A stretch of DNA of 51,520 nucleotides from Candidatus Uhrbacteria bacterium (GTDB taxonomy: Bacteria > Patescibacteriota > Patescibacteriia > 2-12-FULL-60-25), in NCBI GenBank assembly GCA_030649995.1, contig JAUSEV010000011.1, forward strand, positions 1 through 51,520. Direction: 5' to 3'. The translations under genes were made by a program, and so were the position numbers. The notes under the pieces were generated by a model. That model was not told the DNA's origin, did no database searches, and worked only from the letters and a program-made list of their open reading frames with translations. Positions 1-51,520 of the stretch are shown here, piece by piece. Each line of letters starts with the position of its first letter. Positions within the stretch are counted from its first letter, which is position 1.

Positions 1-1
1 C

Positions 2-775
2 GTGGTGATGTACGGTGGATTTCTATACATGGTCGGTTCAGCTGTGAGCGATGTAAAGAGAGGAAAAAAATACATTTTCGACGCCATTTTAGGATTAGTC
101 ATCATTCTTTCCGCTTATCTTATTTTACAAACCGTGAATCCGGCGACGCTCAAACTGGATGCGATCAGGATACGACAGATCGAAGTGGTGCCTCTGGTGG
201 AGGAAGACAGTGGAGACTCTGCCGGAGATCTTGATCCCACGATAGAAAAAACCCCTGGTGTGTATTGCCCTCGTACGGGGGGAGCGGATGAACTGCCAAA
301 AATCGTCCAATCCTTGGCGGAAAAAGTGACCTACCGATGGGGCGGCAAAGGCGGGTCGCCACCGTATCCGGAAAAAAAGAGCGGTCCTTATGCGGCATTC
401 GCTAATTTTTGTCCGCCGGGGACGCTGTGTCTCGACTGTTCCGGATTCGTAAATTTTGTGCGCTCTTGCGCCGGGTTCCCAAAAATTTCCGGAAACACAA
501 CGGACATGTTTCAAAACGCGGAAAAAATAGACAAGATTGATATGCAAAACAAAACGGTCAACGGCATAGCCCTCCAGCCGGGAGATTTATTTGGCTACAC
601 AGCCAGCGAATCCAAAAGCGGTGCCGGCCATGTCATTATGTATGTAGGCCGTGGCCGTACGGTTCAATCCCGCGGAGGAAAAACGGGAAGACAGCCTGGT
701 GCAAATCCCGTCTTCTCTCCCATCCCTTCGGACAATAAAACATACAAACATATCCTCCGTGTTCAAGCTCCATAA
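2..775 (+). CDS. Pilin-like membrane segment fused to NlpC/P60 peptidase (5' partial)
   Basis: The reading frame is open at the window edge, so the N-terminus is probably missing; the GTG at 2 is only the first possible start. Residues 1-45 are hydrophobic and resemble the second helix of a TrbC/VirB2-type pilin. Residues 100-255 carry an NlpC/P60-like cysteine peptidase: nucleophile motif DCSGFV (Cys146) and the histidine motif GAGHVIMYVG (His210). Proteins of this family cut peptide cross-links of peptidoglycan. A pilin/NlpC fusion suggests local wall opening at a secretion or uptake channel, and a T4SS operon lies 18 kb away. radA begins three bases after the stop, so the two are probably co-transcribed. 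The enzyme family is fairly sure; the pilin part is inferred. Confidence 0.75.
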   Translation: MVMYGGFLYMVGSAVSDVKRGKKYIFDAILGLVIILSAYLILQTVNPATLKLDAIRIRQIEVVPLVEEDSGDSAGDLDPTIEKTPGVYCPRTGGADELPKIVQSLAEKVTYRWGGKGGSPPYPEKKSGPYAAFANFCPPGTLCLDCSGFVNFVRSCAGFPKISGNTTDMFQNAEKIDKIDMQNKTVNGIALQPGDLFGYTASESKSGAGHVIMYVGRGRTVQSRGGKTGRQPGANPVFSPIPSDNKTYKHILRVQAP

Positions 776-778
776 CGT

Positions 779-2128
779 ATGTTTGCCTGCACAAAATGTG
801 ATGCGCAATTTTCCAAATGGGCCGGTCGCTGCACCGAGTGCGGCGCATGGGGCACCGTCATCGAAGATGTAGGGGCAATTCACGAATCGCCCTCTTCTCG
901 ATCGTCCTCGACCGCTCTTCCAGGCAAAACGCAATCTTTCGCGGCGTTGACATCAAGTGAAAGTTCGACGCATCGCCCCACAGGTTTGCCTGTATGGGAT
1001 CGCATCCTCTCCGGCGGTTGCGTACCCGGATCAGTGACCCTTCTGGGCGGCGAGCCGGGCATCGGTAAATCGACATTACTCGCGCAACTCGGGTTGACGG
1101 TCAGTGGTCAAGGTAAAAGAGTGCTCTATGTCACCGGCGAAGAATCGCCCGCGCAAGTCGCCCTACGTTTGCGACGCCTTTCTCCAACGCTTCCACCGAC
1201 GCTTGAATTTTTGGAAGAAAACCGCGCTGATGTAATTGCGTCAACAATCGAGAATAAAAAACCGGATCTGACCATCATCGACTCCATTCAAACCGTGCGA
1301 TTGCCGGACGTTTCCGGAGAAGCGGGCAATGCCTCGCAACTCAAAGCCTGTGCCGCCACATTGACCGAAGCGGCCAAACGCAGTCACGCGCCGATCGTAC
1401 TCGTAGGTCAAGTCACAAAAGATGGTGATTTGGCCGGACCGAAACTTGTTGAACATCTGGTGGATACGGTGCTGATGATGGAAGGTGATCGTCAACAATC
1501 GTTTCGCATCTTACGAGTGCTCAAACATCGTTTTGGCGCGACGGATGAACTGGCTGTGCTTCATATGACGGAACGCGGATTGGAAGAGGTACTTGATCCA
1601 AGCGCCGCGCTTGTGGCTGATCGACCGAAAAATGTCGCCGGCTCCATCGTCACCTGCTTGGCGCAAGGTTCGCGGCCGCTCTTGGTCGAAATTCAGGCGC
1701 TCGTAGCTCCTGCCGGTTATGGCACGCCGATTCGCCGCGGCACAGGAATTGATGTGAATCGTTTAAGCCTCTTACTCGCGGTTCTGGGTCGACGAGCCGG
1801 CGTGTCCTTTGGCGATCAGGATGTGTTTGTAAATGTCGTCGGAGGGATCGAAGCCAAAGAACCGGCGACGGATTTGGCAATCTGTCTCGCGCTCGCTTCC
1901 GCAAAACAGGATATTCCCATTCCACCGCAAACGATCGCATGGGGCGAGGTTGGCTTGTCCGGAGAAATACGACCCGTATCGAACAGCGGCGCGCGTCTGA
2001 AAGAAGCAACGCGACTGGGATTTACGACCGTCATCGCACCTACTGGAAAAATTGAATCACCCGAAAATATTCAACTCATCTCTTGTAGTACCATGCGTGA
2101 AGCCATTGCAGCCTTAGGAAAAAAGTAA
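779..2128 (+). CDS. radA: DNA repair protein RadA (Sms)
   Basis: RadA is a RecA-like ATPase that helps branch migration during recombinational repair and natural transformation. The N-terminus has the four-cysteine zinc finger (Cys4, 7, 18, 21), followed by the ATPase core with Walker A GEPGIGKST (91-99), then the family motif written KHRFG here (249-253; usually KNRFG), and a C-terminal Lon-protease-like domain. Length, 449 residues, is normal. The ATG at 779 directly follows the preceding stop, suggesting translational coupling. The linker between zinc finger and ATPase contains VGAIHESP, encoded by a degenerate copy of a palindrome that also sits in recG. Identification is secure. Confidence 0.96.
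   Translation: MFACTKCDAQFSKWAGRCTECGAWGTVIEDVGAIHESPSSRSSSTALPGKTQSFAALTSSESSTHRPTGLPVWDRILSGGCVPGSVTLLGGEPGIGKSTLLAQLGLTVSGQGKRVLYVTGEESPAQVALRLRRLSPTLPPTLEFLEENRADVIASTIENKKPDLTIIDSIQTVRLPDVSGEAGNASQLKACAATLTEAAKRSHAPIVLVGQVTKDGDLAGPKLVEHLVDTVLMMEGDRQQSFRILRVLKHRFGATDELAVLHMTERGLEEVLDPSAALVADRPKNVAGSIVTCLAQGSRPLLVEIQALVAPAGYGTPIRRGTGIDVNRLSLLLAVLGRRAGVSFGDQDVFVNVVGGIEAKEPATDLAICLALASAKQDIPIPPQTIAWGEVGLSGEIRPVSNSGARLKEATRLGFTTVIAPTGKIESPENIQLISCSTMREAIAALGKK
869..894. repeat. Degenerate copy of the GGGGCAATTCATGAATTGCCCC palindrome inside radA
   Basis: The stretch begins GTAGGGGCAATTCACGAATC and is read as VGAIHESP in the RadA linker. It matches the left arm of the perfect 28-bp palindrome at 3207-3234 (in recG) with decay in the right arm. 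The linker is the least constrained part of RadA, which suits insertion of a short palindromic element. Confidence 0.6.
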
Positions 2129-2140
2129 CGCTTCTTGCAG

Positions 2141-2170
2141 TTGACAGGTAATAGAAAACGTGATTTTATA
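2141..2170 (+). promoter_or_regulatory. Predicted sigma70-type promoter
   Basis: TTGACA at 2141-2146 and TTTATA at 2165-2170 with an 18-base spacer. It lies in the gap between radA and the gene at 2206 and would give a leader of about 30 bases. The strong -35 box suggests that gene is its own transcription unit. Confidence 0.5.
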
Positions 2171-2205
2171 CCAAGTCACGAATGTGACTCTCTGGGAGAA
2201 TCGGC

Positions 2206-3105
2206 ATGAAAAACAAGAACCGTCCGAGTGTTCATAGTTTCGTTGTCGGCTTCATCCTTGTCGCTCTCGCGGTCATCGACTGGCACGATCAATCCACCAC
2301 GACTCCCCCGACGTCCGTGACACAGTCGGCACCGCGAGGACCGCTCAATGTTCGTAAGGAAATCCATGACACGTGGCTCACCTCTCTGGATCAGCTTAGT
2401 GCCAGGTCAGGTGATCCTGAACTTCTCGAAATTCGTGACTTCGTTCGTTCTCATGCTGTACTCGCCGAGCCGATTCCTGGAGATGTTCGACTTCTCTCCA
2501 CGGCACCGAAACAGGATCCCTGGTTCTCTTTCGTCCCCATGATCGAAACGGATGAAACCTTGGGAGACCCTTGGCAAGCGTTCGCCACACAGCCCTTTAT
2601 GGGAAGCTATGTTCCGTACCAGCGCGTGATGATTGTAAAAGATTTTCTCATCGCACCGCTGTGGCGCGGACTCGTGTTTGCCCACGAAGGGTGGCATGCT
2701 AAACGTCATCTCACGGGTCAAACACAAAAAAACGGGGATTGGCAACATTGCCTCGAAGAGGTGGGTGCACACAGTTTCGAGAATCGAGTGGCGCGTAGCA
2801 TAGGCGGCACGCCCTATGCCGAATACATTCGCCAAGAACTGAAACGGATCGACGCCGAACTCACCCGTGTCAACGCGACAATCCAGCAGGCCTTCCCAAA
2901 TCCGCCCACCGTCTACGACTTCCGACTGGATCAAGCCTTTGGACAGGCTCTCTCGGACACCGATCGCGAGAACCGGATCTTTAATGCCTCGGTCGATGCC
3001 ATGTTCCAATATATCGACATGAATTGGCGCATACCTCACAACGAAAAACACGGACAAAAAGCCGCGATCCTCTGCACCATGTACCGAAAGAACGGCATTC
3101 TTTGA
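2206..3105 (+). CDS. Predicted membrane-anchored HExxH metallopeptidase
   Basis: I do not recognise a named family. The protein has 299 residues with one N-terminal hydrophobic segment (about 11-25), so the bulk is probably outside the membrane. Residues 160-168 read HEGWHAKRH, an HExxH zinc-binding motif with a further histidine four residues on; EEVGAHSFEN (184-193) offers a glutamate third ligand, the spacing expected in gluzincin-like peptidases. The substrate is unknown. A GGGAG ribosome site precedes the ATG, and the gene has its own promoter (2141) and terminator (3116), so it stands alone between radA and the convergent recG. The metallopeptidase assignment rests on the motif only. 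Confidence 0.6.
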   Translation: MKNKNRPSVHSFVVGFILVALAVIDWHDQSTTTPPTSVTQSAPRGPLNVRKEIHDTWLTSLDQLSARSGDPELLEIRDFVRSHAVLAEPIPGDVRLLSTAPKQDPWFSFVPMIETDETLGDPWQAFATQPFMGSYVPYQRVMIVKDFLIAPLWRGLVFAHEGWHAKRHLTGQTQKNGDWQHCLEEVGAHSFENRVARSIGGTPYAEYIRQELKRIDAELTRVNATIQQAFPNPPTVYDFRLDQAFGQALSDTDRENRIFNASVDAMFQYIDMNWRIPHNEKHGQKAAILCTMYRKNGIL

Positions 3106-3115
3106 ACCTTCGTTC

Positions 3116-3146
3116 ATCTCCATCAACTCAACGGTGGAGATTTTTT
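3116..3146 (+). terminator. Intrinsic terminator of the gene at 2206
   Basis: ATCTCCA (3116-3122) pairs with TGGAGAT (3135-3141), followed by a run of six T. It overlaps the last bases of the convergent recG by two positions. Confidence 0.7.
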
Positions 3147-5232
3147 ATTCCAAATGGCTCGTCTCTCTTAACTCACGAACGCGCTCTTGCCAATACGGAA
3201 ATTGTTGTAGGGGCAATTCATGAATTGCCCCTACCGCCAACATCCGCTCTGCTTCCTCACGCGCGGCGGTCATGAGTGCGAGATCTGATAGACGGGCCGC
3301 TTGAAAAAGCTCGTGACCGCTTTGTGCCGTTCCCAACAGATCCCCGCTCCCCCGCCGCTTTAAATCTTCTTCCGCGAGCGCGAGCCCATCGTTCACTCGC
3401 GCCACGATCTTGAGACGCTCGATCGCTTCGCCTTCCGTATCGGTCATCAAAAAACATTGACTCGGCATTGTCGACCGACCAACGCGTCCGCGAAATTGAT
3501 GAAGTTGCGCCAGCCCAAACCGTTCCGCTCCTTCGATCGCCATGACCGTCGCTTCCGGCACATCAACGCCGACTTCGATCACTGCCGTTGTCACCAGCAC
3601 ATCTAACTCACCGTTGACGAACTGCCCCATGGTTTCTTCTTTTTCGACGGGCTTCAATCGGCCGTGCAACAATCCGACGCGCAAACCCGCGAGCGGCCCC
3701 TGGCGTAACCGTTTCCATTCTTCCGTAGCTGATCGAACACCGAGCGCGTCGGACGGATCAATAAGCGCGCACACAACAAAAGCGCGTTCGTGACGAGCCG
3801 CGGTCTGTCGAATCACTTCGTAAGCACGCTCTCTTTCTTCTCCAACACATAAAAATGTTTTGACCGGCACGCGACCCGGAGGTTTTTCGCGCAACGGCGA
3901 CACATCCAAATCGCCGTAAAAGGTGAGGGCGAGAGATCGCGGAATGGGGGTCGCAGTCATGGACAAAAAATGCGGCACGCGACCGTCTTGTCGAACCGCG
4001 ACCGTGAGTGCCTCGCGTTGCTCAACGCCAAAACGATGCTGTTCGTCTACAATAGCCAGCGCCAAATCCTTGGGCAGACGATGAGGCTCGAGAATGGCGT
4101 GCGTGCCGATCGTGATGACGTGACCTTGCGCCACGAGATCTTCCAGTTCCGCGTTCGAAAGTTGACGTTCCTCGCGTCCCAAAAACCAACGCTTATCCGT
4201 GCGCGTCACCAAGATCATCGGAATTTGATGCGGCGCTAAAAAGCGTTGCCATGTTACGGCGTGTTGACGAGCGAGAATATCGGTTGGCGCGAGCAACGCC
4301 GCCGACCAACCGGCACGCGCCACATGAGCCGCCAAAAATGCCGCAACAACGGTTTTGCCTGATCCCACATCGCCCTGAAGTAAACGCCGCATGGGATGAT
4401 CCTTAGCCATATCTTGTAACGCCACCCAAACCGCGCGTTTCTGATCGGGCGTGAGCGTAAAAGGTAAAGAGGCAACAAATCGTTTGGCAAACCGCTCATC
4501 AAACGGAATGATCGGTGCGCCGGCTTGGACAGCTTCCTGCTGTGCCGATCTTAATGCCAGTTGATACGCCAACAATTCTTCAAACGCCAAACGCCGCCGA
4601 CCGGTTTCCGCTTCCGCCATATCTTTCGGCGTATGAATAAAAGCGAATGCGTTGGCTCGAGGGACCAGCTGCTGATGGGTGAGCGTATCTGCCTGCAAAA
4701 TTTCCGGAATCTCTTCTACATGTTCAAGCGCATAGCGCACTAAACGACGGTAAGTTTTTTGAACCAGAGTCCCGGCCAGCCCATACACGGGCGCAAGCTT
4801 TCCGGCGATAACGGCCTCGCCGCCAGCCGGCTCCCATAAAGGACCGATCAAACCTTTGCCGTAGCGAGGATGCGTCGTTATTTTTCCGGAAACAAAAACA
4901 TCTCTGCCGGGAACGAGCTCATCCATGAGCCACACTTGATTAAAAAAATTCGCGGCGATGGTTCCTGTTTCGTCTCGAATCGTGGCGCGAATAATTTGAA
5001 AACGTTTGCGGAATGTTGGTAGCTTAACGCACTTGACGATCTGGCCACGAATGGTAACGACCTCTCCCGTTTGGGCCTGCCGAATAGGCACAATTTTTGA
5101 ATAATCATCGTAGCGTCTTGGCATGGCCTCAAAAAGATCGCTGATCGTTTTAATCCCCAAAGTTTCCCAAGCACGACGAACCGAAGGAGTGGCTCCCTGA
5201 ATAAAAGACACGGGTTCATCAAGACGTAACAT
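3145..5232 (-). CDS. recG: ATP-dependent DNA helicase RecG
   Basis: RecG remodels stalled replication forks and Holliday junctions. The 695-residue protein has the N-terminal wedge/OB domain (about 50-170), Walker A GDVGSGKT (287-294), the DEQH Walker B box and the helicase motif near QFRGRVGRS. Length is normal. Near the C-terminus the peptide VGAIHELPL interrupts the usual tail; it is encoded by a perfect 28-bp palindrome at 3207-3234 that appears inserted in frame. The start codon ATG at 5232 fits the usual RecG N-terminus. It converges with the metallopeptidase gene. Identification is secure. Confidence 0.96.
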   Translation of the reverse strand: MLRLDEPVSFIQGATPSVRRAWETLGIKTISDLFEAMPRRYDDYSKIVPIRQAQTGEVVTIRGQIVKCVKLPTFRKRFQIIRATIRDETGTIAANFFNQVWLMDELVPGRDVFVSGKITTHPRYGKGLIGPLWEPAGGEAVIAGKLAPVYGLAGTLVQKTYRRLVRYALEHVEEIPEILQADTLTHQQLVPRANAFAFIHTPKDMAEAETGRRRLAFEELLAYQLALRSAQQEAVQAGAPIIPFDERFAKRFVASLPFTLTPDQKRAVWVALQDMAKDHPMRRLLQGDVGSGKTVVAAFLAAHVARAGWSAALLAPTDILARQHAVTWQRFLAPHQIPMILVTRTDKRWFLGREERQLSNAELEDLVAQGHVITIGTHAILEPHRLPKDLALAIVDEQHRFGVEQREALTVAVRQDGRVPHFLSMTATPIPRSLALTFYGDLDVSPLREKPPGRVPVKTFLCVGEERERAYEVIRQTAARHERAFVVCALIDPSDALGVRSATEEWKRLRQGPLAGLRVGLLHGRLKPVEKEETMGQFVNGELDVLVTTAVIEVGVDVPEATVMAIEGAERFGLAQLHQFRGRVGRSTMPSQCFLMTDTEGEAIERLKIVARVNDGLALAEEDLKRRGSGDLLGTAQSGHELFQAARLSDLALMTAAREEAERMLAVGAIHELPLQQFPYWQERVRELRETSHLE
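3207..3234. repeat. Perfect 28-bp palindrome inside recG
   Basis: GTAGGGGCAATTCA followed directly by its exact reverse complement. In the recG frame it gives VGAIHELPL between the helicase core and the C-terminal tail. A decayed copy is in radA (869-894). It behaves like a protein-invading palindromic element. Confidence 0.85.
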
Positions 5233-5240
5233 AGAGATGC

Positions 5241-5445
5241 TAAAACATTAAAACATGAAAACACAAGAACAGGAAAACCTTAAAACAGGAGAGGTGGTGT
5301 TCATCTCTCTGTCATTGCGAGGAGCGAGTCCGCGAGTGACGTGGCAATCTCCCCGCAGCTCTCGGAGATTGCCACGCTTCGTATGACTTCGCTCGCAATG
5401 ACAATCAGTTGATTTTTTGTTTTCATGTTCTTGTGTTTTCATGTT
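5241..5445. repeat. Inverted arms of 8-bp words around a REP-like unit
   Basis: The left arm (5241-5280) is a run of words such as TAAAACAT and GAAAACAC; the right arm (5419-5445) is its counterpart, GTTTTCAT and GTTCTTGT. The core 5252-5271 is the exact reverse complement of 5426-5445 (20 bp). Between the arms lies the separate REP-like unit at 5311-5402. The right arm runs into the promoter of the gene at 5460. Confidence 0.8.
5311..5402. repeat. REP-like palindromic repeat, copy 1
   Basis: Starts GTCATTGCGAGGAGCGA and ends GCTCGCAATGAC, with inner arms GGCAATCTCC and GGAGATTGCC. The same architecture recurs at 28204-28288. Short imperfect palindromes of this type are widespread non-autonomous repeats in bacteria. 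Confidence 0.85.
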
Positions 5446-5450
5446 ATAGT
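5442..5450 (+). promoter_or_regulatory. Extended -10 promoter for a near-leaderless mRNA
   Basis: TGTTATAGT: a TGn motif directly before TATAGT, ten bases upstream of the ATG at 5460. No convincing -35 box. The last 8-bp word of the adjacent repeat merges into it. Confidence 0.45.
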
Positions 5451-5459
5451 ATTTTTGAT

Positions 5460-5969
5460 ATGCCCCCCCAACCCCCAGAACTGAAAGAAGCGCTTGCTTT
5501 GAGTCAGGAGCAATTTGTGTGGGAAGCGCCGATACGCCTTCACTACGAACGAGGTCCGCGCTGGTATCTGTTCATGGCCGTGATCGCGCTTCTTTTTGTC
5601 GCGTATGCCGTCGCGACCGCGAATTTTTATTTCGCCTTCATCATTCTTTTGGCGTCGATTATTCTGATCCTGACCGGCAACGAACCTTCTAAACAGGTGT
5701 TAATCCAGATCGGCGAACATGGTCTGGTGCGTGATGGCAAGCTCTACCTCTATCAAGATTTAACTCAATTCGCCATCATCTATCATCCGCCCTTCATCAA
5801 GGTTCTTTATATCGATCATCGCAATCCCCTGATCCCACGCCTGCGCATCCATTTGGAAGATCAAAATCCGGTTGAACTGCGCGAATACTTAAAACAATTC
5901 ATTCGCGAGGATCTGGACTTGCAAGACGAACATCTTTCCGATATGATCGGGCGGCTGCTTAAGATATAG
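5460..5969 (+). CDS. Two-helix membrane protein, unknown function
   Basis: I chose the ATG at 5460 because the upstream frame lies inside the repeat. The product has 169 residues: a soluble acidic N-terminus, two adjacent membrane helices (about residues 36-75, with a short turn), then a soluble C-terminal half with alternating hydrophobic beta-like segments (VLIQIGEHGLV, KLYLYQDL, IKVLYIDH). The layout resembles small membrane proteins with a cytoplasmic PH-like domain, but I cannot name a family. The stop TAG merges into the first unit of the 7-bp array at 5969. No neighbours suggest a pathway. Confidence 0.7.
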   Translation: MPPQPPELKEALALSQEQFVWEAPIRLHYERGPRWYLFMAVIALLFVAYAVATANFYFAFIILLASIILILTGNEPSKQVLIQIGEHGLVRDGKLYLYQDLTQFAIIYHPPFIKVLYIDHRNPLIPRLRIHLEDQNPVELREYLKQFIREDLDLQDEHLSDMIGRLLKI

Positions 5970-6004
5970 GTTACGGGTTACAGGTGACAGGTTACAGGTG
6001 ACAG
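5969..6004. repeat. Left arm of 7-bp-period array flanking S23 gene 1
   Basis: Units GGTTACG, GGTTACA, GGTGACA, GGTTACA, GGTGACA. It begins at the stop codon of the preceding gene and ends two bases before the S23 start. The reverse-complement arm is at 6401-6442. Confidence 0.85.
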
Positions 6005-6005
6005 A

Positions 6006-6374
6006 ATGGCTATGGAGATAAAGTCATTTAGGGAGTTGATTGTCTGGCAAAAAGCGATGGAATTGGCGAAGCAAATCTATAACATCACTTCGCTTTTTCC
6101 ATCGTTCGACCAATTTGGGCTGGCGAACCAGATGAGAAGATCCGCTGTATCTATTCCTTCAAACATTGCTGAAGGCAAGCAAAGAAAAACAAAAAATGAT
6201 TATCTGCATTTTTTAAGGATGGCATACGGATCCGCCGCTGAACTTGAAACGCAAATTCTTTTATCCAAGGACATTCACTCATCTTTGGATTATGTGGATG
6301 CGGAGGCGGCTGTCATCGAAATACAAAAAATGCTGAATGTCCTGATTCAGCACTTAGAAAATCCTCATTCTTAA
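6006..6374 (+). CDS. Four-helix-bundle protein, S23 family
   Basis: The 122-residue protein fits the S23/four-helix-bundle family first seen inside intervening sequences of 23S rRNA; it is related in fold to the Avd accessory protein of diversity-generating retroelements. Diagnostic stretches are FRELIVWQKAMELA, FGLANQMRRSAVSIPSNIAEG and the LRMAYGSAAELETQ helix. The family is thought to bind nucleic acid, and no enzymatic role is known. The gene lies between two inverted arms of a 7-bp-period array (5969-6004 and 6401-6442). A second family member at 34183 has the same arrangement. An alternative start is the ATG at 6012. Confidence 0.93.
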   Translation: MAMEIKSFRELIVWQKAMELAKQIYNITSLFPSFDQFGLANQMRRSAVSIPSNIAEGKQRKTKNDYLHFLRMAYGSAAELETQILLSKDIHSSLDYVDAEAAVIEIQKMLNVLIQHLENPHS

Positions 6375-6400
6375 TTTTCTTCACTTATAATCTGTAAATC

Positions 6401-6442
6401 ATTACCCGTAAGCTGTAACCCGTCACCTGTAAGCTAGTTACT
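6401..6442. repeat. Right arm of 7-bp-period array flanking S23 gene 1
   Basis: Units read CGTAAGC, TGTAACC, CGTCACC, TGTAAGC, the reverse complement of the arm at 5969-6004. It lies between a TATAAT (6386-6391) and tRNA-Arg. Confidence 0.8.
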
Positions 6443-6444
6443 AC

Positions 6445-6521
6445 GCAGCCATAGCTCAGCTGGATAGAGCGCTTCCCTGCGAAGGAAGAGGTCGGACGTT
6501 CAAATCGTCCTGGCTGCACCA
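6445..6521 (+). tRNA. tRNA-Arg (anticodon GCG)
   Basis: Acceptor stem GCAGCCA/TGGCTGC, D arm GCTC/GAGC, anticodon stem CTTCC/GGAAG with loop CTGCGAA (anticodon GCG), T arm GGACG/CGTCC, encoded CCA. A GCG anticodon reads CGC and CGU without the A-to-I editing that the common ACG species needs. A TATAAT at 6386-6391 may be its -10 box, with the repeat arm in the leader. Confidence 0.95.
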
Positions 6522-6522
6522 C

Positions 6523-6554
6523 ACAAAAACCGTGCATGAAAGCACGGTTTTTGT
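6523..6554 (+). terminator. Terminator of tRNA-Arg
   Basis: Thirteen-base stem: ACAAAAACCGTGC (6523-6535) pairs exactly with GCACGGTTTTTGT (6542-6554). A-rich and T-rich flanks allow it to work in both directions, but the gene ending on the other strand already stops at 6585. Confidence 0.8.
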
Positions 6555-6584
6555 ATTACGGCTCTCGTCGTATGTTCAACTTTC

Positions 6585-7364
6585 TTAATCCTGCGCACCG
6601 ACCTTCACTTTCAATCCACTCTTCAGCTCAATCACACCTTCATCATTTATTTCCATGTTGCTGTCCGCATCCAACTTAAAATTCTCTTTTTCCTCACCCT
6701 TGATGTCCATGCCCGCCATGATATTGGTGTTGACCTTTCCGCCCGAAATACTCACAAAACCATCAGACCCTACCTGTACCGTGGCGTTGCTGCGTAATTC
6801 GAGTTTAATCACCGGCGCGAAAATAAATTTTCCCTTGCCGGTTATGTGAAGTGACTGACTAACTATGATATCCAGCTTCACACTTGTCACGGCGTCGGCA
6901 TTCACGTTAAAAATACCGTTCAATTTCAGTTCATTGGAAGGGAGCTTGGCTTCGGTGCTCACGCCATTTTTTACCACCACTATTTTTTTAACGTGTACGC
7001 GGATTTGATTGTAGGCGCCGACTGCGACATTGGTTTCGGCCGCCAACTTAGTTAGGCCGCTCGCCTTGAGGGTCAAAAGATCAAAGGTCTTGGTATCATT
7101 AGACACGTTGACCCAACCTTTCGTGGCGCTGTGCATTTCTATTTTATCAATCGTCATTTGTACGGCCGTAACACCCTGCATGGAAGCCGCGGCATCCGTA
7201 TCCGTGATGGAAAAAATAACCTTGCCTTTGGCAGTCCCCTGGTCTCCGGCGGCTGCGCTCGTAGCATTACCATTGTTAAGGTTAGCACCAACATTACTTT
7301 GACAGCCGGCTCCCAAAAACGCTCCCAATGCCACGACACTGACGAAAAGAGATAGTTTGTTCAT
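6585..7364 (-). CDS. DUF4382-type lipoprotein
   Basis: The N-terminus (MNKLSLFVSVVALGAFLGAGC) is a lipoprotein signal with lipobox GAGC, so the protein is probably anchored outside the membrane at Cys21. Residues 47-190 match the DUF4382 pattern: GKVIFSITD, VTAVQMTIDKIEMHS, WVNV, TFDLLTLK, GAYNQIRVHV. The C-terminal part is a low-complexity beta-like region rich in Asn, Gly and Lys. DUF4382 proteins are exported beta-sandwich proteins of unknown role. It is the last gene of the minus-strand surface cassette that begins with the ArsR-type regulator. Confidence 0.82.
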   Translation of the reverse strand: MNKLSLFVSVVALGAFLGAGCQSNVGANLNNGNATSAAAGDQGTAKGKVIFSITDTDAAASMQGVTAVQMTIDKIEMHSATKGWVNVSNDTKTFDLLTLKASGLTKLAAETNVAVGAYNQIRVHVKKIVVVKNGVSTEAKLPSNELKLNGIFNVNADAVTSVKLDIIVSQSLHITGKGKFIFAPVIKLELRSNATVQVGSDGFVSISGGKVNTNIMAGMDIKGEEKENFKLDADSNMEINDEGVIELKSGLKVKVGAQD

Positions 7365-7365
7365 A

Positions 7366-7397
7366 GAGTTTATGAGTTAATGAGTTAATGAATAGTT
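7366..7397. repeat. 8-bp-period array upstream of the DUF4382 gene
   Basis: Units GAGTTTAT, GAGTTAAT, GAGTTAAT, GAATAGTT just before the start codon of the minus-strand gene. A single arm; no inverted partner nearby. Confidence 0.6.
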
Positions 7398-7415
7398 AGA
7401 TTCGACCTTTGTTTA

Positions 7416-7634
7416 TTATGGCGAAGGAGACGGAGACGGTTGTGGGGCGGGAAGTTCAACTTTAATGGTCGTTGGTTGTCCGGATTGTTTTTGACTATTG
7501 CGGAGCATGGGCAAAAAATAAATGTAAAAGACCGCGAAGAGACTGCCCAATATCAGAATCGTAATAATGATAGCGGAAACTCCGGAACCGGATTGATCGT
7601 TGGCCGTTGGTGGCGTGTTGACGATGGTTGTCAT
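7416..7634 (-). CDS. Small single-pass membrane protein
   Basis: I start at the ATG at 7634, giving 72 residues; the longer open frame overlaps the lmo0937-like gene and lacks protein-like composition. A soluble Ser/Thr/Asn-rich head is followed by one membrane helix (about residues 20-41, IIITILILGSLFAVFYIYFL) and a tail ending PAPQPSPSPSP. The Pro/Ser tail resembles the linker of the ice-binding protein upstream in the cassette. No family recognised. Confidence 0.6.
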   Translation of the reverse strand: MTTIVNTPPTANDQSGSGVSAIIITILILGSLFAVFYIYFLPMLRNSQKQSGQPTTIKVELPAPQPSPSPSP

Positions 7635-7663
7635 AGCAGAGTGTAAGTGAAGAATAAAAGATC

Positions 7664-7816
7664 TTATTGAATTATTTTCTCCCCTCGAATCACACGCACC
7701 AACACAACGATAATCGCGATCACGAAGAGGATGTGAATGAATCCGCCGAGCGTAAACGACGTGACAAGACCAAGAATCCACAAGATGATTAAGATAGTAG
7801 CAATGGTCCACAACAT
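7664..7816 (-). CDS. lmo0937-family micro membrane protein
   Basis: Fifty residues starting MLWTIATILIILWILGLV, which is the hallmark opening of the lmo0937/DUF5670 family of tiny two-helix membrane proteins. A second helix spans about residues 27-43, and the tail is basic (RVIRGEK). The family is widespread and often stress-associated, but its role is unknown. The start ATG at 7816 has no clear ribosome site. It lies inside the exported-protein cassette. Confidence 0.8.
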   Translation of the reverse strand: MLWTIATILIILWILGLVTSFTLGGFIHILFVIAIIVVLVRVIRGEKIIQ

Positions 7817-7844
7817 AAGATGAAAATAAATAATGAATAAAATT

Positions 7845-8516
7845 TTATGGAAGAATAAGGGTTGATGCTGTGCTGTTGTGAGAAGAATCCTCCACCGTGT
7901 AATGCAAGATGAATTGAGTCTGCGTCCCTGCGACGCGTCGTTCTTCGACCTTTTGCAGATTCACGGAAGCGCCACTGTTGAATGTTTTTATCAACTGACC
8001 GGAACCGGTGAGTGCATTTTTCGCGTGGATATCGGTCAATGAGGTGCAGCCGTTCGGGCCGTAGGCAATGTGCGTGTTTTTTCCATAGACGATGCCGCCC
8101 GGACCGGTCGAAAAAGTCGTCGTCGCGGCAGAGGCGGCATCAATGGTCATCCAATGGGTCGTCGCACAACTTCCGCCGGCACCAAGATCGTAAATCTCTC
8201 CTTTCACGAGCACGCGAGAAGTTTGGTCGATGAATCCAACGGGCAAAAACATGGCGGCGAAATTTGAACCGCTAAAGGCTGGTAGTTTGGTGAGATAGTG
8301 TCCGGTTGTCGCATCTGACCCGGTAAATACAACTAAGTGCACCACGGTTCCGTCGAGCGAGAAATTTTTATTCGGCGTCGTTCCCTTCACGTCTTGACCA
8401 GTAGCTCCATCACAACTCACGTAAGCCACAACTAATTGATGACCATCTGTTGAGGTTACCACTGTGAGGGCATCTGCTTGCGAACCGGACAGGGCTAAAT
8501 AATTTTTGGCGATCAC
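7845..8516 (-). CDS. C-terminal half of a split exported lipoprotein
   Basis: This frame is in register with the gene at 8532-9146: after that gene's TAA the frame continues GLDIAVIAKNYLALSGSQ without another stop for 224 codons. The best internal start is a GTG at 8516, in the middle of what looks like a beta domain, and there is no signal peptide. The sequence is rich in Thr, Ser, Gly and beta-strand-like segments, consistent with an extracellular beta-sandwich protein. Either the parent gene carries a nonsense mutation or this part is made by re-initiation or read-through. Confidence 0.55.
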   Translation of the reverse strand: MIAKNYLALSGSQADALTVVTSTDGHQLVVAYVSCDGATGQDVKGTTPNKNFSLDGTVVHLVVFTGSDATTGHYLTKLPAFSGSNFAAMFLPVGFIDQTSRVLVKGEIYDLGAGGSCATTHWMTIDAASAATTTFSTGPGGIVYGKNTHIAYGPNGCTSLTDIHAKNALTGSGQLIKTFNSGASVNLQKVEERRVAGTQTQFILHYTVEDSSHNSTASTLILP

Positions 8517-8531
8517 TGCAATATCCAGGCC

Positions 8532-9146
8532 TTAAAATTGCCCGCTCACTTTTAACCCTCGCCCCTGATTGAGATTCCCGAATTGATTTGCGCTGCAAGC
8601 TTTTGTCGCCCAGGGCGTAAGGGATGTTGCGGAGATAGCGGCATCTTTGATCGTGAACGTCGCTGCATTACTTTTTTTCGACCAAGGGGTTGTAAAAATT
8701 TTGTACGTTCCCGGAACCAACGTCAGCCAGGCATCACAGGGCGCACCGCTGTAAGAATTGTCTTGCTGACACAGCGGAGACTTCAATAGGACTTTCAAAA
8801 GTTTATCGGTAGACCCGGCTTCTCCATGAAGAAATCCTTTGACTCCCTGATCGTTTTCCATCCAAGCGATCTTGTCCCCCTCGAAACCGGAAAAATTACA
8901 ACCTTTTATTTCAAGTTTTGTTCCCACGGAACCGGAAAAACTAGACAATGAAGTGATAACCGGCACGCCTTCCTGTTGATCTGTGCACGTGGTTGGCAAA
9001 TTTGTCGTGACGACCGCCGAAGTGGAAGTGGACGTAGACGTGCTATCACCAACGCCCAAATGACCCGCGATCCGCGCTTCACATCCCGCTCCCATGAAGA
9101 GCAATGGAACGGCGACGGCAAACAGAAGGAAAGAATTTTTTGTCAT
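8532..9146 (-). CDS. IPT/TIG-like lipoprotein, N-terminal part
   Basis: Residues 1-22 form a lipoprotein signal ending in GAGC. A low-complexity Ser/Thr stretch (about 36-43) leads to an IPT/TIG-like immunoglobulin fold: VPVITSLSSFSGSVGTKLEIKGCNFSG is typical of that domain. The gene ends at TAA 8532-8534, but the frame runs on in the next open frame (7845-8516), so the intact ancestor was probably about 433 residues. It follows the ice-binding gene after five bases, so both are likely on the same mRNA. A surface-exposed adhesive or structural role is inferred. Confidence 0.7.
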   Translation of the reverse strand: MTKNSFLLFAVAVPLLFMGAGCEARIAGHLGVGDSTSTSTSTSAVVTTNLPTTCTDQQEGVPVITSLSSFSGSVGTKLEIKGCNFSGFEGDKIAWMENDQGVKGFLHGEAGSTDKLLKVLLKSPLCQQDNSYSGAPCDAWLTLVPGTYKIFTTPWSKKSNAATFTIKDAAISATSLTPWATKACSANQFGNLNQGRGLKVSGQF

Positions 9147-9151
9147 ATGAT

Positions 9152-10357
9152 TTAATAGTTTGCTCCTACATACGCCCGAGTGATTGGTCCAAAATTTCCC
9201 AACGCTGGCTTAATTCCTACTTTTGCCTGGAATTCGGCCAAGGCCGCTCGAGTGAGCGGTCCAAAGTAGCCGGTCGCGCCAACTCTTGCCAACACTCGAG
9301 CGGCCGGACCTTTATTTTGAGAGATCAAAAATTGTTGAAGAATTTTTACATTGTCACCTCTGTTGCCCTCATAAAGATTGATCGCAATCGTTTTCACCTG
9401 CGCCCCAAAAACAGACGCAAGAGGCACTGGAGCTGGAGCAGGTGTTGGAGTCGGTGAAGGAGTTGGGCTTGGTGTTGGTGCAGGTGACGGTGCGGGAGAT
9501 GGTGAAGGTGAAGGACTTGGCGATGGGGTGGGTGTTGGTGATGGGCTTGGTGCCGGAGCCGGGGCGGGTGATGGCGAAGCAGCCGTTGGTTTGGTAACGG
9601 TGTCCGCATCTAAAGTAACCGCGGTCTGTGCAAGCGCTCTGCCGTTTAACGTTGCGCCGGTGTTAAGCACAATGGATGTTTGATCCAAAATATTTCCATT
9701 GAAGACAGCCGTCGTACCGATGGTCGTTTGACCGGCCACGACCCAAAAAATATTACTTGCTCGAGCCCCACCACTCAAGATGACTTTGGCCCCTGAACTC
9801 ACGGTCAACGTTTGCGCGACTTGAAAAATCCAAATGTCATTGGCGTTCCCGGAGAGCGTGATGTCCGTTGGGATGGTGACGCCTGTCCCCCATTTATACA
9901 GTCCCGGAGCCAGTGTCATCCCGCCGATATTTCCGGCACCCAGTTCAGTGGCGGTAGGCAATGTTCGTCCGGCAGCATCGGTGTAGGCGGTTTGCATATC
10001 ACTAATAGCCGTAGTCATGTTGGCGGGAGTTGGGACAGCATAATCTGCCGCATAGACTTTTCCGATCACGAGAGCTGATGTTGAAAATACGTTTGAGCTA
10101 TCCATCGTTAATCCAAATCCGGTTATGGCGCTGGCCGCGATTGGACTCACGCCAATATCACCGGTGATGGCTGTGGCTCCGGTGGTTGAGATTCCTGACT
10201 TCGCGAGAATCACAAAATTGCCCGCTGATCCAAGATTGACGGTTGCCGGACCTGCCGCGAATACGTCGATTGGCCCAGCGAGACCGAACATGAAAGAAAC
10301 GGCCAATGCGATGACCATCGAACTCTGATGCACTTGCTTCATACTATGGTTTTTCAT
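9152..10357 (-). CDS. Ice-binding-domain (DUF3494) protein with peptidoglycan-binding tail
   Basis: The 401-residue precursor has a signal peptide (about 1-35, ending VFAAG), then a DUF3494 ice-binding-like domain (about 38-250): VNLGSAGNFVILAKSGIST, GDIGVSP, LAPGLYKWGTGVTI, ANDIWIFQVAQTL, NIFWVVAG, GNILDQTSI. A long Pro/Ala/Ser/Thr linker (about 258-315) leads to a C-terminal peptidoglycan-binding domain (GDNVKILQQFL, GYFGPLTRAALAEFQ). The layout suggests a secreted protein tethered to the cell wall; DUF3494 proteins bind ice or act as adhesins, and which applies here cannot be told. It follows the regulator gene by 17 bases and is probably repressed by it. Confidence 0.9.
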   Translation of the reverse strand: MKNHSMKQVHQSSMVIALAVSFMFGLAGPIDVFAAGPATVNLGSAGNFVILAKSGISTTGATAITGDIGVSPIAASAITGFGLTMDSSNVFSTSALVIGKVYAADYAVPTPANMTTAISDMQTAYTDAAGRTLPTATELGAGNIGGMTLAPGLYKWGTGVTIPTDITLSGNANDIWIFQVAQTLTVSSGAKVILSGGARASNIFWVVAGQTTIGTTAVFNGNILDQTSIVLNTGATLNGRALAQTAVTLDADTVTKPTAASPSPAPAPAPSPSPTPTPSPSPSPSPSPAPSPAPTPSPTPSPTPTPAPAPVPLASVFGAQVKTIAINLYEGNRGDNVKILQQFLISQNKGPAARVLARVGATGYFGPLTRAALAEFQAKVGIKPALGNFGPITRAYVGANY

Positions 10358-10374
10358 AATAAAATTAAATCGGC

Positions 10375-10698
10375 TTATTTTAGAGCCTGTTGAATTGTTT
10401 TTACGATGGCTTGAACAAATGGATTGCCATATTCAAGTTTGGGAAAAACTTTTTTTCCATCACGTTCTTTTTCCATGAGATTGGCGTGTACTAAAATCTT
10501 GATATGTTGTGACGCTAACGGAAGAGAAATATTCAGAATCTTGGCTATGTTACTCACGGAGATCTTGGGCTGGTCAGCAAGGATGCGAAAAATACGGTAA
10601 CGATTTACGTCACTCAGCACTTTAAAGGCCGCGGCCATGCTTTTATCGGTCTCACTGAATATTTTTCGCTTCGCTTGAATTTCTTTCGCACCCAGCAT
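10375..10698 (-). CDS. ArsR-type winged-helix transcription regulator
   Basis: The 107-residue protein has the ArsR/SmtB helix-turn-helix layout: AAAFKVLSDVNRYRIFRILADQ, then ISVSNIAKILNISLPLASQHIKILVHANLMEKERDGKK as recognition helix and wing. No cysteine-rich metal site is visible, so the signal sensed is unknown. It is the first gene of the cassette running to 6585, with a near-consensus promoter at 10739-10767 and an AT-rich palindrome (10707-10724) between promoter and start codon, the expected place for autorepression. Confidence 0.88.
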   Translation of the reverse strand: MLGAKEIQAKRKIFSETDKSMAAAFKVLSDVNRYRIFRILADQPKISVSNIAKILNISLPLASQHIKILVHANLMEKERDGKKVFPKLEYGNPFVQAIVKTIQQALK

Positions 10699-10706
10699 AT
10701 GTATTC

Positions 10707-10724
10707 ATTAAATACTTATTTAAT
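10707..10724 (-). promoter_or_regulatory. Predicted ArsR-type operator
   Basis: ATTAAATA-CT-TATTTAAT: an 8-2-8 palindrome lying between the -10 box and the regulator's start codon. Further TTAAATA-like half sites sit next to it. Confidence 0.6.
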
Positions 10725-10738
10725 CGTTTAACTATTTA

Positions 10739-10767
10739 AGTATATATCTAAGCAAATAACCTGTCAA
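10739..10767 (-). promoter_or_regulatory. Strong sigma70-type promoter of the surface cassette
   Basis: Read on the minus strand: TTGACA (10767-10762), 17-base spacer, TATACT (10744-10739). This is one mismatch from consensus and drives the ArsR-type regulator and probably the genes after it. Confidence 0.8.
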
Positions 10768-10813
10768 TAGCCACAAAAGCATGCGTGTCTGGATCTCTTA
10801 AGAGGCTACTTTT

Positions 10814-10842
10814 TTGCACAGAAATGATCTCATTGCTATTGT
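10814..10842 (+). promoter_or_regulatory. Possible promoter of the metzincin-like gene
   Basis: TTGCAC (10814-10819), 17-base spacer, TATTGT (10837-10842). Predicted transcription start is about seven bases before the ATG at 10856, giving an almost leaderless mRNA. Confidence 0.35.
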
Positions 10843-10855
10843 ACGTCTGCGCGTC

Positions 10856-11794
10856 ATGAAAAAAACCCTCAACATCATTTTCACCATCATAGTCTGGGTC
10901 GTCCTGGCGGCGTTTGCGTATGCGTATCGCGATTCGATCACCGGATTGATACAGCGCTGGCAAGCTCAAATCCTTCCTTGCCGGCAACCCATCAACTATT
11001 CCATCGGTTCGTTTGATGCGCGCTTCGGCATCACCAGACAAGAATTTTTGCAAGCCATCACCCGAGCCGAACGCGTTTGGGAAATGCCGAGCAAACGAGA
11101 ACTTTTTGCCTACGCGGAAAACGGTTCGCTTAAAATCAATCTGATATACGACGAGCGGCAGGCGGCCACGTTCAAACTTCAACAATTGGGTCTGGTGATT
11201 CACGAAGACCAAGAAGGCTATGAAGAGTTGAAAGCAAAATACGCCACGCTTAAAACTTCCTATCAACAACAAAAAACGCGGTTTGAAAAACTGGTCGCCG
11301 CCTTTGAAGAAAAAAGACGAGCCTATGAAACCGAAGTGACTTTTTGGAACGCGCGCGGTGGCGCAACCAAAGAAGAATATGATCGGCTCGAACAAAAACG
11401 CGTTGATCTGAACACGCAAGCCGCGCAGGTCGCGGAAGCACAACGAGCTGTGAACGAAACGGTGAATACTCTCAACAACATGGTGACCGTATTAAATCGA
11501 CTGGCCTCGCAGTTGAATCGAACAGCCGACACCTACAACACCATCGGCCGTTCTCAAGGGGAAGAGTTTGAAGAGGGGGTGTATCGGAGCGATGCGCGAG
11601 GCCATCAGATAATCATTTATCAATTTGATGATAAAGAAAAATTGATTCGCGTTCTGGCGCACGAGCTTGGGCACGCGCTCGGCTTGCCGCATGTGGAAAA
11701 TTCTTCCGCCATCATGTATCGCCTGAATCGGGGACAAAACGAAAAACTCACGAACGATGATCTGGCAGCGTTAAAAACAAGATGCGGATTCTAA
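10856..11794 (+). CDS. Membrane-anchored matrixin-like (metzincin) protease
   Basis: I start at ATG 10856, giving 312 residues beginning with a membrane helix (about 4-24). Near the C-terminus the sequence AHELGHALGLPHVE contains the full metzincin zinc motif HExxHxxGxxH, followed by the Met-turn SAIMY. Between the membrane anchor and the catalytic region lies a long coiled coil (about residues 120-220, rich in Glu, Gln, Lys and Ala), unusual for matrixins. It is probably an extracytoplasmic peptidase held away from the membrane by the coiled coil. The stop overlaps the convergent neighbour by four bases. The family is secure, the substrate unknown. Confidence 0.85.
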   Translation: MKKTLNIIFTIIVWVVLAAFAYAYRDSITGLIQRWQAQILPCRQPINYSIGSFDARFGITRQEFLQAITRAERVWEMPSKRELFAYAENGSLKINLIYDERQAATFKLQQLGLVIHEDQEGYEELKAKYATLKTSYQQQKTRFEKLVAAFEEKRRAYETEVTFWNARGGATKEEYDRLEQKRVDLNTQAAQVAEAQRAVNETVNTLNNMVTVLNRLASQLNRTADTYNTIGRSQGEEFEEGVYRSDARGHQIIIYQFDDKEKLIRVLAHELGHALGLPHVENSSAIMYRLNRGQNEKLTNDDLAALKTRCGF

Positions 11795-12864
11795 AAACTT
11801 TTGTAATAACTCACGGCCGTGTCGAGGCAGACTTTTTGCAGATTTGACGGAAGAGCGGCGCACAGTTCTCGCGCTTGAACGTCTGAATGGAAATAAGAAA
11901 TAAAATCTTTGACCGCGCCGATCACGCAGTTTGATCGTTGACGGGTATTGTGACCCAAAAGACACAGCTCTTTTGTTTTGATGAGATTGCTGACCGTGGA
12001 ACCGGAAGCGTCACGTCCGGCACTTTGATAGCATGTATCTACATATCCCGCATCCGCCTTCTCACACCAGTCAAACAATTTACGAAAATCTCGATTCGAG
12101 ACTTTAAGCATGTATGATGTTTGCATGAGATAGCATGCCTGCTTGTACGGATCATCCACCGCATTGCACGGATACAACGGATCTTTCGGTTTGAGATATT
12201 TGGTAAAGTGATTTTTTCCATCCACAATCACGTTTTCCATAAAAACTCCACTGTAACAAGATCCCCTTTCCCACGAACCTGTCAGAACATTGCAGTCGTG
12301 CAACGATTCAAACAGTTCATCGTTACTGATCGCCATAAGTCCATGACCCAACCCGTGCACGCAGTTGTAATAATCAAAACTGTACGTCGCCTTGCCGGGA
12401 ATATCGGCGCAAATGTTGTCTAATCCAAACAAAGCTTGTTCACGACCCACTCGACCGACGATCCCTTCCATCACCCCGTGATAATATCCTGACCAACAAA
12501 AACTATCGCCTTGCGTGTAGGCATCCGCCACGTTTGGAAAACGCTCAACCGCCGCTTGTCCGATCACATGAGTCAATGGATGGCATTGCGATTGCACATA
12601 GCCGTTGATGGCATAGCGACGCTTAAGATCGTTAAAGGCGAGTTTGATGCCATTCGCTTTCATCGCAAGCGAGCGATAATATTTTTCATAACAATCAAAA
12701 TCCTGTTCATAGCCGTTGCAAATCTGATTGAGTTCCGCTGTGGCACGAACTGATGAGTTTGCGGACAGACTCACGATCGAATGCAACACCCGCGGCCAAA
12801 AAATAATCGACAGCGTGATAATAATCACCAACGCGAGTAACGGAACAATAATTTTTTTATTCAT
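11791..12864 (-). CDS. Cys/His-rich exported protein, unknown function
   Basis: The 357-residue protein has one N-terminal membrane anchor (about 5-23) and a large external part with many cysteines. Three related motifs recur: CHPLTHVIGQAA (94-105), CWSGYYHGVMEG (123-134) and CVHGLGHGLM (168-177), each pairing a cysteine with histidines. This looks like a metal or haem site, or a disulfide-stabilised helical repeat, but I know no named family. It is the distal gene of a minus-strand run with the 117-residue protein and thymidine kinase, four bases apart. It overlaps the convergent protease gene at its end. Confidence 0.75.
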   Translation of the reverse strand: MNKKIIVPLLALVIIITLSIIFWPRVLHSIVSLSANSSVRATAELNQICNGYEQDFDCYEKYYRSLAMKANGIKLAFNDLKRRYAINGYVQSQCHPLTHVIGQAAVERFPNVADAYTQGDSFCWSGYYHGVMEGIVGRVGREQALFGLDNICADIPGKATYSFDYYNCVHGLGHGLMAISNDELFESLHDCNVLTGSWERGSCYSGVFMENVIVDGKNHFTKYLKPKDPLYPCNAVDDPYKQACYLMQTSYMLKVSNRDFRKLFDWCEKADAGYVDTCYQSAGRDASGSTVSNLIKTKELCLLGHNTRQRSNCVIGAVKDFISYFHSDVQARELCAALPSNLQKVCLDTAVSYYKSF

Positions 12865-12867
12865 AGG

Positions 12868-13416
12868 TCACGAAGCACATACAAAACAATTTCGACAGAC
12901 CGAGCGGTATCCGAATGCGCCATCATCAGGCACGGATGGCGGAATGCCTTCAGTGATCGGCTCGCCATTGCGCAACACCTGCGTGTAGACCGCCTCCGGA
13001 TAACGGCACAGATCGCACACGGCTCGACGGTACCACACCTCGTTTGGCCCAATCTCAAGCAATCGTTTAACGACCACAAACAATCGTCCTTGATAATCCG
13101 TGTCGAGCGCGGAAACGATCAATCGCGTCCCTTGCTTCAAAAGTTCCTGCACCACATCCACATCCGATTCCGGAAACATGTGCATCTCATCCACCCCCAA
13201 AATATCAAATTTTTGATCTAATGCCTCGGCAAGACTTTCCACTTTTTTCGATTCAATCTCAATCCCGTTTCTGGTCACGATCTGCCCATCGCGCACGTTT
13301 TTGGCGGATTGATAGAGCGCAAATTTTTGGTTGGTATATTTGAGCGGCGCAAATTTACTGATGAGTTCGAGCGACTTCCCGCTCTTCATGGGACCGAGGA
13401 TCAGGGTGAGATGCAT
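12868..13416 (-). CDS. tdk: Thymidine kinase (type II)
   Basis: Thymidine kinase phosphorylates salvaged thymidine to dTMP. The 182-residue protein shows the P-loop GPMKSGKS (8-15), the catalytic segment VDEMHMF (75-81, where many relatives have DEAQF; Glu77 is the presumed base), LDTDYQGRLF, and a zinc-holding set of four cysteines (C134, C137, C174, C177) around the thymidine-binding lasso. Length is normal. Salvage of nucleosides fits an organism with little biosynthesis. It lies between the 117-residue gene and the Cys/His-rich gene in a tight minus-strand cluster. Confidence 0.92.
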   Translation of the reverse strand: MHLTLILGPMKSGKSLELISKFAPLKYTNQKFALYQSAKNVRDGQIVTRNGIEIESKKVESLAEALDQKFDILGVDEMHMFPESDVDVVQELLKQGTRLIVSALDTDYQGRLFVVVKRLLEIGPNEVWYRRAVCDLCRYPEAVYTQVLRNGEPITEGIPPSVPDDGAFGYRSVCRNCFVCAS

Positions 13417-13422
13417 AAAAAT

Positions 13423-13776
13423 TTACTTATTTTTTCTAGCCGCCAGAGCAAAATCTAAGAAATACTTTTGGAGCGAAGCATCGGAAGAATCGTATTCATT
13501 CGATCCATAAAAATGATCGCACAAGACTTCCCGTGCGCGAGTCAATTCTCTTAAACGATGAAGCCAACGAGGGTCAGCGATCGTCAAATCAAGCAGTTCC
13601 AACGCTCGATCGATCGCATTTTGCGAGGATTCAACCGACTGTTTGACCGACCAATGAATGGCGCGATCCACCTCACTCCCCACATGACCCAACTGTTCCA
13701 TGAGAGTGAATTGCGACCAACGACCGGCAGCAAGTTCCTGATGAATGACGGGCATATTATTTGACAAAATCGCCAA
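13423..13776 (-). CDS. Conserved helical protein, unknown function
   Basis: An all-helical protein of up to 117 residues with the stretch FTLMEQLGHVGSEVDRAIHWSV and RALELLDLTIADPRW, recurring features of a small uncharacterised family that I cannot name with certainty. Two starts compete: a TTG at 13776 with AGGAGAG upstream, and the ATG at 13755, which directly follows the stop of the DUF5674 remnant (TAATATG) and would be translationally coupled. I prefer the ATG on homology grounds. It precedes tdk. Confidence 0.65.
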   Translation of the reverse strand: MAILSNNMPVIHQELAAGRWSQFTLMEQLGHVGSEVDRAIHWSVKQSVESSQNAIDRALELLDLTIADPRWLHRLRELTRAREVLCDHFYGSNEYDSSDASLQKYFLDFALAARKNK

Positions 13777-13846
13777 AACTCTCCTGCGCTAATTGGCGTA
13801 ATTCATCTCGAGTGATTGATTCACGAATAATTTTGATTTGCCACAT
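13757..13846 (-). pseudogene. DUF5674 N-terminal remnant
   Basis: A 29-codon frame, MWQIKIIRESITRDELRQ and onward to FGDFVK, matches the opening of DUF5674 proteins, which normally continue for about 80 further residues. Here TAA follows at once and the next gene begins. It looks like a truncation, probably by a deletion joining it to the downstream gene; it may still act as a short leader peptide coupled to that gene. Confidence 0.55.
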
Positions 13847-13858
13847 ATGCATGAAACG

Positions 13859-14103
13859 TTAGCACAAAAGGATTGCCGAGGCGATCTTGTCTGCGATATG
13901 GTCTTGATCTTTAAGAGACAGATGTATTCCATCATCTTTACCCCCTTGCAGCTCTTGCGAAAGATCGACGAAGGAAACTTTTTTGCTTTCTGTCATTCTG
14001 TCCATCGATCTTTCAACGGAAATCTGATCCCGCTATGAAAATGCCCCCAAGTCAAAGAATCACCAAAACAGATCACTTTTTTCGCATGCGGATTTAAGAT
14101 CAT
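13859..14103 (-). pseudogene. SGNH/GDSL hydrolase remnant with internal deletion
   Basis: The first frame from ATG 14103 reads KKVICFGDSLTWG, the block-I serine motif of SGNH hydrolases, and stops after 36 codons. A second frame starting just before that stop reads VDLSQELQ then DDGIHLSLKDQDHIADKIASAI, the block-V Asp/His motif that ends such enzymes. The middle (about 110 residues) is missing and the halves are out of frame, so the gene is dead. Together with the DUF5674 stub it marks an eroding patch. Confidence 0.65.
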
Positions 14104-14117
14104 AAAAATTTATTTCG

Positions 14118-14180
14118 CCACCCTTCGCAAAATCTATTGCTGGCCATCGAATGGCCACCCGTAGCTTTAGCGAAGGGTGG
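14118..14180. repeat. Cruciform repeat abutting the 3' end of tRNA-Ser
   Basis: Outer arms CCACCCTTCGC (14118-14128) and GCGAAGGGTGG (14170-14180) are exact complements, and inside is TGGCCAT-cga-ATGGCCA (14141-14157). The outer arm includes the encoded CCA end of the tRNA. It may process or end the tRNA transcript, or be a mobile palindrome inserted at the tRNA end. Confidence 0.75.
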
Positions 14181-14268
14181 CGGAGAGGGAGGGATTTGAA
14201 CCCTCGCGCGGTTTGACCCGCCTAGGAGATTAGCAATCTCCCCCCTTCAGCCTCTTGGGTACCTCTCC
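14178..14268 (-). tRNA. tRNA-Ser (anticodon GCT)
   Basis: Minus strand: acceptor GGAGAGG/CCTCTCC, anticodon stem GGAGA/TCTCC with loop TTGCTAA (anticodon GCT), long variable arm GGCGGGTCAAACCGC, T arm GAGGG/CCCTC, discriminator G and encoded CCA. The long variable arm confirms a type II tRNA. Confidence 0.95.
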
Positions 14269-14283
14269 ACACGACGCGAACCA

Positions 14284-14315
14284 TCAACTGACAACTATCA
14301 ACTTTTGACATTGAT
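14284..14315. repeat. Short 7-bp-period array
   Basis: Words ATCAACT, GACAACT, ATCAACT, TTTGACA in the gap between tRNA-Ser and the Nudix gene. A single weak arm. Apart from this and the hairpin at 14384 I see nothing in 14269-14426. Confidence 0.4.
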
Positions 14316-14383
14316 TCTCTCCAAGAATCAAGCTCAAACACGTTACCAATTAAAAGACTATTTTTCAAGCTCCTGTATTTTCC

Positions 14384-14419
14384 CATCATTCCAACATTCG
14401 CACGAATGTTGGAATGATG
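14384..14419. terminator. Strong hairpin downstream of the Nudix gene
   Basis: CATCATTCCAACATTC (14384-14399) pairs with its exact complement (14404-14419) across a four-base loop. It lies eight bases after the Nudix stop. There is no T-run on the minus strand, so it may be a processing or stability hairpin, not a classic terminator. Confidence 0.45.
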
Positions 14420-14426
14420 AAAATGA

Positions 14427-14945
14427 TCAAAGCAGATTTAAAACATCCAAACACAAGTAGCCAACTTCCACGTCTGTCATTTCTCCGCTCCGCAGATGCG
14501 AACGGAATTCTTGCAAGTTTAAATCCATCACTTCGAGAAACTCGTTTGCATCAGGATGAGGTTCCTGGATTTTGCGACAATTTTTCGCGACAAAATTGTA
14601 ACGTTGCATCGTCGAATAGGCACAGTCAAGCGTGATCCCAACAAAAATAAACTCTCCGTCGTATCCGGTTTCTTCCAGCAATTCTCGGCGGGCAGCAACT
14701 TCTGGCGCTTCATCTCTTTCAATTCCGCCTCCCGGAAGCTCCAGCAGCATACGTTCCGGTCCCGGTCGGTATTGCTTCACCAAAATAATACGTTGATCCT
14801 CGGTCAAAGGGAGGATACATACGACAGGTCGCTCGTCCTTGATCGTAAATTCCTCCACGCGACCGTCGGGCAACTGAAAGTGCCTAGTCAGCATCGGACG
14901 AAATCCCGCACGAAAAGGTGTCTCTGTAACTTTGGTCCACAACAT
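14427..14945 (-). CDS. Nudix hydrolase, ADP-ribose pyrophosphatase-like
   Basis: Nudix enzymes cleave nucleoside diphosphates linked to another group. The Nudix box GGGIERDEAPEVAARRELLEETGY is complete (Gly, REL, EE and Gly in place). The surroundings (ILVKQYRPG before it, ITLDCAYSTMQRYNFVAKNC after) resemble the ADP-ribose pyrophosphatase (NudF-like) subgroup, which turns ADP-ribose into AMP and ribose 5-phosphate. Length 172 residues is normal. The start ATG at 14945 has no clear ribosome site. It stands alone between tRNA-Ser and the nucleotidyltransferase. Confidence 0.88.
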   Translation of the reverse strand: MLWTKVTETPFRAGFRPMLTRHFQLPDGRVEEFTIKDERPVVCILPLTEDQRIILVKQYRPGPERMLLELPGGGIERDEAPEVAARRELLEETGYDGEFIFVGITLDCAYSTMQRYNFVAKNCRKIQEPHPDANEFLEVMDLNLQEFRSHLRSGEMTDVEVGYLCLDVLNLL

Positions 14946-15001
14946 ATAGAAGGTGAAAATAAAACTCTGTTAAGAGCTTACCTGAACGATTCCGAAAGAA
15001 C

Positions 15002-15031
15002 AAAAAAAGCACGCCTGTGTCAAGACGCGCT
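15002..15031 (-). terminator. Terminator of the nucleotidyltransferase gene
   Basis: On the minus strand AGCGCGTC (15031-15024) pairs with GGCGTGCT (15015-15008) using two G-U pairs, followed by seven T. The G-U pairs exist only in the minus-strand RNA, fixing its direction. Confidence 0.75.
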
Positions 15032-15053
15032 GTGTAGTAAAGTTCGGGATCAA

Positions 15054-15875
15054 TCACTCCGTGCGGATTCGCTCCGGCGGACCGAGAAGCGTGCGCAGAA
15101 GCCAGCTACCGAGGCGTAGGAGAAAGGTCATGCGCTCCGGGGTACCGTTGTCAATCATCACGCGGAGACCGTTGTCAAACATCACGGCCTGCCCCTTTTG
15201 GACGAGCTCCGGAATGAGGTGCCGTTCCGCCGACATCTCTGGGCCGATAACCGTTTCGCAAATGAGCCCTGACCTGTTCCATGGATGGTATTGGAGATAA
15301 CGTGTGTCATACAGGATGGCGCCGGTCGAGCTGAACGCCTCGTACACCGTCCCAGCCGGGACCAAGGTTCCCAACTCACTAGCCGCTTCCCCGGTGCGCA
15401 AGATCGCGTTCGTGCGACGATCGACATGGAATGCACCGACGTTCTGGACACCGATGCCGGATGCCGACGTCAGCGCGATCGTACACTCCTTGCGATGCTG
15501 TTGGTGCCGATGGAACATCCGTTCCAAGTCTAGATCAAGCACCGTATCGCCATTCACCACGAGCGTCTGCGGTGTTGCAACCCACAAACCCTGAACGGTG
15601 CGCAGAAGATCGCCGCCAGTTCCGTGAGCACTTGCCTCATTCCATACGACCACACGCGGAGTGAGGGAGCGGAAGTGCTCGACGATGTCCAACCTGCCGA
15701 CGGTTGCGATGACCACGGTCCGGACCAACGAATGCCGAAGGTAGTGATGCACCTGATAGTCGAGAAGCGGATGGTTCCCGATCTCAACCATCACCTTGTC
15801 TCGATGACGATTGCCTTCAAGACGCGTAGCCTTTCCTCCCGCCATGATAACAACCGTAATCAGACGAGTGTTCAT
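15054..15875 (-). CDS. Sugar-phosphate nucleotidyltransferase
   Basis: The product transfers a nucleotide to a sugar phosphate to make an activated sugar for surface glycans. The signature is TVVIMAGGKATRLEG near the N-terminus (one variation: GGKATRL where GGxGTRL is usual), then NGDTVLDLDL, the metal-binding Asp segment, and a C-terminal half with VMIDNGTPERM. I chose ATG 15875 over GTG 15884 because AGGTGAG lies five bases upstream. At 273 residues it is a typical monofunctional size. The gene has its own promoter (15913) and terminator (15002). Sugar specificity cannot be read from the sequence. Confidence 0.85.
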   Translation of the reverse strand: MNTRLITVVIMAGGKATRLEGNRHRDKVMVEIGNHPLLDYQVHHYLRHSLVRTVVIATVGRLDIVEHFRSLTPRVVVWNEASAHGTGGDLLRTVQGLWVATPQTLVVNGDTVLDLDLERMFHRHQQHRKECTIALTSASGIGVQNVGAFHVDRRTNAILRTGEAASELGTLVPAGTVYEAFSSTGAILYDTRYLQYHPWNRSGLICETVIGPEMSAERHLIPELVQKGQAVMFDNGLRVMIDNGTPERMTFLLRLGSWLLRTLLGPPERIRTE

Positions 15876-15912
15876 GGGGCTCACCTAAAATCCTTTCTTT
15901 GATTGTGATCCC

Positions 15913-15941
15913 TTTCTAACAAAAATTGATGTTTGTGTCAA
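15913..15941 (-). promoter_or_regulatory. Promoter of the nucleotidyltransferase gene
   Basis: Minus strand TTGACA (15941-15936), 17-base spacer, TAGAAA (15918-15913). Confidence 0.5.
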
Positions 15942-15973
15942 GCTCAATCCTTCTATCATTCAATATGGTTCTC

Positions 15974-16585
15974 TCAACGCTCATCTTGGATCACACGAGC
16001 ATCTACCAGCGCCTGATAATGATCGGGGCGATGGCGCTCGAGATAGGTAATCACCTTTCCACCCACGTACTTGACTTCGAGACCGTGCGCGCGAGCAAAT
16101 GTTTTTATGCGCTCGGATGCCTCTTTCATGTCTGCGGCGTGAGCGACCATGAGCTCAATCTCGCATGTGTCATACAGGAAAGACGTGTCAGCGTAGGTCA
16201 CGCGATCAATCACGATGGTGAACTCCTGCTTGCGATACGTTTTTCGAATCGTGGTGCAGGTACAAAAAGGTTGGAAGCCGTGCGCATGCAACACGTCGAT
16301 CATCGTGCCATGTGATTCAAACTTCAAAATCTGACGAACATCGCTTTCATTTTCCAATTCTTCGTATTGATCAACGGTGCGATCCACGTCATATGCGATC
16401 GGTGGACGCTTGAGTTCAAATTTTCCATCCCGCGAGCGCAGCCAGATGTCCTTTGTCGTCAAACGAAAATCCAGTGTATCCCAATACACATCTGTCATTA
16501 CTTTTTCGTTGATAAACGAAGCACCCTCAAGCAACCGCGCCTGCTCTGCCGCCGTGAGAGTCAATGATTGCTCAACTTCAAACAT
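15974..16585 (-). CDS. CYTH-domain protein (triphosphatase-like)
   Basis: CYTH proteins form a beta tunnel that binds triphosphorylated compounds; members include thiamine triphosphatase and class IV adenylate cyclase. The 203-residue protein begins MFEVEQSLTL, has the charged tunnel segments LRSRDGKFELKRP, TIRKTYRKQEFTIVIDRV and CEIELMV, and ends with KVITYLERHRP. The N-terminal ExExK signature reads EVEQS, so the usual lysine is replaced by serine; other acidic and basic tunnel residues look present. Activity is therefore uncertain. No operon partner. Confidence 0.82.
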   Translation of the reverse strand: MFEVEQSLTLTAAEQARLLEGASFINEKVMTDVYWDTLDFRLTTKDIWLRSRDGKFELKRPPIAYDVDRTVDQYEELENESDVRQILKFESHGTMIDVLHAHGFQPFCTCTTIRKTYRKQEFTIVIDRVTYADTSFLYDTCEIELMVAHAADMKEASERIKTFARAHGLEVKYVGGKVITYLERHRPDHYQALVDARVIQDER

Positions 16586-16643
16586 ATGAGAAAAATCATA
16601 TCCTAAAAATCACTCAAAATCAAACCTTCAAATACTTCTGATT

Positions 16644-16666
16644 CCTCCTCTTACCATAAGAGGAGG
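16644..16666. repeat. Hairpin CCTCCTCTTA/TAAGAGGAGG
   Basis: Ten-base perfect stem with a three-base loop, followed by the complementary pieces CTTCGACC and GAAGGTGAGG. A sister hairpin, CTCCCTCTTA/TAAGAGGGAG, is at 16756-16778. Both lie in the 268-base gap between the divergent CYTH and zinc-ribbon genes. Confidence 0.6.
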
Positions 16667-16755
16667 CTTCGACCTGAGCTCAGCCGAAGGTGAGGAGGAG
16701 TTAAAAGATAAAAGGGTTATGAGGGTAACCCTGATTAAATTTTAACTCCCTCCAA

Positions 16756-16778
16756 CTCCCTCTTACGCTAAGAGGGAG
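16756..16778. repeat. Hairpin CTCCCTCTTA/TAAGAGGGAG
   Basis: Ten-base perfect stem, loop CGC. It resembles the hairpin at 16644 with one changed base pair, so it is probably the same repeat family. It lies just upstream of the -35 box of the first zinc-ribbon gene. Confidence 0.6.
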
Positions 16779-16794
16779 GGTCAGATGCAAAACA

Positions 16795-16823
16795 TTGACT
16801 AACGCAGTCAATGCCTTTAAGGT
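16795..16823 (+). promoter_or_regulatory. Promoter of zinc-ribbon paralogue 1
   Basis: TTGACT (16795-16800), 17-base spacer, TAAGGT (16818-16823). The paralogue's promoter at 17338 has the same arrangement. Confidence 0.45.
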
Positions 16824-16853
16824 AAAATCACACATCCTAAAAAGGAGTTCGGC

Positions 16854-17279
16854 ATGAAAACGATCCCTGCCTTGCGACCGATCACCCCGGCGGTGGCGGA
16901 AGAGGTTCGGCGATTGATTGCCGTAAAAATACGAGCGCCACAAGACTGGGATGCGCTGATAATCTACGAATCCATAGGCATGGTGTTCGCGCTCACGGCT
17001 GATGGAATTCTGCTGGAATCCATGGAGGACTCACCGTCGGCTGAAGTGCCTATGGAGGCTGTTGACCCACGCTTGCGCATCGGAGCGATGATCGTGGGTG
17101 TTCGTCGCTTCCCCTTCCTTCGTGCCATGCTCCCCGAACGCCAGGCCGGAACCAAAGACTGCGCCGAATGCCACGGAACGGGGGATCTGAACACAGAGCA
17201 ACTCTCCGGTATCTTGTGCATCACCTGCGGAGGGCTTGGGTGGCATCTCGAAGATGAATCACCTCATGACGCACCTTAA
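16854..17279 (+). CDS. Tandem paralogue 1 with DnaJ-like zinc ribbon
   Basis: Unrecognised 141-residue protein. The N-terminus MKTIPALRPITPAVAEEV and onward to residue 23 is identical to paralogue 2, down to the nucleotide. The middle is an acidic alpha/beta segment (VFALTADGILLESMED) and the C-terminus holds CAECHGTGD and CITCGGLGW, two CxxCxGxG motifs like the DnaJ zinc centre. AAGGAG before the ATG is a clear ribosome site. The gene has its own promoter and terminator. A cytoplasmic zinc protein with a protein-binding role is a guess; the function is unknown. Confidence 0.72.
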   Translation: MKTIPALRPITPAVAEEVRRLIAVKIRAPQDWDALIIYESIGMVFALTADGILLESMEDSPSAEVPMEAVDPRLRIGAMIVGVRRFPFLRAMLPERQAGTKDCAECHGTGDLNTEQLSGILCITCGGLGWHLEDESPHDAP

Positions 17280-17290
17280 CTCGACCCACG

Positions 17291-17319
17291 ATCACGAGCT
17301 CGCTCTCGTGATTTTTTTA
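17291..17319 (+). terminator. Terminator of paralogue 1
   Basis: ATCACGAG (17291-17298) pairs with CTCGTGAT (17305-17312), then seven T. It is identical in sequence to the terminator of paralogue 2. Confidence 0.88.
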
Positions 17320-17337
17320 TGGCAACAATCCCTTCGG

Positions 17338-17367
17338 TTGACACAATTCGTTCCCTGTCTTTAAGAT
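17338..17367 (+). promoter_or_regulatory. Promoter of zinc-ribbon paralogue 2
   Basis: TTGACA (17338-17343), 18-base spacer, TAAGAT (17362-17367). It sits just after the first paralogue's terminator, so the two genes are separate units. Confidence 0.6.
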
Positions 17368-17397
17368 GTAACAACACATCCTAAAAAGGAGTTCGGC

Positions 17398-17805
17398 ATG
17401 AAAACGATCCCTGCCTTGCGACCGATCACCCCGGCGGTGGCGGAAGAGGTTCGGCGATTGATTGCCGAGCAAACGCACGTGCCAGCAGCATGGGACGCGC
17501 TGCAGATCTGGGGCACCATAGGCCGAACGGTTGTACTCAAGACGAACGGAACTCTGATGATCTCCACCGAAGGTGTATCGGAAGAAGACGAAACACCTGT
17601 GGAGCTGACGGATCCCGGCCTTCAACTTGAAGCGATGGTCGTCGGTTCAAGGAGGTGGCCTTTGCTCAAAGACATGCTTCCAGAACGCCCGGCTGACGCC
17701 GCCGCCTGCACGTCTTGCCGGAGCACGGGAGACATGTGGCCCGAGTCTGAACACCTAGTCCTCTGCATCACCTGCAATGGACTCGGGTGGTATCTCGACG
17801 AATGA
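17398..17805 (+). CDS. Tandem paralogue 2 with DnaJ-like zinc ribbon
   Basis: A 135-residue sister of the gene at 16854. The leader and first 23 codons (17375-17467) match paralogue 1 exactly over 93 bases; after that the middle diverges strongly, and the zinc ribbon (CTSCRSTGD, CITCNGLGW) is conserved in pattern. The downstream untranslated region and terminator are again nearly identical. In this copy the reading frame ends earlier at a TGA, so a stretch that is coding in copy 1 is untranslated here. Conserved ends with a variable core suggest gene conversion or selection on the ends. Function unknown. Confidence 0.72.
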   Translation: MKTIPALRPITPAVAEEVRRLIAEQTHVPAAWDALQIWGTIGRTVVLKTNGTLMISTEGVSEEDETPVELTDPGLQLEAMVVGSRRWPLLKDMLPERPADAAACTSCRSTGDMWPESEHLVLCITCNGLGWYLDE

Positions 17806-17838
17806 GCCGCGTGATGACGCACCTTAACTCGACCTACG

Positions 17839-17866
17839 ATCACGAGCTCGCTCTCGTGATTTTTTT
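17839..17866 (+). terminator. Terminator of paralogue 2
   Basis: ATCACGAG/CTCGTGAT stem with loop CTCGCT followed by a T-run, the same as at 17291. Confidence 0.88.
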
Positions 17867-17886
17867 ATGGCAACAATCATTCAATC

Positions 17887-17915
17887 TCGACAGATCATCA
17901 TTTCTCCGCTACGAT
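17887..17915 (+). promoter_or_regulatory. Possible promoter of tRNA-Ser(TGA)
   Basis: TCGACA (17887-17892), 17-base spacer, TACGAT (17910-17915). A second -10-like TACAAT lies at 17928-17933. Confidence 0.4.
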
Positions 17916-17953
17916 TTGCTCCGTCAGTACAATGTCACGGTTCTATCCTGGGC

Positions 17954-18043
17954 GGAGAGGTGGCTGAGTGGTCTAAAGCAACGGACTTGAAATCCGTCGT
18001 ACGGGAAACCGTACCGTGAGTTCGAATCTCACCCTCTCCGCCA
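17954..18043 (+). tRNA. tRNA-Ser (anticodon TGA)
   Basis: Acceptor GGAGAGG/CCTCTCC, anticodon stem ACGGA/TCCGT with loop CTTGAAA (anticodon TGA), long variable arm GTACGGGAAACCGTAC, T arm GTGAG/CTCAC, discriminator G, encoded CCA. Confidence 0.95.
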
Positions 18044-18078
18044 AGGATGGAAATCGATGAATATGCCGATCAAAAATT

Positions 18079-18636
18079 TTACGGCAAGCGCGAAGAAATG
18101 GTTTGTCCTATTTTTTGGTACTCTTCATCCGAACAACTGTTTTTTCCATCACCGCACACCACGTCCAAATAGAGGTTGCCTTTTTGAATGACAAGATGAC
18201 GATACGGCGTCCCCGGTGTAGAATCCGTGGATGCTTCCATCGCCGCACGATCGCCGATGCCGGAAAACGTCTTGCCTAACTTGTCGCCGGACGGAAACTC
18301 TCCGGGCGGACCCGTTTGAACAATGATCTGCTTGCGTGACCCCGCCTCCTGCATATAATAAGCGCAGTGCAACCACTTAATGCTCGGTTCAGGATCAATA
18401 AACAGCTCATCCAATTTCCACGTTCCACCAAACAAAGCTTCCGCATCCTTAAGCGTATAAAGATACTCCCCATTTTTGAGCTTGAGCGGAAAACACTTTT
18501 CCTCAACTTGCGCCTGACTTAGCTGATCCACGGCATCGTTCGTGATCGGACCTTGAGCTGGCTTAGATGATTGACTCCTAGCACACCCGGCTCCCAACAC
18601 CATCAACATGGCCGCAACAAAAATAAGTTTTTTCAT
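18079..18636 (-). CDS. Lipoprotein, unknown function
   Basis: The 185-residue precursor begins with a lipoprotein signal (lipobox LGAGC, Cys18). The mature part has four further cysteines (positions within EEKCFPL, LHCAYY, VVCGDGKNSC) that could form two disulfides, and a pattern of short beta segments. I recognise no family. It is the distal member of the minus-strand run that starts with the T4SS genes, 50 bases after comFC, so it may be an accessory surface component, but it could equally be an unrelated neighbour. Confidence 0.7.
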   Translation of the reverse strand: MKKLIFVAAMLMVLGAGCARSQSSKPAQGPITNDAVDQLSQAQVEEKCFPLKLKNGEYLYTLKDAEALFGGTWKLDELFIDPEPSIKWLHCAYYMQEAGSRKQIIVQTGPPGEFPSGDKLGKTFSGIGDRAAMEASTDSTPGTPYRHLVIQKGNLYLDVVCGDGKNSCSDEEYQKIGQTISSRLP

Positions 18637-18686
18637 AGTTCGACAAGCTCACTATACCTCTCATGAGAGGTATTGGCAACAAGTTC

Positions 18687-19391
18687 CTATTTTCCCGCCG
18701 CAATGGTGAACAGATACACTGCTGGAGCTCCTGCGGCGAGCAATGTTTTCGCGGCTTCGACGGCTGTGGCACCGGTTGTTAGCACATCATCTACTAACAG
18801 CACGGGAGCGTTGATCTGTTTTTTGACGGCAAAGGCGCCACGGACATTGGCTTTTCTACGTATATCCGCCGGAAGCATTGCGTTTGGAGCGACTTTTTTT
18901 ATGCGGATAAAAAGATCCTCGCGACTCGCCCAAGGCACCAGAACGTTTTGAACGACATCCGCCAGTTTGGCGGCGTGATCCATCCCTCGCTCGCGCATGC
19001 GTCGAGCGTCTCCCGGTATCGAGGTAACAATCAGCTCTGACAGATTTGCCCACGGCCACGGTTCTAACCGTTCCTGTCTCAAACGTTTGAGATACGCGAT
19101 CCATCCATCCTCCAGACAACGTGCCGAACGATATTTGAATGTGGTGATGAGCTGACGCAAAATAGGTTCGGCGTAAGCTCCCCCGATGGTGATGGATTGA
19201 AAAGGCCATGACCCGTCACAACGATGATCTTTTTTCTTTTTCTCTCCGCACCGCGCGCAATGATCGTGACGAAAAAGAAAAGTTTTTTGCAAGCAACTGT
19301 CACACACCCATGCCCCGTCATGCCCGCAACTCACACACGTCGGCGGATAAAAAATATCTAACACGATTTTTCCAATCTTGTTTATCAACAT
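18687..19391 (-). CDS. comFC: ComFC-like amidophosphoribosyltransferase
   Basis: ComFC proteins are needed for natural transformation in several bacteria and have a phosphoribosyltransferase fold. The 234-residue protein has the N-terminal zinc ribbon (CVSCGHDGAWVCDSC, CARCGEKK), the conserved FKYRSAR segment, and the PRPP-binding loop VLLVDDVLTTGATAVEA near the C-terminus. It lies nine bases downstream of the membrane-protein gene at 19401, so it is probably in the T4SS operon. With dprA and radA in the window, this supports DNA uptake as one role of the apparatus. Confidence 0.9.
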   Translation of the reverse strand: MLINKIGKIVLDIFYPPTCVSCGHDGAWVCDSCLQKTFLFRHDHCARCGEKKKKDHRCDGSWPFQSITIGGAYAEPILRQLITTFKYRSARCLEDGWIAYLKRLRQERLEPWPWANLSELIVTSIPGDARRMRERGMDHAAKLADVVQNVLVPWASREDLFIRIKKVAPNAMLPADIRRKANVRGAFAVKKQINAPVLLVDDVLTTGATAVEAAKTLLAAGAPAVYLFTIAAGK

Positions 19392-19400
19392 GAAATTCCT

Positions 19401-20030
19401 TTACAAAGCCAGCGGACGCGAGGTCATTCGCGACACCAACCAACGATCACCCACTTTTTGAAAACTCAAAATGATTTCTTGATACGTGACGCTCGACGGC
19501 GCGTCACCCGCCGTGACCGTCACCTGCGCTTGTACCGTCACCTCCGCGCTTGTTTGATCGAGCACGGATAACGAAGAACTCACGCGCGCCGACAAGGATC
19601 GACTGGTTTGACCCCATGCCGCTCCGCGCGCCGGATGAGCCGCCACTAATTTTTGGCGCTCTAATTCTAAAACCGTTTGCATACCGGCCGTTACATCCAC
19701 ATACACGCCGCGGATGGAAATAAACTCATCGGCATTGGAATAACTTCCTTCTCGAGCGACAAAAACCATAGCCTGTTGTTTTAACGCGTCTTGCGCTTGC
19801 CGCTCTCGTTCCGCCGGAGTGATGATGGTCGTGGCGGGTGCGGTTGATTGAGGTGATGGCGAACCGTTTGGTGACGTCTTCCCCTTTAAAATTCCTGATG
19901 GCACAGTCCCTGATGGCACAAGCGGGCTCCCTGGAATCCGCTTGGCGGAATAAAACAACCACAACAAAACCGCGAGAATCGCCACGATTCCGCCGATGAT
20001 CAAAAGAAGAGCAAGGGTGCGTTTGGACAT
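19401..20030 (-). CDS. Single-pass membrane protein in the T4SS cluster
   Basis: A 209-residue protein with a membrane helix (about 6-27), a Pro/Ser/Gly/Thr-rich linker (33-65), and a soluble C-terminal domain with an alpha/beta pattern: a helical stretch RERQAQDALKQQAMVFV, then strands EVTVQAQVTV, SVTYQEIILSFQKVGDRWLVSRM. That final strand pattern and topology resemble NTF2-like domains such as VirB8/TrbF, so a periplasm-facing structural part of the T4SS is plausible. It sits between virB4 and comFC. No firm family. Confidence 0.65.
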   Translation of the reverse strand: MSKRTLALLLIIGGIVAILAVLLWLFYSAKRIPGSPLVPSGTVPSGILKGKTSPNGSPSPQSTAPATTIITPAERERQAQDALKQQAMVFVAREGSYSNADEFISIRGVYVDVTAGMQTVLELERQKLVAAHPARGAAWGQTSRSLSARVSSSLSVLDQTSAEVTVQAQVTVTAGDAPSSVTYQEIILSFQKVGDRWLVSRMTSRPLAL

Positions 20031-20052
20031 AAGTGATGAGAAGCTCTAGAGA

Positions 20053-20127
20053 TTAGACATTAGTCATTAGACATTAGTAATTAGTCGGCCGAATGTCTAA
20101 TGACTAATGTCTAATTACTGATTACTC
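20053..20127. repeat. Inverted 7-bp-period array between virB4 and the next gene
   Basis: Left arm words ATTAGAC, ATTAGTC, ATTAGAC, ATTAGTA, ATTAGTC; centre CGGCCG; right arm ATGTCTA, ATGACTA, ATGTCTA, ATTACTG. Bases 20053-20076 and 20093-20116 are exact complements (24 bp). The right arm reaches into the virB4 stop codon. Confidence 0.9.
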
Positions 20128-22019
20128 CCCACCGACTGACTTTCCTCAAATTCTTTCTTTGCCGCTTCGATTTTTAGGAGCTGTTCCGGATTGGTCGTGA
20201 CGATTTGATCCTCGGTCATCGAGGCTACCACTTGAATGGCCGCGTGTTTGGAACCGGCAAAGAAAATTCCCTCTCCGATTCCCGATTCGAGCAAGAGGTA
20301 TTTTTCGTATTGCGTCAAAAGAAACGTTCTGGCAACAAGATCAATCGAGGCCGGCGATTGTTTGAGCAAGAGTTGAAGCGCGCTGTTCGTGACAATCGCT
20401 TGCCCATAAGGTGACGTTAAAAAGTCGTTCACATCTTGCGTAATCGTCGTAATCCCAAGATAGTATTTTCGGCAGCGCTTGACCAGAGCAAAAATAAATT
20501 TGGCCGAATCCTCCGATTGCATGAGCCACCAAGCCTCGTCGATAACGAGGATACGCTTTTTTCGTTCCGAACGCACCACATTCCAAATATAATTGATGAT
20601 GCTGTAAATGGCGATGGGGCGCAGCTCGTCTTCCAGATCACGCACGGAAAACACCACGAGTTGATTTTTTACCTGCACGGTTGTCGGAGAATTTAAGAGG
20701 CCGGAAAACGTTCCTTCGGTAAATTTTTTCAGTTTGACGACCAGTTCCGCCGTTCCCTCCATGCCTTCCAAAATATCTTGAAAATCCTTCATGGTCGGCG
20801 GTTCGACCGCGGCCAAATCCACCCCGGGAACAATGTCTTTTTTCGCGTATGTTTCGAGAAGTGCTCGATCAAGCAGAGAATCTTCCGCCGTCGTGACTTT
20901 GCCCAACATGAGTCGCAACATGCCTTTGACGGTGATCACGGCGCTGCGAATGATGTCTTCCACGGCAAACGCCTCTCCGGTCGGCCGCGGCAAATCAAAC
21001 GGATTGATTTTTGCGTGTGAAGCCAACGAAATGCTGATGTAGGTTCCGCCCACGGCATCGGAAAGATGCTTATATTCCATTTCGGGATCAATCACCATCA
21101 CATCCACCCCTAACATCATGGAACGTAAAATTTCCAATTTGACCGTATAGCTCTTGCCGGCGCCGGAGGTCGCAAAAATAACCGCGTTGGCGTTTTGCAA
21201 GGAAAAACGGTCGAACAAAATCAGGGAATTGTTGTGCTTGTTGACCCCGTACAAAATCCCGTTGTCGCTCGTGAGTTCGGCGGAGGTAAAAGGAAACGAC
21301 GACGCGATGGGAGAGGTGCTCATGTTAAAAGTGATCTGTAACTCATCATTTCCAACGGGCAACGTGGAGTTAAATCCTTGCTCGGCTTGAAAGTACGCCC
21401 GACGCGTATAAATCAACATCGAAGCGAATGTTCCCTCGACCGTTGACGTCACCCGTTCCAAATCTTCTTTGTTCGTGGAATAAAATGTGCAATAAAAAGC
21501 GAACTGGAAAAAATGTTCAATGCCTTGAGTCAAATCATCGCGCAATTGTTCGATGTCGCGCAACGCCGTTTCGGAAATGGGATCTCGCGGTTTGCCGCCC
21601 TCGGAATCGGAAGAAATTTGCGCCTGCAAAATACCGACTTTTTTCTTGAGTTGCTTTAAAATAATTTCCGCCTTGATCGGATAAAAAAACATCGCCATAT
21701 CAAGCTCGGCGCTCAAATTGATAATGGGGGAAGCCCAACCCACCGTCACATAGCGTGGATAGGTGACGACGAATAAGGTGCGACAATAGGTGTCTCCCAA
21801 ACGCACGAACGAAGGTTCAACCTTCATGGCGGCCGGAGCGATCAGATCCTTAATAGTCGCGACCCCTTTGCGATAGACACGCTCTTCTTCCAGAGCGATT
21901 TTTTGCTCCTCTTGTTCCTGCTTGATCTGTACGCGAGACGGCCCACGCTCCAAAGACACCCCGCCAGCGGTGATCATGGAAGCATCAAATTCTTTATGTG
22001 AGTCTTGTTCAAAAGCCAT
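20115..22019 (-). CDS. VirB4-like T4SS ATPase
   Basis: VirB4 ATPases energise type IV secretion and pilus assembly at the inner membrane. The 634-residue protein has an N-terminal interaction region (to about 250), Walker A ATSGAGKSYTVK, a VIDPEMEYKHL segment, Walker B RILVIDEAWWLM and the downstream TITQDVNDFL motif. Compared with classical VirB4 (about 800 residues) the N-terminus is short, and a separate upstream gene (22103) resembles that missing domain. The stop codon lies inside the adjacent repeat. Identification as a VirB4/TraC-type ATPase is secure; direction of transport is not. Confidence 0.92.
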   Translation of the reverse strand: MAFEQDSHKEFDASMITAGGVSLERGPSRVQIKQEQEEQKIALEEERVYRKGVATIKDLIAPAAMKVEPSFVRLGDTYCRTLFVVTYPRYVTVGWASPIINLSAELDMAMFFYPIKAEIILKQLKKKVGILQAQISSDSEGGKPRDPISETALRDIEQLRDDLTQGIEHFFQFAFYCTFYSTNKEDLERVTSTVEGTFASMLIYTRRAYFQAEQGFNSTLPVGNDELQITFNMSTSPIASSFPFTSAELTSDNGILYGVNKHNNSLILFDRFSLQNANAVIFATSGAGKSYTVKLEILRSMMLGVDVMVIDPEMEYKHLSDAVGGTYISISLASHAKINPFDLPRPTGEAFAVEDIIRSAVITVKGMLRLMLGKVTTAEDSLLDRALLETYAKKDIVPGVDLAAVEPPTMKDFQDILEGMEGTAELVVKLKKFTEGTFSGLLNSPTTVQVKNQLVVFSVRDLEDELRPIAIYSIINYIWNVVRSERKKRILVIDEAWWLMQSEDSAKFIFALVKRCRKYYLGITTITQDVNDFLTSPYGQAIVTNSALQLLLKQSPASIDLVARTFLLTQYEKYLLLESGIGEGIFFAGSKHAAIQVVASMTEDQIVTTNPEQLLKIEAAKKEFEESQSVGSNQ

Positions 22020-22023
22020 ATAT

Positions 22024-22093
22024 TTTAGTCATTAGACATTGGTCATTAGACATTCGGCCGACTAATTACTAATAACTAATGTCTAATGACTGG
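22024..22093. repeat. Inverted 7-bp-period array upstream of virB4
   Basis: Same word family as at 20053 (ATTAGAC, ATTGGTC) with the CGGCCG centre and a right arm of ACTAATT, ACTAATA, ACTAATG. Bases 22027-22040 pair with 22078-22091. Confidence 0.88.
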
Positions 22094-22102
22094 TCCTATT
22101 TC

Positions 22103-22786
22103 TTAGGTGGGTTCTAATTGTATCTGCGCCATCTCCGCCAATTTTTGCGTTTGGAACATTTCCGGATTATAGACCGTGTAGAAAAGCTCGATCAGACTTT
22201 GCGTATCCAGTTGTACGGCATTCAACGACATGGAGGACAATCCGGAAACGATTTGATTGACACGGATACTCAAATCAAATTTTTGCTTTTGAAATCGTTC
22301 CTCTCCCAAATGGACGGTTAGTTTTGGCGACAGAACTTCCGCTAACCGTTGAAAAAAACCTTTTTGCTTGTCCGTGGCCGGATTCCATGGCACGACCACA
22401 AAAAAACGCTTCTGCATAATGTCTCCCAAATCAATCAATTGTTTGACGTAGTCGCGATAATTGCTGATTTGACGCTTCAGAAGCTCATTCGTGAGAGTCT
22501 TTTCATTTTCCTTGAGTTGATTGAGGTACCCGTCAATGTTCATCCGTCTGGATTGAATCACGATCTGGATCGGAAAATCCAAACTGTTTAAAAACTCCAT
22601 ATACGCTTGCACAATCGCGTTTTGTTCATCAACCGATTTCAAAGCAAAATTAATGCTGGAAACCAAAAGAACCGCGCGCAAAGTCCCGTCTTTCATGATA
22701 ACCGAATCTTCACGGATTTCCGCGATATCAAGAAATTTTTGGGATGGAACCCCAAGTTTTGATCCTGAAAGTTTTTTCGATTGCAT
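22103..22786 (-). CDS. TraC/VirB4 N-terminal-domain-like protein
   Basis: The 227-residue protein begins with LDIAEIREDSVIMKDGTLRAVLLVSSINF, a pattern seen at the start of TraC-type T4SS ATPases, and includes the QIVIQSRRMNIDGYL and KRFFVVVPW segments. It has no P-loop. It precedes virB4, so the two appear to be a split ATPase: this part would dock at the membrane complex and the next provide ATP hydrolysis. Two 7-bp arrays flank it. The family link is by pattern only. Confidence 0.75.
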   Translation of the reverse strand: MQSKKLSGSKLGVPSQKFLDIAEIREDSVIMKDGTLRAVLLVSSINFALKSVDEQNAIVQAYMEFLNSLDFPIQIVIQSRRMNIDGYLNQLKENEKTLTNELLKRQISNYRDYVKQLIDLGDIMQKRFFVVVPWNPATDKQKGFFQRLAEVLSPKLTVHLGEERFQKQKFDLSIRVNQIVSGLSSMSLNAVQLDTQSLIELFYTVYNPEMFQTQKLAEMAQIQLEPT

Positions 22787-22793
22787 AATGAAA

Positions 22794-22945
22794 GGCTCTA
22801 GGCGTTAGGCTTTAGGCTTTAGGCTTTAGGCGTTAGGCTTTAGGCGTTAGGCTTTAGCTAATGCCTAGTGCCTAGTGCCTAGCGCCTAGCGCCTAGTGCC
22901 TAACGCCTAGCGCCTAGTGCCTAACGCCTAGCGCCTAGTGCCTAA
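22794..22945. repeat. Long inverted array of 7-bp units
   Basis: Nine units of GGCNYTA on the left (GGCTCTA, GGCGTTA, GGCTTTA repeated; 22794-22856), a four-base loop, then twelve units of TARYGCC on the right (TAGTGCC, TAGCGCC, TAACGCC; 22866-22942). The period is exact throughout. The right arm ends in the stop codon of the PrgI gene. The two arms use different sets of variant bases, so they diverged or were built independently. Confidence 0.95.
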
Positions 22946-23376
22946 CTCTCCTCCGGATTATACACCCCTCCCGTGTTTACCGTGAGTGCCATGTCTCGCA
23001 AGTGACTTGAGGTTGGCGGCGGCTTGATGATGACCGGCGGAGGTGGCACGACTTTTTTTAAAGCGATATACAGTCGTAATTCGGCATCCGCGAGATCTTT
23101 GTGCCAAACACGCAACGGCGGACGGAGCGAGGTTTGGAGAAAATTGACGAAAAAAATGTGGAATGGTTGGCCGTTGATTTTGAGAAAAGAAAAAACTGAC
23201 GCAACAGCCGCCGTGAGAACGCCGATCACCACAAAATACCCGAAACGAAACAGTTTATATTCGATGAAGATGATAAAAACCGCCGCCAACATGACCAAAA
23301 ATTGACGCACGGTAATAGGCCCGAGAATCTTATCCTCCGTGTCAATAAATTGTGGAACAACAAATTTTTCGGGCAT
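22942..23376 (-). CDS. PrgI-family T4SS membrane protein
   Basis: PrgI-like proteins are small inner-membrane components of Gram-positive-type T4SS, roughly equivalent to VirB3. The N-terminus FVVPQFIDTEDKILGPITVRQFLVML is the family signature, followed by two membrane helices (about 28-65) and a soluble tail with a proline run (PPPPVIIKPPP). Length is 144 residues. It lies between the 534-residue gene and the TraC-like gene. Its stop codon TAG is formed by the first unit of the 7-bp array. Confidence 0.88.
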   Translation of the reverse strand: MPEKFVVPQFIDTEDKILGPITVRQFLVMLAAVFIIFIEYKLFRFGYFVVIGVLTAAVASVFSFLKINGQPFHIFFVNFLQTSLRPPLRVWHKDLADAELRLYIALKKVVPPPPVIIKPPPTSSHLRDMALTVNTGGVYNPEES

Positions 23377-23386
23377 ATTTATTTGG

Positions 23387-23450
23387 GAAGTAATGAGTAA
23401 TGAGTAATGAGGGTTGGACGCATTACGCGTTACGCATTACTCATTACTTC
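23387..23450. repeat. Inverted 7-bp-period array upstream of prgI-like gene
   Basis: Left arm GTAATGA three times, centre GGGTTGGAC, right arm GCATTAC, GCGTTAC, GCATTAC, TCATTAC. Bases 23387-23402 are exactly complementary to 23435-23450. Confidence 0.9.
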
Positions 23451-23451
23451 A

Positions 23452-25056
23452 TTAAAAGTGTATCTGACTGTTTAACTGAACCAGCGCGGCGATTTCTTCT
23501 GGAGAAATGAAGCTTGGATCTTGCGCGCGGCGCTCCGCAACAAGCGCGGCCACAGGCTTACCGGTCGCAAAACTTTCTGACACCAACTTGAGATATTGCT
23601 GCTGCATGGGCGAACGATGCCAGGCCTCGATCCCTTCGGTCCAATGTTCAAACGATTCCTGCTTCAACGTCTCAAATTTTTGTTTTATTTTCTCCACAGC
23701 CGTCTCCGGCGTTTTGGCCAAGCGACGGAACTCGGCCACACCCATCCCCCCAATCTCCTCCGTGAGTCCCGTGAGCCTGACCGGGGGTGGTTGTACTCCA
23801 TCAATGGTCGTCCCCCCTAATGACTTATGACTAATGTCTAATGTCTGATCTTTCCCGCCTGTCCCCGCCTTCATCGCTGCGACCACCTGATCATGCGCGG
23901 CAGCCAACGGATTGATCCCCTGCACCTTTTCTTGAAACCACTTAGCGTGCTCCTCGCTCTCGCGTTTTTTGCGTTCTTCGATTTTCTTCTGTTGCTCGAT
24001 CGCGGTCGCCTCGATCTGCCCGCGTTCCTCCGCCTCGATTTTTTGATGATTCTCCTGATAAAACTTTTCGATCACCGGCGCGATACGATCCGCTTCTTCG
24101 CTCGAAAGCCCCATCCCGCCAACTTGCGGCGCCCGACTCAAAACCGCCTTGGTATCCATGGCGTTACGCACATCTCGCAACCGCGTAGAAATAAGGTTGC
24201 GCAACCGTTTTGTCATGTACTCATCCAACCCGCTTAATCCGATTTGACCCACAGCCGCATCAATCGCCTCATCTTGAGAAAACGTAACATGCGCCGGCGC
24301 CATAAGCTTATTCGCCACATGCCCCGCAATCTCCGCCTCTTCCGGATTGGCTGACGTTTCGATCGTATCTCTTATTTCTTTTTTCGTATTTCCTTCTTGT
24401 TCGATCTTATTCAACCACTCCGCGTATTCCTGTTCAGGCATCACTTGAGTGGAAGCGAGAAAATCCGTCATCGCTTTGCCGAAAGCCTCTGCTTGCTCGC
24501 GACTAAAACCCAATCCCCCATCCCCTTGCCTGCGTTGAACGGTTTCCTTGACCTGCTCGATCGTACGCACGCCTTTGATAGAGGAAATCAACACCTCGCG
24601 CAAACGACGAACCATTTCTTCCGAAAGCAAATGAATTTTTGCGAGCGCGGCGATTCGTCGAGTGGCTGCTCCATAAGAAGCGGGACGCAAAGACACGCGA
24701 AACGCGCTTTGAATATCGGCGAGTGGCACTCCCAGTTCTTGCAAACGTCCTTCCACGTTCCAGGAAATAAGATCGGCGAGCGGAAGAATGACGTGAAACA
24801 GAACCGCCTTTTCAACGTCCTCGGGTTTGCGATCTCCGGCAAGACGACGCAATCGCTCGCGGCAATCCTCTTTTGACAAACCCGCGAACACCGTATCCCA
24901 AACCACATCCATCACCCGATCCCACGCGTCATTGTCGTAGGCGAGTTGGGCTTGAGCGTCATCTTCGTTCTTACTGGCTCGATCGCGATCAATGAGATAT
25001 TCCTGCACCACGGTTGGAGCCGCTTCATAATATTTTAACCAAGTATCGCGATCCAT
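23452..25056 (-). CDS. T4SS-operon-associated helical protein, unknown function
   Basis: A 534-residue, mostly helical soluble protein with no signal or membrane segment, located between the VirB6-like gene and the PrgI gene. A motif recurs: GGLGFSREQAEAFGKAM, GGMGLSSEEADRIAPVI and GGMGVAEFRRLAKT, each before a helix, suggesting an internally repeated domain. A charged coiled coil (about 350-385) follows the second. Around residues 406-418 the peptide DQTLDISHKSLGG is encoded by a 7-bp-period array inside the gene (23817-23851). I know no named family. A cytoplasmic partner of the secretion channel is inferred from position. Confidence 0.72.
   Translation of the reverse strand: MDRDTWLKYYEAAPTVVQEYLIDRDRASKNEDDAQAQLAYDNDAWDRVMDVVWDTVFAGLSKEDCRERLRRLAGDRKPEDVEKAVLFHVILPLADLISWNVEGRLQELGVPLADIQSAFRVSLRPASYGAATRRIAALAKIHLLSEEMVRRLREVLISSIKGVRTIEQVKETVQRRQGDGGLGFSREQAEAFGKAMTDFLASTQVMPEQEYAEWLNKIEQEGNTKKEIRDTIETSANPEEAEIAGHVANKLMAPAHVTFSQDEAIDAAVGQIGLSGLDEYMTKRLRNLISTRLRDVRNAMDTKAVLSRAPQVGGMGLSSEEADRIAPVIEKFYQENHQKIEAEERGQIEATAIEQQKKIEERKKRESEEHAKWFQEKVQGINPLAAAHDQVVAAMKAGTGGKDQTLDISHKSLGGTTIDGVQPPPVRLTGLTEEIGGMGVAEFRRLAKTPETAVEKIKQKFETLKQESFEHWTEGIEAWHRSPMQQQYLKLVSESFATGKPVAALVAERRAQDPSFISPEEIAALVQLNSQIHF
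23817..23851. repeat. 7-bp-period array inside a coding sequence
   Basis: Units CTAATGA, CTTATGA, CTAATGT, CTAATGT, CTGATCT, translated on the minus strand as part of the 534-residue protein's linker. It is the same word family as the intergenic arrays at 20053, 22024, 29831 and 34101. Confidence 0.8.
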
Positions 25057-25059
25057 ACA

Positions 25060-28000
25060 TCAGGTCGTGTCACGCGTGCGATACAAAATTTCATGCATCC
25101 CATGCGGAGCTTGTGGAATATCTGATACGCCGACTCCCCGTTTGATCCGATATTCCGGCATCTTTGTCTTTATATCAGCCACCAAACGCTCTGCCGCTTG
25201 TTCTTGTGATGATGCTGCATAGGCAGTACCCGTCGCAGCACCACTGGCACGTTTCTTCGCAACATCATTTGCCCTTGCCACCGCCACCTTCACAATCTTT
25301 TCAAAAGCCTTGCGTTGATTGTAGTCCGCATCTTTCCATTTTTCCTCAATCACTTGAGCTCCCCCTCCGCGCTCAATACCTTCAATAATATGCAACTGCA
25401 ATTGAGAATCAACCCCCTGATCTTCCAGCTGCGGAGCGACTTGTAGAACCTCACGAAGAGCGATATCTAAACTCGCTTTATCACCTGCCCCAACTCCGGA
25501 CGCAGAGCTCATCGCCGCAAACATGTGCCCGTTCAAACGGTCATCCAGAGCTGTGTCCCTGGTCTTCACTTGCGTTACGGCTCCGGTCACCGGATCGGTT
25601 CTATTCTCAACAATAGTACCCGTCTTTTCCACCAAATCAGTGAAAGGCATCCCTGCATTCAACCCTCCCATGAATGCGTCTTCAGCATCGGCGGTTAAAG
25701 CGCCTGCCGCATCTCGACCATGATTCGCAGCAGGATCAAGAATGTGATCCTGAATCGCCGTATTCGCAAGATTTTCTTTTCCGCTAAACGCTCGTGTCCC
25801 ATTGGCGTTAAAAGACAAGGACTCTCCTTTGGCACCTTTTTGAAATAGCAAAGCCTCGAGCTCTCCCAAAGCAACGCCTCCGGTGGTGTCTCCAACCAAC
25901 TTCATCATGGCGGCGAAATTTTTTCCGATCGGCGTATCCTTGTGTTGTGCCATAAACGCGTCTGCTTGAGCGCGATCAAAACCCGTCACCGGACCAACGA
26001 TCTTTCCGGAAGCATCTCGCGTAGCCTGAATGGCACTGTCTGGCACTAAACCCATCAACACATTGCCACGTGATGCCGCGTCTGCAGAAAGCGCTTTTGT
26101 TTTTTCCGGATCCAAACGAATCTTGTTCAACAGAGCGGCTCGCTTAGCATCATCTTTTTCCAGGAAAGGATTCTTTTCAATCTGGTCATCAATCTCTTTT
26201 ACTTTATCCATCATATCTAACTTTTTGTAAGCCTCTTTTGCCACCGCCAAATGCCCTCCGCTCGCGGCTGACACTTCTGCCCTGGCTCGAGACGTCGCTT
26301 CATCCTTTGGCATGCCCGCATCCTCATACTGTTTCGCCAATCTCTTGGTTTCTCCCAACTGGCTCTTGTCAGACGCCAGATCCTGCATGATCGAAGCATG
26401 CGCTTGGCGTTCTGCCGGAGAAGAGGTTAAACCGGTTGGCAAAGAATTGGCAAATTGCAGCTTCTGCGCATGTTCCATCCCGGCGGTCGGTTTGAGTAAG
26501 TCCGCAGCTTCTTTTTCTCTTTGTACTTTTCCGGCCGTCGCCGCTGCAGCTAGTGGAGCGCGCAACAATCCCATCACACCAGGAAATCGTCCACGCCGCG
26601 TAACAGGTGTCTGCATGAGTTTTGCGACCTTCCCACCCAAATCCGCACGCCGTTCAACAGCCATGGCTCCCGCTCTCACTCCTCGCAACCCCGTGCGTGC
26701 CGCCAAAAATGGCAAGGCCGCTCCAAAACGAATCGGCGAGAGGGCTGTGCCTACGGCGCCTCTGGTATATCCTTGAACTTTAGACGCAAATTCTCCCATA
26801 GCACCTCCCATTGCGCTGGCTGATTTTACCGCCTCCTTCATAGCCATCATAAGTAAGGTGATGGCGATAATAAATTTCGCGATTGATACTGACTGGCCAA
26901 GTTGCGTAAAAAATCCGTTTTGATCCACGGCCCCGGTGGGATTATACAGTTTAAGACTCTCACTTAATTGTTCCCCTCCTGCAGAAGCACCTTGCAAAAT
27001 CGCCATGGTCAGCCAAAGATAAAAAGCGATAATCGGACCGCCAACCAACATTCCGGTTAAATTTCCCCAATATTCGGTGGTCAAACTGCCCATTCCTTTT
27101 TGCAATTTACTTGGGATAGCCGTGGCAAAAAGAGCGAGCGGCGAAAAAATTAAAGCCATCCATAAGCCCACAATGCGTCCGATAATAAAACCGATCAAAA
27201 TCACCATGACCCCAATCGCAATAATAAGCACCACGATACCCAATAAATAAGAGATGATGAAATTCATAAAATCCGCCATCCCCCCTGCTTTTGATTCTTG
27301 AGTGATGATCGTCAGTCCGAACGCATCAACCAATTGAGCGGACGCCGTGGTTTGAAAAGCGTTGACAAATGTGAGCATCACGACCTGCGAAAAATCGATG
27401 AGAAGCTGAATGAGCGTTTTGGAAAAATTGATGAGCACGGCCATGAGCAAAAGTTTTGGCAGCACACGCGTGGCATGAAAGTCCTCCCCTCCATATCCGA
27501 TGATCGTCGCAAAAGCGGACACAAGCAGAATCACAATAAAAAACATGTTGACCAGATCGCGAATCAACTTCCAACCCAGGAGCACGGGCGGTGCGTTAGA
27601 AAAACCATTGTACTGCGCGAAACCCAAAAAGATTTCGATCAAGAAAGTTAAAATTTTGCCTAATCCCCACACAATTTTTCCTAAAATATACTGGATGGTG
27701 TCCAAAATCATGCACTTAAAATTCATCCCGGACAAAAAACTGGCATTCGCGCATGTTTCATCACTTTTTGGAGTGATGGTCAAAATTTTCTGTACGCTCG
27801 CCACATGTTCTTGAACGCACATCGTGAAATCCTGATCCGACTTACTCGAACATGATTTGAACGTATCTGTGACGCACTGCTCTTGTGCGTCCTTAAAATT
27901 TGGGTGGTTTTCTAAAACCGAACAGGCCTCCCTGACTGCTTCGGCTTTTTTCTGATCTATCTGTGCATTTGCCTGAGCCGCCTGATAATCCTTCTGATCT

Positions 28001-28143
28001 TCCCGATCAACCCTTGCATGAGCGACCTGCGGCGCGCCAAATCCAATGATGATACTTCCAACCACCGCCACGACTAAACACCATGGTAAAAAACCAAACT
28101 CTCTCGTGAGCTTGTTCCACAAAAAACGCAAGCGACCTCGCAT
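25060..28143 (-). CDS. VirB6/TrbL-like polytopic T4SS protein
   Basis: I start at ATG 28143; the longer frame runs through a REP-like repeat. The 1027-residue product has an N-terminal membrane helix, a charged extracytoplasmic region with cysteines (about 60-140), then a polytopic region of about six helices (GKIVWGLGKILTFLIEIFLG, MFFIVILLVSAFATII, LLGIVVLIIAIGVMVILIGF, FIIAITLLMMAMKEAV). The last 500 residues are soluble and rich in Ala, Lys and Glu. This is the layout of VirB6/TrbL channel proteins with a long cytoplasmic tail. It is the first gene of the T4SS operon, transcribed from a near-leaderless promoter. Confidence 0.83.
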   Translation of the reverse strand: MRGRLRFLWNKLTREFGFLPWCLVVAVVGSIIIGFGAPQVAHARVDREDQKDYQAAQANAQIDQKKAEAVREACSVLENHPNFKDAQEQCVTDTFKSCSSKSDQDFTMCVQEHVASVQKILTITPKSDETCANASFLSGMNFKCMILDTIQYILGKIVWGLGKILTFLIEIFLGFAQYNGFSNAPPVLLGWKLIRDLVNMFFIVILLVSAFATIIGYGGEDFHATRVLPKLLLMAVLINFSKTLIQLLIDFSQVVMLTFVNAFQTTASAQLVDAFGLTIITQESKAGGMADFMNFIISYLLGIVVLIIAIGVMVILIGFIIGRIVGLWMALIFSPLALFATAIPSKLQKGMGSLTTEYWGNLTGMLVGGPIIAFYLWLTMAILQGASAGGEQLSESLKLYNPTGAVDQNGFFTQLGQSVSIAKFIIAITLLMMAMKEAVKSASAMGGAMGEFASKVQGYTRGAVGTALSPIRFGAALPFLAARTGLRGVRAGAMAVERRADLGGKVAKLMQTPVTRRGRFPGVMGLLRAPLAAAATAGKVQREKEAADLLKPTAGMEHAQKLQFANSLPTGLTSSPAERQAHASIMQDLASDKSQLGETKRLAKQYEDAGMPKDEATSRARAEVSAASGGHLAVAKEAYKKLDMMDKVKEIDDQIEKNPFLEKDDAKRAALLNKIRLDPEKTKALSADAASRGNVLMGLVPDSAIQATRDASGKIVGPVTGFDRAQADAFMAQHKDTPIGKNFAAMMKLVGDTTGGVALGELEALLFQKGAKGESLSFNANGTRAFSGKENLANTAIQDHILDPAANHGRDAAGALTADAEDAFMGGLNAGMPFTDLVEKTGTIVENRTDPVTGAVTQVKTRDTALDDRLNGHMFAAMSSASGVGAGDKASLDIALREVLQVAPQLEDQGVDSQLQLHIIEGIERGGGAQVIEEKWKDADYNQRKAFEKIVKVAVARANDVAKKRASGAATGTAYAASSQEQAAERLVADIKTKMPEYRIKRGVGVSDIPQAPHGMHEILYRTRDTT

Positions 28144-28149
28144 GAGAAT

Positions 28150-28158
28150 AGAATAGCA
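28150..28158 (-). promoter_or_regulatory. Extended -10 promoter of the T4SS operon
   Basis: Minus strand TGCTATTCT: TGn followed by TATTCT (28155-28150). Transcription should start at or next to the A of the ATG at 28143, giving a leaderless mRNA. Confidence 0.4.
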
Positions 28159-28203
28159 TAAAATGGACGACTCCACAGCAAGCTCTAGAAACATCAGCTT
28201 TCT

Positions 28204-28288
28204 GTCATTGCGAGCGGAGTTCGACGAAGCGCGGCAATCTCCGATGGCTGCAGGGAGATTGCTTCGTCGTATGACTCCTCGCAATGAC
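28204..28288. repeat. REP-like palindromic repeat, copy 2
   Basis: Starts GTCATTGCGAGCGGAG and ends CTCCTCGCAATGAC, with inner arms GGCAATCTCC and GGAGATTGC. It has the same architecture as 5311-5402 and lies between the divergent T4SS and LCP genes. Confidence 0.85.
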
Positions 28289-28308
28289 ACAAAGGAACGC
28301 ACCCATCA

Positions 28309-28337
28309 TTGCTCATACTCTCTCGCATTGCTACAAT
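28309..28337 (+). promoter_or_regulatory. Promoter of the LCP gene
   Basis: TTGCTC (28309-28314), 17-base spacer, TACAAT (28332-28337). The predicted start is about four bases before the ATG at 28348. Confidence 0.5.
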
Positions 28338-28347
28338 CATTTTCATC

Positions 28348-29823
28348 ATGTTTAGAAAACATCCTCGTTTGGCCGTCAATTTTTTGACGCACAGCCATCC
28401 TGACGCATTCCACCGCCGCACCGTCATTCTGGCGGCGATTTTTGCTTTATGCGTGTCCGGCATTGCCGCTTTGGGAGCCCACGCCTCCTATCAAGCCGCG
28501 GCCAAAGGCAGAAGCGTTCTGCAAGAAATGGGTGACTGGCCCGTGATATCCGATATTCGTCATGGCGTTTTTGGCGGCGGAGACGGTGAGGCACTCACAA
28601 ACACCCCTGACCATCGGCTCAACATTCTCGTGCTTGGCATCGGAGGAGCGGGTCACGACGGACCGGAGCTCACGGACACGATTCTGCTCGCCTCGCTTGA
28701 TTTGGAAAAGAAAAAAGTCGCGCTCCTTTCCATCCCCCGCGATCTGGCCTATCCGTTAGGCAGCGGACGTTTTGAAAAAATCAACGCGGTCCATGCGTAT
28801 GCCGAACAGGCACACCCCGGCGAAGGCGCCAGACGAACCGCCGAGGCGTTTGCCAAACTGCTTGACATTCGTATCGATCATGTAGCGCGAATCGATTTTC
28901 GCGGCTTTGCGGCTTTTATTGACGCGATCGATGGTATCGACGTGGACGTGGAACGGTCTTTTACCGATCCGGAATTCCCTCTTGGGGACAGCACGACAAC
29001 GCTCATCACCGTGTCCTTCAAAAAAGGACGCTTACACATGGATGGTGCAACAGCCCTTACGTTTGTCCGCTCACGCCACGGAACAAACGGTGAGGGATCG
29101 GATTTTGCGCGCAGTCGGCGCCAACAAATGGTGATCCTCGCCGTTCGCCAAAAATTGTTGTCCGTTGGTACGTTGACTGACCCGAGCAAACTCTCCACCC
29201 TCTATACCGTTATCGCCAATCACTTACAAACCGATCTTACCCCATGGGGCATTCTCAAGCTCGCTCCGCTCATGAGCCAATTTTCCTCTGACCATGTGGT
29301 GACTCAAGTCTTGAGCGATGATCCTGACGGCCAATTGATTTCCGCGAATGTTGGTGGCTCCTACATGTTATTCCCTCGAAAACCGGACTGGTCGGAGATT
29401 CGTGAACTGGCACAGAATCCATTTGTGAAACAAGAATCAAATTCCCTGCGAACTCCACACATGGAAACCGTCAAAATTGAAATCCGAAACGGCACACTGC
29501 GAACGGGCTTTGCCTCTCACATCGCCGCAAAACTGGAAAAAAACGGTTATGAAATCGTGGCTTTAGGGAATGCGCGCCATCGTGGCTACGAACGAAGCCT
29601 GATTTTTGATCTTACCGGAAATAAAAAATCCGCGGAGCTTGCTTACTTGCGAAAAATGTTGGGCGCGGATCTGGTACAAAACGCAAACCTGCCGAGCTTA
29701 AACGGATCTTCCTTACCGCAACCTCTCTACACCAATACGTTCACCCAAGAACGTCCTCCAACCCCGGGCATTGACTTTGTCGTCATTTTAGGAGAAGCTA
29801 GTGTGTCATTCAGCCAAAATTAA
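28348..29823 (+). CDS. LytR-CpsA-Psr (LCP) family protein
   Basis: LCP proteins attach glycopolymers to peptidoglycan from lipid-linked precursors. I start at ATG 28348 (491 residues): a cytoplasmic basic head, one membrane helix (about 26-45), then the LCP domain with LNILVLGIGG, ELTDTILLASLD, LLSIPRDLAYPL, the INAVHAY segment, DGATALTFVRSRH and FARSRRQQ, containing the conserved Asp and Arg residues that bind the pyrophosphate. The C-terminal 130 residues (VKIEIRNGTLRTGFASHIAAKLEKNGYEIV) match a LytR_C domain. It diverges from the T4SS operon. Confidence 0.93.
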   Translation: MFRKHPRLAVNFLTHSHPDAFHRRTVILAAIFALCVSGIAALGAHASYQAAAKGRSVLQEMGDWPVISDIRHGVFGGGDGEALTNTPDHRLNILVLGIGGAGHDGPELTDTILLASLDLEKKKVALLSIPRDLAYPLGSGRFEKINAVHAYAEQAHPGEGARRTAEAFAKLLDIRIDHVARIDFRGFAAFIDAIDGIDVDVERSFTDPEFPLGDSTTTLITVSFKKGRLHMDGATALTFVRSRHGTNGEGSDFARSRRQQMVILAVRQKLLSVGTLTDPSKLSTLYTVIANHLQTDLTPWGILKLAPLMSQFSSDHVVTQVLSDDPDGQLISANVGGSYMLFPRKPDWSEIRELAQNPFVKQESNSLRTPHMETVKIEIRNGTLRTGFASHIAAKLEKNGYEIVALGNARHRGYERSLIFDLTGNKKSAELAYLRKMLGADLVQNANLPSLNGSSLPQPLYTNTFTQERPPTPGIDFVVILGEASVSFSQN

Positions 29824-29830
29824 TAAAAAA

Positions 29831-29899
29831 GTCATTAGACATTAGTCATTAGACATTCGGCCAGACTAATTACTAATGACTAATGTCTAATGACTAATC
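29831..29899. repeat. Inverted 7-bp-period array between LCP gene and der
   Basis: Words GTCATTAG/ACATTAGTC on the left, CGGCCA centre, ACTAATT, ACTAATG, TCTAATG on the right. Bases 29831-29850 are exactly complementary to 29875-29894. Confidence 0.9.
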
Positions 29900-29900
29900 T

Positions 29901-31373
29901 ATGCCCACCTCCCCCCGTCCCATCGTCGCCCTCGTTGGACGTACCAATGTTGGAAAATCCCTGTTGTGGAATCGCCTCACCGAAAGCGGACAGGCTCTCG
30001 TGAGTTCCGAAGCTCACACCACGCGCGACCGAAATTACGGCCCTGTACTCTGGAAGGGTTTAGTTTTTGACGTGGTGGATACCGGCGGCATGGATACTCC
30101 GGATGACGAAATCGGTTTGGGCATTCGCGATCAAGCCAAGAGAGCCATTCAAGAAGCGAACATCGTCCTTTTTGTGGTGGATGCTCAAGCCGGAATTTTG
30201 CCTCAAGATCGCGAGCTCGCGCGTTGCATCAAACCATGGAACAAACACATTTGGCTCGTGGCCAATAAAACGGACAAGGCCGGACAGATGTCTCTTGCCA
30301 ATCAACCCGAATTTTATCGTTTGGATTTTGGAGAACCTCGCTCATTGAGCGCAGCCACCAGTTTGGGTGTGGGCGATATTTTAGACGAAATCCTGTTAGA
30401 GCTGGAACGGCTTGGCCATCCCGCGATTCCATTCCATCAAACACAACCGCTGCGCATCGCGCTCATTGGCCGACCGAACGTCGGAAAATCCTCGCTCGTC
30501 AACGCCATTTTAGGAGAAGAGCGGGTGATCGTATCTGCCGTTCCTCACACCACGCGCGAACCCCAAGACACGACACTCACCTACAAAGAACGAGAGCTCG
30601 TGCTCGTGGATACGGCCGGGATGCGTCATCGCGCCAAAATCAAAACCAAACTTGAGGAAGCCGGCATCGCGCAAAACGAACGAGCCCTGGCCGCGTCAGA
30701 CGTCGGATGTTTGGTTTTTGATGCCACGCAAGATCCAACCTCACAAGACCGTCACTTGGCGGGAGTGCTCGAAGAAACGAGCAAGGGACTGATTTTGGTG
30801 GCCAACAAGTGGGATCTGGTAGAGAACAAGCACACGACGACGACCAACAGATTTGAGGAGGGTATTCGCCAGTTGTTTCCTTTTCTCAACTGGGCACCGC
30901 TCGTTTTTGTAAGCGCGCTCGAACGGCAACGCACCAAGACCATTCTCGATCTCGCGTTAAAAGTCCAAGATGAGCGTCATCGTCATATTGATTACAACGC
31001 GGTCAATCGAGTGCTCAAAGCCTGCATCAAAAGCAAAAAACCTCTGGCGAGTTACGGGCCAAAATCCCCGCGCATTTATGATGTAGCTCAAATCGGCCAC
31101 GCCCCGCCCACCTTCCTCGTGACGGTTCACGGCGAAAAAGACAATGTGCATCCGAGCTGGCTCAAATTTTTTGAAAAGCGTTTGCGCGAAAAATTCGGAT
31201 TCATCGGCACACCGATCGTCGTAAAAATACGGCATCTGCCCATGGGGAAAATTGGCCACAAAAAAAATCAACACGGCCCCGGCATGGAAGCCGTAGCCGG
31301 AAAAATCCACGAAAAGCCCCGACTCGTCAACCAAACCCGTCGTCGCCAAAAACACGGAGGGAGAAGGTATTGA
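29901..31373 (+). CDS. der: Ribosome-associated GTPase Der (EngA)
   Basis: Der acts in 50S ribosomal subunit maturation. It has two tandem GTPase domains, with P-loops GRTNVGKS (about 13-20) and GRPNVGKS (about 192-199), G3 motifs DTGG and DTAG, G4 motifs NKTD and NKWD, and a C-terminal KH-like domain (about 380-465). The tail after it is strongly basic (RRRQKHGGRRY). The 490-residue length is slightly longer than usual because of that tail. The next gene's -35 box overlaps its stop codon. Identification is secure. Confidence 0.97.
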   Translation: MPTSPRPIVALVGRTNVGKSLLWNRLTESGQALVSSEAHTTRDRNYGPVLWKGLVFDVVDTGGMDTPDDEIGLGIRDQAKRAIQEANIVLFVVDAQAGILPQDRELARCIKPWNKHIWLVANKTDKAGQMSLANQPEFYRLDFGEPRSLSAATSLGVGDILDEILLELERLGHPAIPFHQTQPLRIALIGRPNVGKSSLVNAILGEERVIVSAVPHTTREPQDTTLTYKERELVLVDTAGMRHRAKIKTKLEEAGIAQNERALAASDVGCLVFDATQDPTSQDRHLAGVLEETSKGLILVANKWDLVENKHTTTTNRFEEGIRQLFPFLNWAPLVFVSALERQRTKTILDLALKVQDERHRHIDYNAVNRVLKACIKSKKPLASYGPKSPRIYDVAQIGHAPPTFLVTVHGEKDNVHPSWLKFFEKRLREKFGFIGTPIVVKIRHLPMGKIGHKKNQHGPGMEAVAGKIHEKPRLVNQTRRRQKHGGRRY

Positions 31374-31398
31374 CAAAAAAGAGTATTTTTGAAATACT
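31370..31398 (+). promoter_or_regulatory. Promoter of the 97-residue orphan gene
   Basis: TTGACA (31370-31375) overlapping the der stop codon, 17-base spacer, AATACT (31393-31398). It gives a leader of about 95 bases. Confidence 0.55.
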
Positions 31399-31402
31399 GA
31401 CC

Positions 31403-31443
31403 GTCCAAACCGTATGGTTTGGACACCCCGACATCCATCGGGG
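31403..31443 (+). promoter_or_regulatory. Two-hairpin 5' leader
   Basis: GTCCAAACC-GTAT-GGTTTGGAC (31403-31424) and CCCCGA-CATCCA-TCGGGG (31426-31443) sit between promoter and the AGGAGGT ribosome site at 31488. Two perfect stems in a short leader suggest post-transcriptional control or mRNA protection. I recognise no known riboswitch. Confidence 0.5.
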
Positions 31444-31499
31444 TAAGGGTGTCCGGTTTCCGCACCATACAAGGAAACCATCTCACGAGGAGGTGCCGT

Positions 31500-31793
31500 A
31501 TGGCACAGTTCAGCATCATGAATGGTCCCTCGAAGTTCGACTTGATGCTCGCGCTGTTCGATCGCGATCCGGAGCCGAGCGACTTGCCGCGAACGGTCAT
31601 ATTCATGCTCTTGGAGGATGATGGGCACGCGACGAGATCGGCCATGATCGACGGCGTACAGGTCGAGGACGGTTCCGGCGAAAGCTGGAATATCGAAGGA
31701 CAGCTCTGGTATTCCTCCCTCGGCCGCTACCGTCCCTTCAAGGCCTATTACTCGACGAAGAAGCGCTTAGGTAGCCTGACTGTGAAAGAGTAA
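31500..31793 (+). CDS. Small orphan protein with structured leader
   Basis: Start ATG 31500 is fixed by AGGAGGT five bases upstream. The 97-residue product is predicted soluble, with alternating short strands (RTVIFMLLEDDG, SWNIEGQLWYSSL, KAYYSTKKRLGSLTV) and no cysteine, signal or membrane helix. I recognise no family. It has its own promoter, a two-hairpin leader and a strong terminator, like the other stand-alone genes of the window (16854, 32718, 50938). Function unknown. Confidence 0.65.
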   Translation: MAQFSIMNGPSKFDLMLALFDRDPEPSDLPRTVIFMLLEDDGHATRSAMIDGVQVEDGSGESWNIEGQLWYSSLGRYRPFKAYYSTKKRLGSLTVKE

Positions 31794-31809
31794 CTTCCTG
31801 TTCGACACA

Positions 31810-31843
31810 AGCGCGCCACGCTCACACCGGCGCGCTCTTTTTT
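31810..31843 (+). terminator. Terminator of the 97-residue gene
   Basis: GCGCGCC (31811-31817) pairs with GGCGCGC (31829-31835), followed by TCTTTTTT. Confidence 0.88.
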
Positions 31844-31906
31844 ATTTGGACACAAAATTTTGATACACTCGTGACACAAAAACGATTTTTGAAATTAAAA
31901 TGCATT

Positions 31907-31932
31907 CTATAATAAGCGATAGCTTATTATAG
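31907..31932. repeat. Palindrome CTATAATAAGC-GATA-GCTTATTATAG
   Basis: Eleven-base perfect stem with loop GATA just downstream of the PaaX-like gene. It shares the core ATAAGCGATAGCT with the palindrome at 32564-32599 upstream of the same gene. Confidence 0.8.
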
Positions 31933-31939
31933 ATGATGG

Positions 31940-32491
31940 CTATTTCAAACCGAATTGTTTTCGCAGCCAGCCATCGTTCTCAAGAGACTCAACACAAAGG
32001 TACAACGCCTCAAATCGAATACCATAACGTGTCCTTAAGAGATCCAACACTTCACGACACTCGTATGGATGGACCCACACGCTGTCTTGCACGCGCTGAA
32101 AATCCAACGTCCGGAGAAATCTCCGTACTCGTTCACGAACGTCTCTTCGTTTTTCCGGAATATCAAAAATAAGGAAACGCCATTTTTGATCCCAACGACG
32201 TGGCTTGCCAAGCTTTTTCTCACCCAGTTCATACGCACGAAATTCTGCCCAGCCACGTTTAGCAAGAGTGATCTTCCATCCTCCAACCGTTTGTCGCGCC
32301 ACAATCCACCCTTTTTTATCAAGACGCTTCACGGCCTGCCAAACTTGTGGATACCGACACCGTCGACGAAACTCGATTGGAACAAGCTGTAACAAATTTG
32401 GACAAACAAATGCGACACCCAAAACACCAACCAGTCCAATTCCCATCAACACCGCTCTTGTTACTTCGCCTCTTAAAATTTTTTTGCTCAT
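31940..32491 (-). CDS. PaaX-like regulator with Cas2-like domain
   Basis: The 183-residue protein has a hydrophobic N-terminal helix (about 10-30), a winged-helix-like segment (CRYPQVWQAVKRLDKKGWIV) and a C-terminal ferredoxin-like domain, WRFLIFDIPEKRRDVRERVRRFLRTLDFQRVQDSVWVHP, typical of PaaX repressors and structurally like Cas2. There is no CRISPR array or cas gene around, so a Cas2 annotation would be misleading. A membrane-tethered transcription regulator is the likely role; its targets are unknown. Two related palindromes lie on either side of the gene. Confidence 0.78.
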   Translation of the reverse strand: MSKKILRGEVTRAVLMGIGLVGVLGVAFVCPNLLQLVPIEFRRRCRYPQVWQAVKRLDKKGWIVARQTVGGWKITLAKRGWAEFRAYELGEKKLGKPRRWDQKWRFLIFDIPEKRRDVRERVRRFLRTLDFQRVQDSVWVHPYECREVLDLLRTRYGIRFEALYLCVESLENDGWLRKQFGLK

Positions 32492-32563
32492 AAAAGGACA
32501 GAATAAAAAAAATTAAAATCATGATAAAGAATCAAAATATTAAAATCCTTCCAGAAACATCAT

Positions 32564-32599
32564 ATCATCAATGATAAGCGATAGCTATCCATTGATGAT
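32564..32599. repeat. Palindrome upstream of the PaaX-like gene
   Basis: ATCATCAATG (32564-32573) pairs with CATTGATGAT (32590-32599), and GATAGCTATC (32580-32589) is itself palindromic. The core ATAAGCGATAGCT is shared with 31907-31932. Confidence 0.7.
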
Positions 32600-32641
32600 G
32601 GTACTTTTTTATGATTAGTCTTAGATTGATCGGCCATCAGT

Positions 32642-32670
32642 TTGACTAAAAATCATTATTCATGTTAATG
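32642..32670 (+). promoter_or_regulatory. Weak promoter candidate of pepE
   Basis: TTGACT (32642-32647), 17-base spacer, TTAATG (32665-32670). The -10 box is poor. Confidence 0.3.
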
Positions 32671-32717
32671 ATTGACTGATCAAGATCAGCACCTTCCAAC
32701 CCACACAAGGAGCCGCC

Positions 32718-33437
32718 ATGAAACGTCGTCTTCTGCTCATCAGCAATTCGAAACCGCATGGAGGAGGTTATCTTGATCACTGCGAGGAAGCGATTAAAGC
32801 GTTCCTCGGACCGATCAAGAACATCCTGTTCTTCCCGTTCGCATTACAGGATTGGGAGGGTTATGCGAGCGTCGCGCGCGAACGGTTTTTCCGCATGGGG
32901 ATCAAACTCGTCTCGGTGCGAGATGACGAAGTCATCTTCAGGATGAATGAGGGAATCGAAACGGCGGAGGCATTTTTCGTAGGAGGCGGAAACACCTTTC
33001 GTCTTCTCATGGAACTTCTGAAGACGGAACCTGGCGGAGAAGTGGTCTTGTCCCAACTACGCAATCGAATTTTTGCAGGCATCCCCTACATCGGGACTTC
33101 TGCGGGAGCCAATCTGGCTTGCCCAACGATCATGACCACAAACGATATGCCGATCGTGTATCCCAAGACCTTTAACGCGCTCGACGTTTTTCCCTACCAG
33201 ATCAATCCGTACTACATTGATCCGGATCCTTCTTCTCAACACATGGGTGAGACGCGGGACGTTCGCCTCAAGGAGTTCCACGAGGAACACGAGACGCCGA
33301 TTGTCGCGCTACGCGAAGGCGCGTGGCTACGGATGGAAAACGGCAGAACGCACCTCGGAGGGGAAAACGGCGCCAAGCTTTTCTACCGCGGCTCTAATCC
33401 CATTGAACTCTACCAGGGAGCATGGTTTAAGTTCTGA
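32718..33437 (+). CDS. pepE: Dipeptidase E (peptidase family S51)
   Basis: PepE cleaves dipeptides with an N-terminal aspartate. The 239-residue protein shows the glutamine-amidotransferase-like fold: LLLISNSKPHGGGYLDH at the N-terminus, FFVGGGNTFRLL, the nucleophile elbow IGTSAGANLA (Ser of TSAGA), and PFQINPYY-like YQINPYYIDPD. A Ser-His-Glu triad is expected. Length is normal. An AAGGAG ribosome site precedes the ATG, and a terminator follows. A role in peptide scavenging fits a host-dependent cell. Confidence 0.92.
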   Translation: MKRRLLLISNSKPHGGGYLDHCEEAIKAFLGPIKNILFFPFALQDWEGYASVARERFFRMGIKLVSVRDDEVIFRMNEGIETAEAFFVGGGNTFRLLMELLKTEPGGEVVLSQLRNRIFAGIPYIGTSAGANLACPTIMTTNDMPIVYPKTFNALDVFPYQINPYYIDPDPSSQHMGETRDVRLKEFHEEHETPIVALREGAWLRMENGRTHLGGENGAKLFYRGSNPIELYQGAWFKF

Positions 33438-33451
33438 ATCCTTTTCTCCTC

Positions 33452-33487
33452 AGACGCACTCCGAATCACCGGCGCGTCTTTTTTTTT
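33452..33487 (+). terminator. Terminator of pepE
   Basis: AGACGC (33452-33457) pairs with GCGTCT (33474-33479), then a run of nine T. Confidence 0.75.
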
Positions 33488-33513
33488 CAAACACCTTGTG
33501 CTTTAATGTCTGT

Positions 33514-34089
33514 ATGAAACTCATCATTGGTCTCGGAAATCCTGGAAAGAAGTATGAACACACCCGACACAACATTGGATGGGATGCAGTCGAGCACTGC
33601 TTAAGTGTGGTTGGTTTGACGGGAAAAAAATTTACGGAAAATAAAAAATTCCAATCCGAAGTCGCCGAAGCGATCGTTGACGGAGAAAAAGTACTGTTTG
33701 TGCATCCCCTCACGTTCATGAACGAATCCGGACGCGCCGTCCTCGCGCTCAAACAATTTTACAAACTCGATATCGCTGACATGCTCATCGTGCATGATGA
33801 CATGGATTTTGCCGTGGGCGAGATGGCGTTTACCAAAAAAGCCGGGGATGCGGGGCATCATGGCGTGGCTTCGATACAGGAGATATTTGATACGACCACC
33901 ATCCCCCGCCTTCGTCTCGGCATCGGCCGACCCGTAGCCTCCATACCAAAAGAAGACTTTGTCCTTCAAAAATTCCCTGTGGATGAAAAAGATATTGTAA
34001 AAAAAACAATCCACAGCGCGATTTCCGCCATTAAAGATTGGACTATTTTAGGGATTGACAAAGCGATGAATAAATGGAACGGGGTGTAG
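33514..34089 (+). CDS. pth: Peptidyl-tRNA hydrolase
   Basis: Pth releases peptides from prematurely dissociated peptidyl-tRNA. I start at ATG 33514 (191 residues), because GLGNPGKKYEHTRHNIGW is the family opening; the longer frame overlaps pepE. Other signatures are TFMNESGRAV and HDDMDFAVGE, with the catalytic His within TRHN and the Asp within HDDMD. GxGHxG is here GDAGHHGV. A -10-like TTTAAT lies just before the start, so the message may be nearly leaderless. Identification is secure. Confidence 0.96.
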   Translation: MKLIIGLGNPGKKYEHTRHNIGWDAVEHCLSVVGLTGKKFTENKKFQSEVAEAIVDGEKVLFVHPLTFMNESGRAVLALKQFYKLDIADMLIVHDDMDFAVGEMAFTKKAGDAGHHGVASIQEIFDTTTIPRLRLGIGRPVASIPKEDFVLQKFPVDEKDIVKKTIHSAISAIKDWTILGIDKAMNKWNGV

Positions 34090-34100
34090 GGGGGTGGGGC

Positions 34101-34133
34101 AGACATTGGTAATTAGTCATTAGACATTAGTCT
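34101..34133. repeat. Left arm of 7-bp-period array flanking S23 gene 2
   Basis: Words AGACATTGGTA, ATTAGTC, ATTAGAC, ATTAGTC. Its complement lies after the S23 gene at 34546-34580. Confidence 0.85.
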
Positions 34134-34182
34134 TAAAAAATCCTCGCTCAAATTGCTAACCTCACAAAGGGCTGTTTTCACT

Positions 34183-34560
34183 ATGACTAAAGTTGAGAAA
34201 TATACGGATCTTGAAACATGGAAGAGAGCTCATTGGTTCACTATTGAAATTTATAAAATGACGAAACTCTTTCCGAAAGAAGAACGCTTCGGGTTAACGG
34301 ATCAGTCACGACGATCAGCAAGCTCAATCGGTGCGAATATCGCCGAAGGATTCGGAAGGTATCACTTTAAGGATAAAAACAAATTCTATTATCAAGCTCG
34401 CGGATCCCTTTTTGAAATTCAAAATCATTTGCACCTTGCCAAGGATCTTTCATGTATCTCCCAAAAAGAATTCGATACTCTCTTTCTCGAATCCCAAGAT
34501 CTCGGACGCTTAATAAATGGGCTCATTAGATCAACCGGCATCGTTCGGCCTAATGTCTAA
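34183..34560 (+). CDS. Four-helix-bundle protein, S23 family (second copy)
   Basis: A 125-residue member of the same family as the gene at 6006, but clearly divergent in sequence: DLETWKRAHWFTIEIYKMT, FGLTDQSRRSASSIGANIAEG, then the third helix YYQARGSLFEIQNHL. I start at ATG 34183; a TTG further up is unlikely. The last codons and the stop (RPNV*) are formed by the right arm of the 7-bp-period array. The two arms enclose the gene exactly as at 6006. dprA follows. Confidence 0.92.
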   Translation: MTKVEKYTDLETWKRAHWFTIEIYKMTKLFPKEERFGLTDQSRRSASSIGANIAEGFGRYHFKDKNKFYYQARGSLFEIQNHLHLAKDLSCISQKEFDTLFLESQDLGRLINGLIRSTGIVRPNV

Positions 34561-34580
34561 TGACAAATGTCTAATGTCTG
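34546..34580. repeat. Right arm of 7-bp-period array flanking S23 gene 2
   Basis: CGGCC followed by TAATGTC, TAATGAC, AAATGTC, TAATGTC. The CGGCC is the half that forms the centre of empty arrays at 20053, 22024 and 29831. It encodes the C-terminus of the S23 protein and could be mistaken for the start of dprA. Confidence 0.85.
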
Positions 34581-34585
34581 AATTT

Positions 34586-35677
34586 ATGTCATGGACCGAA
34601 GAACGGGTCGCGCGTTTATGTTTAGGCTCGTTCCCCGGCTTTGGCAGCCGTACGCTGCGCAAGTTATGGGCTGCATTTCTAGATCCGCAAGCGGCGTGGC
34701 TGGCTTCGGGATCAAAACTGACCTCCGTTGGTATTTCGGAAAAAGTGGCGCAACGCTTTGTGAGTTGGCGAGCGACCGTGGATCCGGCGAGCTTGGTGGA
34801 ACGACTGGAACGTGACAGCATCTCCGTATTATTCAAAGACGATCCAACATTTCCTTCGGCTTTTCGCCATTCGTCCGACCCGCCGGAAATTCTATTTGTG
34901 CGCGGAACGCTGCGCGATGTCCCTGCTATCGCCATTGTGGGTACGCGTCGTTTTACGCAGTATGGAAAACGCTGTGTCGATCTGCTTGTGCCAGACCTCG
35001 CGCGCAGCGGCTTGTTGATCGTTTCCGGTCTTGCGTTGGGGATCGACGCTCTGGTTCATCGATCGACTCTTGAAGCCGGCGGTTACACGGTGGCGATCCT
35101 CGGCGGCGGCGTGGATGATGACGCGATCTATCCGCGAGAAAATTTTCCTTTGGCCAAACAAATTTTAAGTGCCGGCGGCGTCATGATCTCGGAATTTCCT
35201 CCCGGCGCGGAAAATCGCAAGGAACATTTTCCCATGCGCAATCGTCTGATCGCTTCCCTTTCTTCGGCGACGCTGGTCATTGAAGGTACACCTGAAAGCG
35301 GCTCCATGATTACAGCCAAGCTCGCGCTCGAAGAAAACCGCGAGGTGTTGGCCGTACCCGGTCCCATCTGGAGCGAAGCTTCGAGCGGCACCAATCAACT
35401 GTTAAAGCTTGGCGCCAAAGTCTGCACGCGTAGCGCGGATGTGTTGGAAGCTCTGTCTCTCGATCGCCCGGAACTCATGGCCCAAGCGCGTCTGATGTTG
35501 CCACTTGATCCAATCGAAGAGCATATTTTGACATTTCTCACCGAACCGCAACACGTGGATGAATTAGGACGACTCATGGAAACAACCTCTGCCACCATTT
35601 CCGGAAAACTCGCTCTTCTGGAATTAAAAGGACTGGCAAAACCGATTGGGGGACAAATGTGGGTAAAAGGGAGATAA
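34586..35677 (+). CDS. dprA: DNA-processing protein DprA
   Basis: DprA protects incoming single-stranded DNA and loads RecA during transformation. I start at ATG 34586 (363 residues); the upstream in-frame codons are translated repeat. An N-terminal helical region with a helix-hairpin-helix-like stretch (FPGFGSRTLRKL) precedes the Rossmann-like core: IAIVGTRRFTQYG, SGLALGIDALVH, ILGGGVDDDAIYPREN, EFPPGAENRKEHFPMRNRLIAS, SGSMITA. The C-terminus has a winged-helix domain (HVDELGRLMETTSATISGKL). Together with comFC, radA and the T4SS it supports competence. Confidence 0.95.
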   Translation: MSWTEERVARLCLGSFPGFGSRTLRKLWAAFLDPQAAWLASGSKLTSVGISEKVAQRFVSWRATVDPASLVERLERDSISVLFKDDPTFPSAFRHSSDPPEILFVRGTLRDVPAIAIVGTRRFTQYGKRCVDLLVPDLARSGLLIVSGLALGIDALVHRSTLEAGGYTVAILGGGVDDDAIYPRENFPLAKQILSAGGVMISEFPPGAENRKEHFPMRNRLIASLSSATLVIEGTPESGSMITAKLALEENREVLAVPGPIWSEASSGTNQLLKLGAKVCTRSADVLEALSLDRPELMAQARLMLPLDPIEEHILTFLTEPQHVDELGRLMETTSATISGKLALLELKGLAKPIGGQMWVKGR

Positions 35678-35678
35678 A

Positions 35679-36002
35679 AATTGGAGATCACAATTTGTGA
35701 TCTCCAAAAAAGACAGGATTGGTGTTAGACGTGCTCCTTATGCATTTACAGAACAGGGCGTGGCCATGCTCTCCAGCGTCCTAAACAACGAATGCGCTAT
35801 TCTCGTGAATATCCAAATCATGCGCACGTTCACAAAATTGCGGGAAATGATCGCTCAAAACAGCGAGCTTAAACTCAAATTGGAAGCGCTGGAACAGCGA
35901 TACGATGAACAGTTCAAAGTCGTTTTCGACGCCATCCGAAGATTGTTAACGGAGGAAGAAACTCCCACATCAACCATCGGGTTTACTGTCAAAGAGGATT
36001 GA
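35679..36002 (+). pseudogene. ORF6N-domain protein, C-terminal remnant
   Basis: The frame directly after the dprA stop reads WRSQFVISKKDRIGVRR then APYAFTEQGVAMLSSVL, the conserved end of the ORF6N domain, then a coiled coil and a tail FKVVFDAIRRLL. The N-terminal two thirds of the domain are absent; the first possible start is GTG 35697, inside the palindrome TTGGAGATCACAA/TTGTGATCTCCAA (35682-35708). It looks like a truncated mobile-element or phage-type gene. It could still be expressed as a 101-residue protein. Confidence 0.65.
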
Positions 36003-36019
36003 TGTTTCATCGTCAATCA

Positions 36020-36049
36020 TTGCCAATTTCAGAAATATAATGCTATAAC
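36020..36049 (+). promoter_or_regulatory. Promoter of topA
   Basis: TTGCCA (36020-36025), 18-base spacer, TATAAC (36044-36049) with an upstream TGC, making an extended -10. A second TATAAT lies at 36036. Confidence 0.5.
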
Positions 36050-36097
36050 ATCTTTCATTCTCCCATGGCATCATCCATCTATTCGTATTTTTGTCTT

Positions 36098-36130
36098 CAC
36101 TACTCATTACGCATTACTCATTACGCATAC
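36098..36130. repeat. 7-bp-period array before topA
   Basis: CACTACT, CATTACG, CATTACT, CATTACG, CATAC: a single arm in the topA leader, with no inverted partner. It uses the same words as 23387-23450. Confidence 0.7.
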
Positions 36131-36138
36131 CAGCCTCT

Positions 36139-38706
36139 ATGCATCTCGTTATCGTTGAATCTCCCACCAAAGCCAAAACCATTCGAAAATTTTTAGGGTC
36201 TGACTACACGGTCATCGCCTCCATGGGTCATGTCCGCGATCTGCCTGATTCTTCAACGGAGATCCCCGCGGCATTTAAGGACGCGAAATGGGCAAACTTA
36301 GGAGTGGATGTGGAACATGATTTTACGCCGTTATATGTGGTACCAAAAAAGAAAACCAAAATCATGAGCGAACTCAAGGCCGCGCTCAAAACAGCCGAGG
36401 ACGTGTATCTGGCGACTGACGAAGATCGCGAGGGCGAGAGCATCAGCTGGCATCTGTTGGAACTTTTGAAGCCAAAAGTTCCTGTCCATCGCATGGTGTT
36501 CCACGAAATCACCAAACACGCGATCGAAGAAGCTCTTAAACATCCTCGCGAACTTGACGAGCGACTGGTACGCGCGCAAGAAACGCGGCGCGTTCTTGAT
36601 CGTTTGGTGGGATACACGATTTCACCGGTGTTGTGGAAAAAAATCGCTTATGGATTGTCCGCGGGTCGCGTGCAATCAGCGGCCTTAAAAGCGATTGTTG
36701 ATCGGGAACGCTTGCGCATGTTGTTTGTAAAAGCGGATTATTGGGACGTCAGTGCCGCATTGGAAACATCAAACAACAAAGATCAAGCATCAAAATTTGG
36801 AGCGAAGCTCGTGGAAACAAACGGCAAACGCCTTGCCACAGGAAAAGATTTTGATGAACAGACCGGCAAACTTTCAAGTGGAAAAAATTTGATCTTGCTC
36901 GATAAAAGCGCCGCAGAAAAAATTGCAAAAGAAGCGGAAACCGGCTCATGGAAAGTGATCGAGGTCACGGAAAAACCGTTTACTCGTCGTCCCTCCCCTC
37001 CTTTTATTACTTCGACGTTGCAACAAGAAGCCAATCGCAAGTTAGGTTTGTCGTCCAAAGACGCGATGCGTGTGGCACAATCGTTGTACGAACAGGGACA
37101 CATCACCTACATGCGTACAGATTCCGTGACGTTATCGCAAGATGCCATTGCCGCGGCTCGACAGTCTGTGATCAAGCGTTTTGGAAAAGAGTATGTTCCA
37201 GAAACATCGCGACAATACGCGAACAAATCCAAAGGCGCGCAAGAGGCGCACGAAGCCATCCGACCGAGCTTGACGTTTGCTTCGCCGGATGAAATCGGAC
37301 TCTCCGGAGCGGAACGAGCCGTGTATGAATTGATCTGGATGCGCACGTTAGCTTCACAAATGATGGACAGCAAACAATTACAAATTTCCGTAAGCCTGCA
37401 AGTCGCGAGCCACGTCTTTTCCGCGACCGGCATACGCATCCTCTTTCCGGGTTTTCTGCGCGCTTATGCCGAAAGCGCGGCGGATGAAAGCGAACAAGCG
37501 TTGGAAGACATGGAGCGGCCATTGCCAGACTTGAAGGCGGGTGATACGCCACGCTGCGAAGAAACCAAAGCGGAAGGCCACACCACCAAACCGCCCGGAC
37601 GCTTTACCGAAGCCGGCTTGATTCAATTTATGGAAAAGGAAGGAATCGGTCGCCCAAGCACTTACGCGTCAATCGTGAGTACCCTGCTTGATCGCGGCTA
37701 TGTGCGCAAAGTGAGCAACGCGCTCGTTCCCACCTTTACCGCGCTCGCCGTGACGCAGGTCATGGAAGGACACTTTCCAAATTTGGTGGATGTAAAATTC
37801 ACCTCAACCATGGAAGAATCTTTGGACAACATCGCCGAAGGCAAGGAAGAATCCCTCCCCTACCTTCGGTCGTTCTATCTCGGTGAACAAGGTTTGGAAA
37901 ATAAAATTAAAACGGAGGTCGAAAACATTGATCCGGAAGAGGCGCGTAAAGTCGTTATTCCAAAACTTCATGATGTAACGATTCGCGTGGGAAAATTCGG
38001 TCCGTACTTCGAGGCCATCCATCCAAAAAGCCAACAACTGACAAAAGCTTCCATTCCGGAAGACGTGTCGCCTTCTGATTTTACTCAAGAAGTGGCGATG
38101 GAAATCTTGAATCAGGCGCAGCAAGGTCCAACGTCTTTGGGCGAGGATCCGGCAACGGGAAAAACGATTTTTTTGAAAACAGGAAGCTATGGACCCTACC
38201 TGCAATTGGGCGAGGATCAACCGGAAGGATCAAAAATAAAACCCAAACGCGTGAGCGTGCCAAAACAGATTCCTCTGAACACTCTTGACCATCAAAAAGC
38301 CGCAGTCTTGATCTCTCTGCCGCGTCTTTTAGGCACACATCCGGAAACGACAAAAGAAGTACGCGCCGGTTTGGGAAAGTTTGGACCGTATGTTGTCCAT
38401 GATGGCGATTTTCGATCGCTGAAAGCGCCGGATGACGTGCTGACGGTTGATCTCGCGCGCGCGTTGGAATTATTGGCGATGCCGAAAGGAGCTCGAAGAG
38501 GAGCCGCCACGCTCAAAACGCTTGGCGAACATCCAAAAGATAAAAAAATGATCACTCTTCATCAGGGAAAGTACGGCTTGTACGTTAAACACGGCGCAAC
38601 AAACGCAACGTTGCCAAAAGACTTGAAACCGGATGACCTTACGCTGGAACAAGCACTTGAATTGTTAGCGGCGCGAAAGACCAATAAAAAAACAAAAAAG
38701 AAATAA
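36139..38706 (+). CDS. topA: DNA topoisomerase I
   Basis: TopA relaxes negative supercoils. I start at ATG 36139 (855 residues): the Toprim domain begins HLVIVESPTKAKTI, with TDEDREGE as the acidic metal site; the catalytic tyrosine lies in GHITYMRTDSV. The C-terminus has no zinc fingers but four repeats of the Toprim_C type (KFGPYFEAI, SYGPYLQLG, KFGPYVVHD, KYGLYVKHG), as in several bacterial lineages. About residues 210-218 (TSNNKDQAS) are encoded by a 7-bp-period array (36766-36793). It converges with the ATPase gene. Confidence 0.97.
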   Translation: MHLVIVESPTKAKTIRKFLGSDYTVIASMGHVRDLPDSSTEIPAAFKDAKWANLGVDVEHDFTPLYVVPKKKTKIMSELKAALKTAEDVYLATDEDREGESISWHLLELLKPKVPVHRMVFHEITKHAIEEALKHPRELDERLVRAQETRRVLDRLVGYTISPVLWKKIAYGLSAGRVQSAALKAIVDRERLRMLFVKADYWDVSAALETSNNKDQASKFGAKLVETNGKRLATGKDFDEQTGKLSSGKNLILLDKSAAEKIAKEAETGSWKVIEVTEKPFTRRPSPPFITSTLQQEANRKLGLSSKDAMRVAQSLYEQGHITYMRTDSVTLSQDAIAAARQSVIKRFGKEYVPETSRQYANKSKGAQEAHEAIRPSLTFASPDEIGLSGAERAVYELIWMRTLASQMMDSKQLQISVSLQVASHVFSATGIRILFPGFLRAYAESAADESEQALEDMERPLPDLKAGDTPRCEETKAEGHTTKPPGRFTEAGLIQFMEKEGIGRPSTYASIVSTLLDRGYVRKVSNALVPTFTALAVTQVMEGHFPNLVDVKFTSTMEESLDNIAEGKEESLPYLRSFYLGEQGLENKIKTEVENIDPEEARKVVIPKLHDVTIRVGKFGPYFEAIHPKSQQLTKASIPEDVSPSDFTQEVAMEILNQAQQGPTSLGEDPATGKTIFLKTGSYGPYLQLGEDQPEGSKIKPKRVSVPKQIPLNTLDHQKAAVLISLPRLLGTHPETTKEVRAGLGKFGPYVVHDGDFRSLKAPDDVLTVDLARALELLAMPKGARRGAATLKTLGEHPKDKKMITLHQGKYGLYVKHGATNATLPKDLKPDDLTLEQALELLAARKTNKKTKKK
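36766..36793. repeat. 7-bp-period array inside topA
   Basis: ACATCAA, ACAACAA, AGATCAA, GCATCAA: four units of seven in frame within topA, in a variable loop of the protein. Confidence 0.5.
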
Positions 38707-38719
38707 AAAGTTCAAAAAT

Positions 38720-39703
38720 TTATTTCCTTTGTGAAGCACCTTTAGCTACCAAAACATCCTTCTCCACCAAAAACACACCGTCATTCTTCGCTATTTTTAT
38801 CATTTCCTCAGTAAATCCACTCTTACTGAATAAAACATAATATTCTTTTCGGTCGTCTTTATTCCAATCCACTTTGGCCGCTTTCTTTTTTAACTCTTCG
38901 TAAATATTTATACCCACCGGTTTTTCCGACCATTTGCACTCGCCAAAAATTATTTTCTTTTCCGACGAACTAAATCCCACTACATCAATTTCTTGGTCGC
39001 TATCCCAGTAGCGACCCACTCGTTCAAACGCAAAAATTTTATCCTGCCAAGTAATCAGGAGCTCAATCGCGATCCGTTCGTACACTTGCGCGGTGATACT
39101 TTTAAAACCGGAATTCACATTGTCGTTATATTTCAAACCGCTAAACATTTTTTCCAGCACATAATCGTCGTTGTCCATTTCTAAATAACTTTTGTAAGGA
39201 AAAATGTATTGAAACCAAAAAACAAAAAAATTATCGGAAATTTTATACAAACCACGGCGCGATTTGTCGGGTTTATCTTCGGTTATCGGCACTTCGCGCT
39301 CCACCAGACGCAAGTTGATCAACACGGACAGATACTTGTTCGCGGTGGCTTTGTCCAGTCCCACTTCGTTAACTATTTCACTTAGTTTTCTTTTACCGAG
39401 TGCAATCGCCCGTAAAATCGCCAAATAATTTTTCGTTTCTCGCAGTTCTTCTTTTAGGGTGAATTCCACTTCGTTGTATAAAAAAGCGGTCTTGTTAAAA
39501 ATCTTTTTTTTGATTTCTTCGGACATTTCGCCGCCGCCCTCAAACTGTTTAAGATACGCGGGCATTCCGCCGGTGATGGTATAAATATTTAAAAAATCAG
39601 AAAAATTCTTTTCCGGAAAAAATTTTCGTGATTGAAAAAAATTTAATGGATCAACTAAAATTTGACCGGTGCGGCGGCCAAAAAGCTGCTCCCTTTGTTT
39701 CAT
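38720..39703 (-). CDS. DUF234-type C-terminal half of a split ATPase
   Basis: The frame is in register with the upstream half (39710-40159): after its TAA the frame continues ETMKQREQLFGRRTGQ, exactly where the single-chain archaeal-type ATPase family continues. This half has the family's helical region (IYTITGGMPAYLKQF), a winged helix (SEIVNEVGLDKATANKYLSVLINL) and a nuclease-like DUF234 domain (QEIDVVGFSSSEKKIIFGECKWS). Without the N-terminal P-loop it cannot hydrolyse ATP. ATG 39703 may allow re-initiation six bases after the stop. Confidence 0.7.
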   Translation of the reverse strand: MKQREQLFGRRTGQILVDPLNFFQSRKFFPEKNFSDFLNIYTITGGMPAYLKQFEGGGEMSEEIKKKIFNKTAFLYNEVEFTLKEELRETKNYLAILRAIALGKRKLSEIVNEVGLDKATANKYLSVLINLRLVEREVPITEDKPDKSRRGLYKISDNFFVFWFQYIFPYKSYLEMDNDDYVLEKMFSGLKYNDNVNSGFKSITAQVYERIAIELLITWQDKIFAFERVGRYWDSDQEIDVVGFSSSEKKIIFGECKWSEKPVGINIYEELKKKAAKVDWNKDDRKEYYVLFSKSGFTEEMIKIAKNDGVFLVEKDVLVAKGASQRK

Positions 39704-39709
39704 TGTTTC

Positions 39710-40159
39710 TTATTCCATCATAGCAATGCTTGATACGGACAGTATCAAAAATATTTTGGTATTCTTCAGATACTCATCCCAGCCTTTTTGAAAAAGAGAG
39801 CTGGTGGACTTATCGTTTTCCGTTAAATATGGATATTCGTCTATCGCCAAAATCAATGGCTTGATGATTGTTTTTGTTTTTAAATATGAGAATGCTTCTA
39901 TCCAATCCCCAAAACCATTTTTGATTAAAATTTCATCTTTAAAATAATTGCCAACAATTTGGCCCAGCTCTCGTAGTTGATCCGCGGTAGTGCGCTTGTC
40001 GGCCAAAAAATATATTGCCGGTTTTCCCCCGATAAACTGTTTAATCAGCTCGGTTTTGCCAACGCGTCGTTTTCCATAAATAATAAAAAATTGGGCAATA
40101 TTGGATTGCCATTTATCGTTAAGCGCTTTTAGTTCTTGTTCACGGTTGATAAAAGGCAT
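39710..40159 (-). CDS. N-terminal ATPase half of a split archaeal-type ATPase
   Basis: The 149-residue part holds FINREQELKAL, Walker A YGKRRVGKTELI and Walker B PLILAIDEYPYL, then SVSSIAMME followed by a TAA. The family (archaeal ATPase plus DUF234) normally has about 470 residues, matching the sum of both halves. The promoter is strong and overlaps three AGTATAC repeats (40179-40214), as if controlled by a repressor. The interruption may be a recent nonsense change, since the second half is otherwise intact. Confidence 0.75.
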   Translation of the reverse strand: MPFINREQELKALNDKWQSNIAQFFIIYGKRRVGKTELIKQFIGGKPAIYFLADKRTTADQLRELGQIVGNYFKDEILIKNGFGDWIEAFSYLKTKTIIKPLILAIDEYPYLTENDKSTSSLFQKGWDEYLKNTKIFLILSVSSIAMME

Positions 40160-40178
40160 AGGGAATAGTGCTTGGGTT

Positions 40179-40223
40179 AGTATACTTGCGAGTAGTATAC
40201 CGTACGAGTATACTAATTGTCAA
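40179..40223 (-). promoter_or_regulatory. Promoter with three AGTATAC repeats (operator)
   Basis: Minus strand TTGACA (40223-40218), 18-base spacer, TATACT (40199-40194). The GTATAC-centred repeats are at 40179-40186, 40194-40200 and 40207-40214; the middle one forms the -10 box. Such overlap suggests repressor binding. Confidence 0.65.
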
Positions 40224-40436
40224 TGGTGCCTTTTTTATAGTGTATTAGCCAAAAATCTGATACAATTTTGGAATTATTCAAATAATTTTACCCCAGTTTG
40301 ATAGAATTTTTCGCCCATTTCGCAATGGGTAAAAACACCCAGTATCCTCTCAATTCGCTCGCTCGTCGCCCCCCCCCATCGCCAATCACCGTCACAAAAA
40401 ACAAAAAAAGTAAAAATTTTATTTCGCCTAACGTCC

Positions 40437-40540
40437 GAGACTTTGCGAAGTTAGTGCGCGGTATAATTTAGCGCGAAGCGCTTTACCACGCACCAACTTG
40501 GGTAGAGTGAGCCCGAAGGCGAACGAAACCGCAAAGTCTC
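40437..40540 (-). ncRNA. Y-shaped structured element, possible RNA
   Basis: Outer stem GAGACTTTGCG (40437-40447) with CGCAAAGTCTC (40530-40540). Within it, 40448-40463 pairs with 40484-40499; the two imperfect positions are G-U pairs only on the minus strand. The second arm is GCC-UUCG-GGC on the minus strand, a very stable tetraloop. The element is 26 bases after the gene at 40566, so it may be its 3' structure. The remaining gap 40224-40436 holds a small hairpin CCCATT-TCGC-AATGGG (40314-40329) and nothing else I can identify. Confidence 0.45.
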
Positions 40541-40565
40541 TGTTGTGCGATTTTGCATTATTTTT

Positions 40566-41033
40566 TTATAGTTTCTGGGCTTCAACCTTGCATCCAGCAG
40601 GAAGATCGCTTTCTGAAGGCCAATCTTGCGGTGTACCACCAGTAAGTAATAACCCCCCATTTAAGGCCATGACAATATTTGGCTTACCTCCAAATTCTTC
40701 ATCCGAAATTCCATCATATTTACCTTGAGACATAACACCAAAATACATGAAGTCACCACTCCACTGCTTGGCTAATGGCAAAGTTACAGTATAGCTGGCT
40801 TCTGCACCTTGTCCTGATTTTGTTACCCTTAAATATTTTTCGCAAGATTGCTTTGTGACAAACTTGAATTTATTTTCATTATCTTGATATAAAACCGAGT
40901 CTTGCGAGACTGGCCTTGATGATACAGGAGAGTTAGAAAGTGGGGGTTTATTTTGTTGCCAATAATAAACTCCTCCGCCTACAACGACTGCTGTGACAAT
41001 GACAGCAACAACTGTTTTCCATGCTTGATTCAT
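40566..41033 (-). CDS. Single-pass exported protein, unknown function
   Basis: A 155-residue protein with a membrane anchor (about 8-25, VVAVIVTAVVVGGGVYYW) and a soluble external part with two cysteines (QSCEKYL and AGCKVEA) likely to form a disulfide. The domain is rich in short strands (ASYTVTLPLAK, DFMYFGVMSQG). No family recognised. The promoter at 41069-41097 is near consensus. It lies between two large structured intergenic elements. Confidence 0.7.
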   Translation of the reverse strand: MNQAWKTVVAVIVTAVVVGGGVYYWQQNKPPLSNSPVSSRPVSQDSVLYQDNENKFKFVTKQSCEKYLRVTKSGQGAEASYTVTLPLAKQWSGDFMYFGVMSQGKYDGISDEEFGGKPNIVMALNGGLLLTGGTPQDWPSESDLPAGCKVEAQKL

Positions 41034-41068
41034 AGAATTTGTATTAAGAATTAAATAGACTTGTTACG

Positions 41069-41097
41069 ATTATAGAAAATAATGCAATTTCGTACAA
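41069..41097 (-). promoter_or_regulatory. Promoter of the 155-residue exported protein
   Basis: Minus strand TTGTAC (41097-41092), 17-base spacer, TATAAT (41074-41069). Confidence 0.6.
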
Positions 41098-41098
41098 T

Positions 41099-41269
41099 GG
41101 GCGGCGGATATCCGAAGTTTCATGGAGCCAATCCCGAAGGGTTGGCGGAAGGAAATTTTGGATATCCGTTGTTCTGCGATGTCCGGAGCGAAGCGGAGGG
41201 CATTGGAGAACAACGGGAACCGCCGCCCGTTCTGCAAGATCTGGAGCGAAGCGAAGGATTTTGCAGAAC
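41099..41269 (+). ncRNA. Multi-hairpin structured element, possible RNA
   Basis: An outer stem GGGCGGCGG/CCGCCGCCC (41099-41107 with 41220-41228) encloses two arms: 41106-41121 with 41152-41167 (holding CCAATCC-CGAA-GGGTTGG), and GTTGTTCT/AGAACAAC (41168-41175 with 41207-41214). A third hairpin, GTTCTGCAA/TTGCAGAAC (41229-41269), follows. The imperfect pairs are all G-U on the plus strand. Arms two and three share GGAGCGAAGCG. The element fills most of the 320-base gap between genes. It could be an RNA or a folded mobile repeat. Confidence 0.45.
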
Positions 41270-41353
41270 TCGTTTATATACGACATATTTGACTGAAAAC
41301 TACATAAAATCGCTTGTTATACAAACTTTTCCTGTATTTTTTTCGTCGCAATT

Positions 41354-43774
41354 TTAATGATGTCCACCGCCGCCATGTCCACCTCCTCCATGACCGGCCT
41401 CGGCTTTTGGTTTAGGTGCCGGCTTAGGCTCGGCATGTTGTTTTTCCACCGCGCCACCCTTGCCTCCTCCGCTCGATTTACCCCGAATGACATCGGAAAT
41501 CTTAGTTAAAACACCGTCAGAAACATCCAAACCGAGTTTTGCTAAACGATAGACTCCCCACAAAGCCACCAAACCGATCGCTTTGATGCCAAACCAACCA
41601 CCGGCCTTGATTTTTCCAAGGACAGAAGTCGCTTTTTTCCCCATAGCTTCCGCTGCCTTGTGTACGGCATAAGCCGCTCGATCACCCACTCCTCCCGCAG
41701 CAGCCAGTTCTTCTCGAGTCAGAGGCGTTGAATCTGTCGGACCTCTTCCATCGCTTCCATCAGCTCCGCGTCTCCTCGCTCTTTCTACGGAAGCTCCACC
41801 GACCGCGGCGGCGGCGACGGTCGCATCTACGGGAGCCGCATCCATGCGAGCCGTGGCCGTCATATCTAACTCCTGTTTCAACTCCAGATATTTCGCACGA
41901 GCCGCCTCCTCCTGTTCGAGCAACGTCACAACGGATGTTTGATCCAACGCATTGACGCGATCCTCCGCGTATCCCAACTTAAAATTATTCAAATCATAAA
42001 GAGATTTTGATAAGCGATCCTCGATCGCGGGCGAAACGCCTTCGGGAAGACGCGCTTGTTCCCACGCAAGATTTGAGAGATCTTCCACAATCACGTTTCC
42101 ATATTCCAGCGCGCGCTTTATCAACACCTGTTGCCGCGCCGTTTGATACGCGAGATAAGCCGCATACAAGGCTCGACGAGAATCGTCTTCCGGAACCTGC
42201 CCGAGGCGACGTTCAAAATCAAAAATATCTTGTTCCAACACCCTTAAATGTTTTTGAACGGATTCAAAACCGCGCGTCATTCTTTCAACATCCTCCGCGT
42301 CTTCTTCCGCCATCTGCGCGTGAACCGCTTCAACTTTCGGTTTGTCCAACGCAATCGGTTCCTCTTTTACCAAATCAACCGGAAGGAGATCCTCCACGGC
42401 GGAACACGCGCCTCCTCCACGATGTTCCGCATACCGTTGTTTGAGTTCTGCGTAAGCCGCGATCTGTTGGTCGTGGATCTGTTCGAGCGACTGATTCGCA
42501 AAAGCGGCATCGGCATCTTTGAGCTCCAATTCCATTTCCGCTAATTTAGCCGTCACCTCTGCCGAAACTTTTCCATAGGTTTGCTGTTCTTTTGCGGCAA
42601 TCTCTTGCAGGGCATTTACCATTTTTTCCACATAATCAAAAACGATTTTGTTGGAGGACATTACGCGATGCTCTAAAAAATTTACGGCCGCATCAACCAA
42701 TGCCTTGTCTTGTCCGGCAACAGATAATCCCGAAAGCTCCATGACTTTACGATGAACGTCGTCGGCAAGCATCACAGCCGATTCTTTTGCCATATCATGC
42801 GCACGAACCAATCGGGCCACTTCAAGATCAGCTTCGTCAACAGGCGCTTGATCTCGCGCCTCTTCGGCCTCTTCGGCGCTTCTCTCGGCTTCTTCCGCTA
42901 TTTGGAAATCCCGCCAAGCGGATTGTTGAGCATCCCAAAACCAATACAGCGATCGCTCCGCAAAAGCCGCGTCCGATCCTTCGAGATCTTGATCTATGCG
43001 TTGAAGCGCGGCTTCGGCTTCCGCGACGTCATCCCATGACGAAGGCCTGTCAAGTTCCGTGGTCACCTGAAGCGCTTTGCGCAACGCGCTCGCCCGATCA
43101 AACGCCAATTTTTGGTGCACCGCCAGCGCGTGATAAAGAAAACGTACTTCCGCCTCATCCGCAACCGTCATACGCTCCCCGCGGCCGCGTAATTCCGCCG
43201 CGCGTCGCTCAAGATCGGTGGATTCTTTCAACACGTTTTCCTTAGCCTTTGCATAGGCATCGGTGAGCCTCTCGATCTGCCGATCAAGCGGCTTTGCGAG
43301 ATCATCCCAATTTACTTCCATGGTTTGTTTTGACCTTTCCGGACTCGAACGATAGCCACCCTCAATCTCCCCGGAGTCCTGCTTCGCGCCCTTTTCTCTT
43401 AAGAGACGAGAAGCCTCCGCTTCCGCGTCTGCGACCTCTTTAGCGCCTCGCGACTCCCCTATAAACTCGCCCAATACGCTATCAACGGCGGCTCGTTCTG
43501 CGGCGATTCCGGCTCTGGCCTCGCGAGCCGAGACTTCCGCCTGATGCGCCAACGGCGCGTCTTCCGCTCCTTTGAGCATATCATCCGTTATTTTTACCGT
43601 ATCAACATCATGTACCGCCTCAAACACAGCCCTATCCAACTCCCGCTGTACCCCCGCCAAGTCTCCATTTTCCAATAAAGCTTCCGCGCCCTCTCTGACC
43701 ACTTCCAATTTTGATCCTGATGCTTCTTGATTCGCGGCAGGCATCCTCTCTGTCGGCTTGTTTTTTGAAGCCAT
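41354..43774 (-). CDS. Long coiled-coil protein with C-terminal membrane helix and His-Gly tail
   Basis: I start at ATG 43774 (806 residues). The first 650 residues are almost entirely helical and rich in Ala and Glu, with repeated coiled-coil blocks (AEASRLLREKGAK, LERRAAELRGRG, EEAERSAEEAEEARDQ). Related short phrases recur (SDAAFAERSLYWFWDAQQSA and ADAAFANQSLEQIHDQQIA), suggesting internal duplication. One hydrophobic segment (GIKAIGLVALWGVYRLAKLGL) lies near residue 750, and the tail GHGGGGHGGGGHH could bind metal. No family recognised; a structural or cell-shape role is a guess. Confidence 0.7.
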   Translation of the reverse strand: MASKNKPTERMPAANQEASGSKLEVVREGAEALLENGDLAGVQRELDRAVFEAVHDVDTVKITDDMLKGAEDAPLAHQAEVSAREARAGIAAERAAVDSVLGEFIGESRGAKEVADAEAEASRLLREKGAKQDSGEIEGGYRSSPERSKQTMEVNWDDLAKPLDRQIERLTDAYAKAKENVLKESTDLERRAAELRGRGERMTVADEAEVRFLYHALAVHQKLAFDRASALRKALQVTTELDRPSSWDDVAEAEAALQRIDQDLEGSDAAFAERSLYWFWDAQQSAWRDFQIAEEAERSAEEAEEARDQAPVDEADLEVARLVRAHDMAKESAVMLADDVHRKVMELSGLSVAGQDKALVDAAVNFLEHRVMSSNKIVFDYVEKMVNALQEIAAKEQQTYGKVSAEVTAKLAEMELELKDADAAFANQSLEQIHDQQIAAYAELKQRYAEHRGGGACSAVEDLLPVDLVKEEPIALDKPKVEAVHAQMAEEDAEDVERMTRGFESVQKHLRVLEQDIFDFERRLGQVPEDDSRRALYAAYLAYQTARQQVLIKRALEYGNVIVEDLSNLAWEQARLPEGVSPAIEDRLSKSLYDLNNFKLGYAEDRVNALDQTSVVTLLEQEEAARAKYLELKQELDMTATARMDAAPVDATVAAAAVGGASVERARRRGADGSDGRGPTDSTPLTREELAAAGGVGDRAAYAVHKAAEAMGKKATSVLGKIKAGGWFGIKAIGLVALWGVYRLAKLGLDVSDGVLTKISDVIRGKSSGGGKGGAVEKQHAEPKPAPKPKAEAGHGGGGHGGGGHH

Positions 43775-43809
43775 ATTCAATAAAAAATTTAAGAAAAAAT
43801 CTTACAAAA

Positions 43810-43838
43810 AGATTATCACAAAAATCATTTTTTGTCAA
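43810..43838 (-). promoter_or_regulatory. Promoter of the coiled-coil gene
   Basis: Minus strand TTGACA (43838-43833), 17-base spacer, TAATCT (43815-43810). The divergent strand has a weaker candidate, TTGCAT (43845), for the RelA/SpoT gene. Confidence 0.65.
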
Positions 43839-43913
43839 AAACGGTTGCATTTTTCGCTGGTGCATGATACATCAAACAATGAAGAAAGCTAATGTCTGAT
43901 CTGACATTCTTCT

Positions 43914-43973
43914 GTATTCGTATTTTCGTATGATCCATTCGTACTTTCGTAGCCTTGTCGTAATTTCGTAGCC
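43914..43973. repeat. Irregular array of TTTCGTAG-like words before the RSH gene
   Basis: ATTCGTAT, TTTCGTAT, ATTCGTAC, TTTCGTAG, TTTCGTAG with small spacers, ending two bases before the start codon. A single arm of the same style as the other arrays. Confidence 0.55.
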
Positions 43974-43975
43974 TT

Positions 43976-45490
43976 ATGCAGTCGCAAACCACTTCCGCTC
44001 CAAAAACGATCGAAACCCTGTGTCAGCTGGTGTTGAGTTATGATCCGGGAGCCGACGTGGTGCAGCTCAAAAAAGCTTACCAATTTGCTGATGCAGCCCA
44101 TGCCGGGCAAAAACGGGCAACGGGTGAGCCGTACGTGATCCATCCACTCGCCACCGCCTTTACGCTCGCCGAAATGCGCCTGCCCGTGTCCATTCTCATG
44201 GCCGGACTTATGCATGACGTTCCGGAAGACACCACGCGCACCATCGAAGAAATAGAAACAGCGTTCGGCCAAGACGTTGCTTCCATGGTCGCGGGCATCA
44301 CCAAACTTGGAAAAATCAAATATCGCGGCATGGAGCGGTACATAGAAAACCTGCGAAAAATGTTTCTTGCCATGGCCGCAGACGTGCGCGTGGTTTTTAT
44401 CAAATTTGCCGATCGGTTGCACAACTTGGAAACGCTGGATGCCATCCCGCCAAAAAAACAGTATAGAATCGCTTTGGAATCTCTCGAGATATTCGCTCCC
44501 ATCGCCAACCGTCTTGGCATGGGAGAAATGAAGGGACGTTTGGAAGACGCGGCGTTTAAGTTTGTCTATCCAAAAGAATATGAGTGGACCATGAATCTCG
44601 CAAAAACCACTCGAGACGAAAAGGACGCCTATGTCCAAAAACTCATGAAGCTGACGGAAGACTGTTTACAGGAAGCCGGACTTAAACAGGTGGCGGTTCA
44701 TGGACGAGCCAAGCATCTGTACTCTCTGTATCGTAAACTGATCAAAAACGAGCGGAACATTACCCGTATTTACGATCTCATCGCTCTGCGCGTGATCGTG
44801 AGCGACGTGGCCGACTGTTATGCGGCTCTTGGAATCATCCATAGCCGCTGGACGCCGCTCAAGGGACGCATCAAAGACTACATCGCCCAACCAAAACCAA
44901 ACGGCTATCGCTCGTTGCATACGACGGTTTTTTGCGAAGACGGAGAGATTGTGGAATTTCAGATTCGCACCGCCGAAATGCACGCGGAAGATGAGTTCGG
45001 TATTGCCGCGCACTGGGCTTATGACGAACACGGAAAAATCCGCTTTCACTCCAAAAAAGGCGCGCAACCGCCGCAATGGGTGCATGATCTCGTTAATATT
45101 CAACAAGAGTTGGCGGATAAAAAACAATTTTTGGAATCCTTGGAAGATTTAAAAATCGACGTGTTCCACGATCGCATTTTCATCTTTACCCCCAAGGGCG
45201 ATGTGATTGATCTGCCGGAAGACAGCACCTGCGTGGATCTGGCGTATGCCATTCACACGGAAATCGGCAACAGCTGTATTGGCGCCAAAGTGAACGAAGA
45301 AGTGGCACCGCTCGAACGGGTGCTCAAAAATGGAGACATGGTGGAAATTTTGGTTGATAAATCCCGCAAAGGGCCGAATCCGGATTGGATCAAGTTTGTA
45401 AAAACCCGCCACGCCAGAATCAAAGTGCGCCAATACGCCCGCTCAAAAATCGCCTCATGGATCAAAGGGATATTGCCGGGAGGAAAATAG
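43976..45490 (+). CDS. RelA/SpoT-family (p)ppGpp synthetase/hydrolase
   Basis: RSH enzymes make and degrade the alarmone (p)ppGpp. The 504-residue protein has the HD hydrolase domain (AHAGQKRATGEPYVIHPL, LMHDVPEDT, KFADRLHNLETL), the synthetase domain (GRAKHLYSLYRKL, YDLIALRVIV, DYIAQPKPNGYRSLHTTV, EFQIRTAEMHAEDEFGIAAHW) and a TGS domain (IFIFTPKGDVIDLPEDSTCVDLAYAIHTEIG). It lacks the C-terminal ACT/RRM regulatory part and is thus about two thirds of usual length. A short form that still has both catalytic domains is plausible. Confidence 0.93.
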   Translation: MQSQTTSAPKTIETLCQLVLSYDPGADVVQLKKAYQFADAAHAGQKRATGEPYVIHPLATAFTLAEMRLPVSILMAGLMHDVPEDTTRTIEEIETAFGQDVASMVAGITKLGKIKYRGMERYIENLRKMFLAMAADVRVVFIKFADRLHNLETLDAIPPKKQYRIALESLEIFAPIANRLGMGEMKGRLEDAAFKFVYPKEYEWTMNLAKTTRDEKDAYVQKLMKLTEDCLQEAGLKQVAVHGRAKHLYSLYRKLIKNERNITRIYDLIALRVIVSDVADCYAALGIIHSRWTPLKGRIKDYIAQPKPNGYRSLHTTVFCEDGEIVEFQIRTAEMHAEDEFGIAAHWAYDEHGKIRFHSKKGAQPPQWVHDLVNIQQELADKKQFLESLEDLKIDVFHDRIFIFTPKGDVIDLPEDSTCVDLAYAIHTEIGNSCIGAKVNEEVAPLERVLKNGDMVEILVDKSRKGPNPDWIKFVKTRHARIKVRQYARSKIASWIKGILPGGK

Positions 45491-45517
45491 GTGGAACGCG
45501 AGCTATAAATGAGTAGA

Positions 45518-45545
45518 CAAAACCCCTCGATGAAGAGGGGTTTTG
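45518..45545 (+). terminator. Terminator of the RSH gene
   Basis: CAAAACCCCTC (45518-45528) pairs with GAGGGGTTTTG (45535-45545). Confidence 0.85.
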
Positions 45546-45560
45546 GCATGAATCCCATGC

Positions 45561-45590
45561 AGTACGAGACGCGTGGATTATCAACCAACG
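45561..45590 (+). repeat. Partial upstream copy of the tRNA-like element
   Basis: AGTACGAGACGCGTGGATTA and the following bases match 45672-45699 with a two-base insertion. The copy lacks the acceptor and T-arm parts. Confidence 0.65.
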
Positions 45591-45660
45591 AAAAAATAAT
45601 AACACAATTCCCTTTGTGGGTCAAATTTCAACATGTGGATATGCTATGATTGTGTTGCCT

Positions 45661-45729
45661 GGGGGTAGTGTAGTACGGGACGTGGATTATCAACCAACGT
45701 TCCCAGGGGTGCGATTCCCCTTACTTCCA
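45661..45729 (+). other. tRNA-like element lacking a D arm
   Basis: Acceptor-like stem GGGGGTA (45661-45667) with TACTTCC (45722-45728), T-arm-like AGGGG-TGCGATT-CCCCT (45705-45721), but no D arm, and a 9-bp central hairpin (GGGACGTGG, loop ATTATCAA, partner with one bulge) in place of the anticodon arm. A TATGAT at 45645-45650 would start transcription close to its 5' end. It is not a normal tRNA. The gap 45491-45821 otherwise holds only the terminator at 45518 and the partial copy. Confidence 0.4.
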
Positions 45730-45821
45730 TGGTCTTAGAAAGAGGACCGTCCAATGAATTTCCGCACAACAAGCCGGAGGAAAAACGAATTCTACATAAC
45801 TCTACCATGTCAGTAAGTACG

Positions 45822-46343
45822 TTAAAGTTGTAACATTCTTCGGCTGACGCAACGACTTACATAGCTTTCCTCATCATGACCATAAGGTTTGCCATTCTCA
45901 CAAAACCAATAACTATTCGGATCGAAGTAGTCACCACCTTCACAACGTTTATCGGCAAACTCTTTCATTCGAATGATAATCGCTGATGGTGTTGAAAGCA
46001 GGTCTTGTCTCACTGTTTCATATTTTGATGTACAGGCAACAATAAATCCCGCTTGAATCTTCAAAAGCTCATTCCTCAGCCTTTGTGCCGCTGCTTGTTT
46101 TTCAGTAGATGCTTGCCCCTGAAGTTTAGTTTCTGCCACTCTCTGTTCCTGTAGATATTTGGCTTCCATCTGTTCTTGTTCCTGTTTGAGTTCCACCGTC
46201 TTGATACGCTCCTGGGATGCGATTTTTTCACGTTCAATAGTGTTTTTCTCTTTGATCGTTTCTGTGTAATTCCAAAAAAGGATAGCAAGAATGATTAAGG
46301 CAATAGCTCCAACAATCACGAGAGGATTTTTGAGATAATTCAT
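45822..46343 (-). CDS. Membrane-anchored coiled-coil protein, unknown function
   Basis: The 173-residue protein has one N-terminal membrane helix (about 8-26), a charged coiled coil (about 30-95, rich in Glu, Gln and Lys), and a C-terminal domain with four cysteines (VACTSKY, KRCEGGDY, WFCENGK, SRCVSR) likely disulfide-bonded or metal-binding. The C-terminal half is thus probably extracytoplasmic. It lies 16 bases downstream of the HEPN-like gene on the same strand and may be co-transcribed. No family recognised. Confidence 0.65.
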   Translation of the reverse strand: MNYLKNPLVIVGAIALIILAILFWNYTETIKEKNTIEREKIASQERIKTVELKQEQEQMEAKYLQEQRVAETKLQGQASTEKQAAAQRLRNELLKIQAGFIVACTSKYETVRQDLLSTPSAIIIRMKEFADKRCEGGDYFDPNSYWFCENGKPYGHDEESYVSRCVSRRMLQL

Positions 46344-46359
46344 AGCTTTATATTAGAGG

Positions 46360-46962
46360 TTAACTAGAGCCTATCTGTGTATGTAATTCCACAATCACCA
46401 TATCTCCATGATGTTTTTCTGCGACAGGGAACATACTTTTCACCAATGCCCAATGAGCCGGACTAAAGATAATATCCGATGAGAGTTGAAAGTTGGACAT
46501 CAAATATGAAGTGATCAAAAATATCAATTTATTGAACGATTGAGGACTATTTTGAACTGCTATTTTACTATTAGCCACGATATTTTCATGATCTGTTTTT
46601 GCTGAAAAACCATACCGAAAATTTATATATGCATGAGAATTTAGCTCCTTAATGAACTGCTCATGCAACAACAAAGAATTAAATAGAGCAATATCGTGTT
46701 TCTTGATTCTATCCAGTAGTTTAATTAAATCATGACCATCCAGATAATCCTCATAAAAACCGTTGATACTCTTAAAAAAGAGTTCTATCGTTTGATGCAT
46801 CAGAAATACGGCTGGGCTCAGCGATCCAACATTTGAAATGCATAAAATCGCACCGACATAAAATCCACATGCGGACAGATGCAGATGAGTTGGCCTGAAC
46901 TGTAATAACAGTTCATAGTCTTCTTGGTTTTCTTTTTTGGATACAGTACTCGATTGAATCAT
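46360..46962 (-). CDS. HEPN-like helical protein
   Basis: The 200-residue protein is all-helical. The stretch LSPAVFLMHQTIELFFKSING, followed by DGHDLIKLLDRI, resembles HEPN domains, which include ribonuclease toxins and RNA-binding proteins. The catalytic Rx4-6H motif is not clearly present; FRYGFSAKTDH offers an Arg and a His six to eight residues apart. No nucleotidyltransferase partner is adjacent, which argues against a classic MNT/HEPN toxin pair. It lies between parB and the coiled-coil membrane gene. Confidence 0.5.
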   Translation of the reverse strand: MIQSSTVSKKENQEDYELLLQFRPTHLHLSACGFYVGAILCISNVGSLSPAVFLMHQTIELFFKSINGFYEDYLDGHDLIKLLDRIKKHDIALFNSLLLHEQFIKELNSHAYINFRYGFSAKTDHENIVANSKIAVQNSPQSFNKLIFLITSYLMSNFQLSSDIIFSPAHWALVKSMFPVAEKHHGDMVIVELHTQIGSS

Positions 46963-46990
46963 ATTCTAACCTAATCACAAAATGGGTTCT

Positions 46991-47890
46991 TTATGAGTTA
47001 CTCTCTATCATCTTTTTCATCAGCTCCGCAAACTCTTCATCCGAAGAAAATTGGAGTTTGATTTCTCCTGTCCCGTTCAGTTGATGTTTGATGTGCACGC
47101 GACAGTGATACTTTTCGCGCAAACGATTTTCTGCCGCGGCGACGTTCGCGTCTTTTGTTGATGGCGATCGCCTGCCATACACGCGCGCCTCGGTTTCTCG
47201 CACCGTAAAATTTCCGGCGAGCATGGCTTGAAACAGTTTTTGGCGTTCGGCATCCGTGGGGAGCGATAAAAGCGTGCGCGCATTGGACGTGGAAATTTTT
47301 CCTTGCATCAACGCGTCTTGAATATTCGATGGGAGCTGCAACAAGCGCACGGTGTTGGCCACTTGCGGACGGCTCTTCCCCATTTTTTTGGAAACATCAT
47401 CCTGCGTGAGTCCAAATTCTTCCATCAATCGAACATACGCGCGCGCTTCTTCGAGCGGATTCAAATCCTGACGCTGGACATTTTCGATGATGGCCAGTTC
47501 CAATTTTTCCTGTTCGCTCGCCGAACGGAGAATCACGGGAACCGTTGATAATCCGGCGATACTTGCGGCGCGCAAACGACGTTCACCGGCGATGAGCTGA
47601 TACCGTCCGCCGGACAAAGGACTCACGATGAGCGGCTGAATCACTCCGTGTTCCTGAATGCTGGAAATGAGATCCTCGAGTTGCGTGTGGTCAAAATGCA
47701 CGCGCGGCTGATGCGGATTTTTTTCTATCGCCTCTAACGAAACTTGCAAAATACGTGTTTCGCCGGATTCCGAAGCCTGCCCATCCGATGATGAATGGGA
47801 AATAACCGGCATCGGAACCGATGAGAGCGGCCTTGGCGGGATGATGGCTCCCAACCCTCGTCCCAAACCGGATGAACGTAAAATAGCCAT
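46991..47890 (-). CDS. parB: Chromosome-partitioning protein ParB
   Basis: ParB binds parS sites and acts as a CTP-dependent sliding clamp in chromosome segregation. The 299-residue protein has ILQVSLEAIEKNPHQPR, the CTP-binding motif GERRLRAA, the IENVQRQDLNPLEEA box, a helix-turn-helix (LTQDDVSKKMGKSRPQVANTVRLLQL) and a C-terminal dimerisation region. Start ATG 47890 is nine bases after the parA stop, so the two form an operon. Identification is secure. Confidence 0.96.
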   Translation of the reverse strand: MAILRSSGLGRGLGAIIPPRPLSSVPMPVISHSSSDGQASESGETRILQVSLEAIEKNPHQPRVHFDHTQLEDLISSIQEHGVIQPLIVSPLSGGRYQLIAGERRLRAASIAGLSTVPVILRSASEQEKLELAIIENVQRQDLNPLEEARAYVRLMEEFGLTQDDVSKKMGKSRPQVANTVRLLQLPSNIQDALMQGKISTSNARTLLSLPTDAERQKLFQAMLAGNFTVRETEARVYGRRSPSTKDANVAAAENRLREKYHCRVHIKHQLNGTGEIKLQFSSDEEFAELMKKMIESNS

Positions 47891-47899
47891 GGGTAAAAT

Positions 47900-48688
47900 C
47901 TAAACAACGCGAACGAGAAAGCCGTCCAGCTCGCGATCGAGAACTTCTCGAGCCAACCGTTCGTAGGCTTTTGCGCCCTTCGAGGTGTTGTCAAAATGGG
48001 AAATGCTGCGGCCAAAAGACGGCGCCTCGGCCAAGCGGACGTTACGCGGAATAACGGAACGGAAAATATTATTTGGAAAATATTTGTACAACTCTTGCAA
48101 CACGTCATCGGACAATTTTGTGCGGCCGTCATACATAGTGATGACCGCTCCCAACACGTCAATTTCCGGTCGAATGCGTTCCTTGACGAGCTGCACCGTT
48201 TCGAGCAACTGCCCCAACCCTTCCAATGCGTAATATTCCGCCTGTACCGGAATGAGAATTTCATCTCCGGCCACAATGCCATTTAAGGTAATGAGTCCGA
48301 GCGTCGGCGGGCAATCGATCAAAATAAAATCATAGTCGCTGCGGATTTCGAGTAAAGCGTCGCGCAACTTAAATTCACGTTTTTCCATCTCCACGAGCTC
48401 AATGTTTAAGCCGGCAAGCGCGGTCGTAGCCGGAACAATGTGCAACCCTTCGTGCGCCGTCCCCTGCACGACCTCACGCATGGCGACGGTTCCCAAAATC
48501 GCTTCATACACTCCGCGTTCCAAGCCGCGATAATCGATCCCGATACCGGAAGTGGCATTGGCTTGCGGATCCAAATCTATAATCAAAACAAATTTTCCCA
48601 TCTCGGCGAGATACGCTCCCAAATTAATGGCGGTCGTGGTTTTTCCCACGCCGCCTTTTTGATTCACGATCGAAATGATTCTTGCCAT
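47900..48688 (-). CDS. parA: Chromosome-partitioning ATPase ParA (Soj)
   Basis: ParA is a Walker-type ATPase that positions ParB complexes on the nucleoid. The 262-residue protein has the deviant Walker A KGGVGKTTTA (11-20), IDLDPQANATSGIGI, Walker B FILIDCPPTLGLIT and the VLGAVITMYDGRTKLSDDV segment. It precedes parB by nine bases, and follows the antiporter gene by 12. Origin proximity is usual for this pair, but no dnaA or origin is visible here. Confidence 0.97.
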   Translation of the reverse strand: MARIISIVNQKGGVGKTTTAINLGAYLAEMGKFVLIIDLDPQANATSGIGIDYRGLERGVYEAILGTVAMREVVQGTAHEGLHIVPATTALAGLNIELVEMEKREFKLRDALLEIRSDYDFILIDCPPTLGLITLNGIVAGDEILIPVQAEYYALEGLGQLLETVQLVKERIRPEIDVLGAVITMYDGRTKLSDDVLQELYKYFPNNIFRSVIPRNVRLAEAPSFGRSISHFDNTSKGAKAYERLAREVLDRELDGFLVRVV

Positions 48689-48700
48689 TCTTGCTTCATC

Positions 48701-50398
48701 CTACACGCTCCCCGCATGACGAGCAAGAGGGAGTTTTTTACGCAGATGTTCAAGATGTCTTTTGCGTTCTGCGCTGAATTTTACGGCGTTGGCGCCAAAT
48801 TTTTCGACGAGCAACGAGGCATAGTTTCCCCCTAAAAAGTGCGGCATCACCACATAGGCGGCACCGGCTCGATACAACAACATCGCCTCGGAAACGTTGT
48901 GCGCGATCAAGATCGCGACGACCGTCGGATTCGCTTTACGCGCCTTGGTCAAAAGAAACGCGTTTGCTTCAAAATCCGGCAAGGTGGAAATAATCATCTT
49001 TGCCTGTTTCAAATTCAACTCGTCTAAAAACTCATTGTCTTCCGCGTCACCGTACCGACACGGCACGCCCTGACGGTGCAATTGAGCGATCACGGCCGGA
49101 TCAAAATCCACCACCAAATATTTTTGACGAGACTTGCGAATCGAAGATAAAAAATCCTCACCCACGCGATGACACCCGAATAAAATGACCTCAAACCGTT
49201 CCTTGCGAGAAATCTCTCGAATGGGTTTTTGCGCTTCGAATAGCGAAAGCCCCGGCGAAAACCATCCATACAAACGTCCCGCAAAACGCACGGCATAGCT
49301 GGAAAGAGCCATGGAAATCAGAGCGATGACGGTTAAAAGGGAAACAACATTGATGGACAGGTGTCCAAGCCGAACGCCTAAAATCGCCAACAACAAGGAG
49401 AACTCACTCACTTGCGCCAAAGAAACGGCTACCGTAAAACCTGTTTTTTTGTTGTATCCCAAGGCGCTCATGAACAAAAAAATAATGATGGATTTGCCGA
49501 TGACCACGAACGCGGAAAAAATGACGATCTCGCGCCAAAATTGAGACAGGCCATAAAAACTTAATGACGATCCCAAGAGAACAAAAAACAACACCAGAAA
49601 AAAATCTCGCAGGAGTTTGATCTTGGCGTTGATCTCGTAGTGATAGGGAGAAGAAGCCAGGGCGATACCCGCCAAAAGACCGCCGATCTCCGGCGCGAAT
49701 CCGAGAATGGCCGAAAAACTCGCCATCCCCACCCCCCAAGCGATGGCAAACAAAAACAAAAATTCCTGCGAAGCCGCGAACAGCCGTACCATGGACGGGA
49801 GAAAAAATCGCGCAATGATAAACGCCACGGCCAGCAATAAACAGGCGTTCGTAAAAGCGAGCGTGAGATGATCTATGGTCTGAAATCCTCCCGCTTGAAG
49901 GGTCGAGATGATCGCGAGAACGAAAAGCGCCACCACGTCTTGCATGAGAAGCACCCCAACGGAAATTTTCCCATGCAACTTTTCCAAGTCACGCTTATCG
50001 GACAAAAGTTTCAAAACCAAAATCGTGCTGCTAAAACTAAAGGCGAAGGCAAGATACAACGAGGCCATCCAAGAAAAACCAAGCCATTGCGCCAAAGGAA
50101 ACGCCAAAAGAACCGAAAGCGCCACCTGACCCAAACCAACGACAACGGACGCTTTTCCAACCTCGCGCAACACGCTCGGACGTAAATTGAGACCGACCAA
50201 AAATAACAACGCCGTAATTCCCAACTGCGAAAAAATATCCAAAACTTCGCGCGTGCGAAGGACGTTGAGGAGCAGTGGCCCGACAATGATTCCCGTCAGG
50301 ATATGACCGATGAGAAGCGACTGACGCAAACGTTGCATCACAAAAGCCACCATGGTCGCCACCACTAAAACAAGACTCAATTCAAAAAAAAGATTCAT
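48701..50398 (-). CDS. CPA2-family monovalent cation/proton antiporter
   Basis: The 565-residue protein exchanges K+ or Na+ for protons across the membrane. About 12 hydrophobic helices (residues 1-385) form the Na/H-exchanger domain, with LTGIIVGPLLL, LFLVGLNLRPSVL and a helix KISVGVLLMQDVVAL carrying the QDVVA motif typical of KefB/KefC-like members. A C-terminal TrkA-N domain (VILFGCHRVGEDFLSSI, VVDFDP) probably binds NAD or nucleotides and gates transport. I start at ATG 50398, since the longer frame translates the adjacent tRNA-Leu. It is upstream of parAB. Confidence 0.93.
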   Translation of the reverse strand: MNLFFELSLVLVVATMVAFVMQRLRQSLLIGHILTGIIVGPLLLNVLRTREVLDIFSQLGITALLFLVGLNLRPSVLREVGKASVVVGLGQVALSVLLAFPLAQWLGFSWMASLYLAFAFSFSSTILVLKLLSDKRDLEKLHGKISVGVLLMQDVVALFVLAIISTLQAGGFQTIDHLTLAFTNACLLLAVAFIIARFFLPSMVRLFAASQEFLFLFAIAWGVGMASFSAILGFAPEIGGLLAGIALASSPYHYEINAKIKLLRDFFLVLFFVLLGSSLSFYGLSQFWREIVIFSAFVVIGKSIIIFLFMSALGYNKKTGFTVAVSLAQVSEFSLLLAILGVRLGHLSINVVSLLTVIALISMALSSYAVRFAGRLYGWFSPGLSLFEAQKPIREISRKERFEVILFGCHRVGEDFLSSIRKSRQKYLVVDFDPAVIAQLHRQGVPCRYGDAEDNEFLDELNLKQAKMIISTLPDFEANAFLLTKARKANPTVVAILIAHNVSEAMLLYRAGAAYVVMPHFLGGNYASLLVEKFGANAVKFSAERKRHLEHLRKKLPLARHAGSV

Positions 50399-50413
50399 GG
50401 ACCAATACAGTAT

Positions 50414-50441
50414 AACAAAAATTCCTCCCGAAGGAGAAATT
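50414..50441 (-). terminator. Terminator of tRNA-Leu
   Basis: On the minus strand AATTTCTCC-UUCG-GGAGGAATT, with one G-U pair, then TTTTG. It separates the tRNA from the antiporter gene. Confidence 0.75.
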
Positions 50442-50443
50442 TT

Positions 50444-50530
50444 TGGTGGGCAGAGAGGGGGTCGAACCCTCATGACCTTTCGGTCGCAGGATTTTGAGTC
50501 CTGTGCGTCTGCCAGTTCCGCCATCCGCCC
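50444..50530 (-). tRNA. tRNA-Leu (anticodon CAA)
   Basis: Minus strand: acceptor GGGCGGA/TCTGCCC, anticodon stem CAGGA/TCCTG with loop CTCAAAA (anticodon CAA), long variable arm CGACCGAAAGGTCATG, T arm GAGGG/CCCTC, encoded CCA. It reads TTG. Confidence 0.95.
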
Positions 50531-50536
50531 GAGTGG

Positions 50537-50570
50537 GATGAATCATGAATTATGAATCATGAATCGTCAA
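50537..50570 (-). promoter_or_regulatory. tRNA-Leu promoter built on a 7-bp-period array
   Basis: The array is ATGAATC, ATGAATT, ATGAATC, ATGAATC. On the minus strand TTGACG (50570-50565) with a 17-base spacer gives CATGAT (50547-50542), so the repeat supplies the spacer and -10 box. Confidence 0.4.
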
Positions 50571-50575
50571 GCCAT

Positions 50576-50604
50576 TTGACAGGAATGATGAATCGCTCTA
50601 TCAT
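50576..50604 (+). promoter_or_regulatory. Promoter of initiator tRNA
   Basis: TTGACA (50576-50581), 17-base spacer, TATCAT (50599-50604), 20 bases before the tRNA. Confidence 0.7.
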
Positions 50605-50624
50605 CAGCAAACACAAATTAATAT

Positions 50625-50699
50625 CGCGGGGTAGAGCAGCGGCAGCTCGCCAGGCCCATAACCTGGAGGTCGCCGGTTCAAATCCGGCCCCCGCAACCA
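50625..50699 (+). tRNA. Initiator tRNA-fMet (anticodon CAT)
   Basis: Acceptor CGCGGGG with C1 opposite A72 (unpaired), the mark of bacterial initiators; anticodon loop CCCATAA (CAT), T arm GCCGG/CCGGC, encoded CCA. The anticodon stem is CCAGG/CCTGG, so only two of the three usual G-C pairs next to the loop are kept. Confidence 0.95.
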
Positions 50700-50706
50700 C
50701 GTAAAA

Positions 50707-50732
50707 GCCTTGCTTGTTAGCAGGGTTTTTTC
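50707..50732 (+). terminator. Terminator of initiator tRNA
   Basis: CCTTGC (50708-50713) pairs with GCAGGG (50720-50725) with one G-U pair on the plus strand, then six T. Beyond it, 50741-50798 has an imperfect inverted repeat (CTCACG...CGTGAG) but no gene I can support. Confidence 0.75.
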
Positions 50733-50880
50733 GTTAAGGCTCACGTGGCACGCCACGATCACGAAAGCGAGAACTTTTACGTGCCCCGTGGCGTGAGAGG
50801 CTGCTATGTCGAGCTTTACGGGGCTCGGGCCAGACACGCTGTAACCGCAGTGTGTTTTGCGTTTTCCTGTGAACCAAAAA

Positions 50881-50912
50881 TAAAAAACACCCCGACCGAG
50901 AAGCTGGGGTGC
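50881..50912 (-). terminator. Terminator of the 129-residue gene
   Basis: On the minus strand CACCCC (50911-50906) pairs with GGGGTG (50893-50888), followed by six T. Confidence 0.85.
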
Positions 50913-50937
50913 AGTGGTGAGTTGAGGTGCGATGGAA

Positions 50938-51327
50938 TTAGCTCGGTTCTGGTCGGGGTTCTACGGGATAGATGGAGACGCCGTTTTCCCCGAAAATCAC
51001 CGCGTAGGTCAGTCCGGCAGGTGGAGGATTCTTGATGGCGAAAGCGACATCGGGACAGGTCCTTATCAGGACTTCATACACGAATTTCCGTTCTTGAGAA
51101 CCCCTCGCGAAAGGATGCGCTCCCTGATCGCGAATGGACTGCCAGTCATGTCCAGGCATGAGCATCTCCACCAAAAATTTCCAGCAATCCGCATTCGCGT
51201 CGATGCACACGACCACCATCTCGCGCAATGAGCGTCCGGCCAGAAGGATGCGATGCGCGAACTGCTCGAGCCTGATTTGGTTCTCTTCAAAAGCCTCTGC
51301 TCGACCTTCTTCGTTTCGCGTGTCCAC
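50938..51327 (-). CDS. Orphan cytoplasmic protein, unknown function
   Basis: The GTG start at 51327 is fixed by AAGGAGGT five bases upstream. The 129-residue product is soluble: an acidic helical head (about 1-30), then an alpha/beta core (LREMVVVCIDANADCWKFLVEM, FVYEVLIRTCPDVAFAIKN, GLTYAVIFGENGVSIYPV). I recognise no family. It is a stand-alone unit with promoter, ribosome site and terminator, like the other orphan genes of the window. Confidence 0.68.
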   Translation of the reverse strand: MDTRNEEGRAEAFEENQIRLEQFAHRILLAGRSLREMVVVCIDANADCWKFLVEMLMPGHDWQSIRDQGAHPFARGSQERKFVYEVLIRTCPDVAFAIKNPPPAGLTYAVIFGENGVSIYPVEPRPEPS

Positions 51328-51358
51328 GTCAGACCTCCTTAGCCTGATGGTTTTTAGC

Positions 51359-51386
51359 AGTCTACTCTCTTCCCTTCGGCTGTCAA
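51359..51386 (-). promoter_or_regulatory. Promoter of the 129-residue gene
   Basis: Minus strand TTGACA (51386-51381), 16-base spacer, TAGACT (51364-51359). Confidence 0.6.
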
Positions 51387-51389
51387 ACA

Positions 51390-51429
51390 GAAGTTAGAAT
51401 GTCCTCTTTCTAGGGAAGTTAGAATGTCC
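51390..51429. repeat. Direct repeat GAAGTTAGAATGTCC
   Basis: Two exact 15-base copies (51390-51404 and 51415-51429), 25 bases apart, followed by an open stretch to the window end with no gene seen. Multiple short terminal repeats of this kind occur at ends of IS21-type elements, so a transposon may begin here; the transposase would be outside the window. Confidence 0.4.
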
Positions 51430-51520
51430 CTTTTAAGAGGTCACTTTTAAGGCATCCGCATGAAACCTCTGTCGCCAAGGGTGATCGGCTCGAGGCTTCG
51501 TGCATAGAGGCGGTAATTTC

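Follow-up and report, generated by a model that had tools for sequence, protein, structure and literature searches.

Inverted arrays of 7-bp units at gene junctions in a Candidatus Uhrbacteria genome and its relatives

Results

Period-7 arrays in the window

The arrays of 7-bp units that lie between genes of Candidatus Uhrbacteria have the appearance of a rapidly changing, REP-like repeat class with a strict module of 7 bases, because close relatives have either no arrays or arrays of other words at the same places. The reading that we prefer, to which we assign a probability of about one half, is that these are REP-like dispersed palindromes with arms of heptad modules around a family-specific centre, which would have been copied within the genome, would be kept as RNA hairpins adjacent to stop codons and would be read by a heptad-binding protein. 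The source genome (G000) is a 1.08-Mb, 99% complete MAG of an uncultured member of the Patescibacteria, and one of its contigs, a stretch of 51,520 nt, is referred to here as the window.

A period scan of the window found 14 period-7 segments (score at least 12), and Tandem Repeats Finder gives the same loci; the other periods between 5 and 13 yield 0–2 segments each. First-order Markov shuffles of the window and shuffles of its intergenic sequence contain no period-7 segment, and second-order Markov shuffles contain 0.03 on average and never more than 1 (n=100). A sequence-only reading of this DNA had listed at least ten such loci at gene boundaries; every one of them is recovered, their boundary position is confirmed, and the concern that the pattern might be no commoner than in shuffled intergenic sequence is answered by the counts (14 compared with ~0). 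An Rfam scan of the window returned tRNAs only. Apart from the clearest element, which is described below, the loci are as follows.

5969..6004, + strand: single GGTTACA/GGTGACA array that fills a stop-to-start gap (Tandem Repeats Finder, period scan)
6404..6432, − strand: TGTAACC words in inverted orientation beyond ORF 6006-6374, immediately upstream of a tRNA gene (Tandem Repeats Finder, period scan)
20047..20126, + strand: compact inverted element of the ATTAG family, centre CGGCCG (RNA z −8.5)
22025..22091, − strand: compact inverted element of the ATTAG family in the opposite orientation, centre CGGCCG (RNA z −5.4)
23389..23448, + strand: compact inverted element, word GTAATGN (RNA z −8.9)
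23817..23849, − strand: ATTAG-word array inside predicted gene 23452-25056 (period scan)
29830..29898, − strand: compact inverted element of the ATTAG family at the junction of a LytR-family gene and a der-type GTPase gene (RNA z −11.7)
34101..34130, + strand: ATTAG-family half element to the left of ORF 34183-34560 (Tandem Repeats Finder, period scan)
34550..34579, − strand: ATTAG-family half element after a centre-like CGGCC, to the right of ORF 34183-34560 (Tandem Repeats Finder, period scan)
36097..36128, − strand: single GTAATGM array before the gene at 36139 (period scan)
50538..50565, + strand: single ATGAATC array amid two divergent tRNA genes (50447-50696) (period scan)

The description of these loci as mostly two inverted arms is right for five compact pairs (20047, 22025, 22793, 23389 and 29830) and not for the rest, in which the arms are single or flank an ORF: the pairs 5969/6404 and 34101/34550 each enclose an entire ORF, and the arms at 36097 and 50538 stand alone. 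That the word varies while period and architecture persist is borne out, with several words per genome on one architecture. The array at 23817-23849, within a predicted gene, is an addition to the earlier list; one frame through it stays open although the word contains TAG. ORF 34183-34560 lies between its two ATTAG half elements as though an element had been split around a gene, and ORF 6006-6374 is likewise enclosed by GGTTACA/TGTAACC arms.

The clearest element lies within an operon that encodes PrgI and VirB4/TraG-type proteins.

22793..22857, + strand: left arm, nine TAGGC-NY heptamers (Tandem Repeats Finder, period 7, 9.3 copies)
22858..22944, − strand: right arm, twelve TAGGC-NY heptamers, inverted (Tandem Repeats Finder, 11.7 units at 22863-22944)
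22942..23376, − strand: PrgI-family (type IV secretion) gene upstream of the element (PF12666, E 3.7e-7)
22103..22786, − strand: next operon gene after the element, no match in Pfam
20115..22019, − strand: VirB4/TraG-type ATPase (PF19044, E 1.3e-25)

The unit counts agree with the nine left and twelve right units read earlier, and the variant bases do differ by arm (TAGGC followed by TT or GT on the left, by AC, GC or GT on the right). The arms are ~80% complementary and the predicted folded RNA of 22793-22944 has an energy of −94.4 kcal/mol (z −9.7). The outer end of the right arm holds the stop codon of the PrgI-like gene, whose C-terminus is intact relative to its relatives, and the next gene has its start codon 6 bp beyond the element and an N-terminus that is conserved in relatives.

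Abundance among genomes

The genome scan that the sequence-only reading had proposed gives 133 period-7 arrays in 614 kb of G000, where each of the other periods from 5 to 12 gives 1–10. A second Uhrbacteria genome (G015) has 71 in 433 kb, with 0–16 at other periods; period and placement are as in G000 and the words are different. The upper figure in G015 reflects 16 period-9 arrays, a secondary excess absent at other periods. Two members of the same genus as G000 (G001 and G002) have 10 period-7 arrays each in ~170–195 kb, most sampled family members have zero in up to 20 kb, and period-7 arrays are present in approximately 22 of 80 named VirB4 neighbourhoods, with words that differ from genome to genome. 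In the G000 sample, 32 arrays fall outside called gaps, mostly within called genes, and more than half of array loci are without a compact partner arm. Thirteen of the 20 early stretches were picked for the TAGGC word, which is therefore over-sampled; later stretches were not so picked. Our literature search found no paper on such repeats in Patescibacteria.

Placement between stop and start codons

Placement was evaluated on gene calls from a home-made simple codon-usage caller. Arrays in codirectional gaps begin a median of 3.5 nt past the stop codon and finish 10 nt ahead of the next start, and when the array is removed the residual gap has a median of 25 bp compared with 224 bp expected from random intergenic placement (lowest of 2000 simulations, 138.5 bp). 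Of the compact inverted arrays that occupy codirectional gaps, all 17 in G000 and 9 of 11 in G015 are no more than 15 nt from the stop codon upstream. By gap type, the compact inverted arrays of G000 are distributed as 17 codirectional, one convergent and two divergent.

Long stems at gene ends might be taken for intrinsic transcription terminators decorated by repeats, but TTTT occurs within 15 nt after an inverted element in only 1/17 (G000) and 0/11 (G015) cases, which is no commoner than in array-free gaps (47/334 and 29/236), and the elements are depleted between convergent genes. Terminator-like sites in the region are no commoner than in shuffles, and none overlaps an element. The rarity of T-runs together with the codirectional placement thus argues that these are not intrinsic terminators, an identity that we regard as hardly credible and rejected on the missing U-tract and the lack of placement at convergent genes. 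Two accounts of word choice were also discarded. Stop-codon supply is raised in the arms of G000 and not in those of G015, and copying of words between neighbouring gaps is not seen in G000 (P 0.36) and is only weak in G015 (P 0.008).

Gain, turnover and dispersed families

Comparison of orthologous gaps, also suggested by the sequence-only reading, indicates rapid change: 12 of 13 orthologous junctions in G001 and G002 are without an array and one holds an array of another word, so the arrays are not fixed and identical in relatives. The G000 gap less the array span differs from the congener gap by a median of +5 bp across these 13 junctions. The junction that holds the 23389..23448 element is only 1–2 bp in congeners, and the one with the 29830..29898 element has a GTAACTA array instead in G002. 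The VirB4/TraG-type ATPase served as the orthology anchor (37 of 38 genomes searched); in most relatives the type IV secretion junctions overlap or span 2–18 bp, and both neighbouring proteins end and begin at the same places. Heptamer arrays, mostly inverted and of different words, occupy such junctions in G000, G013, G015, G030 and G035, the one in G013 having been read by eye below the detection threshold.

Several groups of elements have more in common than their word. Seven elements of the ATTAG family align on the asymmetric centre AGTAATTAGTCTGGCCGAATGTC with unrelated flanks (alignment A1), two TAGGC elements (L012 and L018) have ~60 bp in common while standing in opposite orientation in their loci, two GTAATG elements have the common centre AGCCATTCAGATC, and G015 has a family of its own with 14 aligned copies and the centre ACAAGAGTTGCTTAGTTGCTCTTG (alignment A3). 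The shared asymmetric centres point to copying, by which at least the ATTAG, TAGGC, GTAATG and G015 families appear to have arisen. None of 40 other family genomes contains the ATTAG centre or a four-unit TAGGC array, the G015 centre occurs in 0/8 congeners and has no exact match in viral contigs, and several families are, judged by these searches, private to one species. Most single-arm arrays may have grown in place, because most show no dispersed centre. Of the three mechanisms that had been considered at the outset, a mobile element thus gains support from asymmetric centres common to unrelated loci, templated addition finds no support, and slippage alone does not account for the position-specific constraint, the shared centres or the placement beside stop codons. 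The unit GTTAGGC resembles a core word of integron attC sites, but attC sites were rejected, since the remaining words show no such likeness and the arms come in the opposite order.

Heptad modules and constraint

The units follow patterns in which some positions are nearly invariant and one is free (TAGGC-N-Y, GTAATG-N, GAATTA-N and TT-N-TTAA); these arrays were picked by core match, which inflates the constraint for cores containing N, and cores without N also show one free position. When no word is preset, changes cluster in one column above the array's own null in 56/67 arrays of G000 and 33/34 of G015. The free column is common to both arms at 13 of 18 loci in G000 (3.9 expected) and at 7 of 12 in G015 (2.6 expected). 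That both arms leave the same single position free and keep the rest constrained argues against slippage alone.

In a fuller version of that mechanism, the polymerase would slip locally, with a preference for 7 nt, and fold-back template switching would then give the second arm; the resulting arrays would be neutral and survive only where genes tolerate them. According to work cited in PMC4679880, the long simple repeats of many bacteria are most often heptamers, for which polymerase slippage has been proposed. In agreement with this, units of GAAT-type arrays become less similar with distance, the right arm of one element (L012:11156-11275) has a six-unit (42-bp) higher-order duplication inside its heptamer array, and none of 38 genomes has a match above the cut-off for SbcD, a component of a nuclease that cleaves palindromes. 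We nevertheless consider this mechanism unlikely, since it does not predict the 25-bp residual gap, the free column common to both arms or the several families with identical asymmetric centres at unrelated loci, and the identity of TAGGC units does not fall with distance.

Nor are the arms mutual copies at their variable positions. The two arms of an element have no common unit strings there beyond shuffles, variable-position strings common to different loci are not above unit shuffles, and in G000 own arms pair no better than the arms of other loci; in G015 they pair weakly better (permutation P 0.035, each element being entered in both orientations). A recent inverted duplication in which one arm derives from the other was rejected on the lack of common unit strings and the G000 pairing result. 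Copying of units, if it acted alone, would be expected to make the free position uniform as well, and selection for pairing, if it acted alone, would not be expected to leave that position free; recognition of the sequence of each heptad would fit both the free and the constrained positions.

Predicted RNA structure

The compact inverted elements form predicted RNA hairpins that are very stable relative to shuffles (z −5 to −12) and have no U-tract, whereas single-arm loci are not unusually stable (z −2.3 for 5970-6005 and z +0.5 for 36003-36138). In 4 of the 14 G015 copies (A3), a C-G pair is replaced by A-U at one and the same position of three units in each arm, all at once, and another column is free and is unpaired in approximately half of cells. 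In this alignment 22 cells are changed on both sides compared with 10 in shuffles, although the copies are related and the cells are not independent; covariation in the ATTAG elements is not above shuffles.

These results bear on the notion that selection at operon junctions, for translation insulation or mRNA processing, shaped the elements in place as RNA hairpins, with heptamers as cheap raw material and no mobility. The stability of the hairpins, their position right after stop codons with depletion in convergent gaps, and the A3 covariation are all as this notion would have it, yet the majority of array loci are without a compact partner arm, the free column is often unpaired, the ATTAG elements do not covary and the shared centres imply copying. 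On balance we judge selection in place without mobility to be distinctly improbable.

Candidate machinery

No candidate for a mobilising enzyme was found. In particular, a Y1 transposase (PF01797) is absent from G000, which is 99% complete, and from G012, and Y1 transposases are present in G015 (one PF01797), G030, G031 and G033. Mobilisation by a Y1 transposase, in a classical REP/RAYT system or one of IS200-derived MITEs, would explain dispersed extragenic palindromes with family-specific sequences, and the enzymes in those four genomes are compatible with it. Such a system is very doubtful and had already been weakened: besides the absences in G000 and G012, the ATTAG elements (A1) have no conserved unpaired tag alongside, and the elements are 60–170 bp long with heptad arms and not 20–40 bp. 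We therefore rejected REP/RAYT, there being neither a Y1 transposase in G000 nor a tag. Reverse transcriptase was rejected as a driver, its gene presence not tracking the array-rich genomes. The absence of SbcD may permit palindromes; loss of SbcCD was rejected as a switch, as SbcD is without a match in all 38 genomes and does not discriminate between them.

Discussion

In the reading that we prefer, REP-like palindromes with heptad arms, the elements would spread within a genome by copying and would later gain, lose and mutate units. Their persistence at stop-to-start junctions could reflect a hairpin after the stop codon that alters ribosome release, re-initiation or mRNA decay, perhaps as with REPs in E. 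coli. The constant 7-bp module with its free base could reflect a hypothetical protein that places one protomer on each heptad and whose word specificity would turn over between species, comparable to heptad-binding ribbon-helix-helix (RHH) proteins. A broader proposal, possible and offered tentatively, is that these are a new class of selfish or regulatory element of Patescibacteria, consisting of a core and heptad arms read by a hypothetical protein, in which core, word and presumably protein would be replaced from species to species while the period, the architecture and the stop-to-start site persist.

Contrary to what the sequence-only reading had implied, intergenic heptamer arrays do have a precedent. 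Rehm et al. (2015) described intergenic heptamer repeats of GGGAATC in Xanthomonas and GGGGA(C/T)T in Nostoc, with ~70 inverted pairs in Xanthomonas (PMC4692102). The Uhrbacteria arrays resemble these in their 7-bp tandem units with fixed and free positions, their intergenic excess, their proximity to the upstream ORF and, for Xanthomonas, their inverted pairs. The Xanthomonas and Nostoc repeats use one G-rich word per genome, with 83% in the same gene context in two species (PMC4692102), whereas in Uhrbacteria a genome has many words, families have centres in common, and the positions are private to one species. MacGregor (2015) described TAACTGA heptamer repeats in marine Beggiatoaceae (PMC4679880), which are likewise short arrays at gene junctions and for which a translational role has been proposed; unlike the Uhrbacteria arrays they comprise a single word, are almost all direct repeats and lie just upstream of start codons.

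The likeness to REPs and BIMEs is one of distribution. Both are dispersed, multi-copy, extragenic and multi-family, and occur at gene ends and between operon genes, and some REPs are found no farther than 15 nt from a stop codon (PMC12306157, PMC3733652), from where they stall ribosomes in E. coli (PMC12306157). REPs are compact palindromes of 20–40 bp without heptads, and a GTAG or CGTC tag marks the large REP super-families (PMC3733652), whereas the Uhrbacteria palindromes have arms of heptad arrays, G000 has no Y1/RAYT gene, and neither A1 nor A3 has conserved columns outside the palindrome that could be a GTAG or CGTC tag. As for MITEs, there are dispersed copies and empty orthologous sites; the ancestral gaps are too short for target-site duplications to be legible in them, and no candidate source transposase emerged. 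The Uhrbacteria elements thus combine known traits, yet they have no REP tag and, unlike the heptamer repeats described before, are not conserved as one word.

Earlier reports of heptamer repeats, from unrelated bacteria, came without a mechanism, and REP-like elements had been described without heptads; the Uhrbacteria genomes join both. Congeners differ through fast turnover, and the elements sit where REPs are known to affect translation. This provides a natural comparative experiment in which the same operon junction is empty, filled, or filled with another word, and comparison could test both why period 7 recurs and what role long hairpins have between operon genes in tiny reduced genomes.

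A parallel for the heptad module is found in the RHH protein Omega/ParB, which binds contiguous 7-bp parS repeats, direct or inverted, on plasmid pSM19035 (PMC9499535). The Uhrbacteria arrays, like parS, consist of contiguous non-palindromic 7-bp repeats with fixed positions and free flanking ones, in direct or inverted order. The plasmid system has a single consensus (WATCACW) at six promoter-region sites on one plasmid, whereas the Uhrbacteria arrays have many words and lie on the chromosome between operon genes. The free position of TAGGC-N-Y in G000 is A, G or T and never C in 139 units; a C there would make GGCC, and its absence is a possible sign of site avoidance.

Follow-up and report, generated by a model that had tools for sequence, protein, structure and literature searches.

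What does an S23 gene do between two inverted arrays of 7-nt words, and how do the same words come to lie elsewhere in the genome with no gene between them? These questions are raised by the S23 gene 2 locus (34100–34580) in a 51,520-nt stretch of Candidatus Uhrbacteria bacterium DNA, contig JAUSEV010000011.1, which as a whole is called the window here. It belongs to genome G000, which has 1.08 Mb in 50 contigs, is 99% complete and holds five S23 genes. To our knowledge, S23 (four helix bundle protein, PF05635) is widespread and has a solved structure, yet its function is not known, and we know of no recombinase domain in it. S23 gene 2 has pth on one side and dprA on the other, and its locus comprises the following features.

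34100–34132, plus strand: left (5′) arm of about 4.5 heptamer words (ATTGGTA ATTAGTC ATTAGAC ATTAGTC), sequence CAGACATTGGTAATTAGTCATTAGACATTAGTC
34183–34560, plus strand: S23 gene 2, an intact gene for the S23 / 23S rRNA intervening sequence protein, PF05635
34546–34550, plus strand: CGGCC junction word at the end of the gene 2 coding sequence, resembling the (C/T)G(G/A)CCG centre of the empty copies
34550–34579, plus strand: right (3′) arm, CTAATGTCTAATGACAAATGTCTAATGTCT, with the left-arm words in inverted copy

The match of gene 2 to PF05635 is strong (E = 7e-36, 123 bits against a curated cut-off of 33.8). The inverted arrays around it are built of ATTAGAC/ATTAGTC words; ATTAGTC occurs 13 times in the window compared with 3.4 expected, a count reached in no shuffle. 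Using the reverse complement of the left arm as the query, the own right arm scored best, above 79 other right flanks, with a score of 21, compared with a median of 7.5 and a 99th percentile of 14.5 for mismatched flank pairs. The description in the initial annotation of a divergent S23 gene cradled by inverted arms of ATTAGTC words is borne out by the intact PF05635 gene and this arm score. The last codons of the gene span the CGGCC word (CGG CCT AAT GTC TAA, encoding R P N V and stop), and the stop codon (34558–34560) lies inside the right arm. The right arm is just 5′ of the likely dprA start, an ATG near 34586 (region 34517–34600), so the insertion may have altered the start or expression of dprA. 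In the congener G002, pth and dprA nearly overlap.

Arrays with no gene between their words lie elsewhere in the window, among them these six, of which the first four are built of gene 2 words.

20053–20119, plus strand: gene-less copy with gene 2 words and centre CGGCCG, a hairpin; absent from the congener G001, array of other words in G002
22024–22092, minus strand: gene-less copy, oppositely oriented, centre CGGCCG; G001 and G002 both lack such an array at the site
29831–29900, minus strand: gene-less copy with centre TGGCCG; absent from G001, array of TAACTAG words in G002
23816–23851, plus strand: one-armed array of gene 2 words
22792–22946, no strand assigned: large gene-less palindromic array of TAGGCGT/TAGGCTT words, the word family of an S23 gene on contig C19 (L002)
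23384–23450, no strand assigned: gene-less palindromic array of TAATGAG/TAATGCG words, an orphan family, with no matching S23 gene found in G000

Gene 2 words make up the empty arrays at 20053, 22024 and 29831, as first described, and these arrays form near-perfect hairpins (z about -9). They have in common the asymmetric centre ATTAGTC(T)G(G/A)CCGAATGTC, and more empty copies with gene 2 words lie on contigs C9, C21, C23 and C28. The centre reads (C/T)G(G/A)CCG in eight complete empty copies of this family; compared with the CGGCC of gene 2, the shared junction therefore amounts to about five bases on one side. The claim that gene 2 and the empty copies share CGGCC thus holds at 34546–34550, but for this word family only. 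As a consistent junction across loci it fails, because words and junctions vary from element to element. A second dispersed palindrome, GTCATTGCGAG...GCAATCTC...CTCGCAATGAC, has many copies in G000 (in the window at 28190–28310 and 5310–5420), and the copy near 5310 is framed by words of 8-nt period, TTAAAACATGAAAACAC / GTTTTCATGTTCTTGTG.

All five S23 genes of G000 are surrounded by inverted word arrays, and the words are specific to each gene: ATTAGTC, GTTACAG/GTGACAG, TAGCTTC/TTAGGCG, TAGGCAC and GATAATC. The second S23 gene in the window, gene 1, has words unlike those of gene 2.

5965–6005, plus strand: left arm of S23 gene 1, GTTACGGGTTACAGGTGACAGGTTACAGGTGACAG
6006–6374, plus strand: S23 gene 1, PF05635, E = 1.6e-35
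6391–6434, plus strand: right arm of S23 gene 1, CTGTAAATCATTACCCGTAAGCTGTAACCCGTCACCTGTAAGC

A tRNA gene directly adjoins four of the six S23 genes of the genus (L001, L003, L005 and L036).

To describe the arms in general, we aligned left flanks to the reverse complements of right flanks for 80 S23 loci in 41 genomes of the same family and for a broad sample of 80 S23 loci from many phyla (Patescibacteria, Bacteroidota, Acidobacteria, Planctomycetes, Chloroflexi, Nitrospirae, Omnitrophica, deltaproteobacteria, Cyanobacteria and others). The cut-off of 14.5 is the 99th percentile of mismatched family flanks. The median arm score was 19 in the family, compared with 7.5 for mismatched flanks, with 68 of 80 loci reaching at least 14.5 and the own right flank being the best of 80 in 57/80. 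The broad sample gave the same medians (19 and 7.5), with 61/80 at or above 14.5 (its own 99th percentile being 15). Pooled, 129 of 160 S23 loci score at, near or above the 99th percentile of mismatched flanks, whereas only 0.7% of 1,900 control ORFs other than S23 reach 14.5. Within the arms, words recur every 7 nt: the autocorrelation at lag 7 reaches 0.50 in the family and 0.51 in the broad sample, compared with about 0.26 for other lags, and lags 14 and 21 give echoes. Their median length is 31 nt (interquartile range 26–35), or about 4.4 words. S23 genes therefore carry arms in most relatives and across phyla, rather than lacking them in most relatives, the outcome that the initial annotation named as refuting its reading. 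Arms of period 8 instead of 7 were seen at L197, L210, L211, L218, L229, L235 and L238, several of them from Bacteroidota; which period an arm has may vary with the S23 subfamily. One S23 subgroup (L069, L081, L084, L087, L093, L094 and L101) has GAGCGCGCAA-type arms without clear heptamers.

In 81% of cases the coding strand of the left arm is rich in G, which gives the element a strand polarity. This polarity, the ability of the arms to form strong hairpins and the position of many cradles within operons would suit an IVS-like RNA element, whose arms would be an RNA stem cut by RNase III. S23 would then bind the RNA and protect or regulate it, excision from the transcript would let insertions into operons or rRNA be tolerated, and spread would be passive, by recombination or an unrelated transposase. 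S23 is indeed named after such elements in 23S rRNA, and the Coxiella IVS combines a 28-bp terminal stem and excision by RNase III with a strain-variable number of tandem GACAGAT heptamers 5′ of the S23 start codon (PMC4990558). Gene 2 likewise is an S23 ORF between terminal inverted repeats. It is not inside an rRNA gene, however, as Rfam models find no rRNA in the window, and among 40 diverse S23 loci none lies in rRNA. Alone, an RNA element of this kind also leaves unexplained the genome-wide gene-less copies with the same words and the 5-bp direct repeat described below. We regard it as unlikely, if still worth serious attention.

The gene-less copies form a large population. In about 320 kb of G000, examined as stretches, there are 79 arrays of lag 7, compared with 0–3 for the other lags from 5 to 11 (5, 6, 8–11); these tandem 7-nt units are intergenic and occur several times per genome, as in the known heptameric repeats. 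The words of the genome's own S23 genes are found in 40 of 74 G000 arrays located away from S23 genes. Taken singly, own S23 words match 5, 9, 12 and 15 arrays, whereas foreign S23 words match 0.99 on average and none at all in 64% of cases. The remaining arrays belong to a few word families with no S23 gene in G000 (TAATGAG/TAATGCG, CATGAAG, GTAACTAG and GGAATCA), which we read as orphans. Since such families account for about half of the G000 arrays, it may be that S23 is lost, that it acts broadly or that it is not required. Among family genomes, those without a cradle S23 have 2 arrays in 340 kb, compared with 61 in 543 kb for those with S23 (G000 left out) and 68 in 269 kb for the G000 stretches. 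Array density and S23 are correlated (Spearman 0.69; Mann–Whitney p = 6e-4, kinship ignored); roughly, heptamer arrays need S23. Word matching extends to other phyla: a Nodularia S23 word has 12 matches in its own genome and 0–3 in nine others, and a Chloroploca S23 word has 58 in its own genome, mostly on one contig, and at most 7 elsewhere.

We compared sites with and without elements. In the congeners G001 and G002 (66–82% DNA identity over matched pieces), the gene 2 site and the three empty-array sites are without these arrays; each is either bare or occupied by a different palindrome or by an array built of different words (CTAAATG and TAACTAG in G002). The pth–dprA gap of G001 (contig C33, 5400–6100, L137) has a palindrome CCTCCTCTTTTGGAAAGAGG... 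within TATTGAG-like words, and a similar palindrome lies at its 22024 site. Presence and absence at orthologous sites, as expected of MITEs and transposons, is most clearly resolved in cyanobacterial conjugative plasmids that are about 97% identical. The S23 gene and both arms (TCAGAAT words) are present in Trichormus variabilis plasmid C and Scytonema NIES-4073, and S23 is absent at the empty site in plasmids of Aulosira, Nostoc carneum, N. linckia, Microchaete and Tolypothrix. The empty site reads AAAAAGTAATTAACAAATAA (shorter stretch AAAAAGTAATTAAC) and the occupied site reads AAAAAGTAAT[AAATCAGAATTC...S23...GAGTTCTTCTTT]GTAATTAACAAATAA, or in a shorter rendering AAAAAGTAAT[AAATCAGAATTC...S23...CTTCTTT]GTAATTAAC. 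The S23 gene and both arms therefore came in together. The element has a 5-bp direct repeat, GTAAT, on both sides, the only clean direct repeat among the insertions. At four further sites (B–E, 84–95% identity) and for a gene-less insertion in Nostoc C057 (L319), presence and absence are clear; a direct repeat cannot be read with certainty, the insertions being ambiguous or hinting at small deletions. Between the two occupied plasmids, one arm differs by 14 nt (two words); the word number thus drifts after insertion, and this difference (L158 vs L306) shows that array maintenance by slippage is also operating. At the equivalent position, Nostoc C052 plasmid pC052_E carries a decayed S23. Related elements with GGGAACA words lie at unrelated sites, as in Fischerella, where the S23 is truncated. 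Many Nostoc-type plasmids (L316, L317) contain a gene-less element of 185 bp whose arms resemble those of the TCAGAAT S23 element; it has a conserved inner hairpin, AATCAGTGG...CCCCCACTGATT, and is possibly a trans-mobilised derivative.

These sites bear on the proposal that gene 2 had split the centre of an array. In the cleanly resolved plasmid pair the empty site is free of arrays, which means that the gene was not inserted into an existing one; the empty copies are more likely internal-deletion or gene-less derivatives. The same result weighs against S23 as a homing cargo that enters heptamer arrays already made by polymerase slippage. Such a cargo would account for the arm–gene–arm layout and for the CGGCC common to the gene end and the array centre, and slippage is what heptameric repeats have been ascribed to (discussed in PMC4692102). 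Slippage is not expected, however, to give inverted arm symmetry or a common asymmetric centre in gene-less copies, and genomes free of S23 are nearly without 7-nt arrays. We consider this quite improbable. The distinction in the initial annotation between autonomous and non-autonomous copies survives as one between gene-bearing and gene-less forms, supported by the own-S23 words, gain and loss at sites and insertion as a unit; in the strict sense, autonomy would require that S23 alone moves the element, which goes a step further than these data.

Dispersed intergenic palindromes look like REPs, and S23 is distantly homologous to bAvd, the reverse transcriptase (RT) partner in DGRs; a Y1 (RAYT) transposase could thus have moved the arrays as REP/BIME-like palindromes, or an RT could have copied them as retroelements, leaving S23 a mere passenger. 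Y1 was not found, however, in seven genomes bearing S23 (G000, G003, G004, G034, G037, G038 and G039), nor RT in eight (G003, G004, G013, G014, G030, G037, G038 and G039). Neither is needed in general, as S23-rich draft genomes such as G004, G037, G038 and G039 are without RT or Y1. G000 lacks PF01797 (Y1), and with it the Y1 transposase flanked by REPs that marks REP–RAYT systems; its sole RT is on another contig, C4. The gene 2 locus has no adjacent RT and no template or variable repeat of the DGR kind. The DGR/bAvd-type S23-like genes, L037 (beside an RT), L059, L060 and L061, have arm scores of 6–8, i.e. no arms. An S23 carried along in this way is highly improbable. As a general requirement for mobilisation, Y1 transposase or RT is rejected, neither being consistently present.

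The S23 protein itself is strongly conserved in cradles: Gln (98%), Arg (96%), Ser (99%), Asn (95%), Glu (97%), Gly (95%) and Arg (83%) are followed by Gly-Ser (85% and 90%) and Glu (99%). Conserved Glu residues of the gene 2 protein are E55 and E78. The polar residues are spaced by 3–4 along predicted helix 2, which suggests that they form a buried polar face. The DGR-type proteins are without this Q-R-S-N-E...S-E signature, and the bAvd profile PF22296 matches gene 2 distantly, at E = 2.5e-5, under its curated cut-off. The S23 profile search also matches the solved structure 2gsc (XCC0516; E = 5e-36), and among phage records no S23 relative was found. Between related cyanobacterial S23 copies at different sites, dN/dS is about 0.10–0.15; the protein is therefore kept for its function by purifying selection. 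Word sharing rises with S23 identity, from about 1% of pairs below 50% to 26% at 60–80% and 3/3 pairs above 80%. As judged from these sequences, arms and protein are inherited together, and such co-inheritance alone would also yield this rise. The S23 crystal structure (2gsc) is reported to be a pentameric ring of four-helix bundles (PMC4990558), and the 4–5 words per arm and the five subunits per ring may be related, although this is only a suggestion.

We therefore favour, with a probability of roughly 0.6, the reading that the locus is a small mobile element, an S23 gene between inverted arrays of its own 7-nt words, and we infer that S23 mediates its movement. The gene and both arms (about 31 nt, 4–5 words each) would insert together at a new site, and shorter gene-less copies would spread with the same words. 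The S23 pentamer may recognise the arms that bear its own words, whether as RNA or as DNA in single-stranded or hairpin form, and may perform, or help host enzymes to perform, a staggered-cut insertion, acting in cis on gene-bearing copies and in trans on gene-less ones. Word number would then drift by slippage, and words would diverge between lineages. Binding of S23 to its own words and a role in transposition are what the sequence patterns suggest. More tentatively, and with appreciable doubt, S23 may itself mobilise a class of mobile elements that has so far gone unrecognised, as a ring of four-helix bundles with the buried polar signature Q-R-S-N-E-R...S-E that reads and moves 7-nt arrays; on this reading, most bacterial heptameric repeats would be S23 elements or would descend from them without the gene. 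Were S23 the mover, it would be a new type of DNA- or RNA-mobilising protein with short words that look programmable. Bacterial heptameric repeats were noted decades ago and have been put down to polymerase slippage or to regulation; the tie to S23 joins their origin to the puzzle of S23 function and makes both testable.

We compared the element with known systems. Heptameric repeats such as the STRRs of Nostoc (GGGGA(C/T)T) and those of Xanthomonas (GGGAATC), often in inverted pairs (PMC4692102), and the TAACTGA repeats of Beggiatoaceae (PMC4679880) are, like the cradle arrays, intergenic tandem 7-nt words. They are described without S23, however, and those of Xanthomonas and Nostoc as generally not tied to mobile elements (PMC4692102), whereas the cradle words are tied to an S23 gene. 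In the open-access literature, we came across no paper making a general connection between S23 and heptamer arrays. A survey of CRISPR-linked genes includes 23S rRNA IVP (PMC10910872); our guess is that heptamer arrays beside S23 may explain this listing. REP–RAYT systems also combine a palindrome-flanked gene-bearing form with many dispersed gene-less copies, but the S23 element has no Y1 domain, S23 is unrelated, and the words differ for each S23 gene. MITEs and IS elements share the terminal inverted repeats, the gene-less derivatives and, in one case, a 5-bp direct repeat; unlike them, the S23 element has no known transposase, and its ends are arrays of variable length instead of fixed sequences. 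The DGR accessory protein bAvd has a distant sequence relation to S23 and a four-helix fold, yet cradle S23 has no RT at its locus, and the polar signature is absent from the DGR-type homologues. The element also resembles the 23S rRNA IVSs with an S23 ORF of Leptospira and Coxiella, which likewise hold S23 inside terminal inverted repeats; unlike these, the cradle elements are intergenic, fall into word families and have gene-less copies. Earlier authors regarded IVSs as remnants of transposition, or their ORF as encoding a part needed for mobility (PMC4990558). The cradle is an IVS-like element that is generally intergenic, built of heptamer words and rich in gene-less copies, and rRNA IVSs fit as one insertion site of a common S23 element, which offers a reason for the presence of S23 in them.
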